A stretch of DNA of 64,000 bases, taken from contig JAFWCB010000005.1 in assembly GCA_017537025.1 (NCBI GenBank), forward strand, positions 496,001 through 560,000, in the 5' to 3' direction. This document shows positions 1 to 64,000 of this stretch, piece by piece. The translations under genes were made by a program, and so were the position numbers. The DNA comes from Sediminibacterium sp. (GTDB lineage: Bacteria > Bacteroidota > Bacteroidia > Chitinophagales > Chitinophagaceae). The stretch's first letter is position 1; each line of letters opens with the position of its first letter. The notes under the pieces were generated by a model. That model was not told where the DNA came from, ran no database searches, and saw only the letters and a program-made list of their open reading frames with translations.

Positions 1-456
1 CGGACCACCCGGAGCTAAGTGTAGGAATCGTACATGTGTATTGGTTCCAGTAGGAAGGGTTAGATCATCAGGAATCAAAACAAATTTAGGAGAAGGTAAT
101 ACATCATACACTGCAAATGTGTACGGCTTATTGGCATCAAATTGATTTGTGGCATCTACCAAGTTAGTTTTTCCGGAGTCAGGAGAAATTTTAATATTCC
201 TCGAACCAGTTGTAATTGGAATATAAGTACCCCCATTTCCACTCCCACCTCCTGCAGATGTGGTACCGTATGTTAATCTACGACTTCCGTTCGATAAAAT
301 TCCGTCAACTAAAATATCAACAGTTGGCCCTCCGGGCGAGGCATATAATACTGCAAAAGAAGCACTGGCGTCTGTGTTCAAAGTAATAGCATCTTTGTTG
401 CAGGCGCTTAAACTTACTGCAATAAACGCTATAAAATAATATACTATTTTTTTCAT
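1..456 (-). CDS. DUF4397-like lipoprotein, C-terminal part beyond the window
   Basis: The reading frame starts with ATG at 456 and is still open at base 1, so 152 residues are visible and the C-terminus is missing. It opens with a lipoprotein signal peptide (lipobox SLSAC, Cys19). Next comes a beta-rich region with the phrases FAVLYASPGGPTVDILVDG and VRFLHLAPG, which resemble DUF4397 proteins of Bacteroidota. These are secreted, lipid-anchored proteins of unknown role. The gene begins 23 bases after susD1 and is probably the third gene of that operon, so it may be a surface accessory of the SusC1/SusD1 porter. A more distant member of the same type lies at 57102-57770. The family call is by eye; the location call is stronger. 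Confidence 0.6.
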   Translation of the reverse strand, partial: MKKIVYYFIAFIAVSLSACNKDAITLNTDASASFAVLYASPGGPTVDILVDGILSNGSRRLTYGTTSAGGGSGNGGTYIPITTGSRNIKISPDSGKTNLVDATNQFDANKPYTFAVYDVLPSPKFVLIPDDLTLPTGTNTHVRFLHLAPGGP

Positions 457-479
457 TTTAATTTTTTTGAAATGATGAA

Positions 480-1940
480 TTAGTACCCTGCATTTTGAGC
501 CATATTAGGATTTGCATCACGCTCGCCCTGAGGTATTGGCCATACCCACTCCCTTCTACCGGCAGCTAATAATGACTGTGTAGTTGGAGAAGAAATAGCC
601 CCTCTATCGATCAATCTGGTAGTACGCTTCAAATCAAACCAACGATGCCCTTCCATAAACAATTCTTTTCTTCTTTCCAGCTGTATAGCAGCTAGTAAAG
701 CAGCACCCGTTTCAGCTCCTGCTACAAAACCGTTAATACGAGCTGCCCGTAAGGCATTCAAATCATTCAGGGCTAATAACTCTTGTGAAGAATTAGCTCT
801 AGCTTCAGCACGTATCAGGTACATTTCTCCGGTTCTGAAGGCTTTCCAGTCTACCACACCATCTAATGCAGTTCCTTTGCCGAGATACTTGGTTACTACT
901 AATCTTGAGTTAGCTCTTACCAAACTAGTTGTTGAGAAACCTCTTGTTACGGATGTAGAGAAGCGAATATCATTGGCTTCGTCGATCTGACTAAATAAAG
1001 CAGGATTTCCCTCAAATTGAGAACGGTTTGTTCCGGTGGTAGGGCTGTACACATCACCCGCCAAACGGCTTAGAAATTCGCCGGTAGAGAAGAACACGGC
1101 AAATGCTACTTCTGCCTGACTTTGATCACGCCAAATTGAAGGATACACGGCACGGCTTGCTAATGGTAAAGCATTGATTACAACAGTAGAAGCTGAAATG
1201 GCGGTTGGCCAATCTTTCGCATATAAAGCAATTCTTGCTTGTATAGCATTTAGAGCGGTTAAATCAATTTTATACTTGGTTGTGCCATTAATAGGTACAT
1301 CAATATTTGATAACAGAGTTTTTGCTGTTGCAATGTCTGCATAGATTGCATCATATACTTGCGCAACTGTTAATCTAGAAGGCTTTGAAGAAACAGGAGA
1401 CGCTTCTAATACAGACGCAGTGATATAAGGTATGCCGGGAGAAGTACTACTTCTATCCAAATTATCGGCAAAATATTTCAACAGATCAAAATGAGCCATC
1501 GCACGTAAAGCGATCATCTGACCTTTGATTCTGTTCACACGTGTTTGGTTAGCAGTGGTAGCAAACTTGTCGATGTTATTGATAATAACATTAGCATTAT
1601 TAATAACAGTAAATCCTGCTAACCATGTTTCTGCCACGGTACCATTTTGTGGGGTATATAACCAGTCGGTTACCTCCAAAAAATTCACCAGCGATTCTCC
1701 AGTTTGAACAAGATTATCGGTATTCATATCCGGTATCACCGATTGGTTTCTACCATAATATCCAACCGCACGGAGTGAGTTATACGCTGCGCTTAGAGAA
1801 TTTTCAAAATCATCTAAGCTCTTGAACGCATTTTCGAGCGTTAGCGAATGGGTAGGCGTTTTCTCAACTGCCTTTTCACAACTTGCCACAGTTAAAATAA
1901 CTGAAGCCGCTACTATGTATTTAAATAATGTCTTTTTCAT
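480..1940 (-). CDS. SusD/RagB-family nutrient-binding outer-membrane lipoprotein (susD1)
   Basis: 486 residues. A lipoprotein signal peptide ends at Cys21 (VASC). The N-terminal phrase HSLTLENAFKSLDDFENSL and the C-terminal phrase ELFMEGHRWFDLKRT are standard for SusD/RagB proteins. SusD-like proteins form the lid over a partner SusC channel and capture glycans or other large nutrients at the cell surface. The gene starts 18 bases after susC1, the usual coupled arrangement, and is followed by the DUF4397 lipoprotein. No glycoside hydrolase, protease or sulfatase lies nearby, so the substrate cannot be guessed. Family assignment is very secure; specificity is unknown. Confidence 0.95.
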   Translation of the reverse strand: MKKTLFKYIVAASVILTVASCEKAVEKTPTHSLTLENAFKSLDDFENSLSAAYNSLRAVGYYGRNQSVIPDMNTDNLVQTGESLVNFLEVTDWLYTPQNGTVAETWLAGFTVINNANVIINNIDKFATTANQTRVNRIKGQMIALRAMAHFDLLKYFADNLDRSSTSPGIPYITASVLEASPVSSKPSRLTVAQVYDAIYADIATAKTLLSNIDVPINGTTKYKIDLTALNAIQARIALYAKDWPTAISASTVVINALPLASRAVYPSIWRDQSQAEVAFAVFFSTGEFLSRLAGDVYSPTTGTNRSQFEGNPALFSQIDEANDIRFSTSVTRGFSTTSLVRANSRLVVTKYLGKGTALDGVVDWKAFRTGEMYLIRAEARANSSQELLALNDLNALRAARINGFVAGAETGAALLAAIQLERRKELFMEGHRWFDLKRTTRLIDRGAISSPTTQSLLAAGRREWVWPIPQGERDANPNMAQNAGY

Positions 1941-1958
1941 TTTCTTTTTTTTAAATGT

Positions 1959-4895
1959 TTAGAAGCCAACAGTTATACCTGCGGTCAAAGTTCTTAATGC
2001 CGGATATTGTGCTCCAGTTAATACACCACTAGACAATTCTGGATCGAATCCGAGGAACTTAGAACTAGTCCACAAGTTTTCACCCATAATAAAGAAACGA
2101 GCATTATTGATATGAAGCTTAGTTGCTACTTTCTGATCCAGATTATACGCTAATTGAATATTACGCAATCTCAAGAAACTACCATCTTCCAGAAAACGTG
2201 TTGTATTTCTGCGCATTACCTGACCGGCTCTTGGAATGCTTGTTATATCGCCCGGTTTTCTCCACTCTTTAGCAACCTCAACCCACATATTATCGTAGAA
2301 GTAGCTAGGATCTTCTACGTTGGCACGGTCGTTATTATACACCAAGTTTCCGAATAAGAAATTAAAGAATACACTGAACTCAAAGTTTTTATAATTGAGT
2401 TTGTTTGTAATACCACCAAAATAAGGAGCATCTCTTGTGCCAAATATTTGTCTGTCGTTTACATCATCGTACAACTCTGTTAATACACCATTTGGTCTTC
2501 TATAGATAGCATTACCATTATTAGGATTTACACCTTCATATTTCACTACATAGTTACTGTTCAAAGGATAGCCTACGCGTTGAACAGTGGCTCCGGAAAC
2601 CACACCTGTTTCTGGTGTTGTGGGTGTAAGAGACAATATTTTATTTCTGTTGATAGTGAAATTAGCCGTAGTAGTCCAACGGAAGTCTTTAGTTCTGATA
2701 TTCTCTGTAATCAAAGTAAATTCAAAACCTCTATTTCTTACCTGGCCAATATTGGTATTTAATGAGGTGAAGCCGGTAGTTCTAGACAATTGATTATTCA
2801 AGAACAAACGATCCGTTACTTCACTGTAATAATCAACATTTAATGTGATTCTGTTTTTTAAGAAAGAAGCATTAATACCAATATTAAATTTATTTCTTTG
2901 CTCCCAAGTAAGATCTTGGTTAGGTAACTGTGTAAGACCTAAGCCGTTTGTACCGCTATAGGTCCTTACGCCGAATAATTCTCTTGATGCGAAATCACCA
3001 ATACCTTCCTGATTACCTACGGTACCATAAGAAGTACTCAATTTTAGATTGTCTATGAAACGAACAGATTTAAAGAAATCTTCATCGCTTATCATCCAAC
3101 CACCACCAACAGTATAGAAGGTAGCAAATCTGTTATTTCCACCAAATCGAGAAGATCCATCTCTTCTCACACTGGTATTGAAGAAATAACGATTTTTATA
3201 GCTATAGTTACCGATTCCAAAGAAAGAAATCAAAGAATTCTCAAGTCTGTTTTCAGAAATCTGAGGAATGAACGTTGTAGAAACTGTAACACCTGCTCCA
3301 TTTTGTAAGTTACCCGTTAAACCATAACCTGTATAACCGAAACTTTGAAAAATAGTATTCACGAACTCGTTATACGCACCAACAGTAAAATTGTGATCAC
3401 CGATTGATTTGGTATAGTTTAATGAAGTAGTTCCTGTATATCTGGTTTGTGTACGAGAGGTTTTAGCATAGGCACCTTGGTTACCTGTTTGTGCTTGCCC
3501 TACAACACTAAAACGTGTAAATAATGTGGTTAGATCCCGATTCTCATAGTCAACACCCCACTGCGTTCTGAAACTCAACCCTTTCGCAATAAAAGGAAGT
3601 TTGGATTCTAAAAAAGTGCTGGCAACTATTTTTAATTCTTTTGTACCTCTATTGGTTTCGTTGATATCTTGATAAGGATTTGGCTGACCGGAAACAAATT
3701 GTTGGTAAGTACCTGTTATTGGACTGATTGGACGCTCATAAGGATTACCCCAACGAATAGCGTTTAATGGAGAGGCAATACCGGTATTAGCTTCCGTAGT
3801 ATTTTCAAAATTACTCCAACCTGCGTAAGTGCGTGTTCCGATTTTAACATTATTATTGATATTATGATCAATATTAGTGCGGAAACTATATCTTTTTAAG
3901 CCGGTTCTTTGTACCGTACCTGTTTGGTTAAACAAAGCACCAGATATATAAAAACTTGTTTTTTCATTAGCACCACTGGCGCTTATCTGATGACTGTTTG
4001 TAATACCTGTTTGTGTGATAAAATCTTGCCAATTAGTATTGATTTGACGTAAACTATCAAGGTCGGTTGACGTCCAGCCGTAAGGATTTCCCCTGGCAAT
4101 CTCATAATCTAGTTTTTGATTGGTATTCATCATCACCAATTTATTTACTGGGAAGCGAGACTGACCGTATTGTGCGTTGTATTCTAATTTAGTTTTTCCT
4201 GCCTTACCTTGTTTTGAAGTGATAACGATTACACCGTTCGCACCACGTGAACCATATTGTGCCGTGGTAGAAGCATCTTTTAATAAGCTCACACTTTCAA
4301 AATCATTCGGGTTAAGCGAAGCAAAGTTTTGAGCTGAGATTTGAACCCCATCAAGTATGTACAAAGGTTCGGTGGTACCATTAACCGAACCCACCCCTCT
4401 GATTACTACTCTAGCTGCAGCGCCGGGCTGTCCTGAGTTGGATTGAATTAAAGCGCCTGAAGCCTGACCTTGGAGCATTTGATCAAAGGAGCCAATGGGG
4501 GTATTTTTGAATGCACCGCCACTTACCGTAGCTACAGCACCTGTAACCTGGCGCTTTTGCAACTGTTGGTATCCGGTAACTACCACTTCTGAGAGTGATT
4601 TATCTCCCTGAGTTAACTTTAATGTTAATGGGCCTTTTGTGATGGCTACATCCAAATCGTCGTAGCCGACATAGGATGCTGTTAAACGTTTAGCAGCTGC
4701 CGGAACAGAAAAGGAAAAATTTCCTTCCTGATTGGAAACACCAATAGCTTTTCCGTTTAAATAAAAAGTAACTCCACTTAGGGGGGATCCACTTTGTGCG
4801 TCGGTAATTTTACCGCTCACTGTGGAACTCTGCGCATATATCCCAATTAGGGCAAAAAAGAATGCACAGAAAGACATTAGCAGTTTCTTTCTCAT
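1959..4895 (-). CDS. SusC/RagA-family TonB-linked outer-membrane protein (susC1)
   Basis: 978 residues. A signal peptide (MRKKLLMSFCAFFFALIG, cleaved near AQ) is followed by a carboxypeptidase-regulatory-like beta domain at about 22-100 (SGKITDAQSGSPLSGVTF). Then come a TonB-box-like segment (SEVVVTGYQ), the plug domain at about 110-230 with YILDGVQIS and GSRGANGVIVITSK, and a long beta-barrel ending in Phe (AGITVGF). SusC-like proteins import nutrients across the outer membrane using TonB energy. There is no N-terminal STN domain, so no direct anti-sigma signalling is expected. It pairs with susD1 18 bases downstream. Its N-terminal domain is clearly different from those of susC2 and susC3, so it is the most divergent of the three. 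Confidence 0.96.
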   Translation of the reverse strand: MRKKLLMSFCAFFFALIGIYAQSSTVSGKITDAQSGSPLSGVTFYLNGKAIGVSNQEGNFSFSVPAAAKRLTASYVGYDDLDVAITKGPLTLKLTQGDKSLSEVVVTGYQQLQKRQVTGAVATVSGGAFKNTPIGSFDQMLQGQASGALIQSNSGQPGAAARVVIRGVGSVNGTTEPLYILDGVQISAQNFASLNPNDFESVSLLKDASTTAQYGSRGANGVIVITSKQGKAGKTKLEYNAQYGQSRFPVNKLVMMNTNQKLDYEIARGNPYGWTSTDLDSLRQINTNWQDFITQTGITNSHQISASGANEKTSFYISGALFNQTGTVQRTGLKRYSFRTNIDHNINNNVKIGTRTYAGWSNFENTTEANTGIASPLNAIRWGNPYERPISPITGTYQQFVSGQPNPYQDINETNRGTKELKIVASTFLESKLPFIAKGLSFRTQWGVDYENRDLTTLFTRFSVVGQAQTGNQGAYAKTSRTQTRYTGTTSLNYTKSIGDHNFTVGAYNEFVNTIFQSFGYTGYGLTGNLQNGAGVTVSTTFIPQISENRLENSLISFFGIGNYSYKNRYFFNTSVRRDGSSRFGGNNRFATFYTVGGGWMISDEDFFKSVRFIDNLKLSTSYGTVGNQEGIGDFASRELFGVRTYSGTNGLGLTQLPNQDLTWEQRNKFNIGINASFLKNRITLNVDYYSEVTDRLFLNNQLSRTTGFTSLNTNIGQVRNRGFEFTLITENIRTKDFRWTTTANFTINRNKILSLTPTTPETGVVSGATVQRVGYPLNSNYVVKYEGVNPNNGNAIYRRPNGVLTELYDDVNDRQIFGTRDAPYFGGITNKLNYKNFEFSVFFNFLFGNLVYNNDRANVEDPSYFYDNMWVEVAKEWRKPGDITSIPRAGQVMRRNTTRFLEDGSFLRLRNIQLAYNLDQKVATKLHINNARFFIMGENLWTSSKFLGFDPELSSGVLTGAQYPALRTLTAGITVGF

Positions 4896-4912
4896 CGTTT
4901 AGTTTTTAAGTT

Positions 4913-4948
4913 GCTTTAGCATCATGCGTAAAGCGGTCAGCGAATATA
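4913..4948 (-). promoter_or_regulatory. Leader hairpin and possible -7 box of susC1
   Basis: On the minus strand, 18 bases before the susC1 ATG, GCTTTA (4929-4934) can pair with TAAAGC (4913-4918). Two further GC pairs form around the loop if one base is bulged. Just upstream, TATATTCG (4941-4948) matches the Bacteroidota -7 box TAnnTTTG at seven of eight positions. I do not see a well-spaced -33 box. susC2 and susC3 also carry an inverted repeat just before the start codon, with a different sequence. Confidence 0.35.
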
Positions 4949-5106
4949 TTGAATAACGTCAATATTAATAAAAGGTTAAAATAAATTTTTACCTTTTTTT
5001 TGTGACAAATCGCAGATTTAAATCGCTGCTTAAAAAAGAAAATAAATTTTTAAAAGAATTTAAGACGATAGAAAGATGAATCGGCAAAAAAATTTACATT
5101 AAAAAA

Positions 5107-5808
5107 TTATTGCATATTATATTTATCAAATATTGCTTTTAAATCCTGCTCATTTTTGATCGTACTTTTATAATTCATCAAAAAATTGGTCATTATTTTA
5201 GACTTATCGAGCATTAATGAGTAAATGAAATCTTTATCCCTTTTCAGTCGAATAGTTTTACCATCTTTCACTACATAATAGTCTGTGGTCAACACAAATT
5301 CTTTGGAAACTTCACCGCTTAGTTCATTCTTTCTAGTTTCTATTTGCTTACTAAGCGATTTTACCAGCAGCAGCTTTCCGTCGGAAATTACCTGATAGAA
5401 TTCAGTGGTTTTATGATTATCAACGGGAGGAATTCCTGTTCTAAAAATATAGGCTCTAGGTATCTCCGTGCTTGAATCGGTATAAGCAACTTCCATTACG
5501 GCAGCACCACCTAAATAGCCCTGTTCGTTACTTGGGGGAGGTGAAACAAAATTAACTTCATGTGTTACGATGTCTATTCGTAGCGGTATGCCTATAAATT
5601 CTCTACCATTATTTAAAATGATTTTGCCGATTTTAAAGTCGTTATTGATAAAAGGATTACCGGAAACATCGGCATAACCAGATTTAACAGGCCTTCCTTG
5701 CACATCGCTTATAATAACCTGCTGATCCCATTTTGCTAATTTCTGACCTGCTAAAGATTGTGCATAAATAGATTCGTTGAATAACAATAAAAAAAATATA
5801 AATCTCAT
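5107..5808 (-). CDS. Secreted protein of unknown function, paralogue of 12158-12868
   Basis: 233 residues with an N-terminal signal peptide (MRFIFFLLLFNESIYAQS) and no later membrane segment, so it is probably periplasmic or outer-membrane associated. It is plainly related over its whole length to the 236-residue protein at 12158-12868. Shared marks are GRP...YA...G.PF near residue 45, LRID near 75, EFYQ..DGKL near 140, SGE...EFV...DYY..K near 165-185 and RLK.DK.FI near 190. The start overlaps the previous stop by one base (TAATG), so translation is probably coupled. It lies 211 bases upstream of susC1, and its paralogue lies just upstream of susC2, which suggests a role linked to these porters. 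I do not recognise a named family. Confidence 0.8.
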   Translation of the reverse strand: MRFIFFLLLFNESIYAQSLAGQKLAKWDQQVIISDVQGRPVKSGYADVSGNPFINNDFKIGKIILNNGREFIGIPLRIDIVTHEVNFVSPPPSNEQGYLGGAAVMEVAYTDSSTEIPRAYIFRTGIPPVDNHKTTEFYQVISDGKLLLVKSLSKQIETRKNELSGEVSKEFVLTTDYYVVKDGKTIRLKRDKDFIYSLMLDKSKIMTNFLMNYKSTIKNEQDLKAIFDKYNMQ

Positions 5809-6227
5809 TAATATACCACTATCTTATTATCAGTATTGCAGTAACTAAATCCATCAGTATCGAGAACATAATCGTTCCATGGGCTACTATTTGGATCATA
5901 ATCTACCCGCCTAATTAAATTATCGAAGCCATCCACTATATCTATATGATCAAAAACTCCATACATTTTTAAGATAACCTCAGCATCACCCATATTTGAG
6001 GATTGGTAAACTCCATTATAACCAAGATTTATATATAAATTAATCATCCCCAAAGATCTTTCATCATAAATTAGTCTTTTAACAATTCCTGTTGAAGAGT
6101 AATTAATTACACTAAACGATAAAGCACACGACTTTACATTATTATACTTGTCTGTTTTTTCGCTTTTGGTATCTTTTACATTAATAAATGCAGCTGACAA
6201 CATTATAAATGGCGTTAGCAAAATCAA
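5808..6227 (-). CDS. Small secreted protein of unknown function
   Basis: About 139 residues from a TTG at 6227. The N-terminus is hydrophobic (ILLTPFIMLSAAF), as in a short signal peptide. The first ATG is only at codon 9, inside that segment. The frame stays open upstream to a TAA at 6255-6257 without any ATG, so the true start is uncertain (TTG at 6227, or a non-standard codon a little upstream giving a KVYRLILL n-region). The mature part is rich in Asn, Asp and Tyr. It overlaps the next gene by one base (TAATG), so the two form a pair. I recognise no family. The missing ATG may mean a weakly translated or decaying gene. Confidence 0.55.
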   Translation of the reverse strand: MILLTPFIMLSAAFINVKDTKSEKTDKYNNVKSCALSFSVINYSSTGIVKRLIYDERSLGMINLYINLGYNGVYQSSNMGDAEVILKMYGVFDHIDIVDGFDNLIRRVDYDPNSSPWNDYVLDTDGFSYCNTDNKIVVY

Positions 6228-6353
6228 TCTGTAAACTTTAGTATTGATTTTTTGTTAAACTTACGACTAAAAATATTAAAAAATGATTAAACATTTCTTT
6301 TTCGTTAACTTTTCTTGGGGCCTCGTGTTCTGATTTTTATAAAATTTTAAATT

Positions 6354-6782
6354 ATGAAAAAGAAAATTATTTTCCTCGCCTCAGGTTTGGCATTTATTCT
6401 CCTATCGGTGATTCTACTATCTTGGAAAACTACTAAGAATGTATCTCAGAAAGAAAATGATGCAAAAACAGTTTTGGTTAAAAAGAAACCCAATTATGAC
6501 TATGATCGTGGTTATAATAAAGGGTACAGTTATGGTTCAAGTGGGCTAACTACCCTTTTTCAAGGACAATATTCGAATGCTTTGAATGCCGATCAGTTTG
6601 ATTATGCCGATGGCCTTCTTGATGGATTTAATGCAGGCAAATCGGGAGGAAGCTCTGCACCTGGTGGAGGGGGTCCAGTTTCTATCGACCCCACAACTGG
6701 GTGTAAGTATGTAATTAATGATCAGGCACTTGTCAATTATCTAAATAGTCTTGGATTCGGTTGCTATGTGAATTTTAATTAA
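6354..6782 (+). CDS. Small membrane-anchored or secreted Gly/Tyr-rich protein
   Basis: 142 residues. A basic start is followed by a hydrophobic segment at about 5-24 (IIFLASGLAFILLSVILLS), either a signal anchor or an uncleaved signal peptide. A Lys-rich stretch comes next, then two similar motifs: YDRGYNKGYSYG and FDYADGLLDGFNAGKSGG. Such DxGYNxGY repeats occur in small Bacteroidota surface proteins of unknown function. The C-terminal part carries two Cys (GCKYVINDQ and FGCYVNFN) that could form a disulphide. It is read divergently from the 139-residue gene and ends in a clear terminator at 6806-6832. It is a stand-alone gene of unknown role. Confidence 0.7.
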   Translation: MKKKIIFLASGLAFILLSVILLSWKTTKNVSQKENDAKTVLVKKKPNYDYDRGYNKGYSYGSSGLTTLFQGQYSNALNADQFDYADGLLDGFNAGKSGGSSAPGGGGPVSIDPTTGCKYVINDQALVNYLNSLGFGCYVNFN

Positions 6783-6805
6783 TGAATATTATAGTTAGAT
6801 TGAAG

Positions 6806-6832
6806 GGGTGACTTTTAAGTCACCCTTTTTTT
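6806..6832 (+). terminator. Rho-independent terminator of the 142-residue gene
   Basis: GGGTGACT (6806-6813) pairs with AGTCACCC (6818-6825) around a four-base loop, followed by seven T. It lies 24 bases after the stop codon of the plus-strand gene. Confidence 0.88.
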
Positions 6833-7069
6833 ATCCCACAACTTAATTAAGGCTAGCCATTATGCTCGACTTTTCAATTAAAACAACATTACCGCATACT
6901 GCTTTTCGCAGTTTTGAACATCACATGAATATCATTAATATCTTTTAATTAAGAACTGAAATTTAAATCCTTTTATAATTCAAAAATTTAATGACGCTTA
7001 GCTTAAAGATTTTAATTTATGGCATTAGCAAAAGCCTTTTACAGAAAGAAGCTTATTGGAATCTTTATA
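6833..7069. other. A+T-rich gap between convergent terminators
   Basis: This belongs to the 356-base stretch without a gene between the 142-residue gene and susD2. The two ends hold the facing terminators (6806-6832 and 7070-7100). The roughly 235 bases between them are A+T-rich with scattered TTAATTAA-type words. I see no credible reading frame, promoter pair or structured element. Confidence 0.6.
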
Positions 7070-7100
7070 TAAAAAGGCGGGCTCCATGAATAGAGCCCGC
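7070..7100 (-). terminator. Rho-independent terminator of the susC2-susD2 operon
   Basis: GCGGGCTC (7077-7084) and GAGCCCGC (7093-7100) form an eight-pair GC-rich stem with an eight-base loop. On the minus strand it is followed by CCTTTTTATAT. It lies 38 bases after the susD2 stop. The same architecture, with a different stem sequence, follows susD3. Confidence 0.85.
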
Positions 7101-7134
7101 GTACTTAAAAATTAAACAAGAGAAACTATGAGAA
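7098..7134 (-). repeat. 37-base segment shared by the susD2 and susD3 3' untranslated regions
   Basis: Bases 7098-7134 are identical to 12931-12967. In both places the segment lies between the susD stop codon and the terminator stem and overlaps the edge of the stem. The surrounding stem sequences and susD ends differ. Either this is a left-over from duplication of the SusC/SusD unit or a selected 3' RNA element. Confidence 0.85.
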
Positions 7135-7138
7135 CGAT

Positions 7139-8785
7139 TTATTTCGGATTTTTGGTTGGTGCGCTTCCAGGGGCTGGTTTATTATAAGCAAGCTCATTAT
7201 CCGGAACATCCCAATAATCAAGGAACCCATATATAATTGTTGCGTTCGTATTTACTGCTCCTGATGATGAAATTAGGTTACAACCAGTTCGCGATTTATT
7301 GGGTGCAATGATATCATAACGACGAGCATCATAGAAGGAAAGTCCTTTAAAAGCTAATGCTATTCTACGCTCTCTTCTTAAGAATTCTAATGCCGCAGCT
7401 TGTGTTTGTCCGGCAGGAATAGCTGATAATCCGGCACCTTGGTACGTTCTTACCGCATCTATTAAGGCTGTACCTGCATCAATATTTGTTTGTCCACCCT
7501 GACGAATTAAGGCTTCGGCACGCGTTAACGCATTTTCTTCATATGACCCACATAATGTAATCTCATTTGCTCCAGCATCAGTATTTGCATAAGTATAAAC
7601 ACCAGATAAACCGGTACCCTGATTAGCAAGCGTATAACGTGTATTAAAGCTATTTCCACGATCAGTATTAAATATACCTATACCTGCATTTAATGTAAGT
7701 ATGTTTTGTGTAAATCGCTTATCGCCAGGATAGAATTCCTGAACAAAACGCTCGCTTAACTTGTATCCACCAGTAGCGGTTACTTTTGATTGAACACGAT
7801 CTGCAATTGTATTCCCCAAAAAATCTCCATTTGCGTCTGTGCGACCCGTAAATACGGGATCAGCAGCTGTAATACCATTGGTAGTTAGCGTTTGAATTTG
7901 GGTTAACTGTGCCGGTGTTAATGCGGAAGCTAATGTATTAACCAAAATATTTCTTGCGCGCAGTGTGTTTATATTTCTAATCCATGCTGCATTGGAAGGC
8001 ACGGTACCTTTGCCAACTTGAACAAAAATAGGAAGTAAATTCTTCATAACTGCTGTGTAATCAGCAGTTGAAGTAGCCGCATTAATATTAGTTTCTGCCC
8101 TAGCGAAGTTTGCTTCTGCTTCTGCGATCAATGCTTCTTTAGTTACATAATTATTGTTAGTTGTTCCAGTTATACCATTATTAATCAACCCAGCATAATA
8201 TATAGAACCAATTCTGGAATAGGCATACCCTCTCCAAAAATTACACCAAGCTTTGATTGTTGCGACCTTCGTTGCTTGTGCAGCAGCACTACCAGTAAAT
8301 ATAGTTTTACTTAAAACATCTTCAATTGAATTACACGCTGTAATCAAATTGTACATATATGCCCACTCGTGATAAGTGGGATTAGCTCCCTGTTGAGAAT
8401 TGAAGTTAACTGATCTTAATAACGCATATTGCGTATTCACTGCACTAGGATTTAAAACCACCGTGCCATTATCAAGTATCACTTTATCCGGACAACCGAT
8501 TTGATTGATATAGGCATTAGCTGCTTCTACGCCAATAATATCCCCCATCATTTCATGGAACCCAGTGGCACCAGTCCAAAAAGCACCATAAACACCATCG
8601 TAAAACTTAACATTATTAAATCCGGTTGTGTAAACAGCTCCCTGAGCGAAAATTTGAATACCAGCTTCGCTTGCGGCACTTGAAGGGGTAGGTTGGTTTG
8701 GATTGGAAATGTCAAGGTCTTTTTTGCAGGAACTCACTCCTAACGTTAACCCGAGTAATCCAATTAATATTTTATTTGTATTCAT
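7139..8785 (-). CDS. SusD/RagB-family lipoprotein (susD2)
   Basis: 548 residues. The lipoprotein signal ends at Cys20 (GVSSC), followed by KKDLDISNPNQPTPSS, a typical SusD beginning. The C-terminal phrase RRERRIALAFKGLSFYDARR is the usual SusD signature region. It belongs to the same subgroup as susD3 (shared NPNxPT opening, FKGLSFYD versus FRGLSYYD, and YxDYWDVPxxE near the end) and is only distantly related to susD1. It starts 24 bases after susC2 and is followed by a terminator, so susC2-susD2 forms a two-gene operon. It captures ligand for its SusC partner at the cell surface; the substrate is unknown. Confidence 0.94.
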   Translation of the reverse strand: MNTNKILIGLLGLTLGVSSCKKDLDISNPNQPTPSSAASEAGIQIFAQGAVYTTGFNNVKFYDGVYGAFWTGATGFHEMMGDIIGVEAANAYINQIGCPDKVILDNGTVVLNPSAVNTQYALLRSVNFNSQQGANPTYHEWAYMYNLITACNSIEDVLSKTIFTGSAAAQATKVATIKAWCNFWRGYAYSRIGSIYYAGLINNGITGTTNNNYVTKEALIAEAEANFARAETNINAATSTADYTAVMKNLLPIFVQVGKGTVPSNAAWIRNINTLRARNILVNTLASALTPAQLTQIQTLTTNGITAADPVFTGRTDANGDFLGNTIADRVQSKVTATGGYKLSERFVQEFYPGDKRFTQNILTLNAGIGIFNTDRGNSFNTRYTLANQGTGLSGVYTYANTDAGANEITLCGSYEENALTRAEALIRQGGQTNIDAGTALIDAVRTYQGAGLSAIPAGQTQAAALEFLRRERRIALAFKGLSFYDARRYDIIAPNKSRTGCNLISSSGAVNTNATIIYGFLDYWDVPDNELAYNKPAPGSAPTKNPK

Positions 8786-8809
8786 TACTATTAAATTTTA
8801 AATGATCAA

Positions 8810-11800
8810 TTAGAATCCAAAGTTTAAACCAACTGTGTAGGCTTTCGTATTTGGAATAGTATTGTGATCAACCCCACGATCGAAAGCAGAGTTGCTTGTA
8901 CCAGAACTAACTTCAGGATCCATACCGGTATACTTGGTGAAAGTAACTAGGTTTCTACCACTTAATACAAGTTGTAACTTTGTAAATGCTTTTAACTTGA
9001 ATGCTTTTGCAAAATCAAATGCAACAGAAATATTTCTTAATCTCCAGAAAGAAGCATCTTCATAGAAATAATTCTTAGTACCATTATTCGCACCTGCTTG
9101 GTATACACCACGATAAAATGCGGTATATGCCTGAGTTGTACCATCTATATTAATTGGTTGTGTGTAGTCACTACTAATACCATCACGGTACATCCATGAT
9201 TTAGTTTGGTTATACAAATGGCTTCCATTTACCCAATCCCATTGCATACTGAAAGTTGCATAACCTTTATACGTAAGATTATTGATGAAACTCATATTGA
9301 ATAATGGGTTCGGATCACCAAAACTAAACTGACCAGGAATATTGTATGGGCGCTTCGTAGCTTTTTCAACTACCCATCCGTTGCTGGCAACAGTATATAA
9401 GGATTTTTGTGCATCTGGAATTGCGGGCAACCCTGTTGCCGGATTGATAGCATTCAAATCTCTAATCATTAAGAAACCAAATAACTGTCCAATTTTATCA
9501 CCAGCTTTTAATACGTAGTTTGAGCTACCGGCTGAACTCGTTACTACAATTTCAGCACCATTAGTTGATGTGATTTCAGATGTTTGTTTACTAAAATTAG
9601 TAGTCATATCCCAACTAAAATCTTTCTTTTGTAAAATATTCAAATTCAATGAAGCCTGAAAACCACGAGATCCTAAACCAAATGCATTATTCTTAACCGT
9701 TCCAACTCCGGTAGATGGAGCTACGTCAACATCATAAATTGCATTGTCGGTAGTTCTTTTCCAATAAGTTGCAGAAAGCGTGGCATTTCTCAACCATTCT
9801 CCTTTTAAGATAGTAAACCCTAAATCAAATCCGTACTCTTGCTCTTTAGAAATTTCAACCTGAAGAGCTGGGTTTGGGTTTGAAGTCTGAAAATTTAAAG
9901 TACTATTTGTACCTAAATTATTTACGTCCAATACTGGAAAACGATCGAATGCACCTGGTTGAATACCCGCCTCACCATAAGCCGCTCTAACCTTAAAGGA
10001 ATTAATTACATTAGAAATAGAGGAGTTTTGCCAGAATTTAAAACGATCTACGTTTATATACCCATCAGCACGAGGGAAAGTTTGTGCAGTTTGACCTGAC
10101 CCGAAAGCAGAGGAATAATCACTCCTAACACCTACCGATAGACCAGCAATATCACCATACTCAAAACGCTGATTTACTAGGAACCCATAAGTAATGAAAG
10201 GTCTAACAAAATCGCTTGTAACTTTGTAAACACCTGCTTGGCTAGCATTCCAAGGAGTAAAAATTGGTGCATCATATGCGTCTGCCTGAAATCTTCTATA
10301 AAGATTCTTACGATAATCATAAGAAAACTGAGTGCTAGATCTAATGGGAATATTAATCTTAAAGTCTTTGGCAAAATCAAAACGCGCTGTGGCACTAGCT
10401 ATAAAGTTTTGAAAAGTTGTCCGATCATTCGTATTCAAAATTTCTCCAGTTGTGCTTCCATCGGCTTTTGCATTAGGGTTATAACCAAGACCAATTGCAT
10501 CTCTAGAAATATTCACCAATACATTTTTATTAAACTGTTGGTTATCTACTTTTTGATAAGAATTATAGTTTTGATAGTTTAACCCATATTTGGCATCCAA
10601 TTCAACAAATCGAGAAAATTTGTAATTAAGATTGATATTTTGTATAACATCAACAACTGGTCTGTTAGCACTTCTATACTGTGTTCTAAAATTAGGATTA
10701 GATCCATTAACCCCTACTGCATCTCCATAATAATTACCATAATTGCCGTCTAGATCTAGTTGATTATAGTTTGCAAAGGGTCGAGAATTATTGAGAGCAT
10801 AAAAAATATTTCTACCAGACTCCTCGTTTAATGTATTTTTCGTATAAATTAATTGAGTAGAAGATGTTAGTGTTAATCCTTTAGCCAGCTCAAATTGTAA
10901 TTTTGAGAGGACATTAGATCTAGCATAATCTCCATTTCCCTTAAAATTGCCTTGTTGCTGATTATTCGAAACAGATAATAAGAAATTCATCTTCTCTTTA
11001 CTACCAGAAACTGTAACAGAGTTATTCAGTACATTTCCTTTTTGTAGGAACATGGCATAATGATCATAGTATTGTAAATTCTTATCATATGCTTTATCTG
11101 CAAAACTAGTTAAAGACAATGCATTGTATTGCACATTGGCAGAATATCTAAGTGTTGAAGGATCCAGTGTTAATGGAACTCCACCTGAAGAAATAACTTC
11201 GTTATTGGCATTGGTTACAAAAGCATGCTTATCTGCTTTTCTCAAATTACCAATGTTTAATAATTCATTACTAGTATAACTTGAACTTATATCAATATTA
11301 ATTTTACCGGCTTTGGCTTTTTTAGTAAATAATTGTATTACACCGTTCGCACCCTGAGCTCCATATAAAGAAGCGGCAGCAGCACCTTGCACTACTTCAA
11401 CACGCTCAATGATGTTTACATCTATTGAGCCAAGATCTGTACCTGAAAGCTGTATACCATCTATTAAAATCATTGGTGAGGTACCGCCTTGTATTGAGTT
11501 AATCCCACGTAACAAAATGTTTAATGGACGACCTGGATTACCGTTCGTACTGGAAATTTGAGCTCCTGCGATTTGTCCAACCAATTGTTGCCCAACATCG
11601 CCACTTGGAACTTTTACCTGATTAGCCAGGTTAACTGCTTCTACGGCAACCGCAATTTTCTTTTTGCTCGTAGCAACACCCACGCCGGTAACAACCACTT
11701 CATTCAATGATTTGGTATCGGTAGCGAGTTTAATCAACAAATTGGTTGCATTAGCAACTACCTGCTGATTCTCATAACCAATTTCAGATACGATAAGTGT

Positions 11801-12004
11801 GGCACCTGACTTTACCTTTATAGTGAAAGCACCATTAGCGTCGGCACTTACACCATTTTTGGTGCCTTTTTCAAGAACAGAAGCGCCAGCAAGTGGAGCC
11901 CCTTTGTCGTCTGTTACTTTACCCGTAACAGTTGTTGTTTGTGCCAAACCCGCAGTAATTGCGAAAAGAAAGGCACAAAAACTGATCAGCAGTTTTTTTC
12001 TCAT
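8810..12004 (-). CDS. SusC/RagA-family TonB-linked outer-membrane protein (susC2)
   Basis: 1064 residues. Signal peptide MRKKLLISFCAFLFAITA, then a regulatory-like beta domain at about 24-95 (TGKVTDDKGAPLAGASVLEK), a TonB-box-like LNEVVVTGVG, and a plug domain with MILIDGIQLSG and YGAQGANGVIQLFTKK. The barrel ends in LNFGF. The first 75 or so residues and the DNA before the start codon are nearly the same as in susC3, while the plug and barrel diverge strongly. That pattern suggests recombination or selection on the 5' block. The call as a nutrient importer follows from the family; the substrate is unknown. Confidence 0.95.
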   Translation of the reverse strand: MRKKLLISFCAFLFAITAGLAQTTTVTGKVTDDKGAPLAGASVLEKGTKNGVSADANGAFTIKVKSGATLIVSEIGYENQQVVANATNLLIKLATDTKSLNEVVVTGVGVATSKKKIAVAVEAVNLANQVKVPSGDVGQQLVGQIAGAQISSTNGNPGRPLNILLRGINSIQGGTSPMILIDGIQLSGTDLGSIDVNIIERVEVVQGAAAASLYGAQGANGVIQLFTKKAKAGKINIDISSSYTSNELLNIGNLRKADKHAFVTNANNEVISSGGVPLTLDPSTLRYSANVQYNALSLTSFADKAYDKNLQYYDHYAMFLQKGNVLNNSVTVSGSKEKMNFLLSVSNNQQQGNFKGNGDYARSNVLSKLQFELAKGLTLTSSTQLIYTKNTLNEESGRNIFYALNNSRPFANYNQLDLDGNYGNYYGDAVGVNGSNPNFRTQYRSANRPVVDVIQNINLNYKFSRFVELDAKYGLNYQNYNSYQKVDNQQFNKNVLVNISRDAIGLGYNPNAKADGSTTGEILNTNDRTTFQNFIASATARFDFAKDFKINIPIRSSTQFSYDYRKNLYRRFQADAYDAPIFTPWNASQAGVYKVTSDFVRPFITYGFLVNQRFEYGDIAGLSVGVRSDYSSAFGSGQTAQTFPRADGYINVDRFKFWQNSSISNVINSFKVRAAYGEAGIQPGAFDRFPVLDVNNLGTNSTLNFQTSNPNPALQVEISKEQEYGFDLGFTILKGEWLRNATLSATYWKRTTDNAIYDVDVAPSTGVGTVKNNAFGLGSRGFQASLNLNILQKKDFSWDMTTNFSKQTSEITSTNGAEIVVTSSAGSSNYVLKAGDKIGQLFGFLMIRDLNAINPATGLPAIPDAQKSLYTVASNGWVVEKATKRPYNIPGQFSFGDPNPLFNMSFINNLTYKGYATFSMQWDWVNGSHLYNQTKSWMYRDGISSDYTQPINIDGTTQAYTAFYRGVYQAGANNGTKNYFYEDASFWRLRNISVAFDFAKAFKLKAFTKLQLVLSGRNLVTFTKYTGMDPEVSSGTSNSAFDRGVDHNTIPNTKAYTVGLNFGF

Positions 12005-12012
12005 GTTGTTAA

Positions 12013-12058
12013 TTTTAGGTATAAAAGCCGTTTATCAAGCTTTTTGACCACCTAAGTA
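12013..12058 (-). promoter_or_regulatory. Conserved two-tier inverted repeat upstream of susC2
   Basis: On the minus strand TTAGGT (12050-12055) can pair with ACCTAA (12015-12020). Inside it, AAAAGCT (12038-12044) pairs with GGCTTTT (12023-12029) using one G-U pair. The loop is TGATAAAC and the outer stem ends about ten bases before the ATG. The same structure stands before susC3 with substitutions that keep most pairing. TTG at 12076-12078 and TACTTAGG at 12051-12058, 17 bases apart, are also conserved and could be promoter boxes. If so, the repeat is a DNA operator rather than an RNA hairpin. Confidence 0.5.
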
Positions 12059-12157
12059 ACCAAATAGCTGCCGATCAACCTTAAAAAATTGTTAATTTTA
12101 AGCTTTTTTTAAGGTTGTATTTGAAGGAAATTTATTCCCCTCGTTTATATTTCCTAC

Positions 12158-12868
12158 TTACAGTTGGTTATAAATATTAAAGATATTTATAATGTCAGTT
12201 TCATTACGAATAGCAGTTTTATAATTATTGAATATATCTTTCATTTGAATGCTTTTATCAGACAAAACGTCCATGATGAAATTTTTATCCTTTTTCAATC
12301 GAATAAACTCATTGTTCTTTAAAATATAATAATCAACATAAATAACAAACTCCCGGGTAATCTCTCCGCTAATGTCATCCTTGCGTGTATCAATTCGTTT
12401 GATGCTGGACTTATAAAGACTCAGTTTACCATCAACTAAAAGTTGATAGAATTCATTTTCATTATGCCCAAATGCCTTAGGCAAATGCGTTTTGAAGACG
12501 TAGGGAATTGTTTTTCCTCCTGATGAATCTAAGAAAGTAAATGATTTGACGATTTTACTTTCGATATTAATCTCTTCATTATTGTAAGCGCGAATATTAA
12601 TCAAATTGGATACGAGATCAATTCTTAGTAGAACATTCTCCAGTTTCTTCCCATTTAAAAATTCAATATTACCCCATTTAAACTCTTTTAAAAGAAAGGG
12701 ATGCCCGGCTATATTAGCATAATCTGGGCGAAAGGGTCTACCATTCATATCGGTAACCATCATTATTCTATCCCAACCACTCGATTGTAAGGTGGGTAGC
12801 TGAGCATTTACATTTATACAAGAAATCACAAAAAAAATAAATAACACCCGTTTGAATATATAGTTCAT
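12158..12868 (-). CDS. Secreted protein of unknown function, paralogue of 5107-5808
   Basis: 236 residues. The signal peptide is about 1-22 (RVLFIFFVISCINVNAQ). The mature protein aligns end to end with the product of 5107-5808: NGRPFRPDYANIAGHPF, LRIDLVSN, EFYQLLVDGKL, TRKDDISGEITREFV, DYYILKNNEFIRLKKDKNF and a C-terminal NYKTAIRNETDIINIF. The best conserved piece is the C-terminal third, where charged and aromatic residues alternate. It begins 42 bases after the terminator of the susC3-susD3 operon and ends 153 bases before susC2, so it may have its own transcript. The function is unknown. Its repeated place upstream of a susC gene suggests an accessory role for these porters. Confidence 0.8.
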   Translation of the reverse strand: MNYIFKRVLFIFFVISCINVNAQLPTLQSSGWDRIMMVTDMNGRPFRPDYANIAGHPFLLKEFKWGNIEFLNGKKLENVLLRIDLVSNLINIRAYNNEEINIESKIVKSFTFLDSSGGKTIPYVFKTHLPKAFGHNENEFYQLLVDGKLSLYKSSIKRIDTRKDDISGEITREFVIYVDYYILKNNEFIRLKKDKNFIMDVLSDKSIQMKDIFNNYKTAIRNETDIINIFNIYNQL

Positions 12869-12902
12869 AGAATCAGTTATAACTGAAGTTACTAATATTC
12901 TA

Positions 12903-12933
12903 AAATAAAGCGAGCCTCAAGAATGAGGCTCGC
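12903..12933 (-). terminator. Rho-independent terminator of the susC3-susD3 operon
   Basis: GCGAGCCTC (12910-12918) and GAGGCTCGC (12925-12933) form a perfect nine-pair stem with a six-base loop. On the minus strand it is followed by TTTATTTTA. It lies about 45 bases after the susD3 stop. Confidence 0.82.
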
Positions 12934-12967
12934 GTACTTAAAAATTAAACAAGAGAAACTATGAGAA
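12931..12967 (-). repeat. Second copy of the 37-base susD 3' segment
   Basis: Identical to 7098-7134. It sits between the susD3 stop and its terminator in the same orientation and position as the first copy. Confidence 0.85.
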
Positions 12968-12978
12968 AAATATAAAAT

Positions 12979-14697
12979 TTAAAAATTAGGATTTTTTACT
13001 GCCACACTTGATGCGGCAGGAGGATTTTTTACAATTTCATCGGCAGGTACATCCCAATAATCCATATAGTTGTAGTTGAATGTACTGTTAGTATACAAGG
13101 TATTTTTATAAATTAAATTACAGCCATATCGTCCGCCACCGTTAGCAGTGCTGTACGTCCAACCCCATCTTCTTAAATCATAATAAGAAAGACCACGGAA
13201 AGCTAAGGCAGCCAACCGTTCCATTGTCAATTCATTCATAGCCTGAGCTGGTGTAAGTGAAAGACTAGAAACCGGAGAAACATTCGCTCCCTGACTGGCT
13301 CTCACTGCATCTATTTGTAACAGGGCAGCAGGAACATTACCTGTTCTGATATTAGCTTCTGCTAACATCAATTGATTTTCTTCATAAGTTGGTCCGATAT
13401 ATACCTCAATGGTCCCGGCTGTTCTGGAACCCAATGCAGGAACTTTATTAGGTAAAGAAACATTTGCCGCATCTACTAAAGTGTAGCGTGTGCTATTCGT
13501 ATTGGCATCGCCATAAAAAGTACCTTGGGCTGTAGTAAAATTAGCTAAACGAGCATCTCCGCTTTTAAATTGCTGAACTAACCGTTCACTCACTTTAAAA
13601 GTTGAATTTTGATTGCTAATAGCTGCAAGCGATGAAACAGTTCCACCGGCTGCCGTGAAAAATGAATTAGCGGCCGTAGATCTGCCGGTAAACACATAAT
13701 CCCCTTGCTGAACACCTTTATTACATAGCGTTATAACATTTTGCCAATCAGCAGTAGTCATAACGGTGGTACTTGATTTAGTAATCGTAGCATTCAGATT
13801 ACCATTTACGAATGGAGATAGTTTGTTTAGTACAATATTTCTGGCAAGTAATGTATTTATGGATCTAATCCATTGAGCCGAGCTGGGAGGCTGACCTAAC
13901 CCTACTTGATTTTGCTTAGGAATCAACTGGCTTATGATAGCATTGTAATCAGCTTGGTTACTAATACCTCCTAATAAAGTAGCGGCTAAATTCAGATTCC
14001 TGTTAGATTCCGCAATAATAGCATTCTTATCTACGTAAGTATTTACTATGGTATTTGATTTATCTACAATTAAACCTGCATAGTAAAGAGATCCGATTTG
14101 AGAATAGGCAAAACCTTTCCACCATGCTGCCCATGCTTTAATCGTAGTAACTTTATCAGCAGAAAGACTAGGCACATTAGCAATTTGATCAAGTGTGAGG
14201 TTACAAGCATTGATCAATCCATACATACTAGCCCACTGATATATAAGTGCATTATTTGCATTTGCAGTTGCCGCCGTTGTATTAAATGACCGAATAATTG
14301 TTACCTGTGGAGAGGGATTATTAAATACAGTAGTAGCGTCGGTTGGATCAGCCTGAAAACGATCCGGAACACCCATTGTGGTAGTTTGGTTATTGGAACC
14401 TTGCCCACCCCCTACTACATCCCCCATCAATTCAATATAACCCCAGGGCAAAGAAAAATAACTATCCCCAAGCCATCCATTACCATAAGAAAATCCATTC
14501 CAGTAAACAGCACCCTTCGCATAGGAGGTGATACCGGTTTCATTCGTAACATTTCCTGAAAAAGTTGGTGAATTAGGGTTTGTTACATCCAATTCTTTTT
14601 TGCAACTAACAAGCAAAAGAATGGAGATCCCCAAAGCCGCACTCACCAATAACTTGGTACTTGTGCGATATGTAAATATTAATTTATTTTTTTTCAT
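12979..14697 (-). CDS. SusD/RagB-family lipoprotein (susD3)
   Basis: 572 residues. The signal sequence is longer than in its neighbours, with lipobox LLVSC and Cys32, followed by KKELDVTNPNSPTFSG. Conserved SusD regions include WASMYGLINACN, YEENQLMLAEANIRTG and LAALAFRGLSYYDLRRWGW. It groups with susD2. It starts 18 bases after the susC3 stop and ends before the shared 37-base segment and terminator. It is the surface ligand-binding partner of susC3; the ligand is unknown. Because the n-region before the hydrophobic core is long and basic, the exact start could be a few codons later, but no better ATG is present. Confidence 0.94.
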   Translation of the reverse strand: MKKNKLIFTYRTSTKLLVSAALGISILLLVSCKKELDVTNPNSPTFSGNVTNETGITSYAKGAVYWNGFSYGNGWLGDSYFSLPWGYIELMGDVVGGGQGSNNQTTTMGVPDRFQADPTDATTVFNNPSPQVTIIRSFNTTAATANANNALIYQWASMYGLINACNLTLDQIANVPSLSADKVTTIKAWAAWWKGFAYSQIGSLYYAGLIVDKSNTIVNTYVDKNAIIAESNRNLNLAATLLGGISNQADYNAIISQLIPKQNQVGLGQPPSSAQWIRSINTLLARNIVLNKLSPFVNGNLNATITKSSTTVMTTADWQNVITLCNKGVQQGDYVFTGRSTAANSFFTAAGGTVSSLAAISNQNSTFKVSERLVQQFKSGDARLANFTTAQGTFYGDANTNSTRYTLVDAANVSLPNKVPALGSRTAGTIEVYIGPTYEENQLMLAEANIRTGNVPAALLQIDAVRASQGANVSPVSSLSLTPAQAMNELTMERLAALAFRGLSYYDLRRWGWTYSTANGGGRYGCNLIYKNTLYTNSTFNYNYMDYWDVPADEIVKNPPAASSVAVKNPNF

Positions 14698-14715
14698 AAT
14701 TCATTTTTTTTGGGT

Positions 14716-17700
14716 CTAGAAACCTAAATTAAGAGTAGCTTGAAAGGCTTTTAAGTTTGGAATGGTGCTATGATCTATACCACGATCGAAAGCAGAGTTT
14801 GAGGCACCGGAGCTAACTTCCGGATCCATACCACCGTACTTTGTGATTGTTAACAGGTTTCTTCCACTTAACACCAACTGACATTTTTTAGTCCATTTTA
14901 AGTTGAACAATTTGGCAAAGTCAACTCCAAAAGAAACGTTACGAAGTCTCACAAATGATGCATCACTGTAGAAGTAATCTTTTGTCGTGTTATTACCAAC
15001 ACCACGGGCTGTAGTACCCAGTGCATAATATGCGCTAGCATAATAGGCAGTATATGCACCTGTTTGTCCGTTAATAGTTACCGGATTGGTAAAATCGCCA
15101 CTGATACCGTCTCTATACATCCACTCATTAGTTTGATTGTATAAGTGAGAACCATAAATCCAATCAAATTGGAAACCAAAACTAAAGGCGCCTTTATATG
15201 TAAAACTATTAATGTAAGAAGATGTTAATTTGGGATTTGGATCACCAAAAGGGGTTGCCTCGTCAGAGAAGAAAATAGCTTTCGTAAGCTTATTAACAAC
15301 CCTGCCATTTACTATTTCATAATTACCCTTGTTAGCAGCCGCAATGAAAGGCGTTCCATCAGCCCTTGTTTGATCGATGCTTGTAAGCGCTTTATACCCG
15401 TAAATTTGTCCAATTGGTGCACCTGCCGTAAGTACTAAACCGGATGAACCAGCAGCTGTAGTTAAAGGTATATCTCCTCCTGATACGCTGGTAATAATTG
15501 ATTTTTGATGTCCAAAGTTCGCTGTGAAATCCCAAGTAAAGTTTTTAGAAGCATAAACCGGGATATTAATGCCTATTTGAATACCATTAGAGGATAATCC
15601 GATGGCATTGGTAAGCAAACGAGATGCACCGGTTGAAGGAGGTACGTTTTGAGAGAAGATAGCATTATCTGTTGAACGTTTCCAATAAGTAAAGTTTACG
15701 TTGATATTTCTCAGCCAGTTACCCTTATTATTAGCATTGATGGTGAAATCGGTACCTATCTCTGTTTCTGTAGAAACTTCCACATTCAAATTAGGATTAC
15801 GAGAGGTAGTTTGATTCGTGTAAGTTACTTCATTACCCGTTTGTTGTAAATTAAGCACAGGATTGCGTTGGAAGGCACCTGGTTGTATACCTGCTTGCCC
15901 CCACCCACCTCTGATTTTAAAGGCAGAGATTACATTGCTTAATCCACTCCAAAAATTAAATGTGTGGAGATTTACATATCCGTTGTAGTGCCCGAAGGTA
16001 AATGGTTTTGAACCCGCACCAAAGGTTGAAGAATAATCTGTTCTAAAACCCCCGGATACACCGGCATGATTTCCCCAATCGAACTTTTGATCAACAATAT
16101 AGCCGTAGGTTACAAAGGGCTCAACGTAATCATTCATTACGAATTGTTGTTGGGTAGATTGCGCATTGAAGGGCGGATTTAATGGTAATGTTTGCCCCCA
16201 GGTATCATATTCCTTATACTTATTTTTACGATAATCAAATGCAACTAAAGTGGTTGACTGTATAGGTATACGCAACTTTAAATCTTTATCGAAATCGAAT
16301 TTGGCATTTGCACTAGAGTAAAAATTCTGTTTGGTATTAAAATACTGGAAATTATTAATCTCGCCGGTGTTATCGTTTCCGTTATTATAGGCAGCCCAAT
16401 TCTGATAAAAATTCGAGTTTTGATTTAAGCTCTGGTTGAAATAAGTCCAGATTGCATTTTCATTCCTATAACTAATACCGTATCTGGCATCTAAGGTTAC
16501 GAATCTATTAACCCTATAGTTTGCTTGCAAACTGGTGAGAAAGTCGATTCGCTTGTCATCATTACTTGTGTACTGCAAGCGATAAAAAGGATTAAATGCA
16601 TTAACGCTGGCAAAACTTGCACGCTGATAAGATACATAATTACCATCAGCATCTTTTCCCATCAAATTGAAAAAAGGAGATGTATTTAAGAAGCCATAAA
16701 CACCACCCACATCAGCATTAGACGTTCCATACCCATAACCGATGCCGCCGCCACCACCTAATTGTGGGTGCATAGTATTATTAGTATAAACAATATTTGT
16801 TATTGAACGAATGGTGAAGTTTTTAAACAATTCAAATCCAACATTTACTACCAAATTAGTACGATCGATACCACCGTTATCTTTCAGTAAAGCCGATTGA
16901 ATATTATTATTCGATAGGGTAATACTGAAGTCATTTTTTTCACCGCCGCCACTAAAAGTTACACTATTATTGCGACTCAACCCACTCTGAAATACTTGTG
17001 AGAAGTGGTCATAATATTGAAGTGATCCTTTGTATGATTGATCATTTGTATTCCGAGGATCGAGGATACCATAGCGGGTATAATTGGCTGTTCCTCCCGG
17101 AGTAGTGAAACCTGCAGGTAACCCTGCTATATTAGTTCCATAGCGGTAGGCAAGCGTTCCCGAACCTAGTAAAGCTCCAATATTAGGATCGATGCTTAAT
17201 GGTTGGCCGGCTGTAAAACCACCACTGTTTAAGGCAGAAACAATATTGCCATTAGCATCTGTTAAGTAAGGATGCTTATCTGCTTTTTTGAAATTGCCGG
17301 CATTGATATAAGTATTTAAACCAACGCTAGAGCTAACATCAACTTTTACAGAACCTCTTGTTCCTTTCTTCGTGAAAATTTGAATTACCCCGTTCGCTCC
17401 CTGGGCTCCGTATAGTGACGAAGAAGCGGCACCTTGTACAACCTCAATTCGATCTACTTGCGTAAGATCCAAAATATTTAAACTAGAAAAGGGAATTTCA
17501 ATACCGTCTAATAAGATCATCGGACGAGTACCTCCTTGAACACTGTTAATACCTCTTAAAACGATATTAACCTGATCACCGGGGTTACCAGATACAGAAG
17601 ATATTTGTGCACCGGCAATTTTACCAACTAGGGCCTGATCGATACCCGCAGAAGGAATTACCGGTAATTTATCTCCTTTAATAGATTCCACCGAGATCCC

Positions 17701-18051
17701 GAGCTTGCTTCTGGTTGTTGCAATTCCGGACCCTGTTACCACCACCTCACTCAATGATTTGGTGTCAGTATTCAATTTGATGATCAGATTTGAAGTTTTA
17801 GCTGAAACTTGTGTTGTTTCAAATCCAATTTCAGAAACGATTAGCGTAGCACCGGTTTTTACTTTAATGGTGAAAGCACCATTAGCATCGGCACTCACAC
17901 CATTTTTGGTACCTTTTTCAAGAACAGAAGCGCCAGCAAGCGGCGTCCCTTTGTCGTCTGTCACTTTACCTGTAACAGTTGTTGTTTGCGCCAACCCTGC
18001 TGTAATAGCGAAAAGTAAAGCACAAAAACTAATTAGCAGTTTTTTTCTCAT
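14716..18051 (-). CDS. SusC/RagA-family TonB-linked outer-membrane protein (susC3)
   Basis: 1111 residues from the ATG at 18051. An in-frame start nine codons earlier is possible, but the signal peptide MRKKLLISFCALLFAITA begins here, exactly as in susC2. Regulatory-like beta domain at about 24-95, TonB-box-like LSEVVVTGSG, plug domain with MILLDGIEI and YGAQGANGVIQIFTKK, and a barrel ending in LNLGF. The 5' block (leader plus about 75 codons) is nearly identical to susC2. The barrel carries long Gly/Asn-rich loop segments such as GGGGGIGYGYG. It is the first gene of a susC3-susD3 operon. Confidence 0.95.
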   Translation of the reverse strand: MRKKLLISFCALLFAITAGLAQTTTVTGKVTDDKGTPLAGASVLEKGTKNGVSADANGAFTIKVKTGATLIVSEIGFETTQVSAKTSNLIIKLNTDTKSLSEVVVTGSGIATTRSKLGISVESIKGDKLPVIPSAGIDQALVGKIAGAQISSVSGNPGDQVNIVLRGINSVQGGTRPMILLDGIEIPFSSLNILDLTQVDRIEVVQGAASSSLYGAQGANGVIQIFTKKGTRGSVKVDVSSSVGLNTYINAGNFKKADKHPYLTDANGNIVSALNSGGFTAGQPLSIDPNIGALLGSGTLAYRYGTNIAGLPAGFTTPGGTANYTRYGILDPRNTNDQSYKGSLQYYDHFSQVFQSGLSRNNSVTFSGGGEKNDFSITLSNNNIQSALLKDNGGIDRTNLVVNVGFELFKNFTIRSITNIVYTNNTMHPQLGGGGGIGYGYGTSNADVGGVYGFLNTSPFFNLMGKDADGNYVSYQRASFASVNAFNPFYRLQYTSNDDKRIDFLTSLQANYRVNRFVTLDARYGISYRNENAIWTYFNQSLNQNSNFYQNWAAYNNGNDNTGEINNFQYFNTKQNFYSSANAKFDFDKDLKLRIPIQSTTLVAFDYRKNKYKEYDTWGQTLPLNPPFNAQSTQQQFVMNDYVEPFVTYGYIVDQKFDWGNHAGVSGGFRTDYSSTFGAGSKPFTFGHYNGYVNLHTFNFWSGLSNVISAFKIRGGWGQAGIQPGAFQRNPVLNLQQTGNEVTYTNQTTSRNPNLNVEVSTETEIGTDFTINANNKGNWLRNINVNFTYWKRSTDNAIFSQNVPPSTGASRLLTNAIGLSSNGIQIGINIPVYASKNFTWDFTANFGHQKSIITSVSGGDIPLTTAAGSSGLVLTAGAPIGQIYGYKALTSIDQTRADGTPFIAAANKGNYEIVNGRVVNKLTKAIFFSDEATPFGDPNPKLTSSYINSFTYKGAFSFGFQFDWIYGSHLYNQTNEWMYRDGISGDFTNPVTINGQTGAYTAYYASAYYALGTTARGVGNNTTKDYFYSDASFVRLRNVSFGVDFAKLFNLKWTKKCQLVLSGRNLLTITKYGGMDPEVSSGASNSAFDRGIDHSTIPNLKAFQATLNLGF

Positions 18052-18059
18052 GTTGATTA

Positions 18060-18103
18060 ATTTAGGTATAAAAGCCATTTATCAGGCTTTTGACCACCTA
18101 AAT
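18060..18103 (-). promoter_or_regulatory. Conserved two-tier inverted repeat upstream of susC3
   Basis: The outer arms ATTTAGGT and ACCTAAAT (18096-18103 and 18060-18067) are a perfect eight-base inverted repeat. The inner arms AAAAGCC and GGCTTTT (18085-18091 and 18070-18076) are a perfect seven-base one around an eight-base loop. The outer arm ends eight bases before the ATG. The same element precedes susC2. A possible promoter (TTG 18122-18124, 17 bases, TATTTAGG 18097-18104) overlaps it. The sequence therefore allows either an operator over the -7 box or an RNA hairpin masking the translation start. Confidence 0.5.
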
Positions 18104-18124
18104 AACCGAATAGCTGCCGATCAA

Positions 18125-18389
18125 CCTTAACATTATATTAATTTTAATGCACTTTTAATTTTTTTACAAATAAATTTTTAAATCATTAAACAAAATTGAT
18201 GATCGGTAAAAACGGCTTTTAATCCGCTAAATAGTTGATTATAAATATACCTCTGGGCTAAATACCTGAATCAGAAGTTATAAAATCAGGCTTTTTTAAG
18301 TCAACCATTTAATTACGCTAAACAAAAAAAAGTATGCAAATTATTCTACATATGAATTGGCCGAATACCGCTGAATGCAAAAAATTAAT
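18125..18389. other. Divergent intergenic stretch between susC3 and radA
   Basis: This is part of the 467-base gap between the susC3 start and radA. The edges hold the susC3 control region and the radA promoter and leader hairpin (annotated separately). The middle is very A+T-rich with only weak inverted words such as CCTGA...TCAGG near 18267-18292 before a T-run. I see no supported gene there. Confidence 0.5.
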
Positions 18390-18419
18390 TTTGCCGTGTG
18401 GCCCAGATTTGTAACTTAG
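18390..18419 (+). promoter_or_regulatory. Probable radA promoter
   Basis: TTTG (18390-18393), an 18-base spacer, then TAACTTAG (18412-18419), which matches TAnnTTTG at seven of eight positions. Transcription would start near 18425, leaving a leader of about 95 bases before radA. Confidence 0.55.
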
Positions 18420-18445
18420 TGTTAGAATTTAATGGGTTAGTAAGT

Positions 18446-18475
18446 AAAAGGGTCAGCAGGAATGTTGACCCTTTT
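18446..18475 (+). terminator. Terminator-like hairpin inside the radA leader
   Basis: AAAAGGGTCA (18446-18455) and TGACCCTTTT (18466-18475) form a perfect ten-pair stem with a ten-base loop. No gene ends on the plus strand before it, and it follows the probable radA promoter by about 25 bases. It may be an attenuator, the end of a very short RNA, or a bidirectional boundary. The T-run is only four bases plus TTT after GCA, so it would be a weak terminator. Confidence 0.5.
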
Positions 18476-18518
18476 GCATTTCCAGATTCTGTGTTGATTT
18501 ATCCTATTTTCAGCTAAT

Positions 18519-19889
18519 ATGAGTAAAATTAAAACCGCTTTTTTTTGTAGTAATTGTGGATATGAAAGTACAAAATGGTTAGGCAAATGTCCATCTTGTG
18601 CACAATGGAATACGTTCACACAAGAAGTGCTTTCCCGTAATGAGCCAACAAAAAAAGAAAGCTGGGATGATTACACGGATGAAAAAAGAAAATCAAAAAC
18701 AGTTTCCCTCAACACTGTTACCTCTACCGAGGAAAAAAGAATTATTACTACCGACCCTGAACTTAATCGTGTTTTAGGAGGTGGCATTGTACCCGGCTCA
18801 TTGGTTTTAGTAGCAGGCGAACCGGGTATCGGCAAAAGCACTTTGTTCTTACAAAACGGACTACTACTTTCTTCGATGCGGATTCTATATATCAGTGGAG
18901 AAGAAAGTGAGCAACAAATAAAAATGCGCGCTGATCGATTGCAAATTCAAAACCAGAATTTTTATTTACTTACCGAAACAGATACTACGACCATTTTTAA
19001 AGAAATAAAAAAATTAAAACCCGAACTCATCATAGTTGATTCTATTCAAACAATGGAATCATCATTAATCGATTCTGCAGCGGGCACAGTTTCACAAATC
19101 AGAGAAACAGCCGCCGCTTTTCAACGCTTTGCCAAAGAAACAAATACACCTGTTTTTTTAATCGGACATATTACCAAAGATGGCGGTATTGCAGGACCAA
19201 AAATTTTAGAACATATGGTAGATACGGTGCTGCAATTTGAAGGTGATAGACATTATGTATATAGATTATTACGAACGCTAAAAAATCGCTTCGGCAGCAC
19301 TGCAGAATTAGGTATTTATGAAATGAATGGTAACGGTATGCGGGTAGTAACAAACCCATCTGAAATACTCATTGCACAAAGAGAAGAGGTATTAAGTGGG
19401 TGTGCCGTAGCCGCTTCGTTAGAAGGTATGCGGCCATTACTTATTGAAGTGCAAGCACTCGTAACCACCAGTGTTTACGGCACTCCGCAAAGAACTGTAA
19501 CCGGTTTTGATTTGAGAAGATTACAATTACTATTAGCTGTTTTAGAAAAAAGAGGTGGCTTTCAATTTGGCATTAAGGATGTGTTTGTGAATATCGCAGG
19601 GGGCATAAAAATGGAAGACCCATCTATAGATTTAGCTGTTATTTGTTCTCTACTTTCTTCCTATGAAGATATTCCCTTACCAAAATCGATTTGCTTCGCA
19701 GGGGAAGTTGGTTTGAATGGAGAAATAAGAGCTGTTACGCGTATTGAACAAAGAATTGCAGAAGCAGAAAAATTAGGTTTTGAAAAAATAATTATCTCTC
19801 GTTATAATAAAATAAATACCAAAGAAAAAAAAGGTATCGAGGTGATTGCACTTGGCAGGGTGGATGAGGTTTATCAACAGCTATTCTAG
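18519..19889 (+). CDS. radA: DNA repair protein RadA
   Basis: 456 residues, the normal length. It has an N-terminal four-Cys zinc finger (C10, C13, C24, C27), a RecA-like ATPase with Walker A GEPGIGKST at about 100-108, the RadA-specific KNRFGS motif near 255, and a C-terminal Lon-protease-like domain with DPSIDLAV. RadA is a RecA-related helicase that extends recombination intermediates during branch migration and repair. The ATG at 18519 puts the zinc finger at the expected place. The gene stands alone between a structured leader and a repeat-filled gap. All key motifs are present. Confidence 0.97.
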   Translation: MSKIKTAFFCSNCGYESTKWLGKCPSCAQWNTFTQEVLSRNEPTKKESWDDYTDEKRKSKTVSLNTVTSTEEKRIITTDPELNRVLGGGIVPGSLVLVAGEPGIGKSTLFLQNGLLLSSMRILYISGEESEQQIKMRADRLQIQNQNFYLLTETDTTTIFKEIKKLKPELIIVDSIQTMESSLIDSAAGTVSQIRETAAAFQRFAKETNTPVFLIGHITKDGGIAGPKILEHMVDTVLQFEGDRHYVYRLLRTLKNRFGSTAELGIYEMNGNGMRVVTNPSEILIAQREEVLSGCAVAASLEGMRPLLIEVQALVTTSVYGTPQRTVTGFDLRRLQLLLAVLEKRGGFQFGIKDVFVNIAGGIKMEDPSIDLAVICSLLSSYEDIPLPKSICFAGEVGLNGEIRAVTRIEQRIAEAEKLGFEKIIISRYNKINTKEKKGIEVIALGRVDEVYQQLF

Positions 19890-19970
19890 TCGGAACGTCG
19901 AGTCGTCAGATCGTCAGATCGTCGGAACGTTAGCGCCTCATAAGGTTGACTTAGTCAGACGACCCGACGA
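19890..19970. repeat. GTCGTCAGATC-type intergenic repeat with inverted arms
   Basis: Directly after the radA stop, GTCGTCAGATC-like units are repeated. CGTCGAGTCGTC (19896-19907) can pair with GACGACCCGACG (19958-19969) at 11 of 12 positions. The element could end radA transcription. It is one of several phrase-like repeat families in this window. Confidence 0.65.
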
Positions 19971-20045
19971 AACTCACCGTTAAAAAACATTAGCGCTTAC
20001 GGTTAATACCTTAATAAAATAATTTCTGCCACTCGATATTGCAGT

Positions 20046-20738
20046 ATGCTTCACAAAATGGCTATCGCGATTCGCGATTTATTTTTTCCGCACTATTGTT
20101 TAGGTTGTGCAGCTGATTTCATCAATGCAAAAGAAGTTATTTGCCCGCGTTGCAAAATCTCATTACCTGAAACGCATTTTATAAATAGTAGCCATAATAC
20201 TATTGAGAAAATTTTTTGGGGGCGTATCCCAATTGAGCAGGCAACTGCACTGTACTATTTTAATAAACATGGATTAGTACAACAACTACTCATTTCACTT
20301 AAATACAAAGCCAATATCTATAGCGGAATTTTTCTTGGTCATGCACTCGGTAAGTCATTAGCTGCATCATCTCGTTTTAACGATATTGATGCTATCGTTC
20401 CTTTACCACTTCACCCCAAAAAAGAATATAAAAGAGGCTATAATCAAGCCATGATTATTGCGCAGGGAATACAAGAAAAATGGGCTAAACCTATACTCGA
20501 AAAATCGGTAATTCGGCTGGTTGATTCCAAAACCCAAACCCATGAAAACCGAATTAGCAGATGGGAAAATATGAGAAATATTTTTTATATAAGTGATCCC
20601 GAAAGCCTTCAAAACAAACATATATTGCTTATAGATGATGTAATAACTACCGGCGCTACCCTTGAAGCCTGCGGAGAAGCGATTCTCAGCGTTCCGGGTA
20701 CCAAACTTAGCATTGCAGCGGTAGCGTATACGCTGTAG
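20046..20738 (+). CDS. comF: ComF-family phosphoribosyltransferase-like protein
   Basis: 230 residues. A short zinc-finger-like N-terminus has Cys pairs (CLGC and CPRC). The C-terminal phosphoribosyltransferase fold carries the PRPP-binding signature ILLIDDVITTGATLEAC at about 197-213. IVPLPLHPKKEYKRGYNQA is the usual ComF phrase. ComF is needed for DNA uptake in Gram-positive and some Gram-negative bacteria, where it acts in the cytoplasm on incoming single-stranded DNA. Its role in Bacteroidota is less clear. It sits alone between two repeat gaps. Family assignment is firm; the role in transformation here is an inference. Confidence 0.92.
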   Translation: MLHKMAIAIRDLFFPHYCLGCAADFINAKEVICPRCKISLPETHFINSSHNTIEKIFWGRIPIEQATALYYFNKHGLVQQLLISLKYKANIYSGIFLGHALGKSLAASSRFNDIDAIVPLPLHPKKEYKRGYNQAMIIAQGIQEKWAKPILEKSVIRLVDSKTQTHENRISRWENMRNIFYISDPESLQNKHILLIDDVITTGATLEACGEAILSVPGTKLSIAAVAYTL

Positions 20739-20741
20739 ATG

Positions 20742-20834
20742 ATAGTCAATCTACAATCTACAATCTTCAATCTGGAATCTTCAATCTGGAATCTTCATCT
20801 GTTATACCTAATTGAAGATTCCTGATTGTAGATT
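20742..20834. repeat. AATCTTCAATC-type intergenic repeat with inverted arms
   Basis: After comF, units such as AATCTACAATC, AATCTTCAATC and TGGAATC follow each other. AATCTACAATC (20748-20758) is a perfect inverted match to GATTGTAGATT (20824-20834), and neighbouring units also pair. Related units occur inside mutL (26995-27027) and ligA (about 36857-36887). Confidence 0.7.
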
Positions 20835-20862
20835 TAACCCATTACCTTTACATAAAAAACAT

Positions 20863-21396
20863 ATGAAATATTTTTTCAGCCTCGTAACAATACTCTTTTT
20901 AAGTGCCTTTACCCTACCCGGCCCTAATAGTATCCATAGTTTTAAAGTAAAAGGTCTTGATGGCAAAACGATTGATTTTGCTTCTTTCAAGGGCAAGAAA
21001 ATTTTAGTAGTAAACACCGCTTCGAAGTGTGGTTACACGCCGCAATATGAAGCCCTTCAAAAAGTGTACGATCAATACAAAGACAAACTAGTGATTGTAG
21101 GTTTCCCGGCCAATAATTTTGGTGGTCAGGAGCCTGGCGCTGATGGTGAGATTCAAGAGTTTTGTAAGAAAAATTACGGTGTAACTTTTCCTTTGGCCAG
21201 TAAAGTAAGTGTGAAAGGTGATGATATGGCACCTATCTATAAATGGCTTACATCCAAAGCAGAAAATGGCGTGTTAGACGCAGATATTAAATGGAATTTC
21301 GGGAAATTTTTATTGGATGAAAATGGTAAATTATTACAATACTTCCCGAGCAAAACCACTCCTGATAGTGAAGATATTCTGAAATACGTAAAGTAA
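20863..21396 (+). CDS. Secreted glutathione peroxidase-family thiol peroxidase
   Basis: 177 residues from the ATG at 20863; an upstream in-frame TTG (20812) would begin inside the repeat and is unlikely. A signal peptide (MKYFFSLVTILFLSAF) precedes a thioredoxin-fold peroxidase. The active-site motif NTASKCGYTPQY has Cys rather than selenocysteine. The partner residues are in GFPANNFGGQEPG (Gln) and IKWNFGKFLL (Trp, Asn). The family reduces hydrogen peroxide and organic hydroperoxides, usually with thioredoxin. Export would place it in the periplasm, away from most bacterial members. TACCTTTA at 20843-20850 is a possible -7 box. It ends eight bases before the delta' gene. Confidence 0.92.
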   Translation: MKYFFSLVTILFLSAFTLPGPNSIHSFKVKGLDGKTIDFASFKGKKILVVNTASKCGYTPQYEALQKVYDQYKDKLVIVGFPANNFGGQEPGADGEIQEFCKKNYGVTFPLASKVSVKGDDMAPIYKWLTSKAENGVLDADIKWNFGKFLLDENGKLLQYFPSKTTPDSEDILKYVK

Positions 21397-21404
21397 GTTT
21401 TAAC

Positions 21405-22604
21405 GTGCTTTTTTCTGAGGTGATTGGCCAAACAGCCACCAAGCAGCATTTGGCTGAGATGGTAGAACATAACCGTATCAGTCATGCACTACTATTTCTT
21501 GCCAAAGAAGGAGTGGGTGGCTTGCCTTTGGCATTAGCTTTTGCACAATACTTAGTGAGCTTACCTGTAGATGCGCCCGTTGTAGAAGATTTATTTGGAG
21601 GGATGACTGCTCTAGAGCCTTCTTCGGGCTTCATTCCTCCGGAAAGAATTGCAGAACAACCAGCTTATCAGCGTGCTCAACAACTAATACATCCCGATCT
21701 TCATTTTAGCTATCCTGTTATCCCTCGTAAACCGGGGGATAAACCGGTAAGCACAGACTATATAGCTGATTGGAGAGAATTTATTCGGCAATACCCTTAT
21801 GGAAACGCATATGATTGGTTACAGAGCATCAATGCGGAAAATAAACAAGGTAATATTACCGCAGAAGAATGTAACCGTATTATTCATGAGCTTAGTTTAA
21901 AAAGCTTTGAGAGTAAGTACAAAGTATTGTTGCTTTGGATGCCTGAATACCTAGGCAAAGAGGGTAATAAATTACTTAAACTTATTGAAGAACCCCCGGC
22001 TAATACGATTTTTATACTGGTTGCAGAAAGCGAAGAAGCTATATTGCCCACTATCTTAAGCAGATGCCAATTAGTGCGAATCCCATCTTTAACGGATGCC
22101 GAAATCGAAGAGGCACTGATACAAAGAGCCGGTGCCGATGCGGGTAAAGCTAAACAAATAGCGGCTGTTGCTGAGGGTAATTATCGCGAAGCATTACTAG
22201 CCTTGCAACACGCCGACGAAGATTGGCAGAGTTTATTACGTGAATGGCTTAATGCCATTTTGAAAACAGGTCCGGCTGCTCAAGTGAAATTTAGTGAAGA
22301 TATTAGCGCTCTGGGAAGAGAAAAACAAAAGCAATTCCTACGCTATTTCAATCACCTACTCGAATTAAGTATCCGAATACGCATACTAGGCGAAAACGGA
22401 GTAAACCATGATGAGGCCGAAAAAGATTTTGCGAATAGACTTAATAAAATCTCCTCGGTTAGTCAGCAAGAAGCAATTATAGAAGAACTAGATAAAGCCG
22501 CCTATTACATAGAACGTAATGCCAATGGGAAAATGCTGTTTCAAGCCCTTAGCATCAAACTATACCATATCATTCAGAACAAAACTGTATTTTTGACTAC
22601 TTAG
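21405..22604 (+). CDS. holB: DNA polymerase III clamp-loader subunit delta'
   Basis: 399 residues from a GTG at 21405 (MLFSEVIGQ, the normal beginning of delta'). The AAA+ domain keeps the fold but has a degraded Walker A (KEGVGGLPLAL, no catalytic Lys), as expected for delta', which does not hydrolyse ATP. A sensor-1-like region follows (LLKLIEEPPANTIFILVAES, then ILSRCQ). It is longer than usual because of inserted segments at about 60-120 with HPDLHFSYPVI, common in Bacteroidota. It helps open and load the beta clamp at the replication fork. It is followed 25 bases later by ricT, the frequent holB-PSP1 pairing. Confidence 0.92.
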   Translation: MLFSEVIGQTATKQHLAEMVEHNRISHALLFLAKEGVGGLPLALAFAQYLVSLPVDAPVVEDLFGGMTALEPSSGFIPPERIAEQPAYQRAQQLIHPDLHFSYPVIPRKPGDKPVSTDYIADWREFIRQYPYGNAYDWLQSINAENKQGNITAEECNRIIHELSLKSFESKYKVLLLWMPEYLGKEGNKLLKLIEEPPANTIFILVAESEEAILPTILSRCQLVRIPSLTDAEIEEALIQRAGADAGKAKQIAAVAEGNYREALLALQHADEDWQSLLREWLNAILKTGPAAQVKFSEDISALGREKQKQFLRYFNHLLELSIRIRILGENGVNHDEAEKDFANRLNKISSVSQQEAIIEELDKAAYYIERNANGKMLFQALSIKLYHIIQNKTVFLTT

Positions 22605-22629
22605 TTTAACTCTTATTATATATTTATAT

Positions 22630-23841
22630 ATGGGCTGTGGATCTTGTGGAACGGGAAAACCCAACGGTTGTAAAAGTAATGGTGGATGCAGTACAGGTGG
22701 TTGTAACCGCTTGAACGTGCACGATTGGCTAATGAACTTACCTTTTAGTGATCCTGAAAGTACTTGTAAAGTGGTGGAAGTAAGTTTTAAGCAAGGAAGT
22801 AGGAAAGAGTTTTTCCGTAATCCAACCCTACAATTTTTTGAAAAAGGGGAATATGTTACAGTAGAAGGGGTAAGTGGCTTCGACGTGGGCGAAGTAAGTT
22901 TAACAGGCGAATTGGTTCGCTTACAATTAAAGAAAAAAGGGGTTGATGAATTTAACCCTGAAATGAAAAAAATCCTTCGCCCCAGCTCCGATCGGGATCT
23001 GGAAAGTTATAAAATAAGCAAATCAAGAGAAAGGGAAATATTATCTCGTAGCAGAGCAATCGCTCGCTCCCTGAATCTTCAAATGAAATTAAGCGAAGTA
23101 GAAGTTCAGGCCGATGGCAAAAAAGCTACTTTCTTTTATACTGCCGATGATAGAGTTGATTTTAGAGAAATGATCAAAATATTTGCCAGCGACTTTAAAG
23201 TAAAAGTTGAAATGAGACAAATTGGGATCAGACAAGAAGCGGCTAAAGTTGGTGGTATTGGCAGTTGCGGGCGCGAGCTTTGCTGCAGTACTTGGCTGAA
23301 TGATTTTAAGAGCGTGAATACTACAGCCGCTCGATATCAAAATTTATCGATCAACCAAACAAAATTAAGCGGACAATGCGGTCGCTTAAAATGTTGTTTG
23401 AATTACGAGCTCGATACCTATTTAGATGCTTTACAGCACTTCCCGGATTATGCAGATACACTAGATACCGCCATGGGCACCGCTTTCCTAATTAAAAAAG
23501 ATATTTTTAAAAATTTGATGTGGTATACCCTACCCAACAATAGCAAACATTATCCGCTAACGATTCAGCGAGTAAAGGAAATCAAAAGACTGAATCAACA
23601 GGGGCAAAAAGCCGAAGAATTACAAGCTGTTGAAATAGTAAATAAAAAACAAACAGAAGTTGAACCGGCCTTTGTAGAATTAGTAGGACAAATCAGTTTG
23701 AAAACACTCGAAAAAAATGAACGACGTAAACGCGATCAGCAGCGTAGTCAACAATCACCACGTGGTCCACAACAAGGGAGAAATAATCCACCCAAAGGCA
23801 ATAATCCTCAGCGACCTAGATCGAGTGGCGATAATAAGTAA
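22630..23841 (+). CDS. ricT: PSP1 domain protein (RicT/YaaT family)
   Basis: 403 residues. A Cys-rich beginning (MGCGSCGTG, then GGCSTGGC) precedes the PSP1 C-terminal domain, which includes GSCGRELCCSTWLNDF near 216 and SGQCGRLKCCLNYE near 255. These Cys are ones that in RicT of Bacillus help hold an iron-sulphur cluster and regulate RNA processing. The tail after about 355 is basic and rich in Gln, Arg, Pro and Asn (RRKRDQQRSQQSPRG), and is probably disordered and RNA- or DNA-interacting. It lies directly after the delta' gene and before an inverted repeat that separates it from the convergent peptidase. Family assignment is firm; the role in Bacteroidota is not established. Confidence 0.9.
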   Translation: MGCGSCGTGKPNGCKSNGGCSTGGCNRLNVHDWLMNLPFSDPESTCKVVEVSFKQGSRKEFFRNPTLQFFEKGEYVTVEGVSGFDVGEVSLTGELVRLQLKKKGVDEFNPEMKKILRPSSDRDLESYKISKSREREILSRSRAIARSLNLQMKLSEVEVQADGKKATFFYTADDRVDFREMIKIFASDFKVKVEMRQIGIRQEAAKVGGIGSCGRELCCSTWLNDFKSVNTTAARYQNLSINQTKLSGQCGRLKCCLNYELDTYLDALQHFPDYADTLDTAMGTAFLIKKDIFKNLMWYTLPNNSKHYPLTIQRVKEIKRLNQQGQKAEELQAVEIVNKKQTEVEPAFVELVGQISLKTLEKNERRKRDQQRSQQSPRGPQQGRNNPPKGNNPQRPRSSGDNK

Positions 23842-23845
23842 AGCT

Positions 23846-23973
23846 AAACGCGAAGACGCTAAGGCGCGAAGCAAATTTAGATCCCATCTTTAGTAGCCTG
23901 ACCAACGATAAACTGTTTTTGTATAGGCGACTAATATCTAGTTCCTTCTTTGCGTCTTAGCGCCCTTGCGTTC
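23846..23973. repeat. GACGCTAAGGCGC-type inverted repeat between convergent genes
   Basis: Units like CGCGAAGACGCTAAGGCGC (23846-23871) reappear inverted at 23948-23973 as CTTTGCGTCTTAGCGCCC. About 76 bases lie between the arms. It sits exactly between the converging ricT and peptidase genes and could stop transcription from both sides. The right arm overlaps the last codon of the peptidase. The same unit family recurs at 37448-37498, 54391-54424 and 54848-54880. Confidence 0.75.
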
Positions 23974-25684
23974 AATTTAACTCTGTCTTCACAAACTCCA
24001 TCAATCTTTTTATATAATCGGGAGTAAGATTAAATTCTAATCCTGCCGCGCTATATAACTCCGGTAAGGTTTTCGTTCCGCCTAAACTTAGTGCTTTCAT
24101 ATAGTTCTCAAGGGCTTTATCCTTATCATCCTTAAACTGCATCCACAAACCAATAGCACCTAGTTGAGCAATTCCATATTCAATGTAGTAAAACGGCACT
24201 TCAAACAAATGAAGCTGGCGTTGCCAACCGATGGCCCTATAATGATCCAAGCCACTATAATCAATAGCGTCTGTAGAAAACTCGTTAAGTATATTTACCC
24301 AATTTTCGGTTCTTTCAGCAATAGTATGATTTGGGTTTTCGTACACCCAATGCTGGAATTTATCGATAATGGCAATCCAAGGAAAAATAGTGATCGTTCT
24401 TTCGAGCTGGTGTTCTTTAGCACGTTTCAATTCTTCTTCATTGTCAAAAAAGCTATGCCAATAATCCATGCTAAATAGTTCCATCGACATACTCGCTACT
24501 TCAGCTATTTCCATCGGATATTCTTTGAATGCACTCAATGGAAGCGGATGTGACAAAAAAGAATGAATGGCATGCCCACCTTCATGTACCATTGTAGTTA
24601 CATCACTCATTTGAGAGGCAGCATTCATAAATATAAAAGGGGCACCGCTTTCCGCTAATGGACAATTATAACCTCCGGGAGCTTTTCCTTTTCTACTCTC
24701 TAAATCAAAATGATTAAGCTCTTTCATTTTACGTAAACAATCGGCAAAAAAAGAATTCAATTGCTCAAAACATTTTACTGATTTTTCATACAAATCATTG
24801 CCATCTGTAAAAGGCTTTAAAGGTTTGGTACCGGCGGGTTCTGCCTCTGTATCCCAGGGGCGTAATGTGGTTAATCCAAGTTTCTCTTTCTTCTTTCTAT
24901 AGATATCATTCACCAGCGGTAATACATGTTGTTTTACGGCTTCGTGAAATTGAAAACAATCTTCCTTGGTGTAATCAAATCTTCCCAATTCTTTGAACTT
25001 GTAATCTCTATAATTTTCAAAGCCGGCATTAACAGCTATTTGTTGCCTTTTTGCAATTAAACTACTATATAGTTCATGCATAGCAGTTGTGTCTTGTAAA
25101 CGACGATCCTGAATTTTACGATATACTTCTTCTCGCAAACTTCTATCCTCATTCTCTAAAAATTTTCCTGCCTGTTGTAAGGTAAATTCTTCTCCATTTA
25201 CTTCGATCGTCATTTTACCTGCTATAGCTCCGTATTGTTGCTGTAGTACACTAAGCTCTGCTTGAATAGGGATATTGGCTTCCCGAAAAAGCTCAATATT
25301 TTTTTTAACAGAACGCAAATAGGTATGATATAAGTTTTGATCCAATTCGGCAGTGTATTTGCAGTCAATCAATTTTTTATTCAATGTGTCGGCATAAGGT
25401 TGAAGCTTAGGCTGAATTTCCATACAGAAATAAGTGAACGCTTCTTCTAGGGATTTGTTGGTAGTGTCGCAGGTCATACGAATTTGTCGCCAACAGGCAT
25501 CTTCACTCACCACCGCTTCTAATTCACTCATATCTTGCAACCACTGTTCCAAATCGGCTTTGCTATTGATAGGGCGTTCTACCAAGGTTTTAAAAAAAGG
25601 CTCTAAATGATCCCAATCGGTTACCACAAAATCGGCGGGCACAAAGGATCTTTTTATTTTTTCTATAGCTGCTGTGGGATTCAT
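23972..25684 (-). CDS. pepF: M3-family oligoendopeptidase
   Basis: 570 residues from the ATG at 25684. An ATG 24 codons earlier (25756) is open too, but a perfect -7 promoter box (25700-25707) lies between the two, and the earlier start would leave only 13 bases to the divergent mutL. The zinc-protease motif HEGGHAIH is near residue 365, with the third ligand Glu probably in MEIAEVASMSMELF. M3 peptidases cut short peptides in the cytoplasm. The N-terminal helical region and the C-terminal FEVPFYYIEYGIAQLGA are typical of PepF-type members. No signal peptide is seen. Confidence 0.93.
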   Translation of the reverse strand: MNPTAAIEKIKRSFVPADFVVTDWDHLEPFFKTLVERPINSKADLEQWLQDMSELEAVVSEDACWRQIRMTCDTTNKSLEEAFTYFCMEIQPKLQPYADTLNKKLIDCKYTAELDQNLYHTYLRSVKKNIELFREANIPIQAELSVLQQQYGAIAGKMTIEVNGEEFTLQQAGKFLENEDRSLREEVYRKIQDRRLQDTTAMHELYSSLIAKRQQIAVNAGFENYRDYKFKELGRFDYTKEDCFQFHEAVKQHVLPLVNDIYRKKKEKLGLTTLRPWDTEAEPAGTKPLKPFTDGNDLYEKSVKCFEQLNSFFADCLRKMKELNHFDLESRKGKAPGGYNCPLAESGAPFIFMNAASQMSDVTTMVHEGGHAIHSFLSHPLPLSAFKEYPMEIAEVASMSMELFSMDYWHSFFDNEEELKRAKEHQLERTITIFPWIAIIDKFQHWVYENPNHTIAERTENWVNILNEFSTDAIDYSGLDHYRAIGWQRQLHLFEVPFYYIEYGIAQLGAIGLWMQFKDDKDKALENYMKALSLGGTKTLPELYSAAGLEFNLTPDYIKRLMEFVKTELN

Positions 25685-25699
25685 ATTTTCAATTTGCGG

Positions 25700-25707
25700 C
25701 AAATTTA
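25700..25707 (-). promoter_or_regulatory. -7 promoter box of the M3 peptidase gene
   Basis: TAAATTTG on the minus strand matches TAnnTTTG exactly and lies 15 bases before the ATG at 25684. It is the main reason for choosing that start. No strong -33 box is seen. Confidence 0.55.
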
Positions 25708-25769
25708 GGGTATCGATATGGGCAGAACGGCGTATGGGTCGTATTTTTACAAACATTTATTGAAATAGC

Positions 25770-27590
25770 GTGCAGGATATTATACAATTGTTACCCGATA
25801 ATATTGCCAATCAAATAGCAGCCGGAGAAGTAATTCAACGACCCGCCAGTGCTGTAAAAGAATTATTAGAAAATGCGGTTGATGCCGGTGCTACCCGTAT
25901 TCAATTGATCATCAATGACGCCGGTAAGGCACTCGTTCAGGTAATTGATAATGGCAAAGGCATGAGTGAAACCGATGCCCGTATGGCATTTGAGCGCCAC
26001 GCTACCAGTAAAATCAGGGATATCGAAGATTTATTTCGTATTAAAACCATGGGTTTTAGAGGCGAAGCTTTAGCCTCTATTGCTGCCGTTGCGCAGGTAA
26101 CACTGAAAACGAGAAGAGCCGAAGATGAACTCGGAACGCATATCGATATAGAGAATAGCAGGGTGGTAAATCAGGAACCCTGTGCTGCTGAAGTTGGTAC
26201 CAATATCAGCATGAAGAATTTGTTCTTCAATGTGCCTGCAAGAAGAAATTTTTTGAAAAGCAATGCTGCTGAAATGAGGCATATTGTAGATGAATTTATT
26301 CGGGTAGCTATGGCTTTCCCTAGTATCTTTTTTTCGTTGAGTGCAAACGGACAGGAGCTATTTCATCTTGAAGCCGGTAATCATAAACAAAGGATTGTAC
26401 AAATATTAGGCAGCACCTATACCGCGAAGCTGGTACCTGTACATGAAAAAACAGATTATCTCACGATTTCAGGTTTTATCGGCAAGCCCGAAACTGCACG
26501 TAAAACAAGGGGTGATCAGTATTTTTTTGTAAATAATCGCTATATTAAAAGTGCCTATCTCAATCATGCTGTAAACGCTGCTTTTGATGGTATTATCCCG
26601 AATGATAGTTTTCCGGGCTATGTATTATATATAGATTTAGATCCCGCACAAATAGATATTAATGTGCATCCTACCAAACAAGAAATTAAGTTTGAGGATG
26701 AGAAAATAATTTATGCTTTTATTCAAGCTGCAGTAAAACATGCATTAGCGCAGTTTAGTATTGCTCCTTCATTAGATTTTTCTTTAAATGCTGATATACA
26801 GCAACTGGATGCAGTGAGTAAACCATTTACGAATGAGCAACAGCAGGCAACTATTTCTTCGGGTTTATACCAAACATTTTCCCGCAGTCATCAGGCACAT
26901 GCTATTGAACCTACCGAAAAAAGTGGCTTAGGAGATTGGAGGGCTTATTTTAAAGAATCGTCAATCGCCAATCGTCAATCTGAAGAGAAGCAAGTTCCAG
27001 ATTCCAGATTCCAGATTGAAGACTCCGGTAATTCATTTCTACAAATAAATAACACTTATATCTTAGTAAATCATTCACGTGGTTTTCTGGTTGTACATCA
27101 ACAATTAGCGCATGAAAGAGTGCTTTATGAAAAATTTAGCGCAGCCATGCATAACCAGCAAGCCGCAACACAGCAGTTATTATTTCCGGTTACGCTCGAG
27201 CTCGCAGCTCCCGATGCAGCACTGTTACAAGATATGTTATCCGATCTGATTCAAATAGGCTATTTGGTAGAGCCCTTTGGCACTAACAGTTTTGTAATAC
27301 AGGGCTGCCCGGCAGATGTAATTACGGGCAATGAAAAAAATACAATTGAATTATTAATAGAGCAATTCAAACATTTTAGCAGCGATGTAAAATATAGTAA
27401 GCGAGAAAAATTAGTTCGATGCATGGCGAGACAGCAATCTATTAAAGCCGGTCAATCACTAAGCGAAAAAGAAATGCAAAGTTTAGTAAATGATTTATTT
27501 GCATGCACTACTCCCAATATTTCACCCAATGGAAGTCCTACTTATATTGAGTTTAAAGAAGAGTATTTAGATCGAATGTTTGGAAAATGA
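25770..27590 (+). CDS. mutL: DNA mismatch repair protein MutL
   Basis: 606 residues from a GTG at 25770. The GHKL ATPase core is intact: ELLENAVDAGATRI, DNGKGM, RHATSKI and TMGFRGEALASIAAV within the first 100 residues, then the transducer domain to about 340. The C-terminal dimerisation domain begins near 425. There the usual endonuclease motif (DQHAxxExxxxE) reads HQQLAHERVLYE, and the late CPHGRPT-type motif reads SPNGSPT. Metal-binding residues therefore appear changed. The linker at about 397-419 is encoded by intergenic-type repeats. The gene overlaps the next one by four bases (ATGA) and is divergent from the peptidase. Confidence 0.95.
   Translation: MQDIIQLLPDNIANQIAAGEVIQRPASAVKELLENAVDAGATRIQLIINDAGKALVQVIDNGKGMSETDARMAFERHATSKIRDIEDLFRIKTMGFRGEALASIAAVAQVTLKTRRAEDELGTHIDIENSRVVNQEPCAAEVGTNISMKNLFFNVPARRNFLKSNAAEMRHIVDEFIRVAMAFPSIFFSLSANGQELFHLEAGNHKQRIVQILGSTYTAKLVPVHEKTDYLTISGFIGKPETARKTRGDQYFFVNNRYIKSAYLNHAVNAAFDGIIPNDSFPGYVLYIDLDPAQIDINVHPTKQEIKFEDEKIIYAFIQAAVKHALAQFSIAPSLDFSLNADIQQLDAVSKPFTNEQQQATISSGLYQTFSRSHQAHAIEPTEKSGLGDWRAYFKESSIANRQSEEKQVPDSRFQIEDSGNSFLQINNTYILVNHSRGFLVVHQQLAHERVLYEKFSAAMHNQQAATQQLLFPVTLELAAPDAALLQDMLSDLIQIGYLVEPFGTNSFVIQGCPADVITGNEKNTIELLIEQFKHFSSDVKYSKREKLVRCMARQQSIKAGQSLSEKEMQSLVNDLFACTTPNISPNGSPTYIEFKEEYLDRMFGK
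26959..27027. repeat. Intergenic-type repeat units inside the mutL linker
   Basis: CGTCAATCGCCAATCGTCAATC at 26959-26980 (22 bases, a CAATCGTC-like unit) and three ATTCCAG/ATTGAAG-like units at 26995-27027 lie in frame within mutL. The same unit type forms the gap repeat at 20742-20834. They encode a polar stretch of about 20 residues (NRQSEEKQVPDSRFQIED). Confidence 0.65.
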
Positions 27591-28792
27591 AAAAAATAGT
27601 ATCAAACCTCACTTTTTGGGTTTTACTCGCTATTGTGAGTGGTATATTATTAGGGCATTTAGCTCCTGCTACCGGTGTGGCTATGCAGCCCTTGGGTAAA
27701 TATTTTATCGATATCATAAAGCTCTTTATTAACCCTATCATTTTTCTTACCATCGTAACCGGAATATGTGGTATGGATAGTTTGAAAAGAGTGGGCCGTG
27801 TAGGCGGTAAAGCGCTTATTTATTTTGAAGTTATTACTACGCTTGCCTTATTGATTGGTATTGTGGTAGCGCATTTTATACAACCCGGTTCTGGGGTTGA
27901 TACTTCAGGTGTTGGCAATGCAGATATTTCAAAGTATAAGGGTAATGTATCCATTTCCTGGATGGCCTTCTTTAAAGAAAATATAACGATTCAGATTTTA
28001 TTGCTTTCGATTATAGTGGGAATAATATTGAGCAAGTTATCGACTAAAGAAGTTTTTTTAAACCCTATCCAAATAGCTTCCAAGTATGTTTTTACGGCCT
28101 TACATTGGGTAATGAAAGCCGCACCTATCGGCGCGTTTGGAGGAATGGCATTTACCATTGGTAAGTATGGATTAGCTACCCTTATTCCATTGGCTAAACT
28201 CATGCTCTGTGTGTATATTACCATGGGGGTTTTTGTTTTTGCTGTGTTGGGTTCCGTAATGCGTTATTATAAGATTTCGATACTCCGCTTTTTGAATTAT
28301 ATCAAAAATGAACTGCTTATAGTACTGGGCACTTCTTCTTCCGAAGCTGCCCTACCTTCCTTAATGGAAAAATTAGAAACTATGGGTTGCCATAAATCGG
28401 TAGTAGGCTTAGTGGTACCAACCGGTTATTCTTTTAATCTCGATGGTACTTCTATTTATTTATCGATGGCTGTTTTATTTTTAGCACAGGTATTTAATAT
28501 TGAATTAAGTACCCAGCAAATACTCACCATTATTGGTGTACTCATGATTACCTCAAAAGGTGCCGCAGGTGTTACCGGTAGTGGTTTTGTAATATTGGCA
28601 TCTACCTTAAGTGCCGTAAAAGTAATTCCGATAGAAGGTTTAGCCTTATTATTAGGTGTAGATCGGTTTATGTCAGAGGCTCGTGCCATCACCAATTTTA
28701 TTGGTAATGGAGTAGCTACCGTTTTTTTATCTAACAATGAGAAAATGTTCGATAAAGAAAAAATGAATCAGGCTTTTAATTACCCTCAATAA
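27587..28792 (+). CDS. Dicarboxylate/amino acid:cation symporter (DAACS family)
   Basis: 401 residues with about eight hydrophobic segments and two re-entrant loops. The diagnostic motifs are the serine-rich loop TSSSEAALPSLM at about 248-259 and PTGYSFNLDGTSIYLSMA at about 278-295, shared by GltP, GltT and DctA carriers. They bring glutamate, aspartate or C4-dicarboxylates into the cell with sodium ions or protons. The sequence alone does not decide the substrate. It overlaps mutL by four bases (ATGA), so the two are co-transcribed although unrelated in role. Its 3' end overlaps the convergent peptidase gene by 17 bases. Confidence 0.92.
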   Translation: MKKIVSNLTFWVLLAIVSGILLGHLAPATGVAMQPLGKYFIDIIKLFINPIIFLTIVTGICGMDSLKRVGRVGGKALIYFEVITTLALLIGIVVAHFIQPGSGVDTSGVGNADISKYKGNVSISWMAFFKENITIQILLLSIIVGIILSKLSTKEVFLNPIQIASKYVFTALHWVMKAAPIGAFGGMAFTIGKYGLATLIPLAKLMLCVYITMGVFVFAVLGSVMRYYKISILRFLNYIKNELLIVLGTSSSEAALPSLMEKLETMGCHKSVVGLVVPTGYSFNLDGTSIYLSMAVLFLAQVFNIELSTQQILTIIGVLMITSKGAAGVTGSGFVILASTLSAVKVIPIEGLALLLGVDRFMSEARAITNFIGNGVATVFLSNNEKMFDKEKMNQAFNYPQ

Positions 28793-30197
28793 TTCCTGTA
28801 ATCAGTTGTTCAATCGCTCTTCGGATATTACCAGCACTGGTTTGATGTGCATTTACCATTACCGAGAAAATAAGTTGCTTACCGCTTTTTGTAAATAAGT
28901 ACCCGCTTAAAGCAACCGTATTACTTAATGTACCGGTTTTAGCAAAAATTTTGCCGTTATAGTTTTTGTATAAACCTGCCAATGTACCTTCATTACCCGA
29001 AGCAAAAATGGCTTTTACCCGATTCCATCCTGCGGTTTGTTGTATTTGGTTTAGCAACCAAACAATAGAACGCGGCGTCATCATATTATACCTACTCAAA
29101 CCACTGCCATCTACCCAACGAGGCTTATCGGGTATAGCTGCTAAATCCGATTTTAAAAGGGTGTCAATGGTTCGGGTATCATCGAGCCAGCCATGTATTT
29201 GATAGCCGCTCATTAATAGGGTTTGTTCTGCAAAAAAGTTATCACTTCTGTGCATCATCACGCTCAGCAAACTATCTGTAGGTTGTGAATATAATTTTTT
29301 CCAATCGCTTCTTTCCTTATCTAAACTGCTGGCAACATGTAATATCCTATTCAAGGTATCTTCCAATAAAGGAATACTCAAGGTAGACCATTCTTTTTCA
29401 TGTGTAAAAGGGATATAAGCATTGGTAACCCGTTGATTTGATTTTACAGCTTCAAACTGATTTGTTTTCCAATCACGTGTAATATCGAATTTGCCATCAC
29501 TGATATCAGAAAAAATAGTGAGGGAGTCTTTAAATGCTTTAGGTACTACTTTAATCGCATTCCCTTTCTTCGTAAACTGAACCAAATTTCCATAAATCGG
29601 CATAGGCGAACGTTCCGGCGCATAATCACCATCATAATCGTTCCAAGCCCATCCATTGCCAAAGGGTTGTGCCTTCCATTGAGGGTTGACAAAAGTAATA
29701 GCCGTTGCATTTTTCAACAAGAAGTCATACGCTCGCTGATTTTTAAAATCAGGATGAAGAAAGGTAGGATCACCGGTGAACCTTACAGTATATTCGTCAT
29801 CATCCTGTAAATACTCCAAAGCTAGAATACTATCGGGTAAATGCTTTAAAGCAGCATAACAGGTAAATATTTTAGTATTACTGGCAGGTGTAAAATATTT
29901 ATCATCCTGATAACTATATACTATCTTTTTTTCTTGCAGATCGTATACCTGAATACCGATATGAGCGGGTTTGAACTCGGGCTTATCGAAAATTGCTGTT
30001 TGCGCAATAGCGGCTATTCCTGTTGGAGCTGTGGTTGCTATTTTCTTTTGAACAGAACAAGAGGGTAGGGTAAATAAGTAAACTAAGTAAATAAGTGTCA
30101 GGCTGAGCTTGTCGAAGTCTAAACTAAGTAACTTGTTTTGTGTAACTAGCTTTTTAACTGCGTTCCACTGCGCGAAGCCATCTTTCAGGTATATCAT
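28776..30197 (-). CDS. dacB: D-alanyl-D-alanine carboxypeptidase/endopeptidase (PBP4, S13 family)
   Basis: 473 residues. The penicillin-binding motifs are present: PASNTK (Ser106, Lys109), GSGLSRYN and FAKTGTLSN. The enzyme trims or cuts peptidoglycan cross-links in the periplasm. The N-terminus is odd. The only usable start is the ATG at 30197, which overlaps the upstream gene by 44 bases. The hydrophobic core of the signal (LSLTLIYLVYLFTLPSC) is encoded by two phrase-like repeats at 30071-30132. Cys47 in LPSC could be a lipoprotein cysteine. The protein therefore seems to have acquired its export signal, or a replacement for it, from repeat DNA. Confidence 0.9.
   Translation of the reverse strand: MIYLKDGFAQWNAVKKLVTQNKLLSLDFDKLSLTLIYLVYLFTLPSCSVQKKIATTAPTGIAAIAQTAIFDKPEFKPAHIGIQVYDLQEKKIVYSYQDDKYFTPASNTKIFTCYAALKHLPDSILALEYLQDDDEYTVRFTGDPTFLHPDFKNQRAYDFLLKNATAITFVNPQWKAQPFGNGWAWNDYDGDYAPERSPMPIYGNLVQFTKKGNAIKVVPKAFKDSLTIFSDISDGKFDITRDWKTNQFEAVKSNQRVTNAYIPFTHEKEWSTLSIPLLEDTLNRILHVASSLDKERSDWKKLYSQPTDSLLSVMMHRSDNFFAEQTLLMSGYQIHGWLDDTRTIDTLLKSDLAAIPDKPRWVDGSGLSRYNMMTPRSIVWLLNQIQQTAGWNRVKAIFASGNEGTLAGLYKNYNGKIFAKTGTLSNTVALSGYLFTKSGKQLIFSVMVNAHQTSAGNIRRAIEQLITGIIEGN
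30071..30132. repeat. Repeat pair coding for the dacB signal sequence
   Basis: TAAATAAGTAAACTAAGTAA-like units (30071-30094) flank a GTCAGGCTGAGCTTGTCGAA unit (30096-30119). Read on the minus strand they encode DFDKLSLTLIYLVYLFT. The same two unit families occur at 45567-45595, 49815-49870 and 50631-50663. Confidence 0.75.
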
Positions 30198-31284
30198 TAT
30201 TACAAGCGGTTATATAATCTTTATAGCTGCAAGCTACGTATTTACCGTCGTGTAATTGCATCCACCATCTACCTGTTTTTTTACTTTGTAAGAATGCTGT
30301 TTCTACTTCTGCGAATGCCATCGTAAATTCATTAAATGCCTGTTTATTATCTATAGAGGCTTCCTGTTTCCCTTTTTGTATACCATCCAATACATACCAC
30401 AGCATGTGTGCCTGTTGTTTTGCAGTAAGGTTATGCTGATCTTGTTTTGGAAGATATCCATATAAACCTATTGTTTGGCATTGCGCACTCATACCAGCAT
30501 ACTGCATAAGCGTACAGGCCTCTTCTCCGTTAAAACCATTAGGGGTAATTATATTAGCCGGTGCATGTGCATGTTGTATAGCCGCTATATCAAAACTAAA
30601 CATATCACAATTGCGGATAGGGGGCTCCATTTCTTCAATAGCTTCTTTTACCTTTCCAACTCTATAACAATCGAAGCCTAATTTATCGATTGTTTCGAGC
30701 ATATGCGGATGCATAAAATAACTTTGAAAACCAATATGGGTATAATGTTTGAGATGATTGGGCATACCCGTAAACATATCTACTAAAAATTGATCTGCCA
30801 GATGCACATTTTCCATATCCAAATCAATTTTTGCATCTACTACAACAGCATCAATAATTTTATTGAGCCTCCCATAAGCCTCATATTGGGGAGTGGTTAT
30901 ATCATGCGCTCCCCCTAATATCAAAACTTTCTTTCCCGCTTCTATCAATTCGCTTACCACTAATCTTACCGCAGCATAGCTATCATTCAATGTGGCCCCG
31001 GTTTTGATATTACCTAAATCGGCAACTATAACCTCTGTATGCCAATAAAACAAACTATAAAACTCCTTCCGAACCTCATCCGCTCCCGCTTGCTTATCAT
31101 ATTGAATACCCATTCCACGCATTTCATTACAACCTACTATCACCAAATCGGCATGGTCGATATCTGGTAAGGCATCTTCATAAACCTGTACATGTTTTCC
31201 TAATTGCGTGTCTTTAAAACCCTCATCATTAGAAAGGGCCGCCGTATTGATAGGTTCCAAAAAGTCTATTATAGATTCGAGCAT
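30154..31284 (-). CDS. Formimidoylglutamase/arginase-family protein, metal site altered
   Basis: 376 residues with a ureohydrolase fold. ILGGAHDITT corresponds to the GGDHS region, VVDAKIDLDM to the DAHxD region and MFSFDIAAIQ to SFDxDxxDP. Compared with arginases, the second His (DAHxD) is Lys and the second Asp of the last motif is Ala, so at least two of six manganese ligands are missing. Bacteroidota often carry such proteins annotated as formimidoylglutamase (histidine breakdown). Here they may have another activity or none. No hut genes are nearby. The 3' end overlaps dacB by 44 bases. Confidence 0.8.
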   Translation of the reverse strand: MLESIIDFLEPINTAALSNDEGFKDTQLGKHVQVYEDALPDIDHADLVIVGCNEMRGMGIQYDKQAGADEVRKEFYSLFYWHTEVIVADLGNIKTGATLNDSYAAVRLVVSELIEAGKKVLILGGAHDITTPQYEAYGRLNKIIDAVVVDAKIDLDMENVHLADQFLVDMFTGMPNHLKHYTHIGFQSYFMHPHMLETIDKLGFDCYRVGKVKEAIEEMEPPIRNCDMFSFDIAAIQHAHAPANIITPNGFNGEEACTLMQYAGMSAQCQTIGLYGYLPKQDQHNLTAKQQAHMLWYVLDGIQKGKQEASIDNKQAFNEFTMAFAEVETAFLQSKKTGRWWMQLHDGKYVACSYKDYITACNNDIPERWLRAVERS

Positions 31285-31336
31285 AAGCGTGGTTATGCTG
31301 ATAGAACGAAAAAAGTGCCATGAGTATTATATATAA

Positions 31337-31431
31337 AGTCGGAAAGTCAGGAAGACCGTAAGTCAGTTGGAAAACCAGATGTAAATAAGATCGGACTTGC
31401 TTATGGTCTCTCGGACTTCCGGACTATTGAC
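31337..31431. repeat. AGTCGGAAAGTC-type inverted repeat
   Basis: AGTCGGAAAGTCAGGAAGAC-like units (31337-31370) reappear inverted at 31389-31431. The two arms can pair over about 30 bases with mismatches. The element separates the response-regulator gene from the arginase-family gene, and its right arm covers the response regulator stop codon (Ser-Gln-stop). Confidence 0.65.
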
Positions 31432-32128
31432 TCACAAACCGATACCCCACCCCCCTCACGGAATGGAAATAGCGTGGGTTACGGCTATCTTTCTCAAAAT
31501 ATTTTCGGAAACTCAGAATAAAATTATCGATGGTGCGTGTAGTAGGATATACATTATAACCCCAAACTACTTGTAATATTTTTTCACGGGTTACCACTTC
31601 TCCCTTGTTTTCAATCAACAATTTTAATAATAAAGCTTCTTTTTTACTCAGTTGAATGGTTTGCTTATTCCAGGTAATAGCATCCTGTGCTTTAAAATTG
31701 ATGATATTATCACCAAAAGTATATTGATCACCTACCGCTTCTTTTACTTGAATCTTTTTATTTTTTTCAATTAGTTTTTCTACCCGTATCAACAATTCTT
31801 CCAAATCAAATGGTTTAGTGAGATAATCGTCTGCCCCTTTGCGTAAACCCAACACCTTATCGGCCGGGCTATTCTTCGCGCTTAGCATTAAAACCGGCAC
31901 ATCGTTATTATGAATACGCAGGTTTTCGGTAATACTGATACCATCTAATTCCGGTAGCATGATATCCATAATGATTAAATCAAAATAGGCTTCTGTTATT
32001 TTCTTTAAAGCATCATTCCCATCATAGGCAGAAGTTACTGTATAGCCTTCTAACTCTAAATTGAGTTTTAAGGCTTCATGCAAGTGTTGCTCATCTTCCA
32101 CCAATAAAACAGATGCTCTGTTGTTCAT
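31424..32128 (-). CDS. Two-component response regulator, OmpR/PhoB family
   Basis: 234 residues from the ATG at 32128. An in-frame start eight codons earlier would overlap the kinase and put residues before the usual VLLVEDE beginning. The receiver domain has acidic residues near 11-12, phospho-acceptor Asp55 (LIIMDIMLPELDG) and Lys in YLTKPFD. The winged-helix DNA-binding domain at about 135-234 ends in RGVGYRF. The gene starts one base after the histidine kinase stop, so the pair is translationally linked and is surely cognate. The signal is not known. Confidence 0.95.
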   Translation of the reverse strand: MNNRASVLLVEDEQHLHEALKLNLELEGYTVTSAYDGNDALKKITEAYFDLIIMDIMLPELDGISITENLRIHNNDVPVLMLSAKNSPADKVLGLRKGADDYLTKPFDLEELLIRVEKLIEKNKKIQVKEAVGDQYTFGDNIINFKAQDAITWNKQTIQLSKKEALLLKLLIENKGEVVTREKILQVVWGYNVYPTTRTIDNFILSFRKYFEKDSRNPRYFHSVRGVGYRFVSQ

Positions 32129-32129
32129 A

Positions 32130-33104
32130 TTATGTATTAAAAGCAACCGCAAAAATACTTCCTTGCGGGTGATTATCCGTCACACTAATATTAGCATTAT
32201 GTGCCAACGCAATTTTTTTACATAGGTATAATCCTAACCCTGTACCCTGCGCCTTACGGGTATTTTCATTACCACTTCGATAAAATTTACTAAAAACTAA
32301 TTTTTTTTCTGAGTCAGGCACTCCTGCTCCATTATCTTTTATCTGCAATATGATTTGTCGGTTTTTCTGAAATAATAAAACACTAATGGCCGATTCTTTA
32401 CTAGTATATTTTAAAGCATTATCCAGTAAGTTATTCAAGAGCATTTGCAATAAAAAAGTATCTCCATTAATATGTAAGTCTTGTTCTATTTCGTCTTCCA
32501 AGATCCTATCAGGAAAACGATTTTTATATTCGTCGATTGTAGTTTCGGTAAGTTCTGTGAAATCAACTTCTTGTGAAGTGAGTTGGTATCCACCCGATTC
32601 GAGCTGAGAAGTAAATAAAATATTATTACATAAACTATTCAACCGCCTGGCTTCTTGCAGGGTATTACTAATGAGTTTCTGCTGCTTATCTTCTTCTAAT
32701 TTCCTTTTTTGAAGGGTTTCTAAATTAAGCTGGGTAATAGCAATGGGGGTTTTAAGTTCATGCGTAACAGCCATCATAAAATTCTGCTGCTGTTGCGATA
32801 GTTTTAATTGTCTGCGCGTAGCGCGAAAAACAAAAACAGCACCAATAATTATCAATGCTAAAAAAGTAACACCCTCTCCCACATATTGTGCGGTTTTTCG
32901 TTTTCTAGCTTCTTCAATAGTGAGTATTTTTTGATAGTACTTGGGATCATCTTTAATTAATTCGTTCACCCTAATATTAGTAATAGCGGTATTTTGTTTT
33001 TCTAAAGCAATGTACCACCAAGCTAATGCAGCGATCATATACGTTAGCAATACCCAATAAACCAAGGTAACAAAAGCGAGTTTAGGATTTTTAATCCTGT
33101 TCAT
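32130..33104 (-). CDS. Sensor histidine kinase
   Basis: 324 residues. Two membrane segments (about 10-32 and 76-95) enclose a small periplasmic part of some 43 residues, too short for a known sensor fold. The DHp domain has His115 (VTHELKTPIA). The ATPase domain shows LLNNLLDNALKYT (N box), DNGAGVP (G1) and GTGLGLYL (G2). It overlaps gldH by four bases (ATGA) and is followed by its response regulator. The tiny sensor domain suggests that it senses membrane state or works through a partner, possibly the co-transcribed GldH; that is an inference. Confidence 0.95.
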   Translation of the reverse strand: MNRIKNPKLAFVTLVYWVLLTYMIAALAWWYIALEKQNTAITNIRVNELIKDDPKYYQKILTIEEARKRKTAQYVGEGVTFLALIIIGAVFVFRATRRQLKLSQQQQNFMMAVTHELKTPIAITQLNLETLQKRKLEEDKQQKLISNTLQEARRLNSLCNNILFTSQLESGGYQLTSQEVDFTELTETTIDEYKNRFPDRILEDEIEQDLHINGDTFLLQMLLNNLLDNALKYTSKESAISVLLFQKNRQIILQIKDNGAGVPDSEKKLVFSKFYRSGNENTRKAQGTGLGLYLCKKIALAHNANISVTDNHPQGSIFAVAFNT

Positions 33105-33571
33105 GATACTACTTTTTCAATACGAATACCGGTATTCAAAATAGCAGGTAATGGATCTTCACGCATTATTTGTTTGAGTTTGAAAGTGTATTTCCCCGCT
33201 TTCAACTTCTGTGGACTTTTAGTAATTCTTATTCTATGGTCGAATATATCATCCATTCCGGCTCCCAGCCAACCCTTCTTATTATCGGCTAACAAGAGAT
33301 TGAGGCTTTGTGTTTTAGCTGTATCACCGGGCGATTGCGTTGTAATTTCTACCCATAAATTATTGTATCGATAAGCATCTTCATGCCTTACCGCTATATA
33401 AATATTATATAATGCTGCTGTATCCTTTATCGTAAAATCAAAACTTGGCTGTATCGTGGATTGCCAGGCGTGTTGTTTAAAAAAATATTGCTTTTCAAAT
33501 ACCCCAATATCAGAACAGGCATTTACAAAAAATAATACCCCCAATAACAAAGCAAAAAATTTTGTTTTCAT
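33101..33571 (-). CDS. gldH: Gliding motility lipoprotein GldH
   Basis: 156 residues from the ATG at 33571; a TTG two codons earlier is less likely. Signal peptide MKTKFFALLLGVLFFVNAC with lipid-attachment Cys19. The mature protein matches GldH in length and in phrases such as YNIYIAVRHEDAYRYNNLW and KAGKYTFKLKQIMREDPL. GldH is a cell-envelope lipoprotein needed for gliding in Flavobacterium, and it is widespread in Bacteroidota even where gliding is not obvious. It is embedded in a yicC-gldH-kinase-regulator operon. Family assignment by eye is good; motility in this organism is not shown. Confidence 0.88.
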   Translation of the reverse strand: MKTKFFALLLGVLFFVNACSDIGVFEKQYFFKQHAWQSTIQPSFDFTIKDTAALYNIYIAVRHEDAYRYNNLWVEITTQSPGDTAKTQSLNLLLADNKKGWLGAGMDDIFDHRIRITKSPQKLKAGKYTFKLKQIMREDPLPAILNTGIRIEKVVS

Positions 33572-33577
33572 GAACAA

Positions 33578-34453
33578 TTACAACACATTTAAAATTTGTT
33601 CTTTGGCTTTTTCCAATTCATCTTTCATTAATACCACCGCTTTCTGTATCACAGCATCATACGCTTTTGATCCGGTAGTATTAATTTCCCTGCCAAACTC
33701 CTGCAAAATAAAAGATAGTTTTTTTCCTTTGGATGTTTCTTTTTCGTTTAAAATTGATCGAAAATAAGCACAGTGATTATTTAAACGTACCTGCTCTTCA
33801 CTAATATCAATTTTCTCGATATAATAAATCAGTTCCTGTTCTAATCTATTGGGATCATAATTTTCTTTGCCAACATTTTCTTCCAGTACTTTCTTCAACC
33901 CTTCTTTTATTTTTGCCCTTCTATTGGGTTCTAGCTCGGCAATAATTTTTTGTTGTGCTTCAATATTGGATAATCGTGTGAGCAGATCCTGTTCAATAGA
34001 TTTTCCTTCTTCCAACCTATGTTTATTTATTTGTGCAATAGCTTCTTTTAGCAAAGCTTCTGTTTGGCTCCATTCCTCTTCGGTAAGCATTTCGTTAGAA
34101 GGGGTAATTACATCGGGCAATTTTAATAGAGTGCTTAAAATATCTCCTTTGTCAAGTCCTAATGAATCAGCCAGGTCTGATACCGGTTGATAATAAGCTT
34201 TTGCCAGATCGGTATTAATTGTTACCGGTTTATTGGCGCCATTTAATTTAATGTTGATATTACATTCTACACTACCTCTCAGTAAACCTTCATTCAGGTT
34301 ATTTCTGATTTCAAACTCAAAGGGTTTTAATAAGGCCGGAATATTTAATCGAAGATCAAATTGTTTGCCATTAAGGGATCTGATTTCAATTAAAAATTGT
34401 TTGCCGCCGATCATTTGCTCAGCCCTTCCATAACCCGTCATCGAATGAAGCAT
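33578..34453 (-). CDS. yicC: YicC/YloC-family endoribonuclease
   Basis: 291 residues. The opening MLHSMTGYGRAE and the C-terminal EFGREINTTGSKAYD are signatures of the YicC/YloC family, which covers an N-terminal domain to about 155 and a DUF1732 domain at the end. Members cut RNA and in E. coli help degrade the small RNA RyhB. The middle is helical with many Glu and Lys. It is the first gene of the minus-strand operon with gldH, which begins six bases after its stop. All conserved parts are present at normal length. Confidence 0.93.
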   Translation of the reverse strand: MLHSMTGYGRAEQMIGGKQFLIEIRSLNGKQFDLRLNIPALLKPFEFEIRNNLNEGLLRGSVECNINIKLNGANKPVTINTDLAKAYYQPVSDLADSLGLDKGDILSTLLKLPDVITPSNEMLTEEEWSQTEALLKEAIAQINKHRLEEGKSIEQDLLTRLSNIEAQQKIIAELEPNRRAKIKEGLKKVLEENVGKENYDPNRLEQELIYYIEKIDISEEQVRLNNHCAYFRSILNEKETSKGKKLSFILQEFGREINTTGSKAYDAVIQKAVVLMKDELEKAKEQILNVL

Positions 34454-34496
34454 GTAATACTATTTTGGTAAAAGTAGGTTAAGCCATTGATATCTG

Positions 34497-35234
34497 CTAA
34501 AAATCAATACCGATCCACTTTCTTTTATTCTTTTCGTATTTCTCAAAGTTAAATTTATAGAGTTTACCCGGACGGTGAGAAACATCTTGCTCCATTTCTT
34601 GGGTATCTATTAAAAGGTCCATAGATGCGAACTTTTTCCTAAAATTCCTTCTATCTAAACTCACGCCCAATATGGCTTCATAAAGGTTTTGTAATTCCCG
34701 TAATGCGAATTTATGTGGCAATAACTTAAATCCTAATGGATGTTCCTGTATACTTTCTTGTAGCCAATGATAGCAAGAGTCAACTATTTCTTTATGATCA
34801 AAAGCCATATCTTTCAAATGGGCTAAACTGTACCAGTCTAGTTCATTATCATGAATTTTAAGCTCATGATGCTGAATATTTAGCAAGGAGCAATAAGCAA
34901 TGGTAACAACCCTTCCACCGGGGTGGCGATCGGGTTTGCCAAACACTTTTACCTGTTCCAAAAACACGTCAGTCATTCCGGTACGTTCTTTCAGGATACG
35001 ATATGCCGCGGCATCTAATTCTTCATTATCACGTAAAAAATCGCCCAATAAAGAGAGCTTACCTTCATAGATGGCTAAATCACTTTTAATCAAGAGTACT
35101 TTTAACTTATTTTCTTCAAAACCAAAAATTACGCAATCAATGGTAAGCGGTACTTTCGGGTAAGTATTTACCAACGGAACGGCATCAGCAATCAGCTGCA
35201 CACCATTTGATGCCTTTTCAGGAAATTTCTTCAT
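34497..35234 (-). CDS. Nudix-domain transcriptional regulator (NrtR/AraR-like)
   Basis: 245 residues from the ATG at 35234; a TTG three codons earlier is also open. The N-terminal Nudix domain (about 25-155) has a Nudix box where the catalytic REExEE part reads RILKERTG, so hydrolysis is unlikely. The C-terminal domain (about 165-245, HKFALRELQNLYEAILG and RRNFRKKF) is the winged helix of NrtR-type regulators. In Bacteroidota such proteins control sugar-use genes, for example AraR, and elsewhere NAD synthesis. The target cannot be told from the neighbours. It is divergent from ligA. Confidence 0.85.
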   Translation of the reverse strand: MKKFPEKASNGVQLIADAVPLVNTYPKVPLTIDCVIFGFEENKLKVLLIKSDLAIYEGKLSLLGDFLRDNEELDAAAYRILKERTGMTDVFLEQVKVFGKPDRHPGGRVVTIAYCSLLNIQHHELKIHDNELDWYSLAHLKDMAFDHKEIVDSCYHWLQESIQEHPLGFKLLPHKFALRELQNLYEAILGVSLDRRNFRKKFASMDLLIDTQEMEQDVSHRPGKLYKFNFEKYEKNKRKWIGIDF

Positions 35235-35337
35235 ATATGGCAAATAGTTATAAACGAGGGTAAATACCCTGCAATCGTAAGTTTAAGATACAAAATAATT
35301 TGAAATGTATGAATTTTACAAACCAACCCTCTAATAA

Positions 35338-37446
<2,109 letters not shown>

Positions 37447-37447
37447 A

Positions 37448-37498
37448 GCTTTGCGACTTAGCGCCTTTGCGTTCATTTAATCGCTAAGACACCAAGAT
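37448..37498. repeat. GACTTAGCGCC-type intergenic repeat after ligA
   Basis: CTTTGCGACTTAGCGCC followed by ATCGCTAAGACACCAAGA. The two halves are partly inverted to each other and belong to the same family as 23846-23973. They fill the gap between ligA and the next gene. Confidence 0.65.
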
Positions 37499-37514
37499 AA
37501 AATGTAAATATATT

Positions 37515-38186
37515 ATGCTAGAAGCAACTACATTAAGATTCTTAAAAGACCTTAAGAAAAATAACAACAAACCTTGGTTCGATGCTAATCGCAAACACTA
37601 TGAATTAGCGAAAGCCGACTTTACCAAATTCGTTACAAAACTATTGGTAGCCATTGCTAAGAATGATCCGAGTATTGCTACCCAAACAGCCAAGGATTGT
37701 ACTTTTCGTATTAACCGGGATGTTCGTTTTAGTAAAAATAAAGACCCTTATAAAACGAATATGGGTGCAGGTATCAGTAAGGGTGGTAAGAAGATGAATG
37801 TAGCGGGTTATTATTTTCATTGCGAGCCCGGTGGAAATAGTTTTATCGGTGGTGGTTTATATATGGCAGAGCCGGATCAATTGAAAAAAATAAGACAGGA
37901 AATAGATTATAATTGGCCCGAGTTTCAAAAAATTGTAGAGGGTAAAAAATTCAAATCTGTATTTGGCAGTTTATCGCGAGAAGAGGGTTTATTTTTAACA
38001 AGAGAACCTAAAGGATACGAGAAAGATAATCCTGCCATTGAATATATCAAGTTAAAAAGTTTTACGGCTATTACTCCACTAACCGATGCCGATTTAACAA
38101 GCAAGGATTTGATTAAAAAAACAGCTACTGTTTTTGCAACCTTACAACCACTGCTTGAGTTTTTGAATAGAGCTTTGGAAGAGTGA
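37515..38186 (+). CDS. DUF2461 family protein
   Basis: 223 residues with the family marks FLKDLKKNNNKPWFDANRKHYE at the start (residues 9-30), FRINRDVRFSKNKDPYKTNM near 65-85 and GYYFHCEPGGNSFIGGGLY near 100. DUF2461 proteins are small cytoplasmic proteins found in many bacteria and fungi with no established activity. It follows ligA by 68 bases filled with a repeat, so co-transcription is possible but not needed. Family assignment is firm; function is unknown. Confidence 0.92.
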   Translation: MLEATTLRFLKDLKKNNNKPWFDANRKHYELAKADFTKFVTKLLVAIAKNDPSIATQTAKDCTFRINRDVRFSKNKDPYKTNMGAGISKGGKKMNVAGYYFHCEPGGNSFIGGGLYMAEPDQLKKIRQEIDYNWPEFQKIVEGKKFKSVFGSLSREEGLFLTREPKGYEKDNPAIEYIKLKSFTAITPLTDADLTSKDLIKKTATVFATLQPLLEFLNRALEE

Positions 38187-38211
38187 GTAGTGGGTAGTTT
38201 TGCTGTGAAGA

Positions 38212-39390
38212 TTATTGAAACATCGATCTGGCTATCCCCATCTCCAGGCCCCGCAACTCGGCAAGCCCTCTTAAGCGGCCAATAGCACTATATCCCGGAT
38301 TGGTTTTCTTTGTAAGATCATCCAACATCTGATGACCATGATCGGGGCGCATAGGAATAGCTGTTTTTCTTTCCTGCATCATTTTTACAACTGCTTTCAC
38401 AACAGCATACATATCTACATCCCCCTCTAAATGATTGTCTTCATAAAAATCTCCCCATTCATTACGCTTGGTACTTCTTAAATGCAGAAAATGAATTCGT
38501 TCTGCAAACTGATTTACCATAACCGGCAAATCATTATCTGCCCGCACACCAAACGAACCCGTACAAAAACACAACCCATTATTTACAGAAGGAACAGCCT
38601 CAACTAATGCTTCAATATCCGAAGCAGTACTAACCACCCTTGGCAATCCTAATAAAGGATAGGGAGGATCATCCGGATGAATCGCCATCTTAACGTTACA
38701 GGCATTGGCAATCGGAATTATTTGTTCTAAAAAATAAATCAAATGCTTACGGAGCTTTGATGCATCTATTCCATCATATGTATCCAATGCAGCCTGAAAT
38801 TGTTCAATCGTAAAACTTTCTTCACTACCGGGTAAGCCCTTTATCATATTTTGTTTGAGCAATAATTTTTCATCTGCATTCATAGCATTAAATCTTGCTG
38901 TGGCTCTTTGTATTTCTTCTTTAGTATAATCTTGTGCAGCATTCTGCCTTTTTAATATAAACAGATCAAATGCAATAACAGCCGCTCTTTCATAAAATAA
39001 TGCCAATGAACCATCTTTCATCGGATACGACAAATTGGTTCTCGTCCAATCCATCACCGGCATAAAATTATATGTGATCGTGCGTATACCACAAGCACTT
39101 AAGTTTTTGATCGTCTCTTGATAATGTTGAATGTATTGCTGAAAACCTGATGATTGGGTTTTGATCGCCTCATGCACCGGAACACTTTCTACTACATCCC
39201 ATGTTAACCCTGCAGATTCAATCATATTTTTCCGTTCCTGAATAGCTTCGATCGTCCAGATATTTCCATTGGGAATATGGTGTAAAGCAGTAACTACTCC
39301 GGTGCACCCCGCCTGCGCAATATCTCGTAAACTAACCGGATCATTTGGTCCAAACCAACGCATGGTTTGTACCATTTTGTATAATTCCAT
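38212..39390 (-). CDS. uxuA: Mannonate dehydratase UxuA
   Basis: 392 residues. [13 protein letters not shown] at the start is the UxuA signature, and metal or substrate residues occur in [33 protein letters not shown] and MRPDHGHQM. It dehydrates D-mannonate to 2-keto-3-deoxygluconate in glucuronate breakdown, in the cytoplasm, with Mn or Fe. It is the last gene of a four-gene operon with an alcohol dehydrogenase, a DUF1080 protein and an exported Gfo/Idh/MocA enzyme, starting 42 bases after the last. No uxuB-type fructuronate reductase or uronate isomerase is in the window. The ATG at 39390 was chosen; one five codons later is possible. Confidence 0.95.
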
Positions 39391-39432
39391 TATCCCAATT
39401 TTAAAGAGAAAATATTACCTCGTAACGATTTA

Positions 39433-40791
39433 CTAATACTTGAATGGTTTACCATTCACCATTACCTCCTGTGTTTTCGAATCAAAAGTTGCTTTGGCTC
39501 CGGTTCTTACCGCAGCATTGGTCATGATGGTAGCAATGGAATGACTATACCCAGCTTCTACCGGGGCATTGGGCTGTTTTCTGGAACGCATACATTCCAT
39601 CCAATTACGCACGTGTAAAGAAGTAAGTAAATCTTCCCCCGTATTCGCACCAGATTCTACGGTTATAGTTTTATCTAATAAATTTACTTCAGGTAAGAGA
39701 TTAGCTTTCATTTTCATGGCTGCCGCCATATTTTCTCTTAAGCCTCCATTCGAAGAAACTTTATTAGTGATCAAATTTAATTCTCCCCCATTAGAAAAAT
39801 AAATTTCACTGGGTTTTTCATCACCATTATGCATTCTCGACATGAACACAACTTGGAATCCCGAACTAGGATCGTTCATTGGACCATAATCAAAAACAGC
39901 CGTTGTAGTATCCCAATTTTTTCTTCCATCTTTCCACCAATAAATACCACCATTGGCGGTTACCGATCTTGGATGATCTAATTTACTAAACCAATGTACG
40001 GTATCAATTTGATGGCTCATCCATTGACCCGGCATACCGGAAGAATAAGGCCAAAACAAACGATATTCCAAATATTTCCTGGGATCAAATTGCTCAAACG
40101 GCCGATTGAGTAAGAATCTTTTCCAATCAAGATCAGCCTCTTTACAAGAGGCTACTAAATCGGGCCTTCTCCAACGACCCGGTTGATTCACATTCCAAGT
40201 TAATTCTACCATCGTGATAGGGCCAAACTTCCCTTCTTGAATAAAATCTGCGGCAGCTTTATAGTTGGGTCCGCTTCTTCTTTGAGAACCTATTTGAACG
40301 ATTCGATCCGAAGCTTTAATTACTTTCAAAGCAGCGCGATTGTCTTCCATGGTTTCTGCAAATGGCTTCTCACAATAAACATCACAATTAGCTTTAACTG
40401 CTTCAATAGCGTGTAATGCATGTTGAAAATCTGGGGTACTTATAAAAACCCCATCTATATCTTTCAATGCATACAAAGCTTCATTATTCTTACATGCCAC
40501 AATATCATGGCCTAATTTATTTTTTAAAAAAGCTTCCCCCTCTTCTCGTCTTCGCTTCCAAATATCTGAGACAGCTACGATATCAAAATTTAATTCTTTA
40601 TAATGCCGTAGAAATGAGGGGAAATGCGAATTCCTGAATCGATCCGAAAAGCCAATTACCCCTAATCGTGCCCTATCATTTGCACCCATAATATTGGCAT
40701 AGCTTTTTGCAGTAAAGCCAATTGATGCTATATAAACTCCGGCAGTTGATTGAATTGTCTTTTTTAAGAATTTTCTTCTGGAATTGCTCAT
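39433..40791 (-). CDS. Tat-exported Gfo/Idh/MocA-family oxidoreductase
   Basis: 452 residues. A twin-arginine signal (SRRKFLKK, then a hydrophobic stretch to about 33) predicts export in folded form, probably with bound NAD(P). The Rossmann domain begins at about 40 (RLGVIGF) and includes the EKPFAET motif. The C-terminal domain carries PGQWMSHQIDTVHWF. Exported members in Bacteroidota are thought to oxidise or hydrolyse sugars such as 3-keto or N-acetyl sugars. It is nine bases after the DUF1080 gene and before uxuA, so a joint role in handling an oxidised sugar or glycoside is likely. Confidence 0.9.
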   Translation of the reverse strand: MSNSRRKFLKKTIQSTAGVYIASIGFTAKSYANIMGANDRARLGVIGFSDRFRNSHFPSFLRHYKELNFDIVAVSDIWKRRREEGEAFLKNKLGHDIVACKNNEALYALKDIDGVFISTPDFQHALHAIEAVKANCDVYCEKPFAETMEDNRAALKVIKASDRIVQIGSQRRSGPNYKAAADFIQEGKFGPITMVELTWNVNQPGRWRRPDLVASCKEADLDWKRFLLNRPFEQFDPRKYLEYRLFWPYSSGMPGQWMSHQIDTVHWFSKLDHPRSVTANGGIYWWKDGRKNWDTTTAVFDYGPMNDPSSGFQVVFMSRMHNGDEKPSEIYFSNGGELNLITNKVSSNGGLRENMAAAMKMKANLLPEVNLLDKTITVESGANTGEDLLTSLHVRNWMECMRSRKQPNAPVEAGYSHSIATIMTNAAVRTGAKATFDSKTQEVMVNGKPFKY

Positions 40792-40800
40792 ACAAAAAAT

Positions 40801-42201
40801 TTATAGTTCTTTGATTTTTATACTTCTAAAAGCTACATGTGTTCCATGTTCCTGTAATAAGATATGTCCCTTTTCTGCCATCCCAAAATTTGGCCATATA
40901 ACATATTTACTTTTCGCTACCAGTGCATAAAAATATTGTGTGCCTCTTTGGTACTCTACCACTTTCCATCCATTGATCCAATGCTCAATTTTTCCGTCAG
41001 GATAAACCACAATTCTTCCCCGATTCCAGGATCCGATCGGTAATTTTTCTCGGCGTTCATTATTGTTTCCGTAAATTCTCTTAGCAGGTATCAAATCATA
41101 TAGAGAAGCCATGGTTCTATTTCCTATCGATCCTAGTTTGGCATCAGGATGTTTGTCGTCGTCCAATATCTGGTATTCTAATCCGATGGCTGAACCGGTA
41201 TTATTTTCTTTTTCTGTAACAAAATATTTCACGCCACTATTGGCTGTATCTGATAATTGAAATTCAAACTGCAAATCAAAAGCATGAAATTCATCAATTG
41301 TTACAATGTCGCCACCATTTGCAGACTCTGCACCATTTGAGGCCTTAACATTCAGTGTGCCATCTTTGATATACCAAATATTCCCGGGAAAGGTTTGCTT
41401 ATACGCTCCCCTCCATCCATTGGTTGTTACTCCATCCCAAAGCAGCTTTACTCCATTCCTTTTTTCATCAGGAGAAATGTTATTGGGTATCGTATTCACA
41501 ACAAAGATTTGATCGCTGGGCGAAGGCTTCAAATTCTTGGTTTGTATACGTATATTTTTCCAACGTATTTCCTGACCCACTTCGCTGTTGTCGTGAATTT
41601 GGTGTACCTGCAAAGCAATAAATCCTTTGGCTGTTTGATCATCGATCAAATGAGCACAAGCAATTCCATTAACCCATGTACGAATACTATTACCAATACA
41701 TTCTATCCGATAATGATTCCACTGATTTTGTTTAAAAGCAGTTTTAGCAGCAGGATTATATTCCATGGGATATAACCACCCTTTTCTTGCTTCATCGTAT
41801 ATACCCCCACTCCAGCCTCTTGAAGAAGGATCGATCTCCATTTGATACCCATGCACTCTTTCCGATGTTGTTTTATCTGTTACTTCACATCGATCATTCG
41901 CATCTTTAATTTCACTCCTGAATTGAACACCTGAGTTCATTTTGCTATCTACCTTAAAATCCACTTCGAAAATAAAGTCGCCATAGGTTTTCTCGGTGGC
42001 TAAAAAAGTGTTCGGACTATTTAGCACCGTGGTACCAATTAACTCACCGTTTTTTACAAAATAGTTAGCAGTACCATTTAATTTTTTCCAGCCTTTCAAA
42101 TCCTTTCCATTAAACAAATATTCCCACTGTTCATTCGTTTTTTGAGCGAAAGTGCCCGATACAAAGCCAATCAGTAAAAATAAAATGGCATTCTTTTTCA
42201 T
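40801..42201 (-). CDS. Secreted protein with two DUF1080 (3-keto-disaccharide hydrolase-like) domains
   Basis: 466 residues. Signal peptide (MKKNAILFLLIGFVSGTFAQ), then two LamG/concanavalin-like DUF1080 domains. The first spans about 25-235 (WEYLFNGKDLKGWKKL, MNSGVQFRSE) and the second about 245-466 (VKLLWDGVTTNGWRGA, ANSGVKYFV). DUF1080 proteins are surface or periplasmic, and some act on 3-keto-glycosides. The repeated G-W and NSGV phrases mark each domain. It starts five bases after the dehydrogenase gene and ends nine bases before the Gfo/Idh gene. It probably acts in the periplasm with that oxidoreductase. Confidence 0.9.
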   Translation of the reverse strand: MKKNAILFLLIGFVSGTFAQKTNEQWEYLFNGKDLKGWKKLNGTANYFVKNGELIGTTVLNSPNTFLATEKTYGDFIFEVDFKVDSKMNSGVQFRSEIKDANDRCEVTDKTTSERVHGYQMEIDPSSRGWSGGIYDEARKGWLYPMEYNPAAKTAFKQNQWNHYRIECIGNSIRTWVNGIACAHLIDDQTAKGFIALQVHQIHDNSEVGQEIRWKNIRIQTKNLKPSPSDQIFVVNTIPNNISPDEKRNGVKLLWDGVTTNGWRGAYKQTFPGNIWYIKDGTLNVKASNGAESANGGDIVTIDEFHAFDLQFEFQLSDTANSGVKYFVTEKENNTGSAIGLEYQILDDDKHPDAKLGSIGNRTMASLYDLIPAKRIYGNNNERREKLPIGSWNRGRIVVYPDGKIEHWINGWKVVEYQRGTQYFYALVAKSKYVIWPNFGMAEKGHILLQEHGTHVAFRSIKIKEL

Positions 42202-42206
42202 TTAAT

Positions 42207-43256
42207 TTATGCTTTTAATGTTTTCATATCGATCACAAAACGGTATTTAACATCAGATTTTATTACTCTTTCATAAGCTGTATTGATATAATCCATTGGA
42301 ATAACTTCTACATCGGAGTAGATATCATTGGCAGCGCAGTAGTCTAACATTTCCTGTGTTTCTTTTATACCACCAATCATAGAACCCACAATACTTCTTC
42401 TTTTTGAAATAATGGAAGCAGCATTGAATCGATTGTCTTCCGGCGGAATTCCCACAACCAACATTTTTCCATCTACTTTTAACAGATCAAGGTATTGATT
42501 CATATCATGAACGGCTGCAACTGTATTCAAAATAAAATCAAATTGCATTTTCAAACCTTTGAGCTGGTTTTTATCTGTGGTTAGCACGAAATGGTGCGCA
42601 CCTAATCTTTTAGCATCGGCTTCTTTTGAAGGAGATGTACTCAACATAGTAACTTCAGCGCCAAAGGATGCTGCAAATTTTACCGCCATATGCCCTAATC
42701 CCCCCAAGCCTAAAACAGCTACTTTATGGCCTTTACTCACGCCGGCATATTTTAATGGAGAATAAGTAGTTATGCCTGCACATAAAAGCGGGGCAACCCC
42801 TTCTAAATTTTTCGTGAAAGGTAAATGTAATGTGTACCCTTCATCTATTATATAAGTAGAAGAATAGCCACCGAATGTGGGCGTCATTCCATCTCTGTAA
42901 TAGCCATTGTATGTGGGCGTCATTCCTTCATCGCAATATTGTTCCAAACCGGATGTACAAGATTTACATTTTCTACAAGAATCAACAAAAACACCTACAC
43001 CTGCCAAATCCCCCACTTTAAATTTGGTAACTGCATTGCCTACTTCTGTAACGCGACCTATAATTTCATGACCCGGAACGATTGGGTAAATAGCCGGACC
43101 CCACTCGCTTCTGGCCATGTGAATATCTGAATGACATACACCGCAATATAAAATATCGATCTTTACATCTGAAGGCCCTACTTCTCTTCTTTGGAATTCC
43201 AAAGCATGAAGTTGATCTTCCTTACTGTTTGCTCCAAAACCATTTACTTTTATCAT
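42207..43256 (-). CDS. Zinc-dependent alcohol dehydrogenase (YahK/cinnamyl-alcohol type)
   Basis: 349 residues. The catalytic zinc site includes YCGVCHSDIH and GHEIIGRV. The structural zinc site is CRKCKSCTSGLEQYC. The NAD(P)-binding motif is GLGGLGHMAVKFA near 180. YahK-like members reduce aldehydes with NADPH. An internal duplication DEGMTPTYNGYYRDGMTPTF at about 110-130 comes from a 16-base direct repeat (42875-42890 and 42911-42926). It is the first gene of the uxuA operon. The substrate is unknown; a sugar aldehyde or keto acid is possible from context. Confidence 0.93.
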   Translation of the reverse strand: MIKVNGFGANSKEDQLHALEFQRREVGPSDVKIDILYCGVCHSDIHMARSEWGPAIYPIVPGHEIIGRVTEVGNAVTKFKVGDLAGVGVFVDSCRKCKSCTSGLEQYCDEGMTPTYNGYYRDGMTPTFGGYSSTYIIDEGYTLHLPFTKNLEGVAPLLCAGITTYSPLKYAGVSKGHKVAVLGLGGLGHMAVKFAASFGAEVTMLSTSPSKEADAKRLGAHHFVLTTDKNQLKGLKMQFDFILNTVAAVHDMNQYLDLLKVDGKMLVVGIPPEDNRFNAASIISKRRSIVGSMIGGIKETQEMLDYCAANDIYSDVEVIPMDYINTAYERVIKSDVKYRFVIDMKTLKA

Positions 43257-43420
43257 ATTATTTTTTGTTTTTTAAGAAATTTTTTCTTTACGCGTACGCT
43301 TTGCTGAGACTTCCAAACACGGCTTCAGATGCAACCTTCCCACTAAAGGTTGTATATTTTTATCACATAATAAAATTTCCGATTTAGATATGGACAAGGG
43401 TGCTATAGGCAAAAATTATT

Positions 43421-43458
43421 TACCCTTATGTGGAAACTAGAACTCCTACATAAGGGTA
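43421..43458. promoter_or_regulatory. Perfect 11-base inverted repeat upstream of the sugar operon
   Basis: TACCCTTATGT (43421-43431) and ACATAAGGGTA (43448-43458) surround 16 bases. It stands 30 bases after the stop of the 163-residue gene and about 165 bases before the alcohol dehydrogenase start, both on the minus strand. It is not GC-rich and has a poor T-run, so an operator for the downstream operon is as likely as a terminator. Confidence 0.45.
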
Positions 43459-43487
43459 ATTTATGTATACTAATACAATAAAGCAAT

Positions 43488-43979
43488 CTATTGTATATAG
43501 GTGTCTTTATCTACATAAGCTATAAATTCCGTTCCTTCCTCAAACTTTGCCTGTTTGCCTTTAATAAACAAAGCCAATGGAGATAATAAAACCGCTGTAG
43601 TAGCTACTAATGCACCGCGACCGTTGGTTTGTTTTTCAACTGAAGATCTAAGCTTCACAGGCCTGCCATTAGATAAATACAAATAATCTATTGAAAATTC
43701 CAGCTTACCTTTTTTACCCAACGCTTTACTGCCGGATGCCTCCGTAACAGTACCCACTACACGGGTACCTTCATTCACTAAAATTTTATCGCCAACAACT
43801 ACGTTTTTGGCTACCGTAAATTCAATTTGGTCACCAACCTTAGCATTCTTACCGGAAATATCTTTTGAAATTTTACAATGCACTTCTGTGCCTTCATAAA
43901 GTATTTGTTTTGAGGTATCGGTTTGGCAATTGGCAGTTATGGTACTTAATACAACTAGGGCAAGTAAAAATTTTTTCAT
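43488..43979 (-). CDS. Secreted protein of unknown function, beta-rich
   Basis: 163 residues. Signal peptide (MKKFLLALVVLSTITANCQ), then a mature part of alternating hydrophobic and charged residues with GTEVHCKISKDIS, NEGTRVVGTVTEA and GKLEFSIDYLYLSNGRPV. The alternation suggests a beta sandwich or barrel-like fold. A hydrophobic patch at about 123-138 (GALVATTAVLLSPLALF) is followed by KGKQAKFEEGTEF. Similar secreted proteins occur in many Bacteroidota without a known role. It stands alone, with a 109-base gap upstream. I do not recognise a named family. Confidence 0.7.
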   Translation of the reverse strand: MKKFLLALVVLSTITANCQTDTSKQILYEGTEVHCKISKDISGKNAKVGDQIEFTVAKNVVVGDKILVNEGTRVVGTVTEASGSKALGKKGKLEFSIDYLYLSNGRPVKLRSSVEKQTNGRGALVATTAVLLSPLALFIKGKQAKFEEGTEFIAYVDKDTYIQ

Positions 43980-44087
43980 AGTTTTTTTTCAAATGTACCC
44001 CTAGTTTAAGTATATAAATACGATTACACTTTTAGGATTTTGTTAAATGTAATGCCGGTTCAGGACTCTCCACTGGTAAAATATACC

Positions 44088-44489
44088 TTATATGCCCGGC
44101 TTCTTTGCGTTCGCAATTATGGTTACATCTTGTAGTTGCAATGATTGAACCATATTTTTTACAGCTTCTTTGTAGGCTAAAAAATGAGGTGTAGCAATAT
44201 GTACTTTATACGCTGCTTCATTAGCATATATTTCAAATATGGTAATACTGCTCGGATCTTTTTTATCTGCCACTGCATAATAGCTTAAAACACCCGGCTC
44301 TTTTTCCATAGCAGCTTGCATTTGTTCTTTTAAGGCTCTATGATAAGCTTCTAGCTGCTTAGGGTCTACTTTAATTTTGGCAATTCGTTCCATCCGATTT
44401 GTTGAATTTGAAGGTGGCTCTTGCATGTAGGAGGCTAATACAGTGAGCAAGCCAATTACAATGATAATCAAGCTAATCTTTTTTCTCAT
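44088..44489 (-). CDS. Membrane-anchored antibiotic-biosynthesis-monooxygenase (ABM) domain protein
   Basis: 133 residues. The N-terminal hydrophobic segment at about 4-20 (KISLIIIVIGLLTVLAS) is followed by an ABM ferredoxin-like domain at about 33-128 (IAKIKVDPKQLEAYHRAL, KEPGVLSYYAVADKKDPSSI, FEIYANEAAYKVHIATPHF). ABM proteins are normally cytoplasmic quinol or polyketide oxygenases or dimeric sensors; here the anchor places the domain outside the inner membrane or makes it exported. It overlaps the serine hydrolase gene by four bases (ATGA), so the two are co-translated. The reaction is unknown. Confidence 0.85.
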   Translation of the reverse strand: MRKKISLIIIVIGLLTVLASYMQEPPSNSTNRMERIAKIKVDPKQLEAYHRALKEQMQAAMEKEPGVLSYYAVADKKDPSSITIFEIYANEAAYKVHIATPHFLAYKEAVKNMVQSLQLQDVTIIANAKKPGI

Positions 44490-45601
44490 AAAACATTATT
44501 ATCTCTTAACACTTTTAAAATGGTGCCTGTTAAAAATTGTTCCCCATTCGTAAGCCAAATTAATCGAAACTGCTTTGAAGGTATCATGAATACATGAGCT
44601 CGAAAACCACCCTGATCACCTGTATGCTCAATTACTTCCTCCTTAATTTTTACCCCATTCAGTTCATATCCATTGGTATGCACAAACCAACAGAATCCAT
44701 GTGTGGGAGCTTTAGCGCCTTTCCAATTGGCAGGCCGCCAGGCTGTTTCAGAAAAGTCGATGATGCGCTTGGGTAAAAACTTATATTCTGCAATCGCATC
44801 GGTATACTTTATCAGATCATCTACAGAGCTCCATACACCGCCATTACCCGCAGCGCAGAAAGTAGGATACTCCCCATAATCATATTCCCGCCACTCGCCA
44901 TCATATTTCCGATATCCGTGCGCAACTCCCTTGGATGGCTCTGCCCCATCGGTAATAACACTGGATCTCATTTTAGCCGGCTTGAATATTTTTTCTTCTA
45001 CATATTTCTGCCATTTTTTTCCTGTTAATTTTTCAATAATAAGTGCCAGACCATTATATGCCGGGTTCGAATAATTCCATCTTGATCCGGGTTCGAATTC
45101 TAAAGCATCTGTTTGTAATAAGGGAGCAAAATTTTCAGCATCTTTTGCTGTTAAGTAAAAAACACTATCTCTTGTTATTTGTCTACTATCCGGCAAGCCG
45201 GATGTATGGGTGATCAAGTGTTTAATCTTAATTTTTTCTGCTATCGAAGGGTTCTTGAAATCGGAAAAATATTTTGCCAGATTATCTTCAATGGATAGCT
45301 TCCCTTCTTCCTGCAATTTTAAAATGGCATAGGCCACAAATGTTTTAGATACGGAACCTACATTCGCTACGGTGTTATCGCTAAATGAAATATTCCGCTT
45401 TATATCGCTTAACCCAAATGAGGCTTTATAAATAGTATTTCCTTGAAACTCAATAAATATAGAGCCACCCGGGGCATTCGGTTTAAAATACTGAGCCATG
45501 GCTTTATCCATAGCCGTTTTTACATAACTTAAATCGGGTGCTTGTGAAAAGCAGTGTTGTACAATTAGTAAATAAGTAACTAAGTAACTAACTCGTTTCA
45601 T
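44486..45601 (-). CDS. Secreted serine hydrolase, beta-lactamase/class C PBP family
   Basis: 371 residues. Catalytic motifs: SVSK (Ser83, Lys86), YSN near 172 in WNYSNPAYNG, and HTG (EHTGDQGGF) near 335. These fit the esterase/beta-lactamase class C fold (Pfam Beta-lactamase), whose members cleave esters, D-amino-acid peptides or beta-lactams. Signal peptide MKRVSYLVTYLLIVQHCFSQ; residues 3-13 come from a phrase-like repeat (45567-45595). It follows a small lipoprotein gene by three bases and overlaps the ABM gene by four, so it belongs to a four-gene operon. The substrate is unknown. Confidence 0.9.
   Translation of the reverse strand: MKRVSYLVTYLLIVQHCFSQAPDLSYVKTAMDKAMAQYFKPNAPGGSIFIEFQGNTIYKASFGLSDIKRNISFSDNTVANVGSVSKTFVAYAILKLQEEGKLSIEDNLAKYFSDFKNPSIAEKIKIKHLITHTSGLPDSRQITRDSVFYLTAKDAENFAPLLQTDALEFEPGSRWNYSNPAYNGLALIIEKLTGKKWQKYVEEKIFKPAKMRSSVITDGAEPSKGVAHGYRKYDGEWREYDYGEYPTFCAAGNGGVWSSVDDLIKYTDAIAEYKFLPKRIIDFSETAWRPANWKGAKAPTHGFCWFVHTNGYELNGVKIKEEVIEHTGDQGGFRAHVFMIPSKQFRLIWLTNGEQFLTGTILKVLRDNNVL
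45567..45595. repeat. AAGTAACTAAGTAACT-type repeat coding for a signal peptide
   Basis: Units of AGTAAATAAGTAACTAAGTA on the plus strand read on the minus strand as VSYLVTYLL, the hydrophobic core of the serine hydrolase signal peptide. The unit family is the same as at 30071-30094 and at the end of the TetR gene (49815-49830). Confidence 0.75.
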
Positions 45602-45604
45602 ACA

Positions 45605-46090
45605 CTATTTAATTTGAGTTCTGTATACGCCTACAGAATAATGCGCTACAGTGTTTAACTTTAAATGATCATTCGTAGCACTAAGCTTCTTATATGGTTT
45701 AAACTGCCCCTTCTTATCTAAGAAGCCGATAATACAGGTATATTTTTTATCTCCTTTTTGAATGGCCGGTTTTGGCTGCGTACCAAAATTAGGTAGTTCC
45801 ATATCAGCCGTTTCTCGTAACTCTTTATACCGCATTACTATCCGATAAACGAAGGTTTTTTTAGTTTCGTATACGCGCGCAGAAAATTCCCAGTTATTGG
45901 CATTATTTACATCATCACTCACCCATTCGCGGTATTCAGCAACGGGTTTTTCTGCAGGCTTGTTCCTTATTTCAGCAATGGTATCATTCGTAATAAAGGT
46001 TTTTGTAGCCGAGACTACCACTTCTTGTTGTTGCGTTTGGTTGCAGGCAGCCAGTAAAAAGATACATGCTGCATGAAAAAAATATCTCAT
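45605..46090 (-). CDS. Lipoprotein of unknown function
   Basis: 161 residues. Signal peptide with lipobox LLAAC (Cys16), followed by a Gln-rich linker and a mature domain with YREWVSDDVNNANNWEF, TFVYRIVMRYKELRETADM and YTCIIGFLDKKGQFKPYK. I recognise no family. It is a probable periplasmic or outer-membrane lipoprotein. It starts 24 bases after the 266-residue lipoprotein gene and ends three bases before the serine hydrolase, in the same operon. Confidence 0.72.
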   Translation of the reverse strand: MRYFFHAACIFLLAACNQTQQQEVVVSATKTFITNDTIAEIRNKPAEKPVAEYREWVSDDVNNANNWEFSARVYETKKTFVYRIVMRYKELRETADMELPNFGTQPKPAIQKGDKKYTCIIGFLDKKGQFKPYKKLSATNDHLKLNTVAHYSVGVYRTQIK

Positions 46091-46114
46091 AGCAAATGGG
46101 TTTAGATGAAGATA

Positions 46115-46915
46115 TTAATACCTAAACACATCTGCAAAATTTTCATCTGTAATCAGTTTACGAAAAGATGAATTTTTCATGACATCCGTATAATGCATTC
46201 GTTTACCGTTAACAAGTAAGTATTCGTAAACCAGGCGTATACCATGACTATAATCTACGTACCAATTTACATGTCCGGTATACAACGGTTGTATAGGTAT
46301 ACCATCTGGTTTATGCCAACCGAATATGGCTACCCGATTAGGTTTACTCGATCGGGTAAGCAAATCGGTAATTACCACATCTTTCTTAATCCCTGCGATT
46401 AACCCTTTTCTATTTTTCCTTTGTCCTTCTATAATCAAATGATGTTGCCACATCGTAACGGTACTATCTCTAAAAATATACATCGGCACAGGATCAAGTT
46501 TAACTTTTGCCGATGCGTAAATATCATTCACTAATTTTTTTGTGGGTAGAAAACAGTGCAGGCTATCTGCTATGGGTTGTGCAGCAAGGGGTGTGAGGGG
46601 TATACGTGCCCAATTATCATTCGTTCCTATACATAGATAATCGGGCAGTACCCATATTGTTGCCTTATTCCAAGTATTCGTGGTTGAGTCGAAACTACGA
46701 ATCTGAACAGGTACAAATTTTCTTAAAAAAGAGGGGATATTTCCTTTTAAAATTGATACTGTTGCAACGGAGTCTCTTTGCTTCCATTGCATTTGCCAAA
46801 CCTGTTTATAAAAATCCTCTCCGGTAAGGGTATTCGGATTATTGGGTAATTGTATTTTGGGTGAAACACAGCCCATATAAGCTAATAAACAAATACCCAA
46901 ACAAATCCGATACAT
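46115..46915 (-). CDS. Lipoprotein of unknown function
   Basis: 266 residues. Signal peptide with Cys16 (AYMGC). The mature part is beta-rich with several Trp: FYKQVWQMQWKQRDSV near 35-50, IWVLPDYLCIG, and TSAKV-like spacing before VPMYIFRDSTVTMWQHHLIIEGQ. A late phrase is GHVNWYVDYSHGIRLVYEY. These suggest an outer-membrane-associated domain, possibly ligand-binding, but I know no matching family. It is the first gene of the operon leading to the serine hydrolase and ABM protein. Confidence 0.72.
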   Translation of the reverse strand: MYRICLGICLLAYMGCVSPKIQLPNNPNTLTGEDFYKQVWQMQWKQRDSVATVSILKGNIPSFLRKFVPVQIRSFDSTTNTWNKATIWVLPDYLCIGTNDNWARIPLTPLAAQPIADSLHCFLPTKKLVNDIYASAKVKLDPVPMYIFRDSTVTMWQHHLIIEGQRKNRKGLIAGIKKDVVITDLLTRSSKPNRVAIFGWHKPDGIPIQPLYTGHVNWYVDYSHGIRLVYEYLLVNGKRMHYTDVMKNSSFRKLITDENFADVFRY

Positions 46916-46923
46916 AGAAGCAA

Positions 46924-47013
46924 TTTTTGAATTATAAATTATGAATTATAAATTAAGAATTGAGAATTCTTACCTCCAAATCCATATTTCTTAATTCATA
47001 ACTCTTAATTCTT
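46924..47013. repeat. AATTATAAATTATG-type inverted repeat
   Basis: GAATTATAAATTATGAATTA-like units at 46929-46965 meet inverted units TTAATTCATAACTCTTAATT at about 46989-47013. They can form a long A+T-rich hairpin between asd and the lipoprotein gene, possibly ending asd transcription. The right arm reaches the asd stop codon. Confidence 0.65.
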
Positions 47014-48004
47014 AATGAATAATCCCCTTGGCAAGTAAATGCTCCGCTATTTGTACCGCATTAGTAGCAGCTCCTTTACGCAGGTTATCACTTACAATCC
47101 ACATATTGAGTGTATTGGCTTGTGTTTCATCTCTGCGTAATCTTCCTACAAACACCTCGTCTTTTTCATGTGCCCATAAAGGCATGGGATATTGTTGATT
47201 GGCTATATCATCTTGTACAATAATACCCGGTGCATTCTCCAAAATAGATTTTACTATTGCCAAATCGAAATCATTTTCAAATTCAATATTTACGCTTTCG
47301 CTATGTCCGCCTACTACGGGTATACGAACTGTAGTAGCAGTTACGCGAATGCTATCATCTTGCATAATTTTTTTGGTTTCATTTACCATCTTCATTTCTT
47401 CTTTGGTATACCCATTATCTAAGAAAACATCGATTTGCGGAATTACATTCAAATCGATTTGGTATTTGTACGCCATTTCTCCAGCAATATTTTTTCTTTC
47501 ATTAAAGAGTTGGTCTACCGCTTTTTTTCCCGTACCGGTAACACTTTGATAAGTACTAACCACTACCCTTTTTATTTTATAACGCGTATGCAAAGGTTGT
47601 AATGCTACCACCATTTGAATGGTTGAGCAATTAGGGTTGGCGATGATAAAGTCTTCGCTTGTAAGAACATTGGCATTCACTTCCGGCACTACTAATTTCT
47701 TAGTAGGATCCATTCTCCATGCAGAAGAATTATCAATTACCCGAATACCTGCGGCTGCGAATTTTGGCGCCCATTCTAATGAAGTACTTCCACCTGCAGA
47801 AAAAATAGCCACTGCTGGTTTAGCAGCTATTCCATCTTCCATACTCACTACAGTATAGTTTTTACCTTTAAAAGACACTTCTTTACCTACTGAACGTTCT
47901 GATGCAACCGGTACTATTTCTGTAACCGGAAAATTACGTTCTGCTAACACTTGTAACATTTTGGTTCCTACCAGACCTGTTGCGCCAACTACAGCTACTT
48001 TCAT
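47012..48004 (-). CDS. asd: Aspartate-semialdehyde dehydrogenase
   Basis: 330 residues from the ATG at 48004 (MKVAVVGATGLVG). A longer frame from a TTG at 48106 runs through the leader hairpin and is not real. NADP-binding GATGLVG at the start, catalytic Cys in ANPNCSTIQ, and His in VVGGHSESV. The enzyme reduces aspartyl phosphate to aspartate semialdehyde, the branch point to lysine (and diaminopimelate), threonine, methionine and isoleucine. It is preceded by a leader with a short reading frame and a terminator (see 48054-48208), so attenuation by aspartate-family amino acids is likely. It follows the PfkB gene in the same direction. Confidence 0.96.
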   Translation of the reverse strand: MKVAVVGATGLVGTKMLQVLAERNFPVTEIVPVASERSVGKEVSFKGKNYTVVSMEDGIAAKPAVAIFSAGGSTSLEWAPKFAAAGIRVIDNSSAWRMDPTKKLVVPEVNANVLTSEDFIIANPNCSTIQMVVALQPLHTRYKIKRVVVSTYQSVTGTGKKAVDQLFNERKNIAGEMAYKYQIDLNVIPQIDVFLDNGYTKEEMKMVNETKKIMQDDSIRVTATTVRIPVVGGHSESVNIEFENDFDLAIVKSILENAPGIIVQDDIANQQYPMPLWAHEKDEVFVGRLRRDETQANTLNMWIVSDNLRKGAATNAVQIAEHLLAKGIIH

Positions 48005-48025
48005 ATTTGTTCCCCCCAAGTTTTG

Positions 48026-48042
48026 CTCCGCCAAGGGCGGAG
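48026..48042 (-). repeat. Short GC hairpin in the asd untranslated leader
   Basis: CTCCGCC (48026-48032) and GGCGGAG (48036-48042) form a seven-pair stem with a three-base loop, 21 bases before the asd ATG. It has no T-run, so it is not a terminator. It may be a mobile short palindrome or part of the leader fold. Confidence 0.55.
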
Positions 48043-48053
48043 GTTTTATGTTT

Positions 48054-48082
48054 AAAAAAAAGCCCCGACGATTTGTCGGGGC
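48054..48082 (-). terminator. Leader terminator of asd (attenuator stem)
   Basis: GCCCCGAC (48075-48082) pairs with GTCGGGGC (48062-48069) around a five-base loop, followed by eight T on the minus strand (48054-48061). It lies between the probable asd promoter and the asd start, so it would control read-through into asd. It might also serve as the end of the upstream PfkB gene, 105 bases away. Confidence 0.8.
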
Positions 48083-48122
48083 CTGGTTATTTATATTGAC
48101 ATACAAACGTACATAGCCCCTC

Positions 48123-48167
48123 CTATGAAGGTTTTTTTGTGCGTTTTGTATGTTTCATTATTATCAT
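48123..48167 (-). CDS. Candidate asd leader peptide
   Basis: A 14-codon frame from an ATG at 48167 reads MIIMKHTKRTKKPS. A second ATG at 48158 would give an 11-residue version, which suits a transcript starting near 48168. Ten of 14 residues are Met, Ile, Lys or Thr, all end products of the Asd pathway, and four are Lys. The stop codon (48123-48125) is two bases from a GGGGC segment (48116-48120) that can pair with the left arm of the leader terminator. The arrangement fits a ribosome-stalling attenuator. No sequence conservation has been checked, so the peptide is a prediction. Confidence 0.5.
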   Translation of the reverse strand: MIIMKHTKRTKKPS

Positions 48168-48173
48168 CTCGTG

Positions 48174-48208
48174 CAAATATAATGTATTACTTCAAAGAAA
48201 TATCAAAA
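48174..48208 (-). promoter_or_regulatory. Probable asd promoter
   Basis: TTTTG (48204-48208), a 22-base spacer and TATATTTG (48174-48181), the last an exact match to TAnnTTTG. It lies across the end of the PfkB gene. Transcription would start near 48168. Confidence 0.6.
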
Positions 48209-49107
48209 TTCACTAACTGTACAAATTCTGCTAAACGGGCATCAATATCTGCTTTTGAAATTTCGCGCAAACGTTGGGTACCGAATTTTTCAACACAGAA
48301 GGAAGCCATGGCACTACCAATAATAATAGCTGTTTTCATATTTTCAAAAGAAATATCTTTTGTTCGCGCAATATGTCCAATAAAACCTCCGGCAAATGTA
48401 TCGCCGGCACCGGTTGGATCAAATACTTCTTCTAAAGGCAATGCGGGAGCAAAGAAAACACTGTTGCCATGAAACAATAAAGCACCATGTTCCCCTTTTT
48501 TAATGATGAGGTATTTGGGTCCTAATGTCATTATTTTTTGTGCAGCTTTAACTAAAGAATATTCGCCGCTTAGCTGTCGGGCTTCGCTATCGTTTACCAT
48601 TAATAAATCAACCATAGAAATGGTTTTCAATAATTCGTCGAGGGCAATTTCCATCCAAAAATTCATCGTGTCCATCACGATCAATTTAGGTCTTGTTGTC
48701 AACTGCTCAATTACACTTCTTTGTACGGAAGGCAATAAGTTACCTAACATCAAGAACTCACAATCTTGAAAACTTTCGGGTACAACCGGCTGAAAGTTTT
48801 CTAATACATTCAATTGTGTATCCAGGGTATCACGGGTATTCATATCCATATGATACTTACCACTCCAAAAAAAAGTTTTCTCGTCTTTTTTAATTTGTAC
48901 TCCCGCTAAATCTACATTACGGGCTGTGAGTGCATCCAGCTCTGCTTGTGGAAAATCGCCACCTACTACTGAGATCTGCTTTACCGGCGTGAAATTAGAT
49001 GCGCACCAGGCAATATAGGTACCTGCACCGCCAATAATTTTATCACTCTTACCAAACGGCGTTTCGATAGCATCAAAAGCCATAGAACCAACAACTACTA
49101 AAGACAT
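48187..49107 (-). CDS. PfkB-family sugar or nucleoside kinase
   Basis: 306 residues. GGAGTYIAWCASNF near 26-39 is the N-terminal substrate lid region, and DPTGAGDTFAGGF near 245 is the PfkB signature with the catalytic Asp. Members phosphorylate sugars or nucleosides (ribokinase, fructokinase, adenosine kinase); the specific substrate cannot be read from the motifs. TAATTTCG at 49133-49140 is a possible -7 box. Its end carries the asd promoter. The neighbouring asd shares direction but probably has its own transcript. Confidence 0.93.
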   Translation of the reverse strand: MSLVVVGSMAFDAIETPFGKSDKIIGGAGTYIAWCASNFTPVKQISVVGGDFPQAELDALTARNVDLAGVQIKKDEKTFFWSGKYHMDMNTRDTLDTQLNVLENFQPVVPESFQDCEFLMLGNLLPSVQRSVIEQLTTRPKLIVMDTMNFWMEIALDELLKTISMVDLLMVNDSEARQLSGEYSLVKAAQKIMTLGPKYLIIKKGEHGALLFHGNSVFFAPALPLEEVFDPTGAGDTFAGGFIGHIARTKDISFENMKTAIIIGSAMASFCVEKFGTQRLREISKADIDARLAEFVQLVNFDISLK

Positions 49108-49197
49108 AGAAATTTTTTTGATTGTTGGGGTGCGAAATTAGGGCATCCCTTGTGGAATACCTGAAACTAACATAGAATAAATATATTCGAAATAATA

Positions 49198-49227
49198 TTG
49201 CTAACATTTGTTAGTATACTATCTTTA
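49198..49227 (+). promoter_or_regulatory. paaR-like promoter with overlapping operator
   Basis: TTG (49198-49200), a 19-base spacer and TATCTTTA (49220-49227, seven of eight matches). The spacer holds CTAACATTTGTTAG (49201-49214), extended to the right as GTTAGTAT. The same half-site forms the palindrome before paaA, so the regulator probably represses its own gene by covering the promoter. Confidence 0.6.
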
Positions 49228-49231
49228 CCAA

Positions 49232-49825
49232 ATGGCAAGGATTCAAATAGATAAAAACAGTTCCCGAAAGGATGTAATTGTTAGTAAAGCCGCGGCGCTT
49301 TTCCGCGAAAAGGGCTTTAAAGCAGCTAGCATGCGCGATTTAGCTGAATCAGTTGGTGTTGAGGCAGCTAGTTTATATAACCATATTAAATCGAAAACAG
49401 AGTTATTACATGAACTATGTTTTGGTGTAGCCAATCGTTTTATGCATAAAATTGATGAGGTTGAATCAGAGAAGGTTACTGCATTGGAAAAAGTAGAGCA
49501 TTTGATTCGTTTTCATATTGATGAAATGATCAATCATTATGAAGAAGTATATGTGAGCGATAGAGAATGGAAACATTTATCAGACCCTTACCTTTCTAAT
49601 TTTCAAAATCAACGGCGGATGTACAGAAAAAGATTTGCTGCTATTATTGAAGCCGGTATCAAGCAAAAAGAAATTAAACCCATCGACGCACCAACTGCGG
49701 TACTCATTTTACTACATGCGATCGGGGGCATAGAAAGCTGGCATCGCAGCACCCAAAAAATTTCCGCCGAAGCGCTAACAGAAAATATGGTGAGCATGTT
49801 AGTAGGAGGATTGGTGAATAAGTAA
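49232..49825 (+). CDS. TetR-family regulator, probable PaaR of phenylacetate catabolism
   Basis: 197 residues from the ATG at 49232; an upstream in-frame start would lie inside the operator. The N-terminal TetR DNA-binding domain has FREKGFKAASMRDLAESVGV and ASLYNHIKSKTELL. The C-terminal ligand domain is typical in size. It sits at the head of the paa genes and its own promoter has the same palindrome as the paaA promoter. TetR-type PaaR proteins in other bacteria repress paa genes and release DNA on binding phenylacetyl-CoA; here that is an inference. The last residues and stop come from a repeat (49815-49830). Confidence 0.85.
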   Translation: MARIQIDKNSSRKDVIVSKAAALFREKGFKAASMRDLAESVGVEAASLYNHIKSKTELLHELCFGVANRFMHKIDEVESEKVTALEKVEHLIRFHIDEMINHYEEVYVSDREWKHLSDPYLSNFQNQRRMYRKRFAAIIEAGIKQKEIKPIDAPTAVLILLHAIGGIESWHRSTQKISAEALTENMVSMLVGGLVNK

Positions 49826-49870
49826 ATAAGTAGAATGTCACCCTGTCCGCCTAGGCGAAGTCGAAGGGTA
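49815..49870. repeat. Repeat pair between paaR and paaE
   Basis: AATAAGTAAATAAGTAG followed by GTCACCCTGTCCGCCTAGGC and GAAGTCGAAGGGT. ACCCT (49840-49844) and AGGGT (49865-49869) pair, with a CGCCTAGGCG palindrome between. The first unit supplies the regulator stop codon. The second is the inverted form of the unit found inside paaE. Confidence 0.7.
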
Positions 49871-49883
49871 ATTTATTATCACT

Positions 49884-50966
49884 ATGTCAAATAAATTCCA
49901 CTCAATAACCGTAAAAGATATCCGTAAAGAAACAGCCGATTGTGTATCGATCGCATTTGATATTCCGGAAGAAAAAAAATCATTATTTCAATTCACACAA
50001 GGACAATATATTGCTGTTAAAAAAGATATTGATGGTGTAGATATCAGAAGATCTTATTCGATTTGTAGTTCCCCACTCGATGATGAATTGAGGATCGCTG
50101 TAAAAAAAGTGGAGGGAGGTGTTTTTTCTACTTATGCCAATAAAAAACTTTGCGTTGGGGATACCATAGAAATCATGCCCCCTCTTGGCAAATTTTTCAC
50201 CCCCCTGGTATCTTCCCAAAGCCTCAACTACGCTGCGTTTGCAGCGGGTAGCGGTATAACGCCTATCCTTTCTATCATAAAAACTACTTTGCTAACCGAA
50301 CCGAATAGCACATTCACATTAGTGTACGGAAATAAAAATCGACATTCGATTATCTTCCGCGAGGCAATAGAAGCACTTAAAAATAAATTCATTCATCGCT
50401 TTCGTGTAATCTATATTTTATCGCGCGAAAAAACAGATACCCCCATTCAAGCAGGAAGAATCAATGCTGAAAAATGTAATGCGCTTTTTGAAAAAATAAT
50501 CGACATCAAAAATATCGATCATTTCTTTATCTGTGGACCTCAAGAAATGACGGAAACAGTAAAAAATAAATTAGCCGCAAATGGTATACAACCAAAACAA
50601 ATTCATGTAGAATTGTTTGGGGTGAAAACGACCCTTCGACAAGCTCAGGGTGACAGACCGGAGGCGATAGACGATATAATGACTTCAAAAAGGAACATCA
50701 CCATAAAACTAGATGGGGTTACGTTTGATTTTGAGTTGCGAAATAATGAATCGATTTTAGATGCTGCCCTTGCACAAGGTGCCGATCTGCCTTTTGCCTG
50801 CAAAGGAGGAGTATGCTGCACTTGCAAAGCCAAACTAGTAGAAGGCAAAGTAAAAATGGATGTTCATTATGGACTGGAGCCCGATGAAATAGCAGCAGGT
50901 TTTATACTTACCTGTCAATCTCACCCCCAAACACAAAGGGTGTTGGTTGATTTTGACGCCAAATAG
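49884..50966 (+). CDS. paaE: Phenylacetyl-CoA epoxidase reductase subunit PaaE
   Basis: 360 residues. An N-terminal flavodoxin-reductase-like domain with FAD motif RRSYSICSSP and NAD-binding GSGITPILSI, then a plant-type 2Fe-2S ferredoxin domain with CKGGVCCTC near 306-314 and a fourth Cys in LTCQSHP. It passes electrons from NADPH to the PaaAC oxygenase. Between the domains, at about 249-261, lies KTTLRQAQGDRPE, encoded by an intergenic-type repeat (50631-50663). It is separated from paaABCD and probably shares the paaR transcript. All cofactor motifs are present. Confidence 0.95.
   Translation: MSNKFHSITVKDIRKETADCVSIAFDIPEEKKSLFQFTQGQYIAVKKDIDGVDIRRSYSICSSPLDDELRIAVKKVEGGVFSTYANKKLCVGDTIEIMPPLGKFFTPLVSSQSLNYAAFAAGSGITPILSIIKTTLLTEPNSTFTLVYGNKNRHSIIFREAIEALKNKFIHRFRVIYILSREKTDTPIQAGRINAEKCNALFEKIIDIKNIDHFFICGPQEMTETVKNKLAANGIQPKQIHVELFGVKTTLRQAQGDRPEAIDDIMTSKRNITIKLDGVTFDFELRNNESILDAALAQGADLPFACKGGVCCTCKAKLVEGKVKMDVHYGLEPDEIAAGFILTCQSHPQTQRVLVDFDAK
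50631..50663. repeat. Phrase-like repeat inside paaE
   Basis: ACCCTTCGACAAGCTCAGGG then TGACAGACCGGAG lies in frame in the linker between the reductase and ferredoxin domains and encodes TLRQAQGDRPE. The same unit is found inverted at 30096-30119 and in related form at 49835-49870. Confidence 0.85.
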
Positions 50967-50997
50967 CCTAACAAAAAAGCTAAATATTTAAACAAAT

Positions 50998-51030
50998 AAT
51001 ACTAACATACGTTAGTATTTAGTATTTTCG
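50998..51030 (+). promoter_or_regulatory. PaaR operator and -7 box of the paaA promoter
   Basis: AATACTAAC (50998-51006) and GTTAGTATT (51011-51019) form a perfect nine-base inverted repeat with a four-base spacer. TATTTTCG (51023-51030), seven of eight matches to TAnnTTTG, lies just after it. The same CTAAC/GTTAG core is in the paaR promoter. A repressor bound here would block the promoter. A clear -33 box is missing. Confidence 0.7.
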
Positions 51031-51048
51031 TTACCTAATTCTTCTACA

Positions 51049-51987
51049 ATGGAATTCGAGCAAATTTTTCAGGATAAGATAGATAAGGAAATCCGAATTG
51101 AACCGAAAGATTGGATGCCCGAGAAATATAGGCAAACATTAATCCGGCAGATTAGTCAGCATGCCCATAGCGAGATAGTTGGTATGCTCCCCGAAGGTAA
51201 TTGGATCACGCGCGCCCCATCTCTTCGCAGAAAAGCGATTTTATTGGCTAAAGTGCAAGACGAGGCCGGTCATGGTTTATACCTCTATAGCGCAGCCGAA
51301 ACCTTAGGTATAAGCCGGGATGAAATGACAGAACAATTATTAAGTGGCAAAGCAAAATATTCTTCCATTTTCAACTACCCCACCCTTAGCTGGGCAGATA
51401 TGGGTGTTATAGGTTGGTTAGTAGATGGTGCTGCCATTATGAACCAAGTACCTTTATGTAGAACCAGCTATGGCCCTTATGCGCGTGCCATGGTACGTGT
51501 TTGCAAGGAAGAAAGTTTTCATCAACGCCAAGGTTTTGAAATATTACTCACGCTAAGCAAGGGAACAGATGCGCAGCGCAAGATGGCACAAGATGCTATT
51601 AACCGTTGGTGGTGGCCAAGCATCATGATGTTCGGACCAAAAGACGATGAAAGTCCGAATAGTGTACTGAGCATGAAATGGAAGATCAAGCGTTTTAGCA
51701 ACGACGAACTCCGACAAAAATTTATTGATGTTTGTGCAGAGCAAGTAAAAGTTCTTGGTTTTACATTACCCGATCCCGATTTAAAATGGAATGAAGAAAG
51801 AGGACACTATGATTTTGGTACCATTAACTGGGATGAATTTTGGCAAGTGATCCAAGGAAATGGCCCCTGTAATAAAGAAAGATTAGATGCCAGAAAAAAA
51901 GCCTGGGAAGAAGGCGCCTGGGTGCGAGAAGCAGCTACTGCTTATGCGGAGAAAAAGCGAGTGAAAAATACTTTGAGGGTAGCATAA
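51049..51987 (+). CDS. paaA: Phenylacetyl-CoA epoxidase catalytic subunit PaaA
   Basis: 312 residues. The di-iron ferritin-like fold shows the iron-binding phrases [17 protein letters not shown] and [14 protein letters not shown] (ExxH motifs). PaaA inserts one oxygen atom into phenylacetyl-CoA to give the 1,2-epoxide, in complex with PaaB, PaaC and the reductase PaaE. It is the first gene of paaABCD-G-I-Y and follows the operator promoter by 18 bases. Length and motifs are standard. Confidence 0.97.
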
Positions 51988-51998
51988 AATAATTAATA

Positions 51999-52367
51999 AT
52001 GAATAATTTAATCATCAAATATTACTACGGCGATTATGGAGAGGCAAAAAATGGAGCCGCAGACATCAGCACTAGTAATAATCACAAACCCGAGTGGCCA
52101 TTATGGGAAGTATTTATAAGAAGCAAGCAGGGCCTCGACCATAAACATGTAGGCAGCTTGCATGCGGCTGATGCTGCTATGGCTATTGAAAATGCAAGAG
52201 ATGTTTACACCAGAAGAATGGAAGGTGTAAGTATTTGGGTGGTTGAAAGTAAATATATACATGCCAGCAATCCCGATGAAGCCGATTCGTTGTACGACCC
52301 TGCCAATGATAAAGCATACAGACATCCTACTTTTTATGAATTGCCCGAGGAGCTTAAGCACATATAG
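51999..52367 (+). CDS. paaB: Phenylacetyl-CoA epoxidase subunit PaaB
   Basis: 122 residues. The family phrases are WPLWEVFIRSKQGLDHKHVGS and LHAADAAMAIENARDVYTRR (each a run near residues 30-70). PaaB bridges PaaAC dimers in the epoxidase complex and has no metal of its own. The C-terminal end FYDPA-like segment reads SLYDPANDKAYRHPTFYELP. It lies 11 bases after paaA and is followed by a 71-base repeat gap before paaC. Confidence 0.95.
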   Translation: MNNLIIKYYYGDYGEAKNGAADISTSNNHKPEWPLWEVFIRSKQGLDHKHVGSLHAADAAMAIENARDVYTRRMEGVSIWVVESKYIHASNPDEADSLYDPANDKAYRHPTFYELPEELKHI

Positions 52368-52369
52368 GA

Positions 52370-52430
52370 TAGACAATAGACGGTAGACCGTAGACGATAA
52401 GAGTGTGAAGTGATTAGTGAGCAGTGTAAA
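52370..52430. repeat. TAGACGGTAGACC-type repeat between paaB and paaC
   Basis: GATAGACAATAGACGGTAGA, then CCGTAGACGATAAGAG and GTGAAGTGATTAGTGAG-like units. ACGGTAGACCGT is a short palindrome. This is a further family of the gap-filling repeats, lying inside an operon. Confidence 0.6.
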
Positions 52431-52438
52431 GTAAAAAT

Positions 52439-53134
52439 ATGATTGAAAAAATATTACAATTAGCAGATGACGCGCTCATTCTTGGGCATAGACATAGTGA
52501 GTGGTGTGGACATGGGCCGGTATTAGAACAAGATATTGCCATATCAAATATCGCATTGGATTATATCGGTTTAGCTAGAAATTTATATCAACATTCGGCA
52601 ACATTGATTAATGCAGGTGCCACAGAAGATACACTTGCCTATTTACGTGATGTTATTGATTTTAAAAATCATTTAATAGTTGAATTACCCAATGGCGATT
52701 GGGCACAAACGATCCTAAGAATATTTTTCTTCAGCCAATATCAACGCCTACGTTATCAACAATTATTATTGGATACGGATAAACAGATAGCCGCAATTGC
52801 AGAGAAGTCGCTGAAAGAAATTACCTATCATATTCGCTGGAGCACAGACTGGGTACTGCGTTTAGGGGACGGTACCGCAGAAAGTAAAGCCAGAATGATA
52901 AAAGCAGCCGACTATCTATGGCCCTATACGGAAGAACTATTTGTTGATGGTTTCATCACAAAACGAGAATGGCTGGCAACAATAGAACCTGTTTTTCTGG
53001 AAGCTACATTAGCGCTTCCTTCTACTAAACAACTGCTACAAAAAGGAATTGAGGGAGAGCATACGGAACACCTAGGTTATATACTTGCCGAAATGCAATA
53101 CTTACAAAGAGCTTATCCCAATAGCGAATGGTAA
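52439..53134 (+). CDS. paaC: Phenylacetyl-CoA epoxidase structural subunit PaaC
   Basis: 231 residues, ferritin-like and related to PaaA but without catalytic iron. Family phrases: LILGHRHSEWCGHGPVLEQD at the start, LIVELPNGDWAQTILR near 82 and YHIRWSTDWVLRLGDGT near 130. PaaC supports PaaA in substrate binding. It overlaps paaD by seven bases, so translation is coupled. Normal for a paaABCD cluster. Confidence 0.96.
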   Translation: MIEKILQLADDALILGHRHSEWCGHGPVLEQDIAISNIALDYIGLARNLYQHSATLINAGATEDTLAYLRDVIDFKNHLIVELPNGDWAQTILRIFFFSQYQRLRYQQLLLDTDKQIAAIAEKSLKEITYHIRWSTDWVLRLGDGTAESKARMIKAADYLWPYTEELFVDGFITKREWLATIEPVFLEATLALPSTKQLLQKGIEGEHTEHLGYILAEMQYLQRAYPNSEW

Positions 53135-53604
53135 CAAAAAAAATTCTAGATATACTTAGCACAGTAACCGACCCGGAAATACCTGTACTCTCTGTAATTG
53201 ACCTTGGTATTATTCGAGATGTTATGGTGAATGATGATACCATAACTATATTGGTGAGTCCAACTTACTCGGGATGTCCCGCCATGGATATGATTAGCAT
53301 GAATATTAAGTTAGCTTTAATTACAGCCGGTTTTCATAATGTTCAAATACAAAAAGTTTTATCACCTGCGTGGACTACAGATTGGATGACAGAAGCTGGA
53401 AAGCAAAAATTAAAAGGGTATGGTATTGCTCCGCCTGTAGGTAAATCTTTCGATAAAATGTATCTGGAAGAATTAGAAGTTGCCTGTCCGCAATGCCATA
53501 GTACTAACACCACAGTTATTTCCGAATTCGGAAGTACATCCTGCAAAGCGCTTTTCAAGTGTAATGATTGTAAAGAACCTTTCGATTATTTTAAATGTCA
53601 CTAA
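53128..53604 (+). CDS. paaD: PaaD, iron-sulphur maturation factor for the epoxidase
   Basis: 158 residues. A MIP18/DUF59 domain at about 1-85 (VTDPEIPVLSVIDLGIIRDV, SPTYSGCPAMDMI), then a C-terminal metal finger with CPQC near 113 and CNDC near 149. PaaD is thought to insert the iron-sulphur cluster in the epoxidase reductase. The ATG at 53128 overlaps the end of paaC by seven bases. It is followed ten bases later by paaG. All four finger Cys are present. Confidence 0.95.
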   Translation: MVTKKILDILSTVTDPEIPVLSVIDLGIIRDVMVNDDTITILVSPTYSGCPAMDMISMNIKLALITAGFHNVQIQKVLSPAWTTDWMTEAGKQKLKGYGIAPPVGKSFDKMYLEELEVACPQCHSTNTTVISEFGSTSCKALFKCNDCKEPFDYFKCH

Positions 53605-53613
53605 ATTTAGCAT

Positions 53614-54390
53614 ATGGATCCCATCCTTTTACATATTGAAAATAATATAGCGTTTATTACCCTTAACCGCCCCGATAAACTCAATTCATTTAACAGAGAA
53701 ATGGCTTTACAACTCCAATCTGTTTTAGATGATTGTGAAAATAATGAATCGATACGTGCATTGTATATTACCGGTAATGGGAAAGGCTTTTGTGCCGGGC
53801 AAGATCTTGCTGAAGTAGTAGACCCCAATGGACCCGGTATGCAAAGAATTTTAAGTGAACATTATAATCCTATTGTTACAAGGATGCGAAAAATTCCCAA
53901 GCCTATAGTAGTTGCCGTGAATGGTGTAGCTGCCGGTGCCGGTGCGAATATTGCTTTTGCAGGAGATATTGTAATAGCGATTGAATCGGCTAGTTTTATT
54001 CAGGCTTTTTCAAAAATTGGATTGATACCTGATAGCGGGGGCACTTTTACTTTACCTCGATTAATAGGTTTTCAAAGAGCGAGCGCTTTAATGATGCTCG
54101 GCGATAAAGTTTCAGCTGCTGAAGCATTGCAAATGGGTATGATTTATAAAATATTCGATACTACTTCATTTGAAGTAGAGACAAAAAAAATTGCCTTACA
54201 GTTAGCACAAATGCCTACTAAAGCATTAGGGTTTATTAAAGAAGCACTCAATAACGCTGCAACAAATAATTTAGAACAACAGTTAGATTTGGAAGATCAA
54301 TTACAACAAAAAGCAGCAGCAACGAATGATTTTAAAGAAGGGGTGAATGCTTTTTTAGAAAAAAGAGCACCGGTGTATATGGGGAATTAA
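53614..54390 (+). CDS. paaG: Ring 1,2-epoxyphenylacetyl-CoA isomerase PaaG
   Basis: 258 residues, enoyl-CoA hydratase/isomerase fold. The oxyanion-hole phrase is GKGFCAGQDLAEV near 53-65. AVNGVAAGAGANIAFAGDIV near 105-124 and FSKIGLIPDSGG near 135 are PaaG-specific, the last including the catalytic Asp. It converts the ring epoxide into the seven-membered oxepin-CoA. PaaF is a sister enzyme, but the SFIQAFSKIGLIPDSGG segment favours PaaG. It sits directly after paaD. Confidence 0.9.
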   Translation: MDPILLHIENNIAFITLNRPDKLNSFNREMALQLQSVLDDCENNESIRALYITGNGKGFCAGQDLAEVVDPNGPGMQRILSEHYNPIVTRMRKIPKPIVVAVNGVAAGAGANIAFAGDIVIAIESASFIQAFSKIGLIPDSGGTFTLPRLIGFQRASALMMLGDKVSAAEALQMGMIYKIFDTTSFEVETKKIALQLAQMPTKALGFIKEALNNAATNNLEQQLDLEDQLQQKAAATNDFKEGVNAFLEKRAPVYMGN

Positions 54391-54424
54391 TCTTTGCGCC
54401 TTCGCGCCTTCGCGTTTAAAAAAA
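54391..54424. repeat. GCGCCTTCGCGCC-type repeat before paaI
   Basis: CTTTGCGCCTTCGCGCCTTC followed by GCGTTTAAA. It belongs to the same family as 23846-23973 and fills the space between the paaG stop and the paaI start. An upstream frame that would lengthen paaI is made of this repeat. Confidence 0.7.
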
Positions 54425-54429
54425 ATAAC

Positions 54430-54843
54430 ATGATAAGTCCACAACAGGTTGTTGATCAAATGATGCAAGATGATCTTTTCTCACAATGGCTGGGAATTGA
54501 GGTATTAGATATACAAGAAGGTTATAGCAAAGTGCGAATGAATGTGCGGCCAGAAATGATTAATGGCCTTGGTATCGTACATGGAGGTATAGCTTTTTCT
54601 TTTGCAGATAGTGCTTTTGCATTTGCTTGTAATAACCGTAATAACTTATCAGTTGCCCTTGATACTTCTATTAATTTTCTGAAACCGACTCATGTTGGAG
54701 ATATACTTGTTGCTGAGGCGATGGAAATTCATAATGGTAGAAGTACCGGTTTATATGAGATCCTGATAAAAAATCAACATGATATATTGGTTGCCAAGTT
54801 TAAGGGCACTTGTTTTAGAACAGGTAGAAAGATAATAGAATAG
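54430..54843 (+). CDS. paaI: Hydroxyphenylacetyl-CoA thioesterase PaaI
   Basis: 137 residues from the ATG at 54430; 12 extra upstream codons come from a repeat and are rejected. Hotdog fold with GLGIVHGGIAFSFADSAFAF near 44-63 and SINFLKPTHVGDIL near 78-91. PaaI removes CoA from dead-end ring-hydroxylated intermediates and protects the pathway from CoA trapping. It follows paaG and precedes paaY. Length and motifs are standard. Confidence 0.93.
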   Translation: MISPQQVVDQMMQDDLFSQWLGIEVLDIQEGYSKVRMNVRPEMINGLGIVHGGIAFSFADSAFAFACNNRNNLSVALDTSINFLKPTHVGDILVAEAMEIHNGRSTGLYEILIKNQHDILVAKFKGTCFRTGRKIIE

Positions 54844-54847
54844 TTAT

Positions 54848-54880
54848 TTATCGCTAAGGCGCAAAGACGCCAAGTTTAAA
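54848..54880. repeat. ATCGCTAAGGCGCAAAGACGCC-type repeat (22 bases) before paaY
   Basis: One unit of the TAAGGCGCAAAGACGCC family lies in the gap between paaI and paaY, in the orientation opposite to the copy before paaI. Confidence 0.7.
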
Positions 54881-54890
54881 ATTTCCAACC

Positions 54891-55499
54891 ATGATCTATA
54901 GCTTCAAATCATTTATTCCGGTTATTCATGAAAGTTCATTCATACATCCGCTAGCTGCAGTTACCGGAAATGTTGTTATTGGTAAAAATGTATATGTAGG
55001 TCCGGGTGCCGCTATACGCGGCGATTGGGGTGAGATTATTATTGAAGATGGGTGTAATATTCAGGAGAACTGCACCATTCATATGTTTCCTGGAGTAACC
55101 GTATTAATAAAAGAGGCAGCACATATTGGTCATGGCGCTATCATACATGGAGCAACTATTGGAAAAAATTGTTTAGTAGGCATGAATGCTGTAATTATGG
55201 ATAATGTGATATTGGAAGATGAATGTATTGTAGGTGCCATGAGTTTTATTAGAGCTGATGAACATTTTGAAAGCAGATCTTTAATTACCGGTAACCCTGC
55301 CAAAAAAATAAAAGAAGTGAGTGATGAAATGATTGCCTGGAAATCATCGGGTACATCCCTGTATCAAGCACTTCCTAAAGAAATGCATGAGCATTGGCAA
55401 GTATGTGAACCCTTAAGAGAAATGCCTGCTAACAAGCCTACGCAAGAAAGTTTATACAACACTTGGAATGAGATCAAAAACAAGCATCGCTTGCAATAG
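54891..55499 (+). CDS. paaY: PaaY-like gamma-carbonic-anhydrase-fold thioesterase
   Basis: 202 residues. Left-handed beta-helix hexapeptide repeats ([49 protein letters not shown]) with His residues that bind zinc. PaaY is a thioesterase that, like PaaI, removes CoA from by-products. The C-terminal helix after about 165 is normal. It is the last paa gene here; the obg promoter overlaps its stop. The paaF, paaH, paaJ, paaK and paaZ genes are not in the window. Confidence 0.9.
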
Positions 55500-55501
55500 T
55501 G

Positions 55502-55509
55502 TATCTTTG
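55502..55509 (+). promoter_or_regulatory. -7 promoter box of obg
   Basis: TATCTTTG matches TAnnTTTG exactly and lies just after the paaY stop, 21 bases from the GTG taken as the obg start. It argues against the more upstream GTG at 55499. No clear -33 box at the right spacing. Confidence 0.5.
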
Positions 55510-55522
55510 CCAAAATTTAAGG

Positions 55523-56524
55523 GTGTCGGAAAGGAATAATTTCATCGATTATATTCGAATATTTGCACGCAGTGGTCATGGTGGAGCTGGTGCCAAACAT
55601 TTTATGCGTAATAAGCTAACCGCCATGGGTGGCCCGGATGGTGGGGATGGTGGACGCGGCGGACATATCATTTTACGTGGTAATAGTAATTTATGGACGC
55701 TACTTCATTTGCGTTATTTTAAAAATGTACTGGCTGAAAATGGCGAAAATGGAAGTAAAAATAATTGTACCGGAAGAGATGGGAAAGATATCATTATTGA
55801 AGTACCATTAGGTACCATTGCCAGAGACGAAGAAACCGGAAAAAAAGAAGCAGAGATTTTAGAAGACGGGCAAGAAATTATTTGGATGAGAGGCGGTCGG
55901 GGTGGATTAGGTAATAGCAATTTTGCAACACCAACGAATCAGGTACCGGAACATGCTCAACCCGGCGAGCCCGGGGTTGAAGGATGGAAAAATATTGAAC
56001 TGAAAGTATTGGCAGACGTAGGTTTGGTAGGATTTCCAAATGCAGGAAAATCTACATTGCTCTCTGTTATTACGGCCGCCAAACCCAAGATTGCCAATTA
56101 TGCTTTCACTACATTAATCCCACAATTAGGTATGGTGGAGTATCGAGATTCTAAATCTTTTTGTGTGGCCGATTTACCCGGAATTATTGAAGGCGCAGCT
56201 GAAGGTAAAGGACTGGGGCATCGATTTTTACGACATATCGAAAGAAATGCTGTTTTACTATTTTTAATTCCGGCAGATAGTGTTGATCATCGCAAAGAGT
56301 TTGAGATTCTAAAAAATGAATTAGCCTCTTATAATCCCGAAATGTTGCAGAAAGATTTTGTGATTGCTATTAGCAAAAGTGATATGCTGGATCAAGAACT
56401 AAAGGATGCTATTAGTAAGGAATTACCTGGTAATATACCCCATCTTTTTATCTCTTCTGTTACGAATCAGGGGCTCATGCCCCTTAAGGATTTATTGTGG
56501 GAAACACTCAATAAAAAAGAATAA
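55523..56524 (+). CDS. obg: Obg/CgtA GTPase
   Basis: 333 residues from a GTG at 55523. A GTG eight codons earlier is open, but a promoter box lies between. The glycine-rich Obg domain at about 1-160 ([26 protein letters not shown]) is followed by the G domain with [10 protein letters not shown] near 172, [12 protein letters not shown] near 218 and the SKSDML specificity loop near 290. Obg helps ribosome assembly and couples growth to nutrient status. The C-terminal OCT domain of some members is missing, as is common in Bacteroidota. It has its own promoter after the paa operon. Confidence 0.95.
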
Positions 56525-56679
56525 AATACATAACTATTTGGTTAACAATTAGTTAACATAATCTACTATTTTAGTTGGGTTACCTTTTCCCTATCTGTGT
56601 ATTAATGTGTAAAGTGTACACTAAGTGATGATGCTTGCTGCTATGAGAGAAAGATTATTTCATCATTAAAAAAACTTTT

Positions 56680-57105
56680 ATGAAAAAGCAAAATTTCAGA
56701 ATGATTGTTAAAAGAGTGTTGTTAGGTCAGTTATTTACCGCTTTGGTTTTTTTATCTGCAAACGCTTCAGTTTCTCCGGTTCGCCATTTTGATATTACAA
56801 ATACTGCTAAAGCAGATGTAAAATTTAAAGGTATCGACGGTAAAAACATGTTGGGTTTTCAGGTTAAATACGCAAATCCTAGTGGTAAGGCGTTCGACTT
56901 TGTAGTGCGCGATGCGTTCAATGAAGTTATTTTTCGCGAAACCTATACTACCACTGATTTTAACAAAACCATCAAATTAGAAAAAGATGAGTTCAGTGCA
57001 TTAAGTTTTTCAATTGAAGACACATTTAACAATGTGATTGAGAAATACAATGTACAGTTAGAGCCGTTAACTTCTAATAAAGAAGTAGTAATCAAAAAGA
57101 GTTAA
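56680..57105 (+). CDS. Secreted protein of unknown function
   Basis: 141 residues. Signal peptide at about 1-30 (RVLLGQLFTALVFLSANASV), then a beta-rich domain with KFKGIDGKNMLGFQVKYANP near 50-68 and VVRDAFNEVIFRETYTTTDF. The pattern resembles small immunoglobulin- or fibronectin-like periplasmic proteins of Chitinophagaceae whose role is not known. It overlaps the convergent DUF4397 gene by four bases. A pair of GTTAAC palindromes (56541-56557) lies 120 bases upstream in its probable promoter region. Confidence 0.72.
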   Translation: MKKQNFRMIVKRVLLGQLFTALVFLSANASVSPVRHFDITNTAKADVKFKGIDGKNMLGFQVKYANPSGKAFDFVVRDAFNEVIFRETYTTTDFNKTIKLEKDEFSALSFSIEDTFNNVIEKYNVQLEPLTSNKEVVIKKS

Positions 57106-57770
57106 TCTGTAATTGGTATTAACTGTAAAGCTTGTGGTCCGCTAGTAACATTGCTAAAACCACGCAATACAAATGTGTAGCTTTTTCCCGCTTCTGCAGT
57201 AAAATTCGGAAACTGGAAAAGCTGCACACTTGTTCCTGCAACATATACGGTAACATTAAAAGTTCCCGGATCAAATGCAGTATAGCCAAGTAAAGAGCTA
57301 TTATTAAAATGATCTGTTGCACTTCTGTTCGTAAACATATTCGTAGAAGTTCCTTGCCTAATATCAACGATTACATTCCCTTTATAAAAATGTAAAAACC
57401 GGATGTTCGCTTTTCCTGATGGAGGGGCAGTTCTATCATCCTGCAAAAAACTAACTTTCATTGAAGTTGTAGAATCGTAGAGATATAAAGTATAAAAACT
57501 ATTTGCAGAAACACCTAAAGCGGAAGAGAATAGTATCGTTCCACTTTGTCCGATAGTAAATGATGGCGAGTTAGAACCAATACCCTGGTAAGCGGTAGCA
57601 ACCCCATAGCCAATACTCCCTACCTGCAATGATCCATTAACATTAAAATCAAGGCTGGTACTATTGGGTACTAAATTAATGACACGAACATTAGCAGTAC
57701 CCTCAGATGATTTTTTGCAAGCGGATAAAGTTAGTACTGCCAAAAGCAATGAATAGATGCTTTTTCGCAT
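57102..57770 (-). CDS. DUF4397 domain lipoprotein
   Basis: 222 residues. Lipobox LTLSAC with Cys18, followed by KKSSEGTANVRVINLVPN, which marks the DUF4397 domain. Later phrases are KANIRFLHFYKGNVIVDIRQ and SYTFVLRGFSN. The domain probably forms a beta sandwich with two similar halves; its function is unknown. Compare the partial gene at 1-456, which shares the VRFLH phrase. It starts 28 bases after the typA stop in the same direction and may be the second gene of that transcript. Confidence 0.85.
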   Translation of the reverse strand: MRKSIYSLLLAVLTLSACKKSSEGTANVRVINLVPNSTSLDFNVNGSLQVGSIGYGVATAYQGIGSNSPSFTIGQSGTILFSSALGVSANSFYTLYLYDSTTSMKVSFLQDDRTAPPSGKANIRFLHFYKGNVIVDIRQGTSTNMFTNRSATDHFNNSSLLGYTAFDPGTFNVTVYVAGTSVQLFQFPNFTAEAGKSYTFVLRGFSNVTSGPQALQLIPITD

Positions 57771-57798
57771 GGCGATATTTTCTTCAAATATAGTGAAT

Positions 57799-59613
57799 CT
57801 ACCCTACCGCTTCGCTCTGCAAACTTCTGGTAGCTTTTTTGCGGTCTTCTTCATTCAATATCGTTTTACGCATCCGAATATTCTTAGGTGTAACCTCTAT
57901 ACATTCGTCTTGCTGAATATATTCCATACATTCCTCTAAAGTAAACTGTAGTTTGGGAACAATTCGAACAGCATCATCGCTACCACTGGCTCGGTGATTC
58001 GTAAGCTTTTTCATTTCCACCGCATTCACATTTAAATCTCCCGGCTTAATATGTTCGGCTATGATTTGTCCTACATATACTTCCTCTCCCGGATCTACAA
58101 AAAAGCTTCCACGATCTTGTAACTTATCAATGGAGTAGGCCGTAGTAGTCCCTTGAAATTTAGAGATCAAAACACCATTATTTCTTCCCGGAATAGGCCC
58201 TTTCCAAGGCTTATATTCTAAGAAGCGATGCGCCATAACGGCTTCGCCGGCTGTGTTTGTAAGCATTTGAGAACGTAATCCAATTAAGCCACGTGAGGGG
58301 ATTTCAAATTCAAGATGTTGCATCTCACCTTTGCTTTCCATCACTTGCATCTCTCCTTTACGTTGTGTTACTAGGTCAATTACTTTCCCGCTAAACTCCG
58401 CAGGCACGTCTACAACAAGGTTTTCATAAGGCTCATGCTTCTTACCATCAATGGTTTTAACCAGTACCTGAGGATTTCCAACAGTTAATTCGTAACCCTC
58501 TCTGCGCATGGTTTCCACCAATACTCCCAAATGCAGGATACCTCTTCCGTACACCAAGAAGCTATCTGCGCTATCCGTATCTTCTACCCTTAGTGCCAAA
58601 TTCTTCTCTGTTTCTTTCATCAATCTATCTCGTAAGTGACGAGAGGTAACAAATTTTCCATCCTTTCCGAAGAACGGCGAGTTATTGATACTAAAAGTCA
58701 TACTCATGGTAGGTTCATCTACACTAATAATCGGTAAGGCTTCCGGGTTTTCGGCGTCGCAAATAGTATCTCCGATATTAAAATCTTCTAATCCTACAAC
58801 TGCGCATAAATCGCCCGATAGTACCTCGTCTACCTTACGTTTACCCATTCCTTCAAACACATATAATTCCTTTACCCTACTTTTCTTGATGGAACCATCG
58901 GCCTGAACCAAGGCGATTGGCTGATTTTCCTTGATAGAACCACGGGTTACTTTACCAACAGCAATTCTCCCTAAGAACGAAGAATAATCTAAAGATGTGA
59001 TTTGTAATTGTAAAGCACCTTCACTCACTTTAGGTGCGGGTACATATTTCAAGATACCGTCCATTAAGGGTAAAATATCTTCAGTAGGTGTAAGACTATC
59101 ATTGAACCATCCGTTTTTACCACTACCATAGAAAGTAGGGAAATTCAATTGTTCTTCTGTTGCATCCAAGTTGAAAAATAATTCGAATACCGCGTCATGC
59201 ACTTCATCGGGTCTACAATTAGGCTTATCAACTTTATTGATAACAACAATCGGATGAAGGTTTAACTGTAAAGCTTTTTGTAACACAAATCGGGTTTGAG
59301 GCATAGGACCTTCAAAAGCATCTACTAATAGAATTACACCATCGGCCATTTTCAATACGCGCTCTACTTCTCCTCCAAAGTCACTGTGACCGGGCGTATC
59401 AATTACATTTATTTTTATATCCTTATAGGTTACTGCTGCATTTTTACTAAAAATGGTAATACCTCTTTCTTTCTCTAAATCATTACTATCCATGATCAAT
59501 TCACCTGTTTCCTGATTATCTCTGAAAACTTTGGTTGCGTGTAAAATTCTATCAACTAAAGTGGTTTTACCGTGGTCTACGTGTGCAATAATTGCGATGT
59601 TCCTTATATCCAT
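57799..59613 (-). CDS. typA: Translational GTPase TypA/BipA
   Basis: 604 residues. EF-G-like GTPase motifs AHVDHGKTTL near 10-19, DTPGHSDFGGEV near 74-85 and NKVDKP near 128, then domains II, III and V and the TypA-specific C-terminal domain. It binds ribosomes and supports 50S assembly and growth in cold or stress. The length is normal. It has a strong promoter at 59674-59703 and is divergent from the alpha/beta hydrolase gene. Confidence 0.97.
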   Translation of the reverse strand: MDIRNIAIIAHVDHGKTTLVDRILHATKVFRDNQETGELIMDSNDLEKERGITIFSKNAAVTYKDIKINVIDTPGHSDFGGEVERVLKMADGVILLVDAFEGPMPQTRFVLQKALQLNLHPIVVINKVDKPNCRPDEVHDAVFELFFNLDATEEQLNFPTFYGSGKNGWFNDSLTPTEDILPLMDGILKYVPAPKVSEGALQLQITSLDYSSFLGRIAVGKVTRGSIKENQPIALVQADGSIKKSRVKELYVFEGMGKRKVDEVLSGDLCAVVGLEDFNIGDTICDAENPEALPIISVDEPTMSMTFSINNSPFFGKDGKFVTSRHLRDRLMKETEKNLALRVEDTDSADSFLVYGRGILHLGVLVETMRREGYELTVGNPQVLVKTIDGKKHEPYENLVVDVPAEFSGKVIDLVTQRKGEMQVMESKGEMQHLEFEIPSRGLIGLRSQMLTNTAGEAVMAHRFLEYKPWKGPIPGRNNGVLISKFQGTTTAYSIDKLQDRGSFFVDPGEEVYVGQIIAEHIKPGDLNVNAVEMKKLTNHRASGSDDAVRIVPKLQFTLEECMEYIQQDECIEVTPKNIRMRKTILNEEDRKKATRSLQSEAVG

Positions 59614-59673
59614 ATTAAACGTTTTGATCTCATTATCAATTACTTAGGTAAAAGATACAGATCCAATGAGCGG

Positions 59674-59703
59674 CAAAGGTACTACTTTACAACGGGGCAA
59701 CAA
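59674..59703 (-). promoter_or_regulatory. typA promoter
   Basis: TTG (59701-59703), a 19-base spacer and TACCTTTG (59674-59681), an exact fit to the Bacteroidota consensus. A second TTG at 59698-59700 gives a 16-base spacer. The leader before the ATG is about 55 bases. Confidence 0.7.
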
Positions 59704-59767
59704 GAACTTACATGTTAATTGATCTGTATTTGTGTTGAATCTATCCTATCTTTCTTAAAAATTCACC

Positions 59768-60769
59768 ATGCGTTTTATAAAGATTATACTCATCATAGCC
59801 GTTATAGGTATAGCCATTTATTTTGCCGGTCCACATCCCTCAAAACCTATCTTCGAAACAAAGCTACCCGCTACGCCGCCTATCGAACAGCTGGAATCCT
59901 TTATTACCAATAAAGAGCATAAGCATAAAATTAAAGAGAATAATGAAGCAAGAATTGTTTGGGCAAACGATACATTGAAACAAAAAACAAATTATGCCAT
60001 TGTTTATTTGCATGGATTTAGTGCCAGCCAGGAAGAGGGTAATCCGGTTCATAGAAATATTGCCAAACAATTTGGATGTAATTTATATTTAGCTAGGCTC
60101 GCAGAGCATGGTATTGATACCGTAGATGCCTTATTCAATTATACTGCTGATCGTTTATGGGAGTCTGCAAAAGAAGCCTACGCAATTGGAAAAGCCATTG
60201 GTGATACTGTTATTTTAATGGGCACTTCTACAGGAGGTACTGCTGCATTGCAACTTGCTGCCACTTATCCGGAAGTTGGTGCACTGGTTTTATACTCTCC
60301 AAATATTGCTATTAACGATCCTAATGCCTGGTTATTAAATAATCCGTGGGGGTTATCGATTGCCAGAATGGTAAAAAAATCTAATTATGTTACATCAGAC
60401 AATAAAAACGAGCTATATGCGCGTTACTGGAACACCAAGTACCGCCTTGAGGCTGCTGTTGAGTTGGAAGAATTATTAGAGCGCACTATGATAAAAGCAA
60501 CTTTCCATAAAATAAAACAGCCTCTATTGGTATTATACTACTATAAGGATGAAAAAAATCAGGATCCTGTTGTAAAAGTTTCTGCGATCAAAGAAATGTT
60601 TGAGCAAGTTACAACCGATTCGAATAAAAAAAGGATGACTCCTATTCCTAATGCCGGAGCACACGTTCTAGCATCTCCTATTATTTCAAAAGATATTAAA
60701 ACGGTTCAAGAACAAACAGCAATTTTTTTGAAACAAGTAATAGGTTTGAAAGAAAAATCTATAAACTAG
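59768..60769 (+). CDS. Membrane-anchored or secreted alpha/beta hydrolase
   Basis: 333 residues. N-terminal hydrophobic segment at about 3-20 (FIKIILIIAVIGIAIYFAG), probably a signal anchor. The hydrolase fold has YLHGFSASQEEG near 81 (oxyanion region), nucleophile motif GTSTGG near 152 and a late His in NAGAHVLASP near 298. Substrate unknown; an esterase or lysophospholipase-like activity is possible. TATCTTTC at 59747-59754 is a -7-like box before it. It is followed by fabH 48 bases later. Confidence 0.85.
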   Translation: MRFIKIILIIAVIGIAIYFAGPHPSKPIFETKLPATPPIEQLESFITNKEHKHKIKENNEARIVWANDTLKQKTNYAIVYLHGFSASQEEGNPVHRNIAKQFGCNLYLARLAEHGIDTVDALFNYTADRLWESAKEAYAIGKAIGDTVILMGTSTGGTAALQLAATYPEVGALVLYSPNIAINDPNAWLLNNPWGLSIARMVKKSNYVTSDNKNELYARYWNTKYRLEAAVELEELLERTMIKATFHKIKQPLLVLYYYKDEKNQDPVVKVSAIKEMFEQVTTDSNKKRMTPIPNAGAHVLASPIISKDIKTVQEQTAIFLKQVIGLKEKSIN

Positions 60770-60817
60770 TCATTTTTATAAAGTTCCTTACCTTCACCGA
60801 TTCTAAATTGCTTGCGT

Positions 60818-61867
60818 ATGCCCTTAAGTAAGATTGCCGGGATAGGCATGTACGTGCCTAACAATGTTGTTACGAATCAGGACCTCACAAAGTATATGGA
60901 AACCAGTGATGAGTGGATACAGGAAAGAACAGGTGTTAAAGAACGTAGATACGCACATCGCACACAGGAAACCACTACAACCATGGCTGTTGAAGCTGCC
61001 AAAATTGCGATAGCAAGAGCAGGCACTACTGCTGAAGAAATTGATTTTATTGTTTTTGCAACCCTATCTCCTGATTATTATTTTCCAGGATGTGGGGTAA
61101 TGCTGCAGCGAGCCATGAAAATGAAAGAAATCGGCGCCTTAGACGTACGTAATCAATGCAGTGGTTTTGTATATGCTTTAAGTGTTGCCGATCAGTTTAT
61201 CAAAACAGGTATGTACAAAAATATCTTAGTTGTTGGTAGTGAGAAACATTCTTTTGGATTAGATTTTTCTACACGCGGAAGGAATGTATCTGTGATATTT
61301 GGGGATGGTGCAGGAGCAGTAGTATTACAACCTACTGAAAAAGAGGGACAAGGAATTTTAAGTACACACTTACATAGCGATGGAGAATCTGCCGAAATAT
61401 TGGCAATGTATAATCCCGGCACCCATGCTAATTATTGGGGTGAAAAAAATTATGCTGATTTTGATGATGCAGAAATTGCACAGATGTTTATGAGTCATCG
61501 TATGATTGATAATGCACAAAATTTCCCTTATATGGATGGCCCATCTGTTTTTAAAAAAGCGGTTGTGAAATTTCCGGAAGTAATTATGGAAGCATTACAA
61601 AAAAACGGATATCAGCCAACAGATATCAATATGCTTATTCCTCACCAGGCTAACTTACGCATTTCTCAGTTCGTACAGCACAAGCTAGGGTTGACAGATG
61701 AACAAGTCTATAATAATATTCAACACTACGGCAATACCACGGCGGCTTCAGTGCCCATAGCGCTTTGCGAAGCCTGGGAAAAGGGCAAGGTTAAAGAAGG
61801 TGATCTAGTATGTTTAGCAGCATTTGGAAGTGGCTTTACATGGGCCAGTGCATTATTGAAATGGTAG
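60818..61867 (+). CDS. fabH: 3-oxoacyl-ACP synthase III (FabH family)
   Basis: 349 residues from the ATG at 60818; a TTG two codons earlier is less likely. Thiolase-fold ketosynthase with the catalytic Cys near 113 (RNQCSGFVYA), His near 275 (PHQANLRI) and Asn near 304 (HYGNTTAAS). It joins acetyl-CoA or a branched primer to malonyl-ACP to begin fatty-acid synthesis. It is slightly longer than E. coli FabH because of an insert near 205-245 (HANYWGEKNYADF). It is followed six bases later by the diacylglycerol-kinase-like gene, so they may act together in lipid synthesis. Confidence 0.9.
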   Translation: MPLSKIAGIGMYVPNNVVTNQDLTKYMETSDEWIQERTGVKERRYAHRTQETTTTMAVEAAKIAIARAGTTAEEIDFIVFATLSPDYYFPGCGVMLQRAMKMKEIGALDVRNQCSGFVYALSVADQFIKTGMYKNILVVGSEKHSFGLDFSTRGRNVSVIFGDGAGAVVLQPTEKEGQGILSTHLHSDGESAEILAMYNPGTHANYWGEKNYADFDDAEIAQMFMSHRMIDNAQNFPYMDGPSVFKKAVVKFPEVIMEALQKNGYQPTDINMLIPHQANLRISQFVQHKLGLTDEQVYNNIQHYGNTTAASVPIALCEAWEKGKVKEGDLVCLAAFGSGFTWASALLKW

Positions 61868-61873
61868 CAATAT

Positions 61874-62773
61874 ATGCAGCGAAAAATTATATACCTCTAC
61901 AACCCTATTTCAGGAACATCAAAAAAAGATAGTTTCTTAAAGCTTATTGAAAAAGAAACTAAGTACCAAGAAATTCCATACTGTTTATACACAACCAATG
62001 CAGCAGGTAATTATGATGAATTAAAAGATATTATCGAATACGAGCATTATACAGATGTGGTTATGATGGGAGGAGATGGCACAATTAATAAAGCTACACA
62101 AGAGTTAAGATCTACCGGTGTACAGTTTGGAATTTTACCCGTTGGATCCGGAAATGGCCTTGCTCGTGCAGCAGGTATACCCGTTAAATTAAAATCTGCT
62201 CTTGCGCTGATTTTTAGTGGTACCGCAAAACCCATCGATGCATTTATGCTTAACAACCAATATGCTTGTATGCTTAGTGGTATTGGTTTTGACGCACAGG
62301 TTGCGCACGGTTTTGCAAATAAAGCTACAAGAGGTTTGCTTACATACACACAACAAAGTATTATCAATTATTTTAAAGCACATCCCTACCAATTCGAAAT
62401 CGAAATAGATGCTTTCAATTTTTTTACGGAAGCATTTTTTATTAGCATCGCTAATAGCAATCAGTTTGGAAATAATTTTACAATTGCTCCGGAGGCATCT
62501 TTAAGTGACGGCTTATTAGATATCGTTATTGTGCAAAAAATGAATAAAGCTAAATTACCTTTTGCGCTTTTGAAACAAATTCGGGGTAACAATAAATTAC
62601 AAGAGCTAGTAGATGATTTGGGTTCAAAAAATATTCTGTACTTCCAAACATCTTCTCTCAAAATAAAAAATTTGAAATTAGCGCCGCTCCATTTAGACGG
62701 CGATCCGGCCGAAACGATGGAAGAAATAAATATTCGAATTATACCTAACGCCTTTCAATTAATTTGCCCTTAA
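61874..62773 (+). CDS. Diacylglycerol kinase-family lipid kinase (DagK/YegS-like)
   Basis: 299 residues. Nucleotide-binding motif MMGGDGTINKATQEL near 64-78, GILPVGSGNGLARAAG near 91-106 and the later ISLSDGLLD-like segment EASLSDGLLDIVIV. The family phosphorylates diacylglycerol, sphingosine or related lipids in the cytoplasm on the membrane face. The exact lipid is unknown. It is six bases after fabH and ends two bases before the convergent patatin-like gene. Confidence 0.92.
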   Translation: MQRKIIYLYNPISGTSKKDSFLKLIEKETKYQEIPYCLYTTNAAGNYDELKDIIEYEHYTDVVMMGGDGTINKATQELRSTGVQFGILPVGSGNGLARAAGIPVKLKSALALIFSGTAKPIDAFMLNNQYACMLSGIGFDAQVAHGFANKATRGLLTYTQQSIINYFKAHPYQFEIEIDAFNFFTEAFFISIANSNQFGNNFTIAPEASLSDGLLDIVIVQKMNKAKLPFALLKQIRGNNKLQELVDDLGSKNILYFQTSSLKIKNLKLAPLHLDGDPAETMEEINIRIIPNAFQLICP

Positions 62774-62775
62774 TC

Positions 62776-64000
62776 TCATTTCATTAATGCAGACAATTGC
62801 TTAAAAGCTATTTGGTTCACTTCATCATTAAGCGCGTTGGCAATATCTCTTTTCTCGGCTCCTGTAAGGTGAAAGCTTAAACTAGCGGGGGCTTCTTTTC
62901 TTGACGGAACATATTGAAATGAAATTCTGTATAAGTTTTTGCCATAGCTATCGAACAAATAATCAAGCTGATCGTGTTGGTAATAATCTTGCATCTTAAA
63001 CCAATTATTTTGCAGGATCAAAAAAGGCTTTGTAAGAAACCCTATTAAACTATTAGTCTCTAATGGCTTATCCCAATCACTAAGTCCTCTATCTCTGATT
63101 TGTATGACTACCAATTTAGTTGTGTTTTTTTGAAGCCATTCCTTAAATGTTTGTATAAAACGTAAAGTGGTTTCCTGTCCGTAATTATCCCGTAATCCAG
63201 CATCCATTACATCAATAATAGGATTGGAGGGTAGCCACACATTGGGTAATACATAAGGGAATGTAGCATTCATCCGCAAAGCGCTTAAAGTGCTGATTTG
63301 ATTACTTTTTTGTTGCCAAAAAAAAGAATGAAAATCGATAGCATCAGGATCGAAAGAGGGAAGATTGGGCGTATCTGAAACCGGCTTCATCAAAAACCGA
63401 ACCGGCCTTGTTGCTATAATCATTTTCCTGCCATCACGAGAGATGACTGCATTAAAAAATAAAGAAGGTAGTATCGCTTTTTCTTCGGCAGATGTATAGT
63501 CAGCTAAAGGTTTATTTAGTACACCGTAGGTATTTTCGTTTAATTTCTGTTCAAATGCATACCCTCTATCTTTGATATAATCGAATCCTTTAAACTTAAA
63601 TTTTTGAACCGGGCCAAATAAGTCGCGGGTAAGAAAAGAGGAAAAAAGTGGACTTAATAAATCCTTTCCAATATTAGCTGTGTATTGCGGGTCTTGTAAG
63701 TTAATATCCTTCCCTTTGATCTTTTCAAAATATAACTCTCTAAAATAAGCAGCACCCAACATACCTCCCGACGCTCCATTAATTAAAAATGTTTGCTCCA
63801 TCAGTTTACCCTTAAACAGCAGATCTAACTTCTGAAGTGTATTCATAGTGAAAGTAGCGCTTCGGGTTCCGCCACCACTTGTATTAATGATATACATGAT
63901 TGGTTGCGGCGAAGACTGTCTGGCCTTCCAATTATCTAAAATTTGTAAAAAAGCTTTTTTGTCAGCCTCTATTAAACTGTCTGTAGCCAATGTATTAATA
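62776..64000 (-). CDS. Patatin-like phospholipase, N-terminal part beyond the window
   Basis: At least 404 residues, open at the right edge; the apparent first codon is only an in-frame TTG at 63990. Oxyanion motif NTSGGGTRSATF, nucleophile Ser in INGASGGML and catalytic Asp in DAGLRDNYG form the patatin dyad region. Patatin-like enzymes are lipid acyl hydrolases. In Bacteroidota such large versions often begin with several membrane segments, which would lie outside. Gene end and convergent layout with the DAG-kinase-like gene are clear. Substrate unknown. Confidence 0.85.
   Translation of the reverse strand, partial: INTLATDSLIEADKKAFLQILDNWKARQSSPQPIMYIINTSGGGTRSATFTMNTLQKLDLLFKGKLMEQTFLINGASGGMLGAAYFRELYFEKIKGKDINLQDPQYTANIGKDLLSPLFSSFLTRDLFGPVQKFKFKGFDYIKDRGYAFEQKLNENTYGVLNKPLADYTSAEEKAILPSLFFNAVISRDGRKMIIATRPVRFLMKPVSDTPNLPSFDPDAIDFHSFFWQQKSNQISTLSALRMNATFPYVLPNVWLPSNPIIDVMDAGLRDNYGQETTLRFIQTFKEWLQKNTTKLVVIQIRDRGLSDWDKPLETNSLIGFLTKPFLILQNNWFKMQDYYQHDQLDYLFDSYGKNLYRISFQYVPSRKEAPASLSFHLTGAEKRDIANALNDEVNQIAFKQLSALMK

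Follow-up and report, generated by a model that had tools for sequence, protein, structure and literature searches.

A candidate lysine-sensing transcription attenuator upstream of asd in the Chitinophagaceae

In a genome of Sediminibacterium sp., the asd gene is preceded by a compact leader that is likely a classical ribosome-mediated transcription attenuator sensing charged tRNA-Lys and controlling asd. The leader lies in a 64,000-nucleotide stretch of DNA, hereafter the window, and displays the features of this class, including a frame of cognate codons, a terminator before the gene, an antiterminator on the 5' arm of that terminator, a frame-overlapping hairpin that can sequester the antiterminator strand, and a stop codon that is suitably placed under an assumed ribosome footprint. 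The frame, the pairing, and the terminator all recur in relatives beyond chance, and it is from such comparisons that we infer translation of the leader, stalling, termination, and a response to lysine. Ribosome-mediated attenuation of asd had been put forward in the original prediction, made from the sequence of the window, and it is still the best reading of the comparative data, with a conserved frame, covarying structures, and cognate genes.

Architecture of the leader and its promoter

Direct inspection of the minus strand confirmed each of the leader elements previously named, i.e., the exact promoter box, the short frame, GGGGC, GCCCC, the T-tailed hairpin, and asd, whose ATG at 48004 lies 50 bases beyond the run of eight T (Table 1). 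Lys, Thr, Met, and Ile account for 10 of the 14 codons of the leader frame. The asd product scored 432.7 bits against TIGR01296 (cut-off 324.2). The leader promoter lies just beyond the stop codon of a PfkB-family kinase gene, named at the superfamily level only because all 18 of its NCBIfam matches fell below curated cut-offs. A second small hairpin, CTCCGCC-CTT-GGCGGAG, is present at 48021-48042; just after it, and ahead of the asd ATG, comes a GGGGGGAAC stretch. Short hairpins of this kind together with GGGGGGAAC were also seen by eye in several relatives.

Table 1 Features of the asd leader and its flanking genes in the window.
Feature	Positions	Strand	Basis or remark
-7 promoter box TATATTTG	48174-48181	minus	Bacteroidota sigma-A type
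Leader frame MIIMKHTKRTKKPS, ATG to TAG stop	48123-48167	minus	
Leader-frame Lys codons	48153-48155, 48144-48146, 48135-48137, 48132-48134	minus	
Arm a, frame codons forming the 5' side of P1	48138-48153	minus	Fold, P1 covariation, duplex permutations
P2, small hairpin CCTTC / GAGGG	48118-48131	minus	Fold and both-sided changes
Strand b (GGGGC 48116-48120), putative antiterminator 5' strand	48115-48120	minus	Duplex test and b-to-d folds
Arm c, 3' side of P1	48099-48113	minus	Folds
ATATAAAT, pairs with arm c (48101-48108) as antiterminator inner hairpin	48089-48096	minus	Fold
Strand d (GCCCC 48078-48082), terminator 5' arm, pairs with b	48078-48083	minus	Duplex test and fold
Intrinsic terminator (stem 48060-48084, eight T 48054-48061)	48054-48084	minus	Sequence and covariation
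asd, aspartate-semialdehyde dehydrogenase	47012-48004	minus	TIGR01296 and NF011456 above cut-off
PfkB-family sugar kinase, upstream gene	48187-49107	minus	Superfamily-level call

Without its terminator, the leader (48085-48169) folds into a long hairpin of -17.7 kcal/mol (z = -3.53), and none of 200 dinucleotide shuffles was as stable. The hairpin consists of P1, in which 48138-48153 pairs with 48099-48113, enclosing P2 at the stop codon; the loop of P2 contains the stop codon, and its 3' arm overlaps strand b (GGGGC). Arm c has a second partner, as part of it pairs with 48089-48096 inside the antiterminator. In the window, the energies of the P1/P2 stretch and of the fold up to the end of strand d with the antiterminator inside are close (-17.7 versus -19.3), and the minimum-energy fold of the full-length leader is P1/P2 with the terminator (-36.6). 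The competing P1/P2 hairpin and the inner hairpin of the antiterminator had been overlooked in the original prediction. An H-type pseudoknot of a:c and b:d was also considered and is better read as two alternatives; the fold up to d holds b:d and the c hairpin and lacks P1.

Upstream of the -7 box, TTTTG at 48204-48208 is a possible upstream promoter element, judged by the consensus. The -7 box of Flavobacterium occupies positions -12 to -5 (available text of PMC9723704), and with this spacing transcription would start at 48169, leaving a 5' UTR of about 2 nt. In 60 of 84 leaders, the pattern TAnnTT[TC]G begins 10-18 nt ahead of the aligned leader start, and several of the other 24 rows have, by eye, a promoter box with a slightly earlier ATG. 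The leader frame is probably translated almost leaderless, and near-leaderless translation has been reported for Sinorhizobium trpL in the sections of PMC10117765 consulted. Yet, leaderless mRNAs comprise only 5.5% in Flavobacterium psychrophilum according to the same excerpt of PMC9723704, which counts against such a start. A role of strand b as the Shine-Dalgarno sequence of a downstream frame was considered and dropped, as the Flavobacterium passage in PMC9723704 describes such sequences as absent. If correct, a near-leaderless start would make the leader a compact system for ribosome-polymerase coupling in the phylum.

Distribution and covariation among relatives

The asd loci came from 60 related genomes, 57 of which had asd and 30 of whose loci were taken, and from a genome collection, from which the best 80 of 594 matches were used. 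Upstream DNA was obtained for 108 of these 110 loci (not L026 and L101), in a few cases for less than 300 nt. A motif set drawn up after viewing the sequences picked 40 leaders, with some genomes represented in both sources, and removal of L033, whose leader is the same as that of L008, left 39. P1/P2-type and terminator hairpins recur in the folds of these 39 leaders. From a MAFFT alignment of 35 of them, RNAalifold recovered the terminator only, because indels shift the arms, and a covariance model, R1, was therefore built from 14 well-aligned leaders, to which the others were aligned.

Searching 298 genomes of the order with R1 gave 60 places in 56 genomes, 54 of them in the family of the window, taken to be Chitinophagaceae. 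At 52 of the 60 places, an asd start follows within ~200 nt, three matches precede dapA (L146, L158, and L159), and two precede hisG (L162 and L167; E 0.0012 and 0.0042). The remaining three (L164, L168, and L171) are probably chance matches, having a terminator and, by eye, no convincing leader frame. Two of the carriers belong to named species of Chitinophagaceae, Sediminibacterium roseum (L034) and Niastella yeongjuensis (L046), and L031, the near-twin of the window, bears the name Flavihumibacter, a genus of the same family. In the window's own genome, the R1 search gave no second convincing copy; a weak match (L141, E 3.83) does not look like a leader by eye. Follow-up of 21 family genomes without an asd-leader match (the 20 listed as having no match at all, with 222 further negative genomes unlisted, and G251, which holds L164) found asd in 20. 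By eye, a leader is present at L205, L206, and L211 and possibly at L204, and 14 of the 20 loci have none. Although widespread in the family, the leader is therefore not present in all of its members. Two loci of the window's own genus (L202 and L203) have kept the terminator before asd and lack promoter, frame, and P1/P2, which we read as natural loss of the attenuator.

The same two loci lend some support to another explanation, in which the hairpin ends the transcript of the upstream kinase, asd is transcribed from a separate promoter farther downstream, and the short frame is there by coincidence. Gene order offers further support, as 36 of 86 asd loci have a same-strand PfkB-family gene at most 800 nt upstream of asd (34 with a leader, and L202 and L203 without), in a survey where 17 loci had too little upstream sequence. 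However, 33 leader loci with at least 700 nt before asd have no PfkB-family gene within 800 nt, among which 31 lack any PfkB match and two (L043 and L056) have one about 2 kb away. Moreover, conservation extends jointly to the frame, P1/P2, and the spacing of the promoter. A hairpin that merely ends the PfkB mRNA, a possibility already raised in the original prediction, is accordingly weakened and appears highly unlikely.

Covariation was examined in 86 chosen asd and dapA leader loci, leaving out the hisG, chance, and duplicate matches as well as the weak L055 and L070; 84 passed E <= 0.002 against R1, and L206 and L211 failed. In this 84-row alignment, which is fitted to R1 and so leans toward the model, and whose source genomes were chosen by the analyst, 88.8% of the cells are paired and 25 of 27 pairs have double changes. 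For P1, P2, and the terminator, 237 double-change cells compare with 70.0 +/- 7.8 after shuffling, none of 500 shuffles matched the alignment on any measure, and slid controls reached at most 59 cells. Changes on both sides were found in P2 (helix 5) and in the terminator (helix 6). The short frame and the covarying arms anticipated in relatives were found as far as the frame, P1, P2, and the terminator are concerned. Column covariation of b:d, which is outside the model, was not significant (89.1% paired, a percentage reached by 106 of 500 shuffles), because b is nearly invariant and the registers shift.

In a register-free duplex test, in which relatedness was uncontrolled, own partners did better than every one of 5000 permutations for each of a:c, b:d, and d:e. 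Of the 84 leaders, 72 for a:c, 68 for b:d, and 73 for d:e had an own partner that equalled or surpassed the mean cross partner, and the b:d duplex averaged -11.88 with own and -11.03 with cross partners. The clearest case is the lineage of the window, in which b and d changed together from GGAAGG/CCTTCC, with GGAAGG being the form of b in most relatives, to GGGGC/GCCCC. When the stretches from b to d were folded, leaving out L150, all 83 leaders had at least 4 b:d pairs in their minimum-energy fold, and 82 of the 83 had an antiterminator inner hairpin of at least 4 pairs.

Conserved codons and the predicted ribosome switch

Leader frames were read in 83 of the 84 rows, a few being misread by the pattern, and their consensus peptide is roughly MxxxKHTKRxKKP. 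Lys occupies core positions 1, 4, 7, and 8 in 78, 77, 76, and 68 of the 83 frames. Its two codons AAA and AAG are exchanged, with counts of 51/26 at position 4 and 16/60 at position 7, and Asn codons occur at neither. The Met and Ile codons, which the original prediction had counted as part of the signal, are unconserved across the leader frames.

The effect of a ribosome was modelled by masking the transcript from -18 to +12 relative to the A site and folding it at 30 C to just past d. The model covered 72 of the 84 rows, as 12 were skipped by the frame finder, and core codons were defined by position, being Lys in most. The outcome, which partly follows from the model's own assumptions, was a mean probability of b:d pairing, P(b:d), of 0.77 when core codon 1, 4, or 7 occupied the A site (above 0.5 in 72/72) and of 0.02 when the stop did (above 0.5 in 0/72). 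Intermediate values were obtained at the last Lys codon (mean 0.59) and without a ribosome (mean 0.61), each above 0.5 in 56/72. For the window, P(b:d) was 0.51 without a ribosome and 0.59, 0.59, and 0.63 with one at core codons 1, 4, and 7, respectively; the last Lys codon gave 0.54 and the stop 0, so that nearly all of the contrast in this leader is due to the stop. In the model, the difference between a stalled and a finished ribosome fits attenuation well, but a leader without translation does not come out as clearly switched off. The closeness of the stop codon to the antiterminator strand, pointed out originally for the window, holds in all modelled leaders: in 72/72, the distance of the stop from b is between -5 and +16 nt, and a ribosome there would cover b under the assumed footprint.

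In the proposed mechanism, the asd mRNA would start about two bases ahead of the leader AUG. When lysine is scarce, the ribosome may stall at the Lys codons, breaking P1/P2 and freeing strand b, which could then pair with d, enclosing the c hairpin, such that no terminator forms and RNA polymerase continues into asd. With ample lysine, a ribosome at the stop would cover b, leaving d to pair with the terminator 3' arm, and transcription would stop before asd. In an untranslated leader, P1/P2 may hold b and thereby favor termination.

It could be argued that the leader is instead a ligand-binding, riboswitch-like RNA that is not translated, given the strongly conserved structure and the full-length minimum-energy fold of P1/P2 with the terminator. 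This is barely credible in view of the coding signature, i.e., conserved lysines with synonymous exchange, the stop position relative to b in every modelled leader, and the lack of any Rfam match at gathering thresholds. The window matched no Rfam family at threshold, including RF01732 and RF00168, and a search of 12 loci with asd, dapA, hisG, or aspartokinase leaders gave only one tRNA. Below threshold, the best hit of the window leader was MicC (33.1 bits, E 0.0023, with a gathering score of 90), and Trp, Phe, and Thr leaders also appeared; all of these were set aside as far below their thresholds.

The amino acid signal and related leaders

The genes accompanied by such leaders bear on which amino acid is sensed by the attenuator. 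The dapA gene encodes the first lysine-specific step. Among 30 chosen genomes, which included those already known to have a dapA leader and all of which have dapA (TIGR00674 on the G209 protein), a leader precedes dapA in four, three of one genus (L172, L173, and L174) and one of another (L176); dapA of the window's own genome (L191) has no leader. Within the same genome, asd and dapA leaders are 73-77% identical, and one dapA leader compared with all asd leaders gave a median of 71%. These figures fit a common origin of the two, which is likely, and do not support a recent copy. A Lys-rich frame before lysA at L238 was set aside, as it looks by eye like the 3' end of a coding gene.

At aspartokinase loci of bifunctional length (frames of 822-883 aa), runs of Thr and Ile codons are found upstream in four of five genomes (L223, L224, L225, and L227, by eye), with complete ATG frames in L224 and L227; the aspartokinase locus of the window genome (L226) has no such run. 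They are possibly a threonine leader of another type. In all four, a stretch that contains GGG comes after the stop, and a U-tailed terminator is not obvious.

Asd serves the synthesis of Lys, Thr, Met, and Ile, an established pathway, and the attenuator could be real and yet respond to threonine, or to several aspartate-family amino acids jointly, as thrL does with Thr and Ile. Among the 83 frames, 71 do have Thr at core position 3 and 37 have it at position 6, and in the accessible part of PMC10117765 a Sinorhizobium frame, SEP5, with six Thr and three Lys codons is described before 'aspartate dehydrogenase'. However, position 3 lies within the paired arm a and position 6 is variable, lysine-specific dapA has related leaders in those 4 of 30 chosen genomes, and the bifunctional-length aspartokinase loci carry Thr/Ile runs of their own in 4/5 genomes. 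A threonine or joint signal is thus rather unlikely. Codons match the downstream genes, and asd goes with lysine. The part of the original prediction that named attenuation is upheld, and its signal, aspartate-family amino acids in general, gives way to what is most likely lysine, for which four Lys codons are kept.

In line with a codon-based mode of control, the lysine riboswitch RF00168 was absent from all 10 chosen genomes searched, with 4 of 14 control genomes positive. This L-box shares lysine control of lysine-pathway genes with the putative attenuator and differs in being a metabolite-binding RNA. If the proposed reading is right, it addresses how lysine synthesis is controlled in bacteria lacking the riboswitch, and for many members of one family the leader would answer this question directly and in a testable way. 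It would also extend codon-based attenuation to lysine, and the covariance model could be used for annotation.

The leader resembles known systems to different degrees. The thr operon leader thrL (RF00506) has a short cognate-codon frame, mutually exclusive hairpins, and a terminator before an aspartate-pathway gene, all shared by the window leader, which differs in having Lys instead of Thr/Ile codons and a near-leaderless start; the Thr_leader model RF00506 scored 15.3 bits on it against a gathering score of 55. Although Sinorhizobium SEP5 is likewise a Lys/Thr-rich translated frame in a related position, it belongs to an alphaproteobacterium, and the text seen of PMC10117765 gives no terminator pairing. 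RNA or attenuator-like elements upstream of asd are also found in another phylum, namely the asd motif RF01732 of Lactobacillales and an attenuator-like sequence before asd in Streptococcus mutans, the latter by a title cited in PMC2864571 and both from the portion of that source consulted. In the same phylum as the window, leader-peptide attenuators have been proposed from transcriptome data upstream of amino-acid operons of Flavobacterium psychrophilum, with conserved 5' elements named for pheA and hisG among others (PMC9723704, in the excerpt available). The proposed mechanism is the same, and in the main text of PMC9723704 the words 'asd' and 'lysine' do not occur. Among the literature matches listed, with subscription papers outside coverage, there was no lysine-codon attenuator of asd or dapA. 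We know of no lysine member of the ribosome-mediated attenuator class. The attenuation is thus of a known type, and its combination of Chitinophagaceae and lysine appears to be without an earlier description among the matches listed.

Finally, the lysine model R1 itself picks up two hisG leaders, and it could be speculated that one scaffold, comprising a near-leaderless frame, P1/P2, a dual-partner arm c, b:d, and a terminator, has been reused in Chitinophagaceae by changing codons and place, with Lys before asd and some dapA genes and His before hisG. This idea is tentative; if true, these leaders would form a modular family of attenuators that takes the place of the lysine riboswitch. By eye, the hisG leaders (L162, L167, and L222) have a His-codon frame and a terminator before hisG, as his operon leaders do, and the strand matching the terminator arm sits at the stop codon, as in the asd leader, from which they differ in their His-codon runs and in the sequence of b and d. 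In the window genome, hisG (L222) is preceded by a His-rich leader, MNKNIHTHHHFLPIG followed by a stop, with a TAGCTTTG box 7 nt before the ATG. Its frame ends about 94 nt before the match start, and the stop codon lies within GGGTAGGC, which can pair with the terminator arm GCTTACC.
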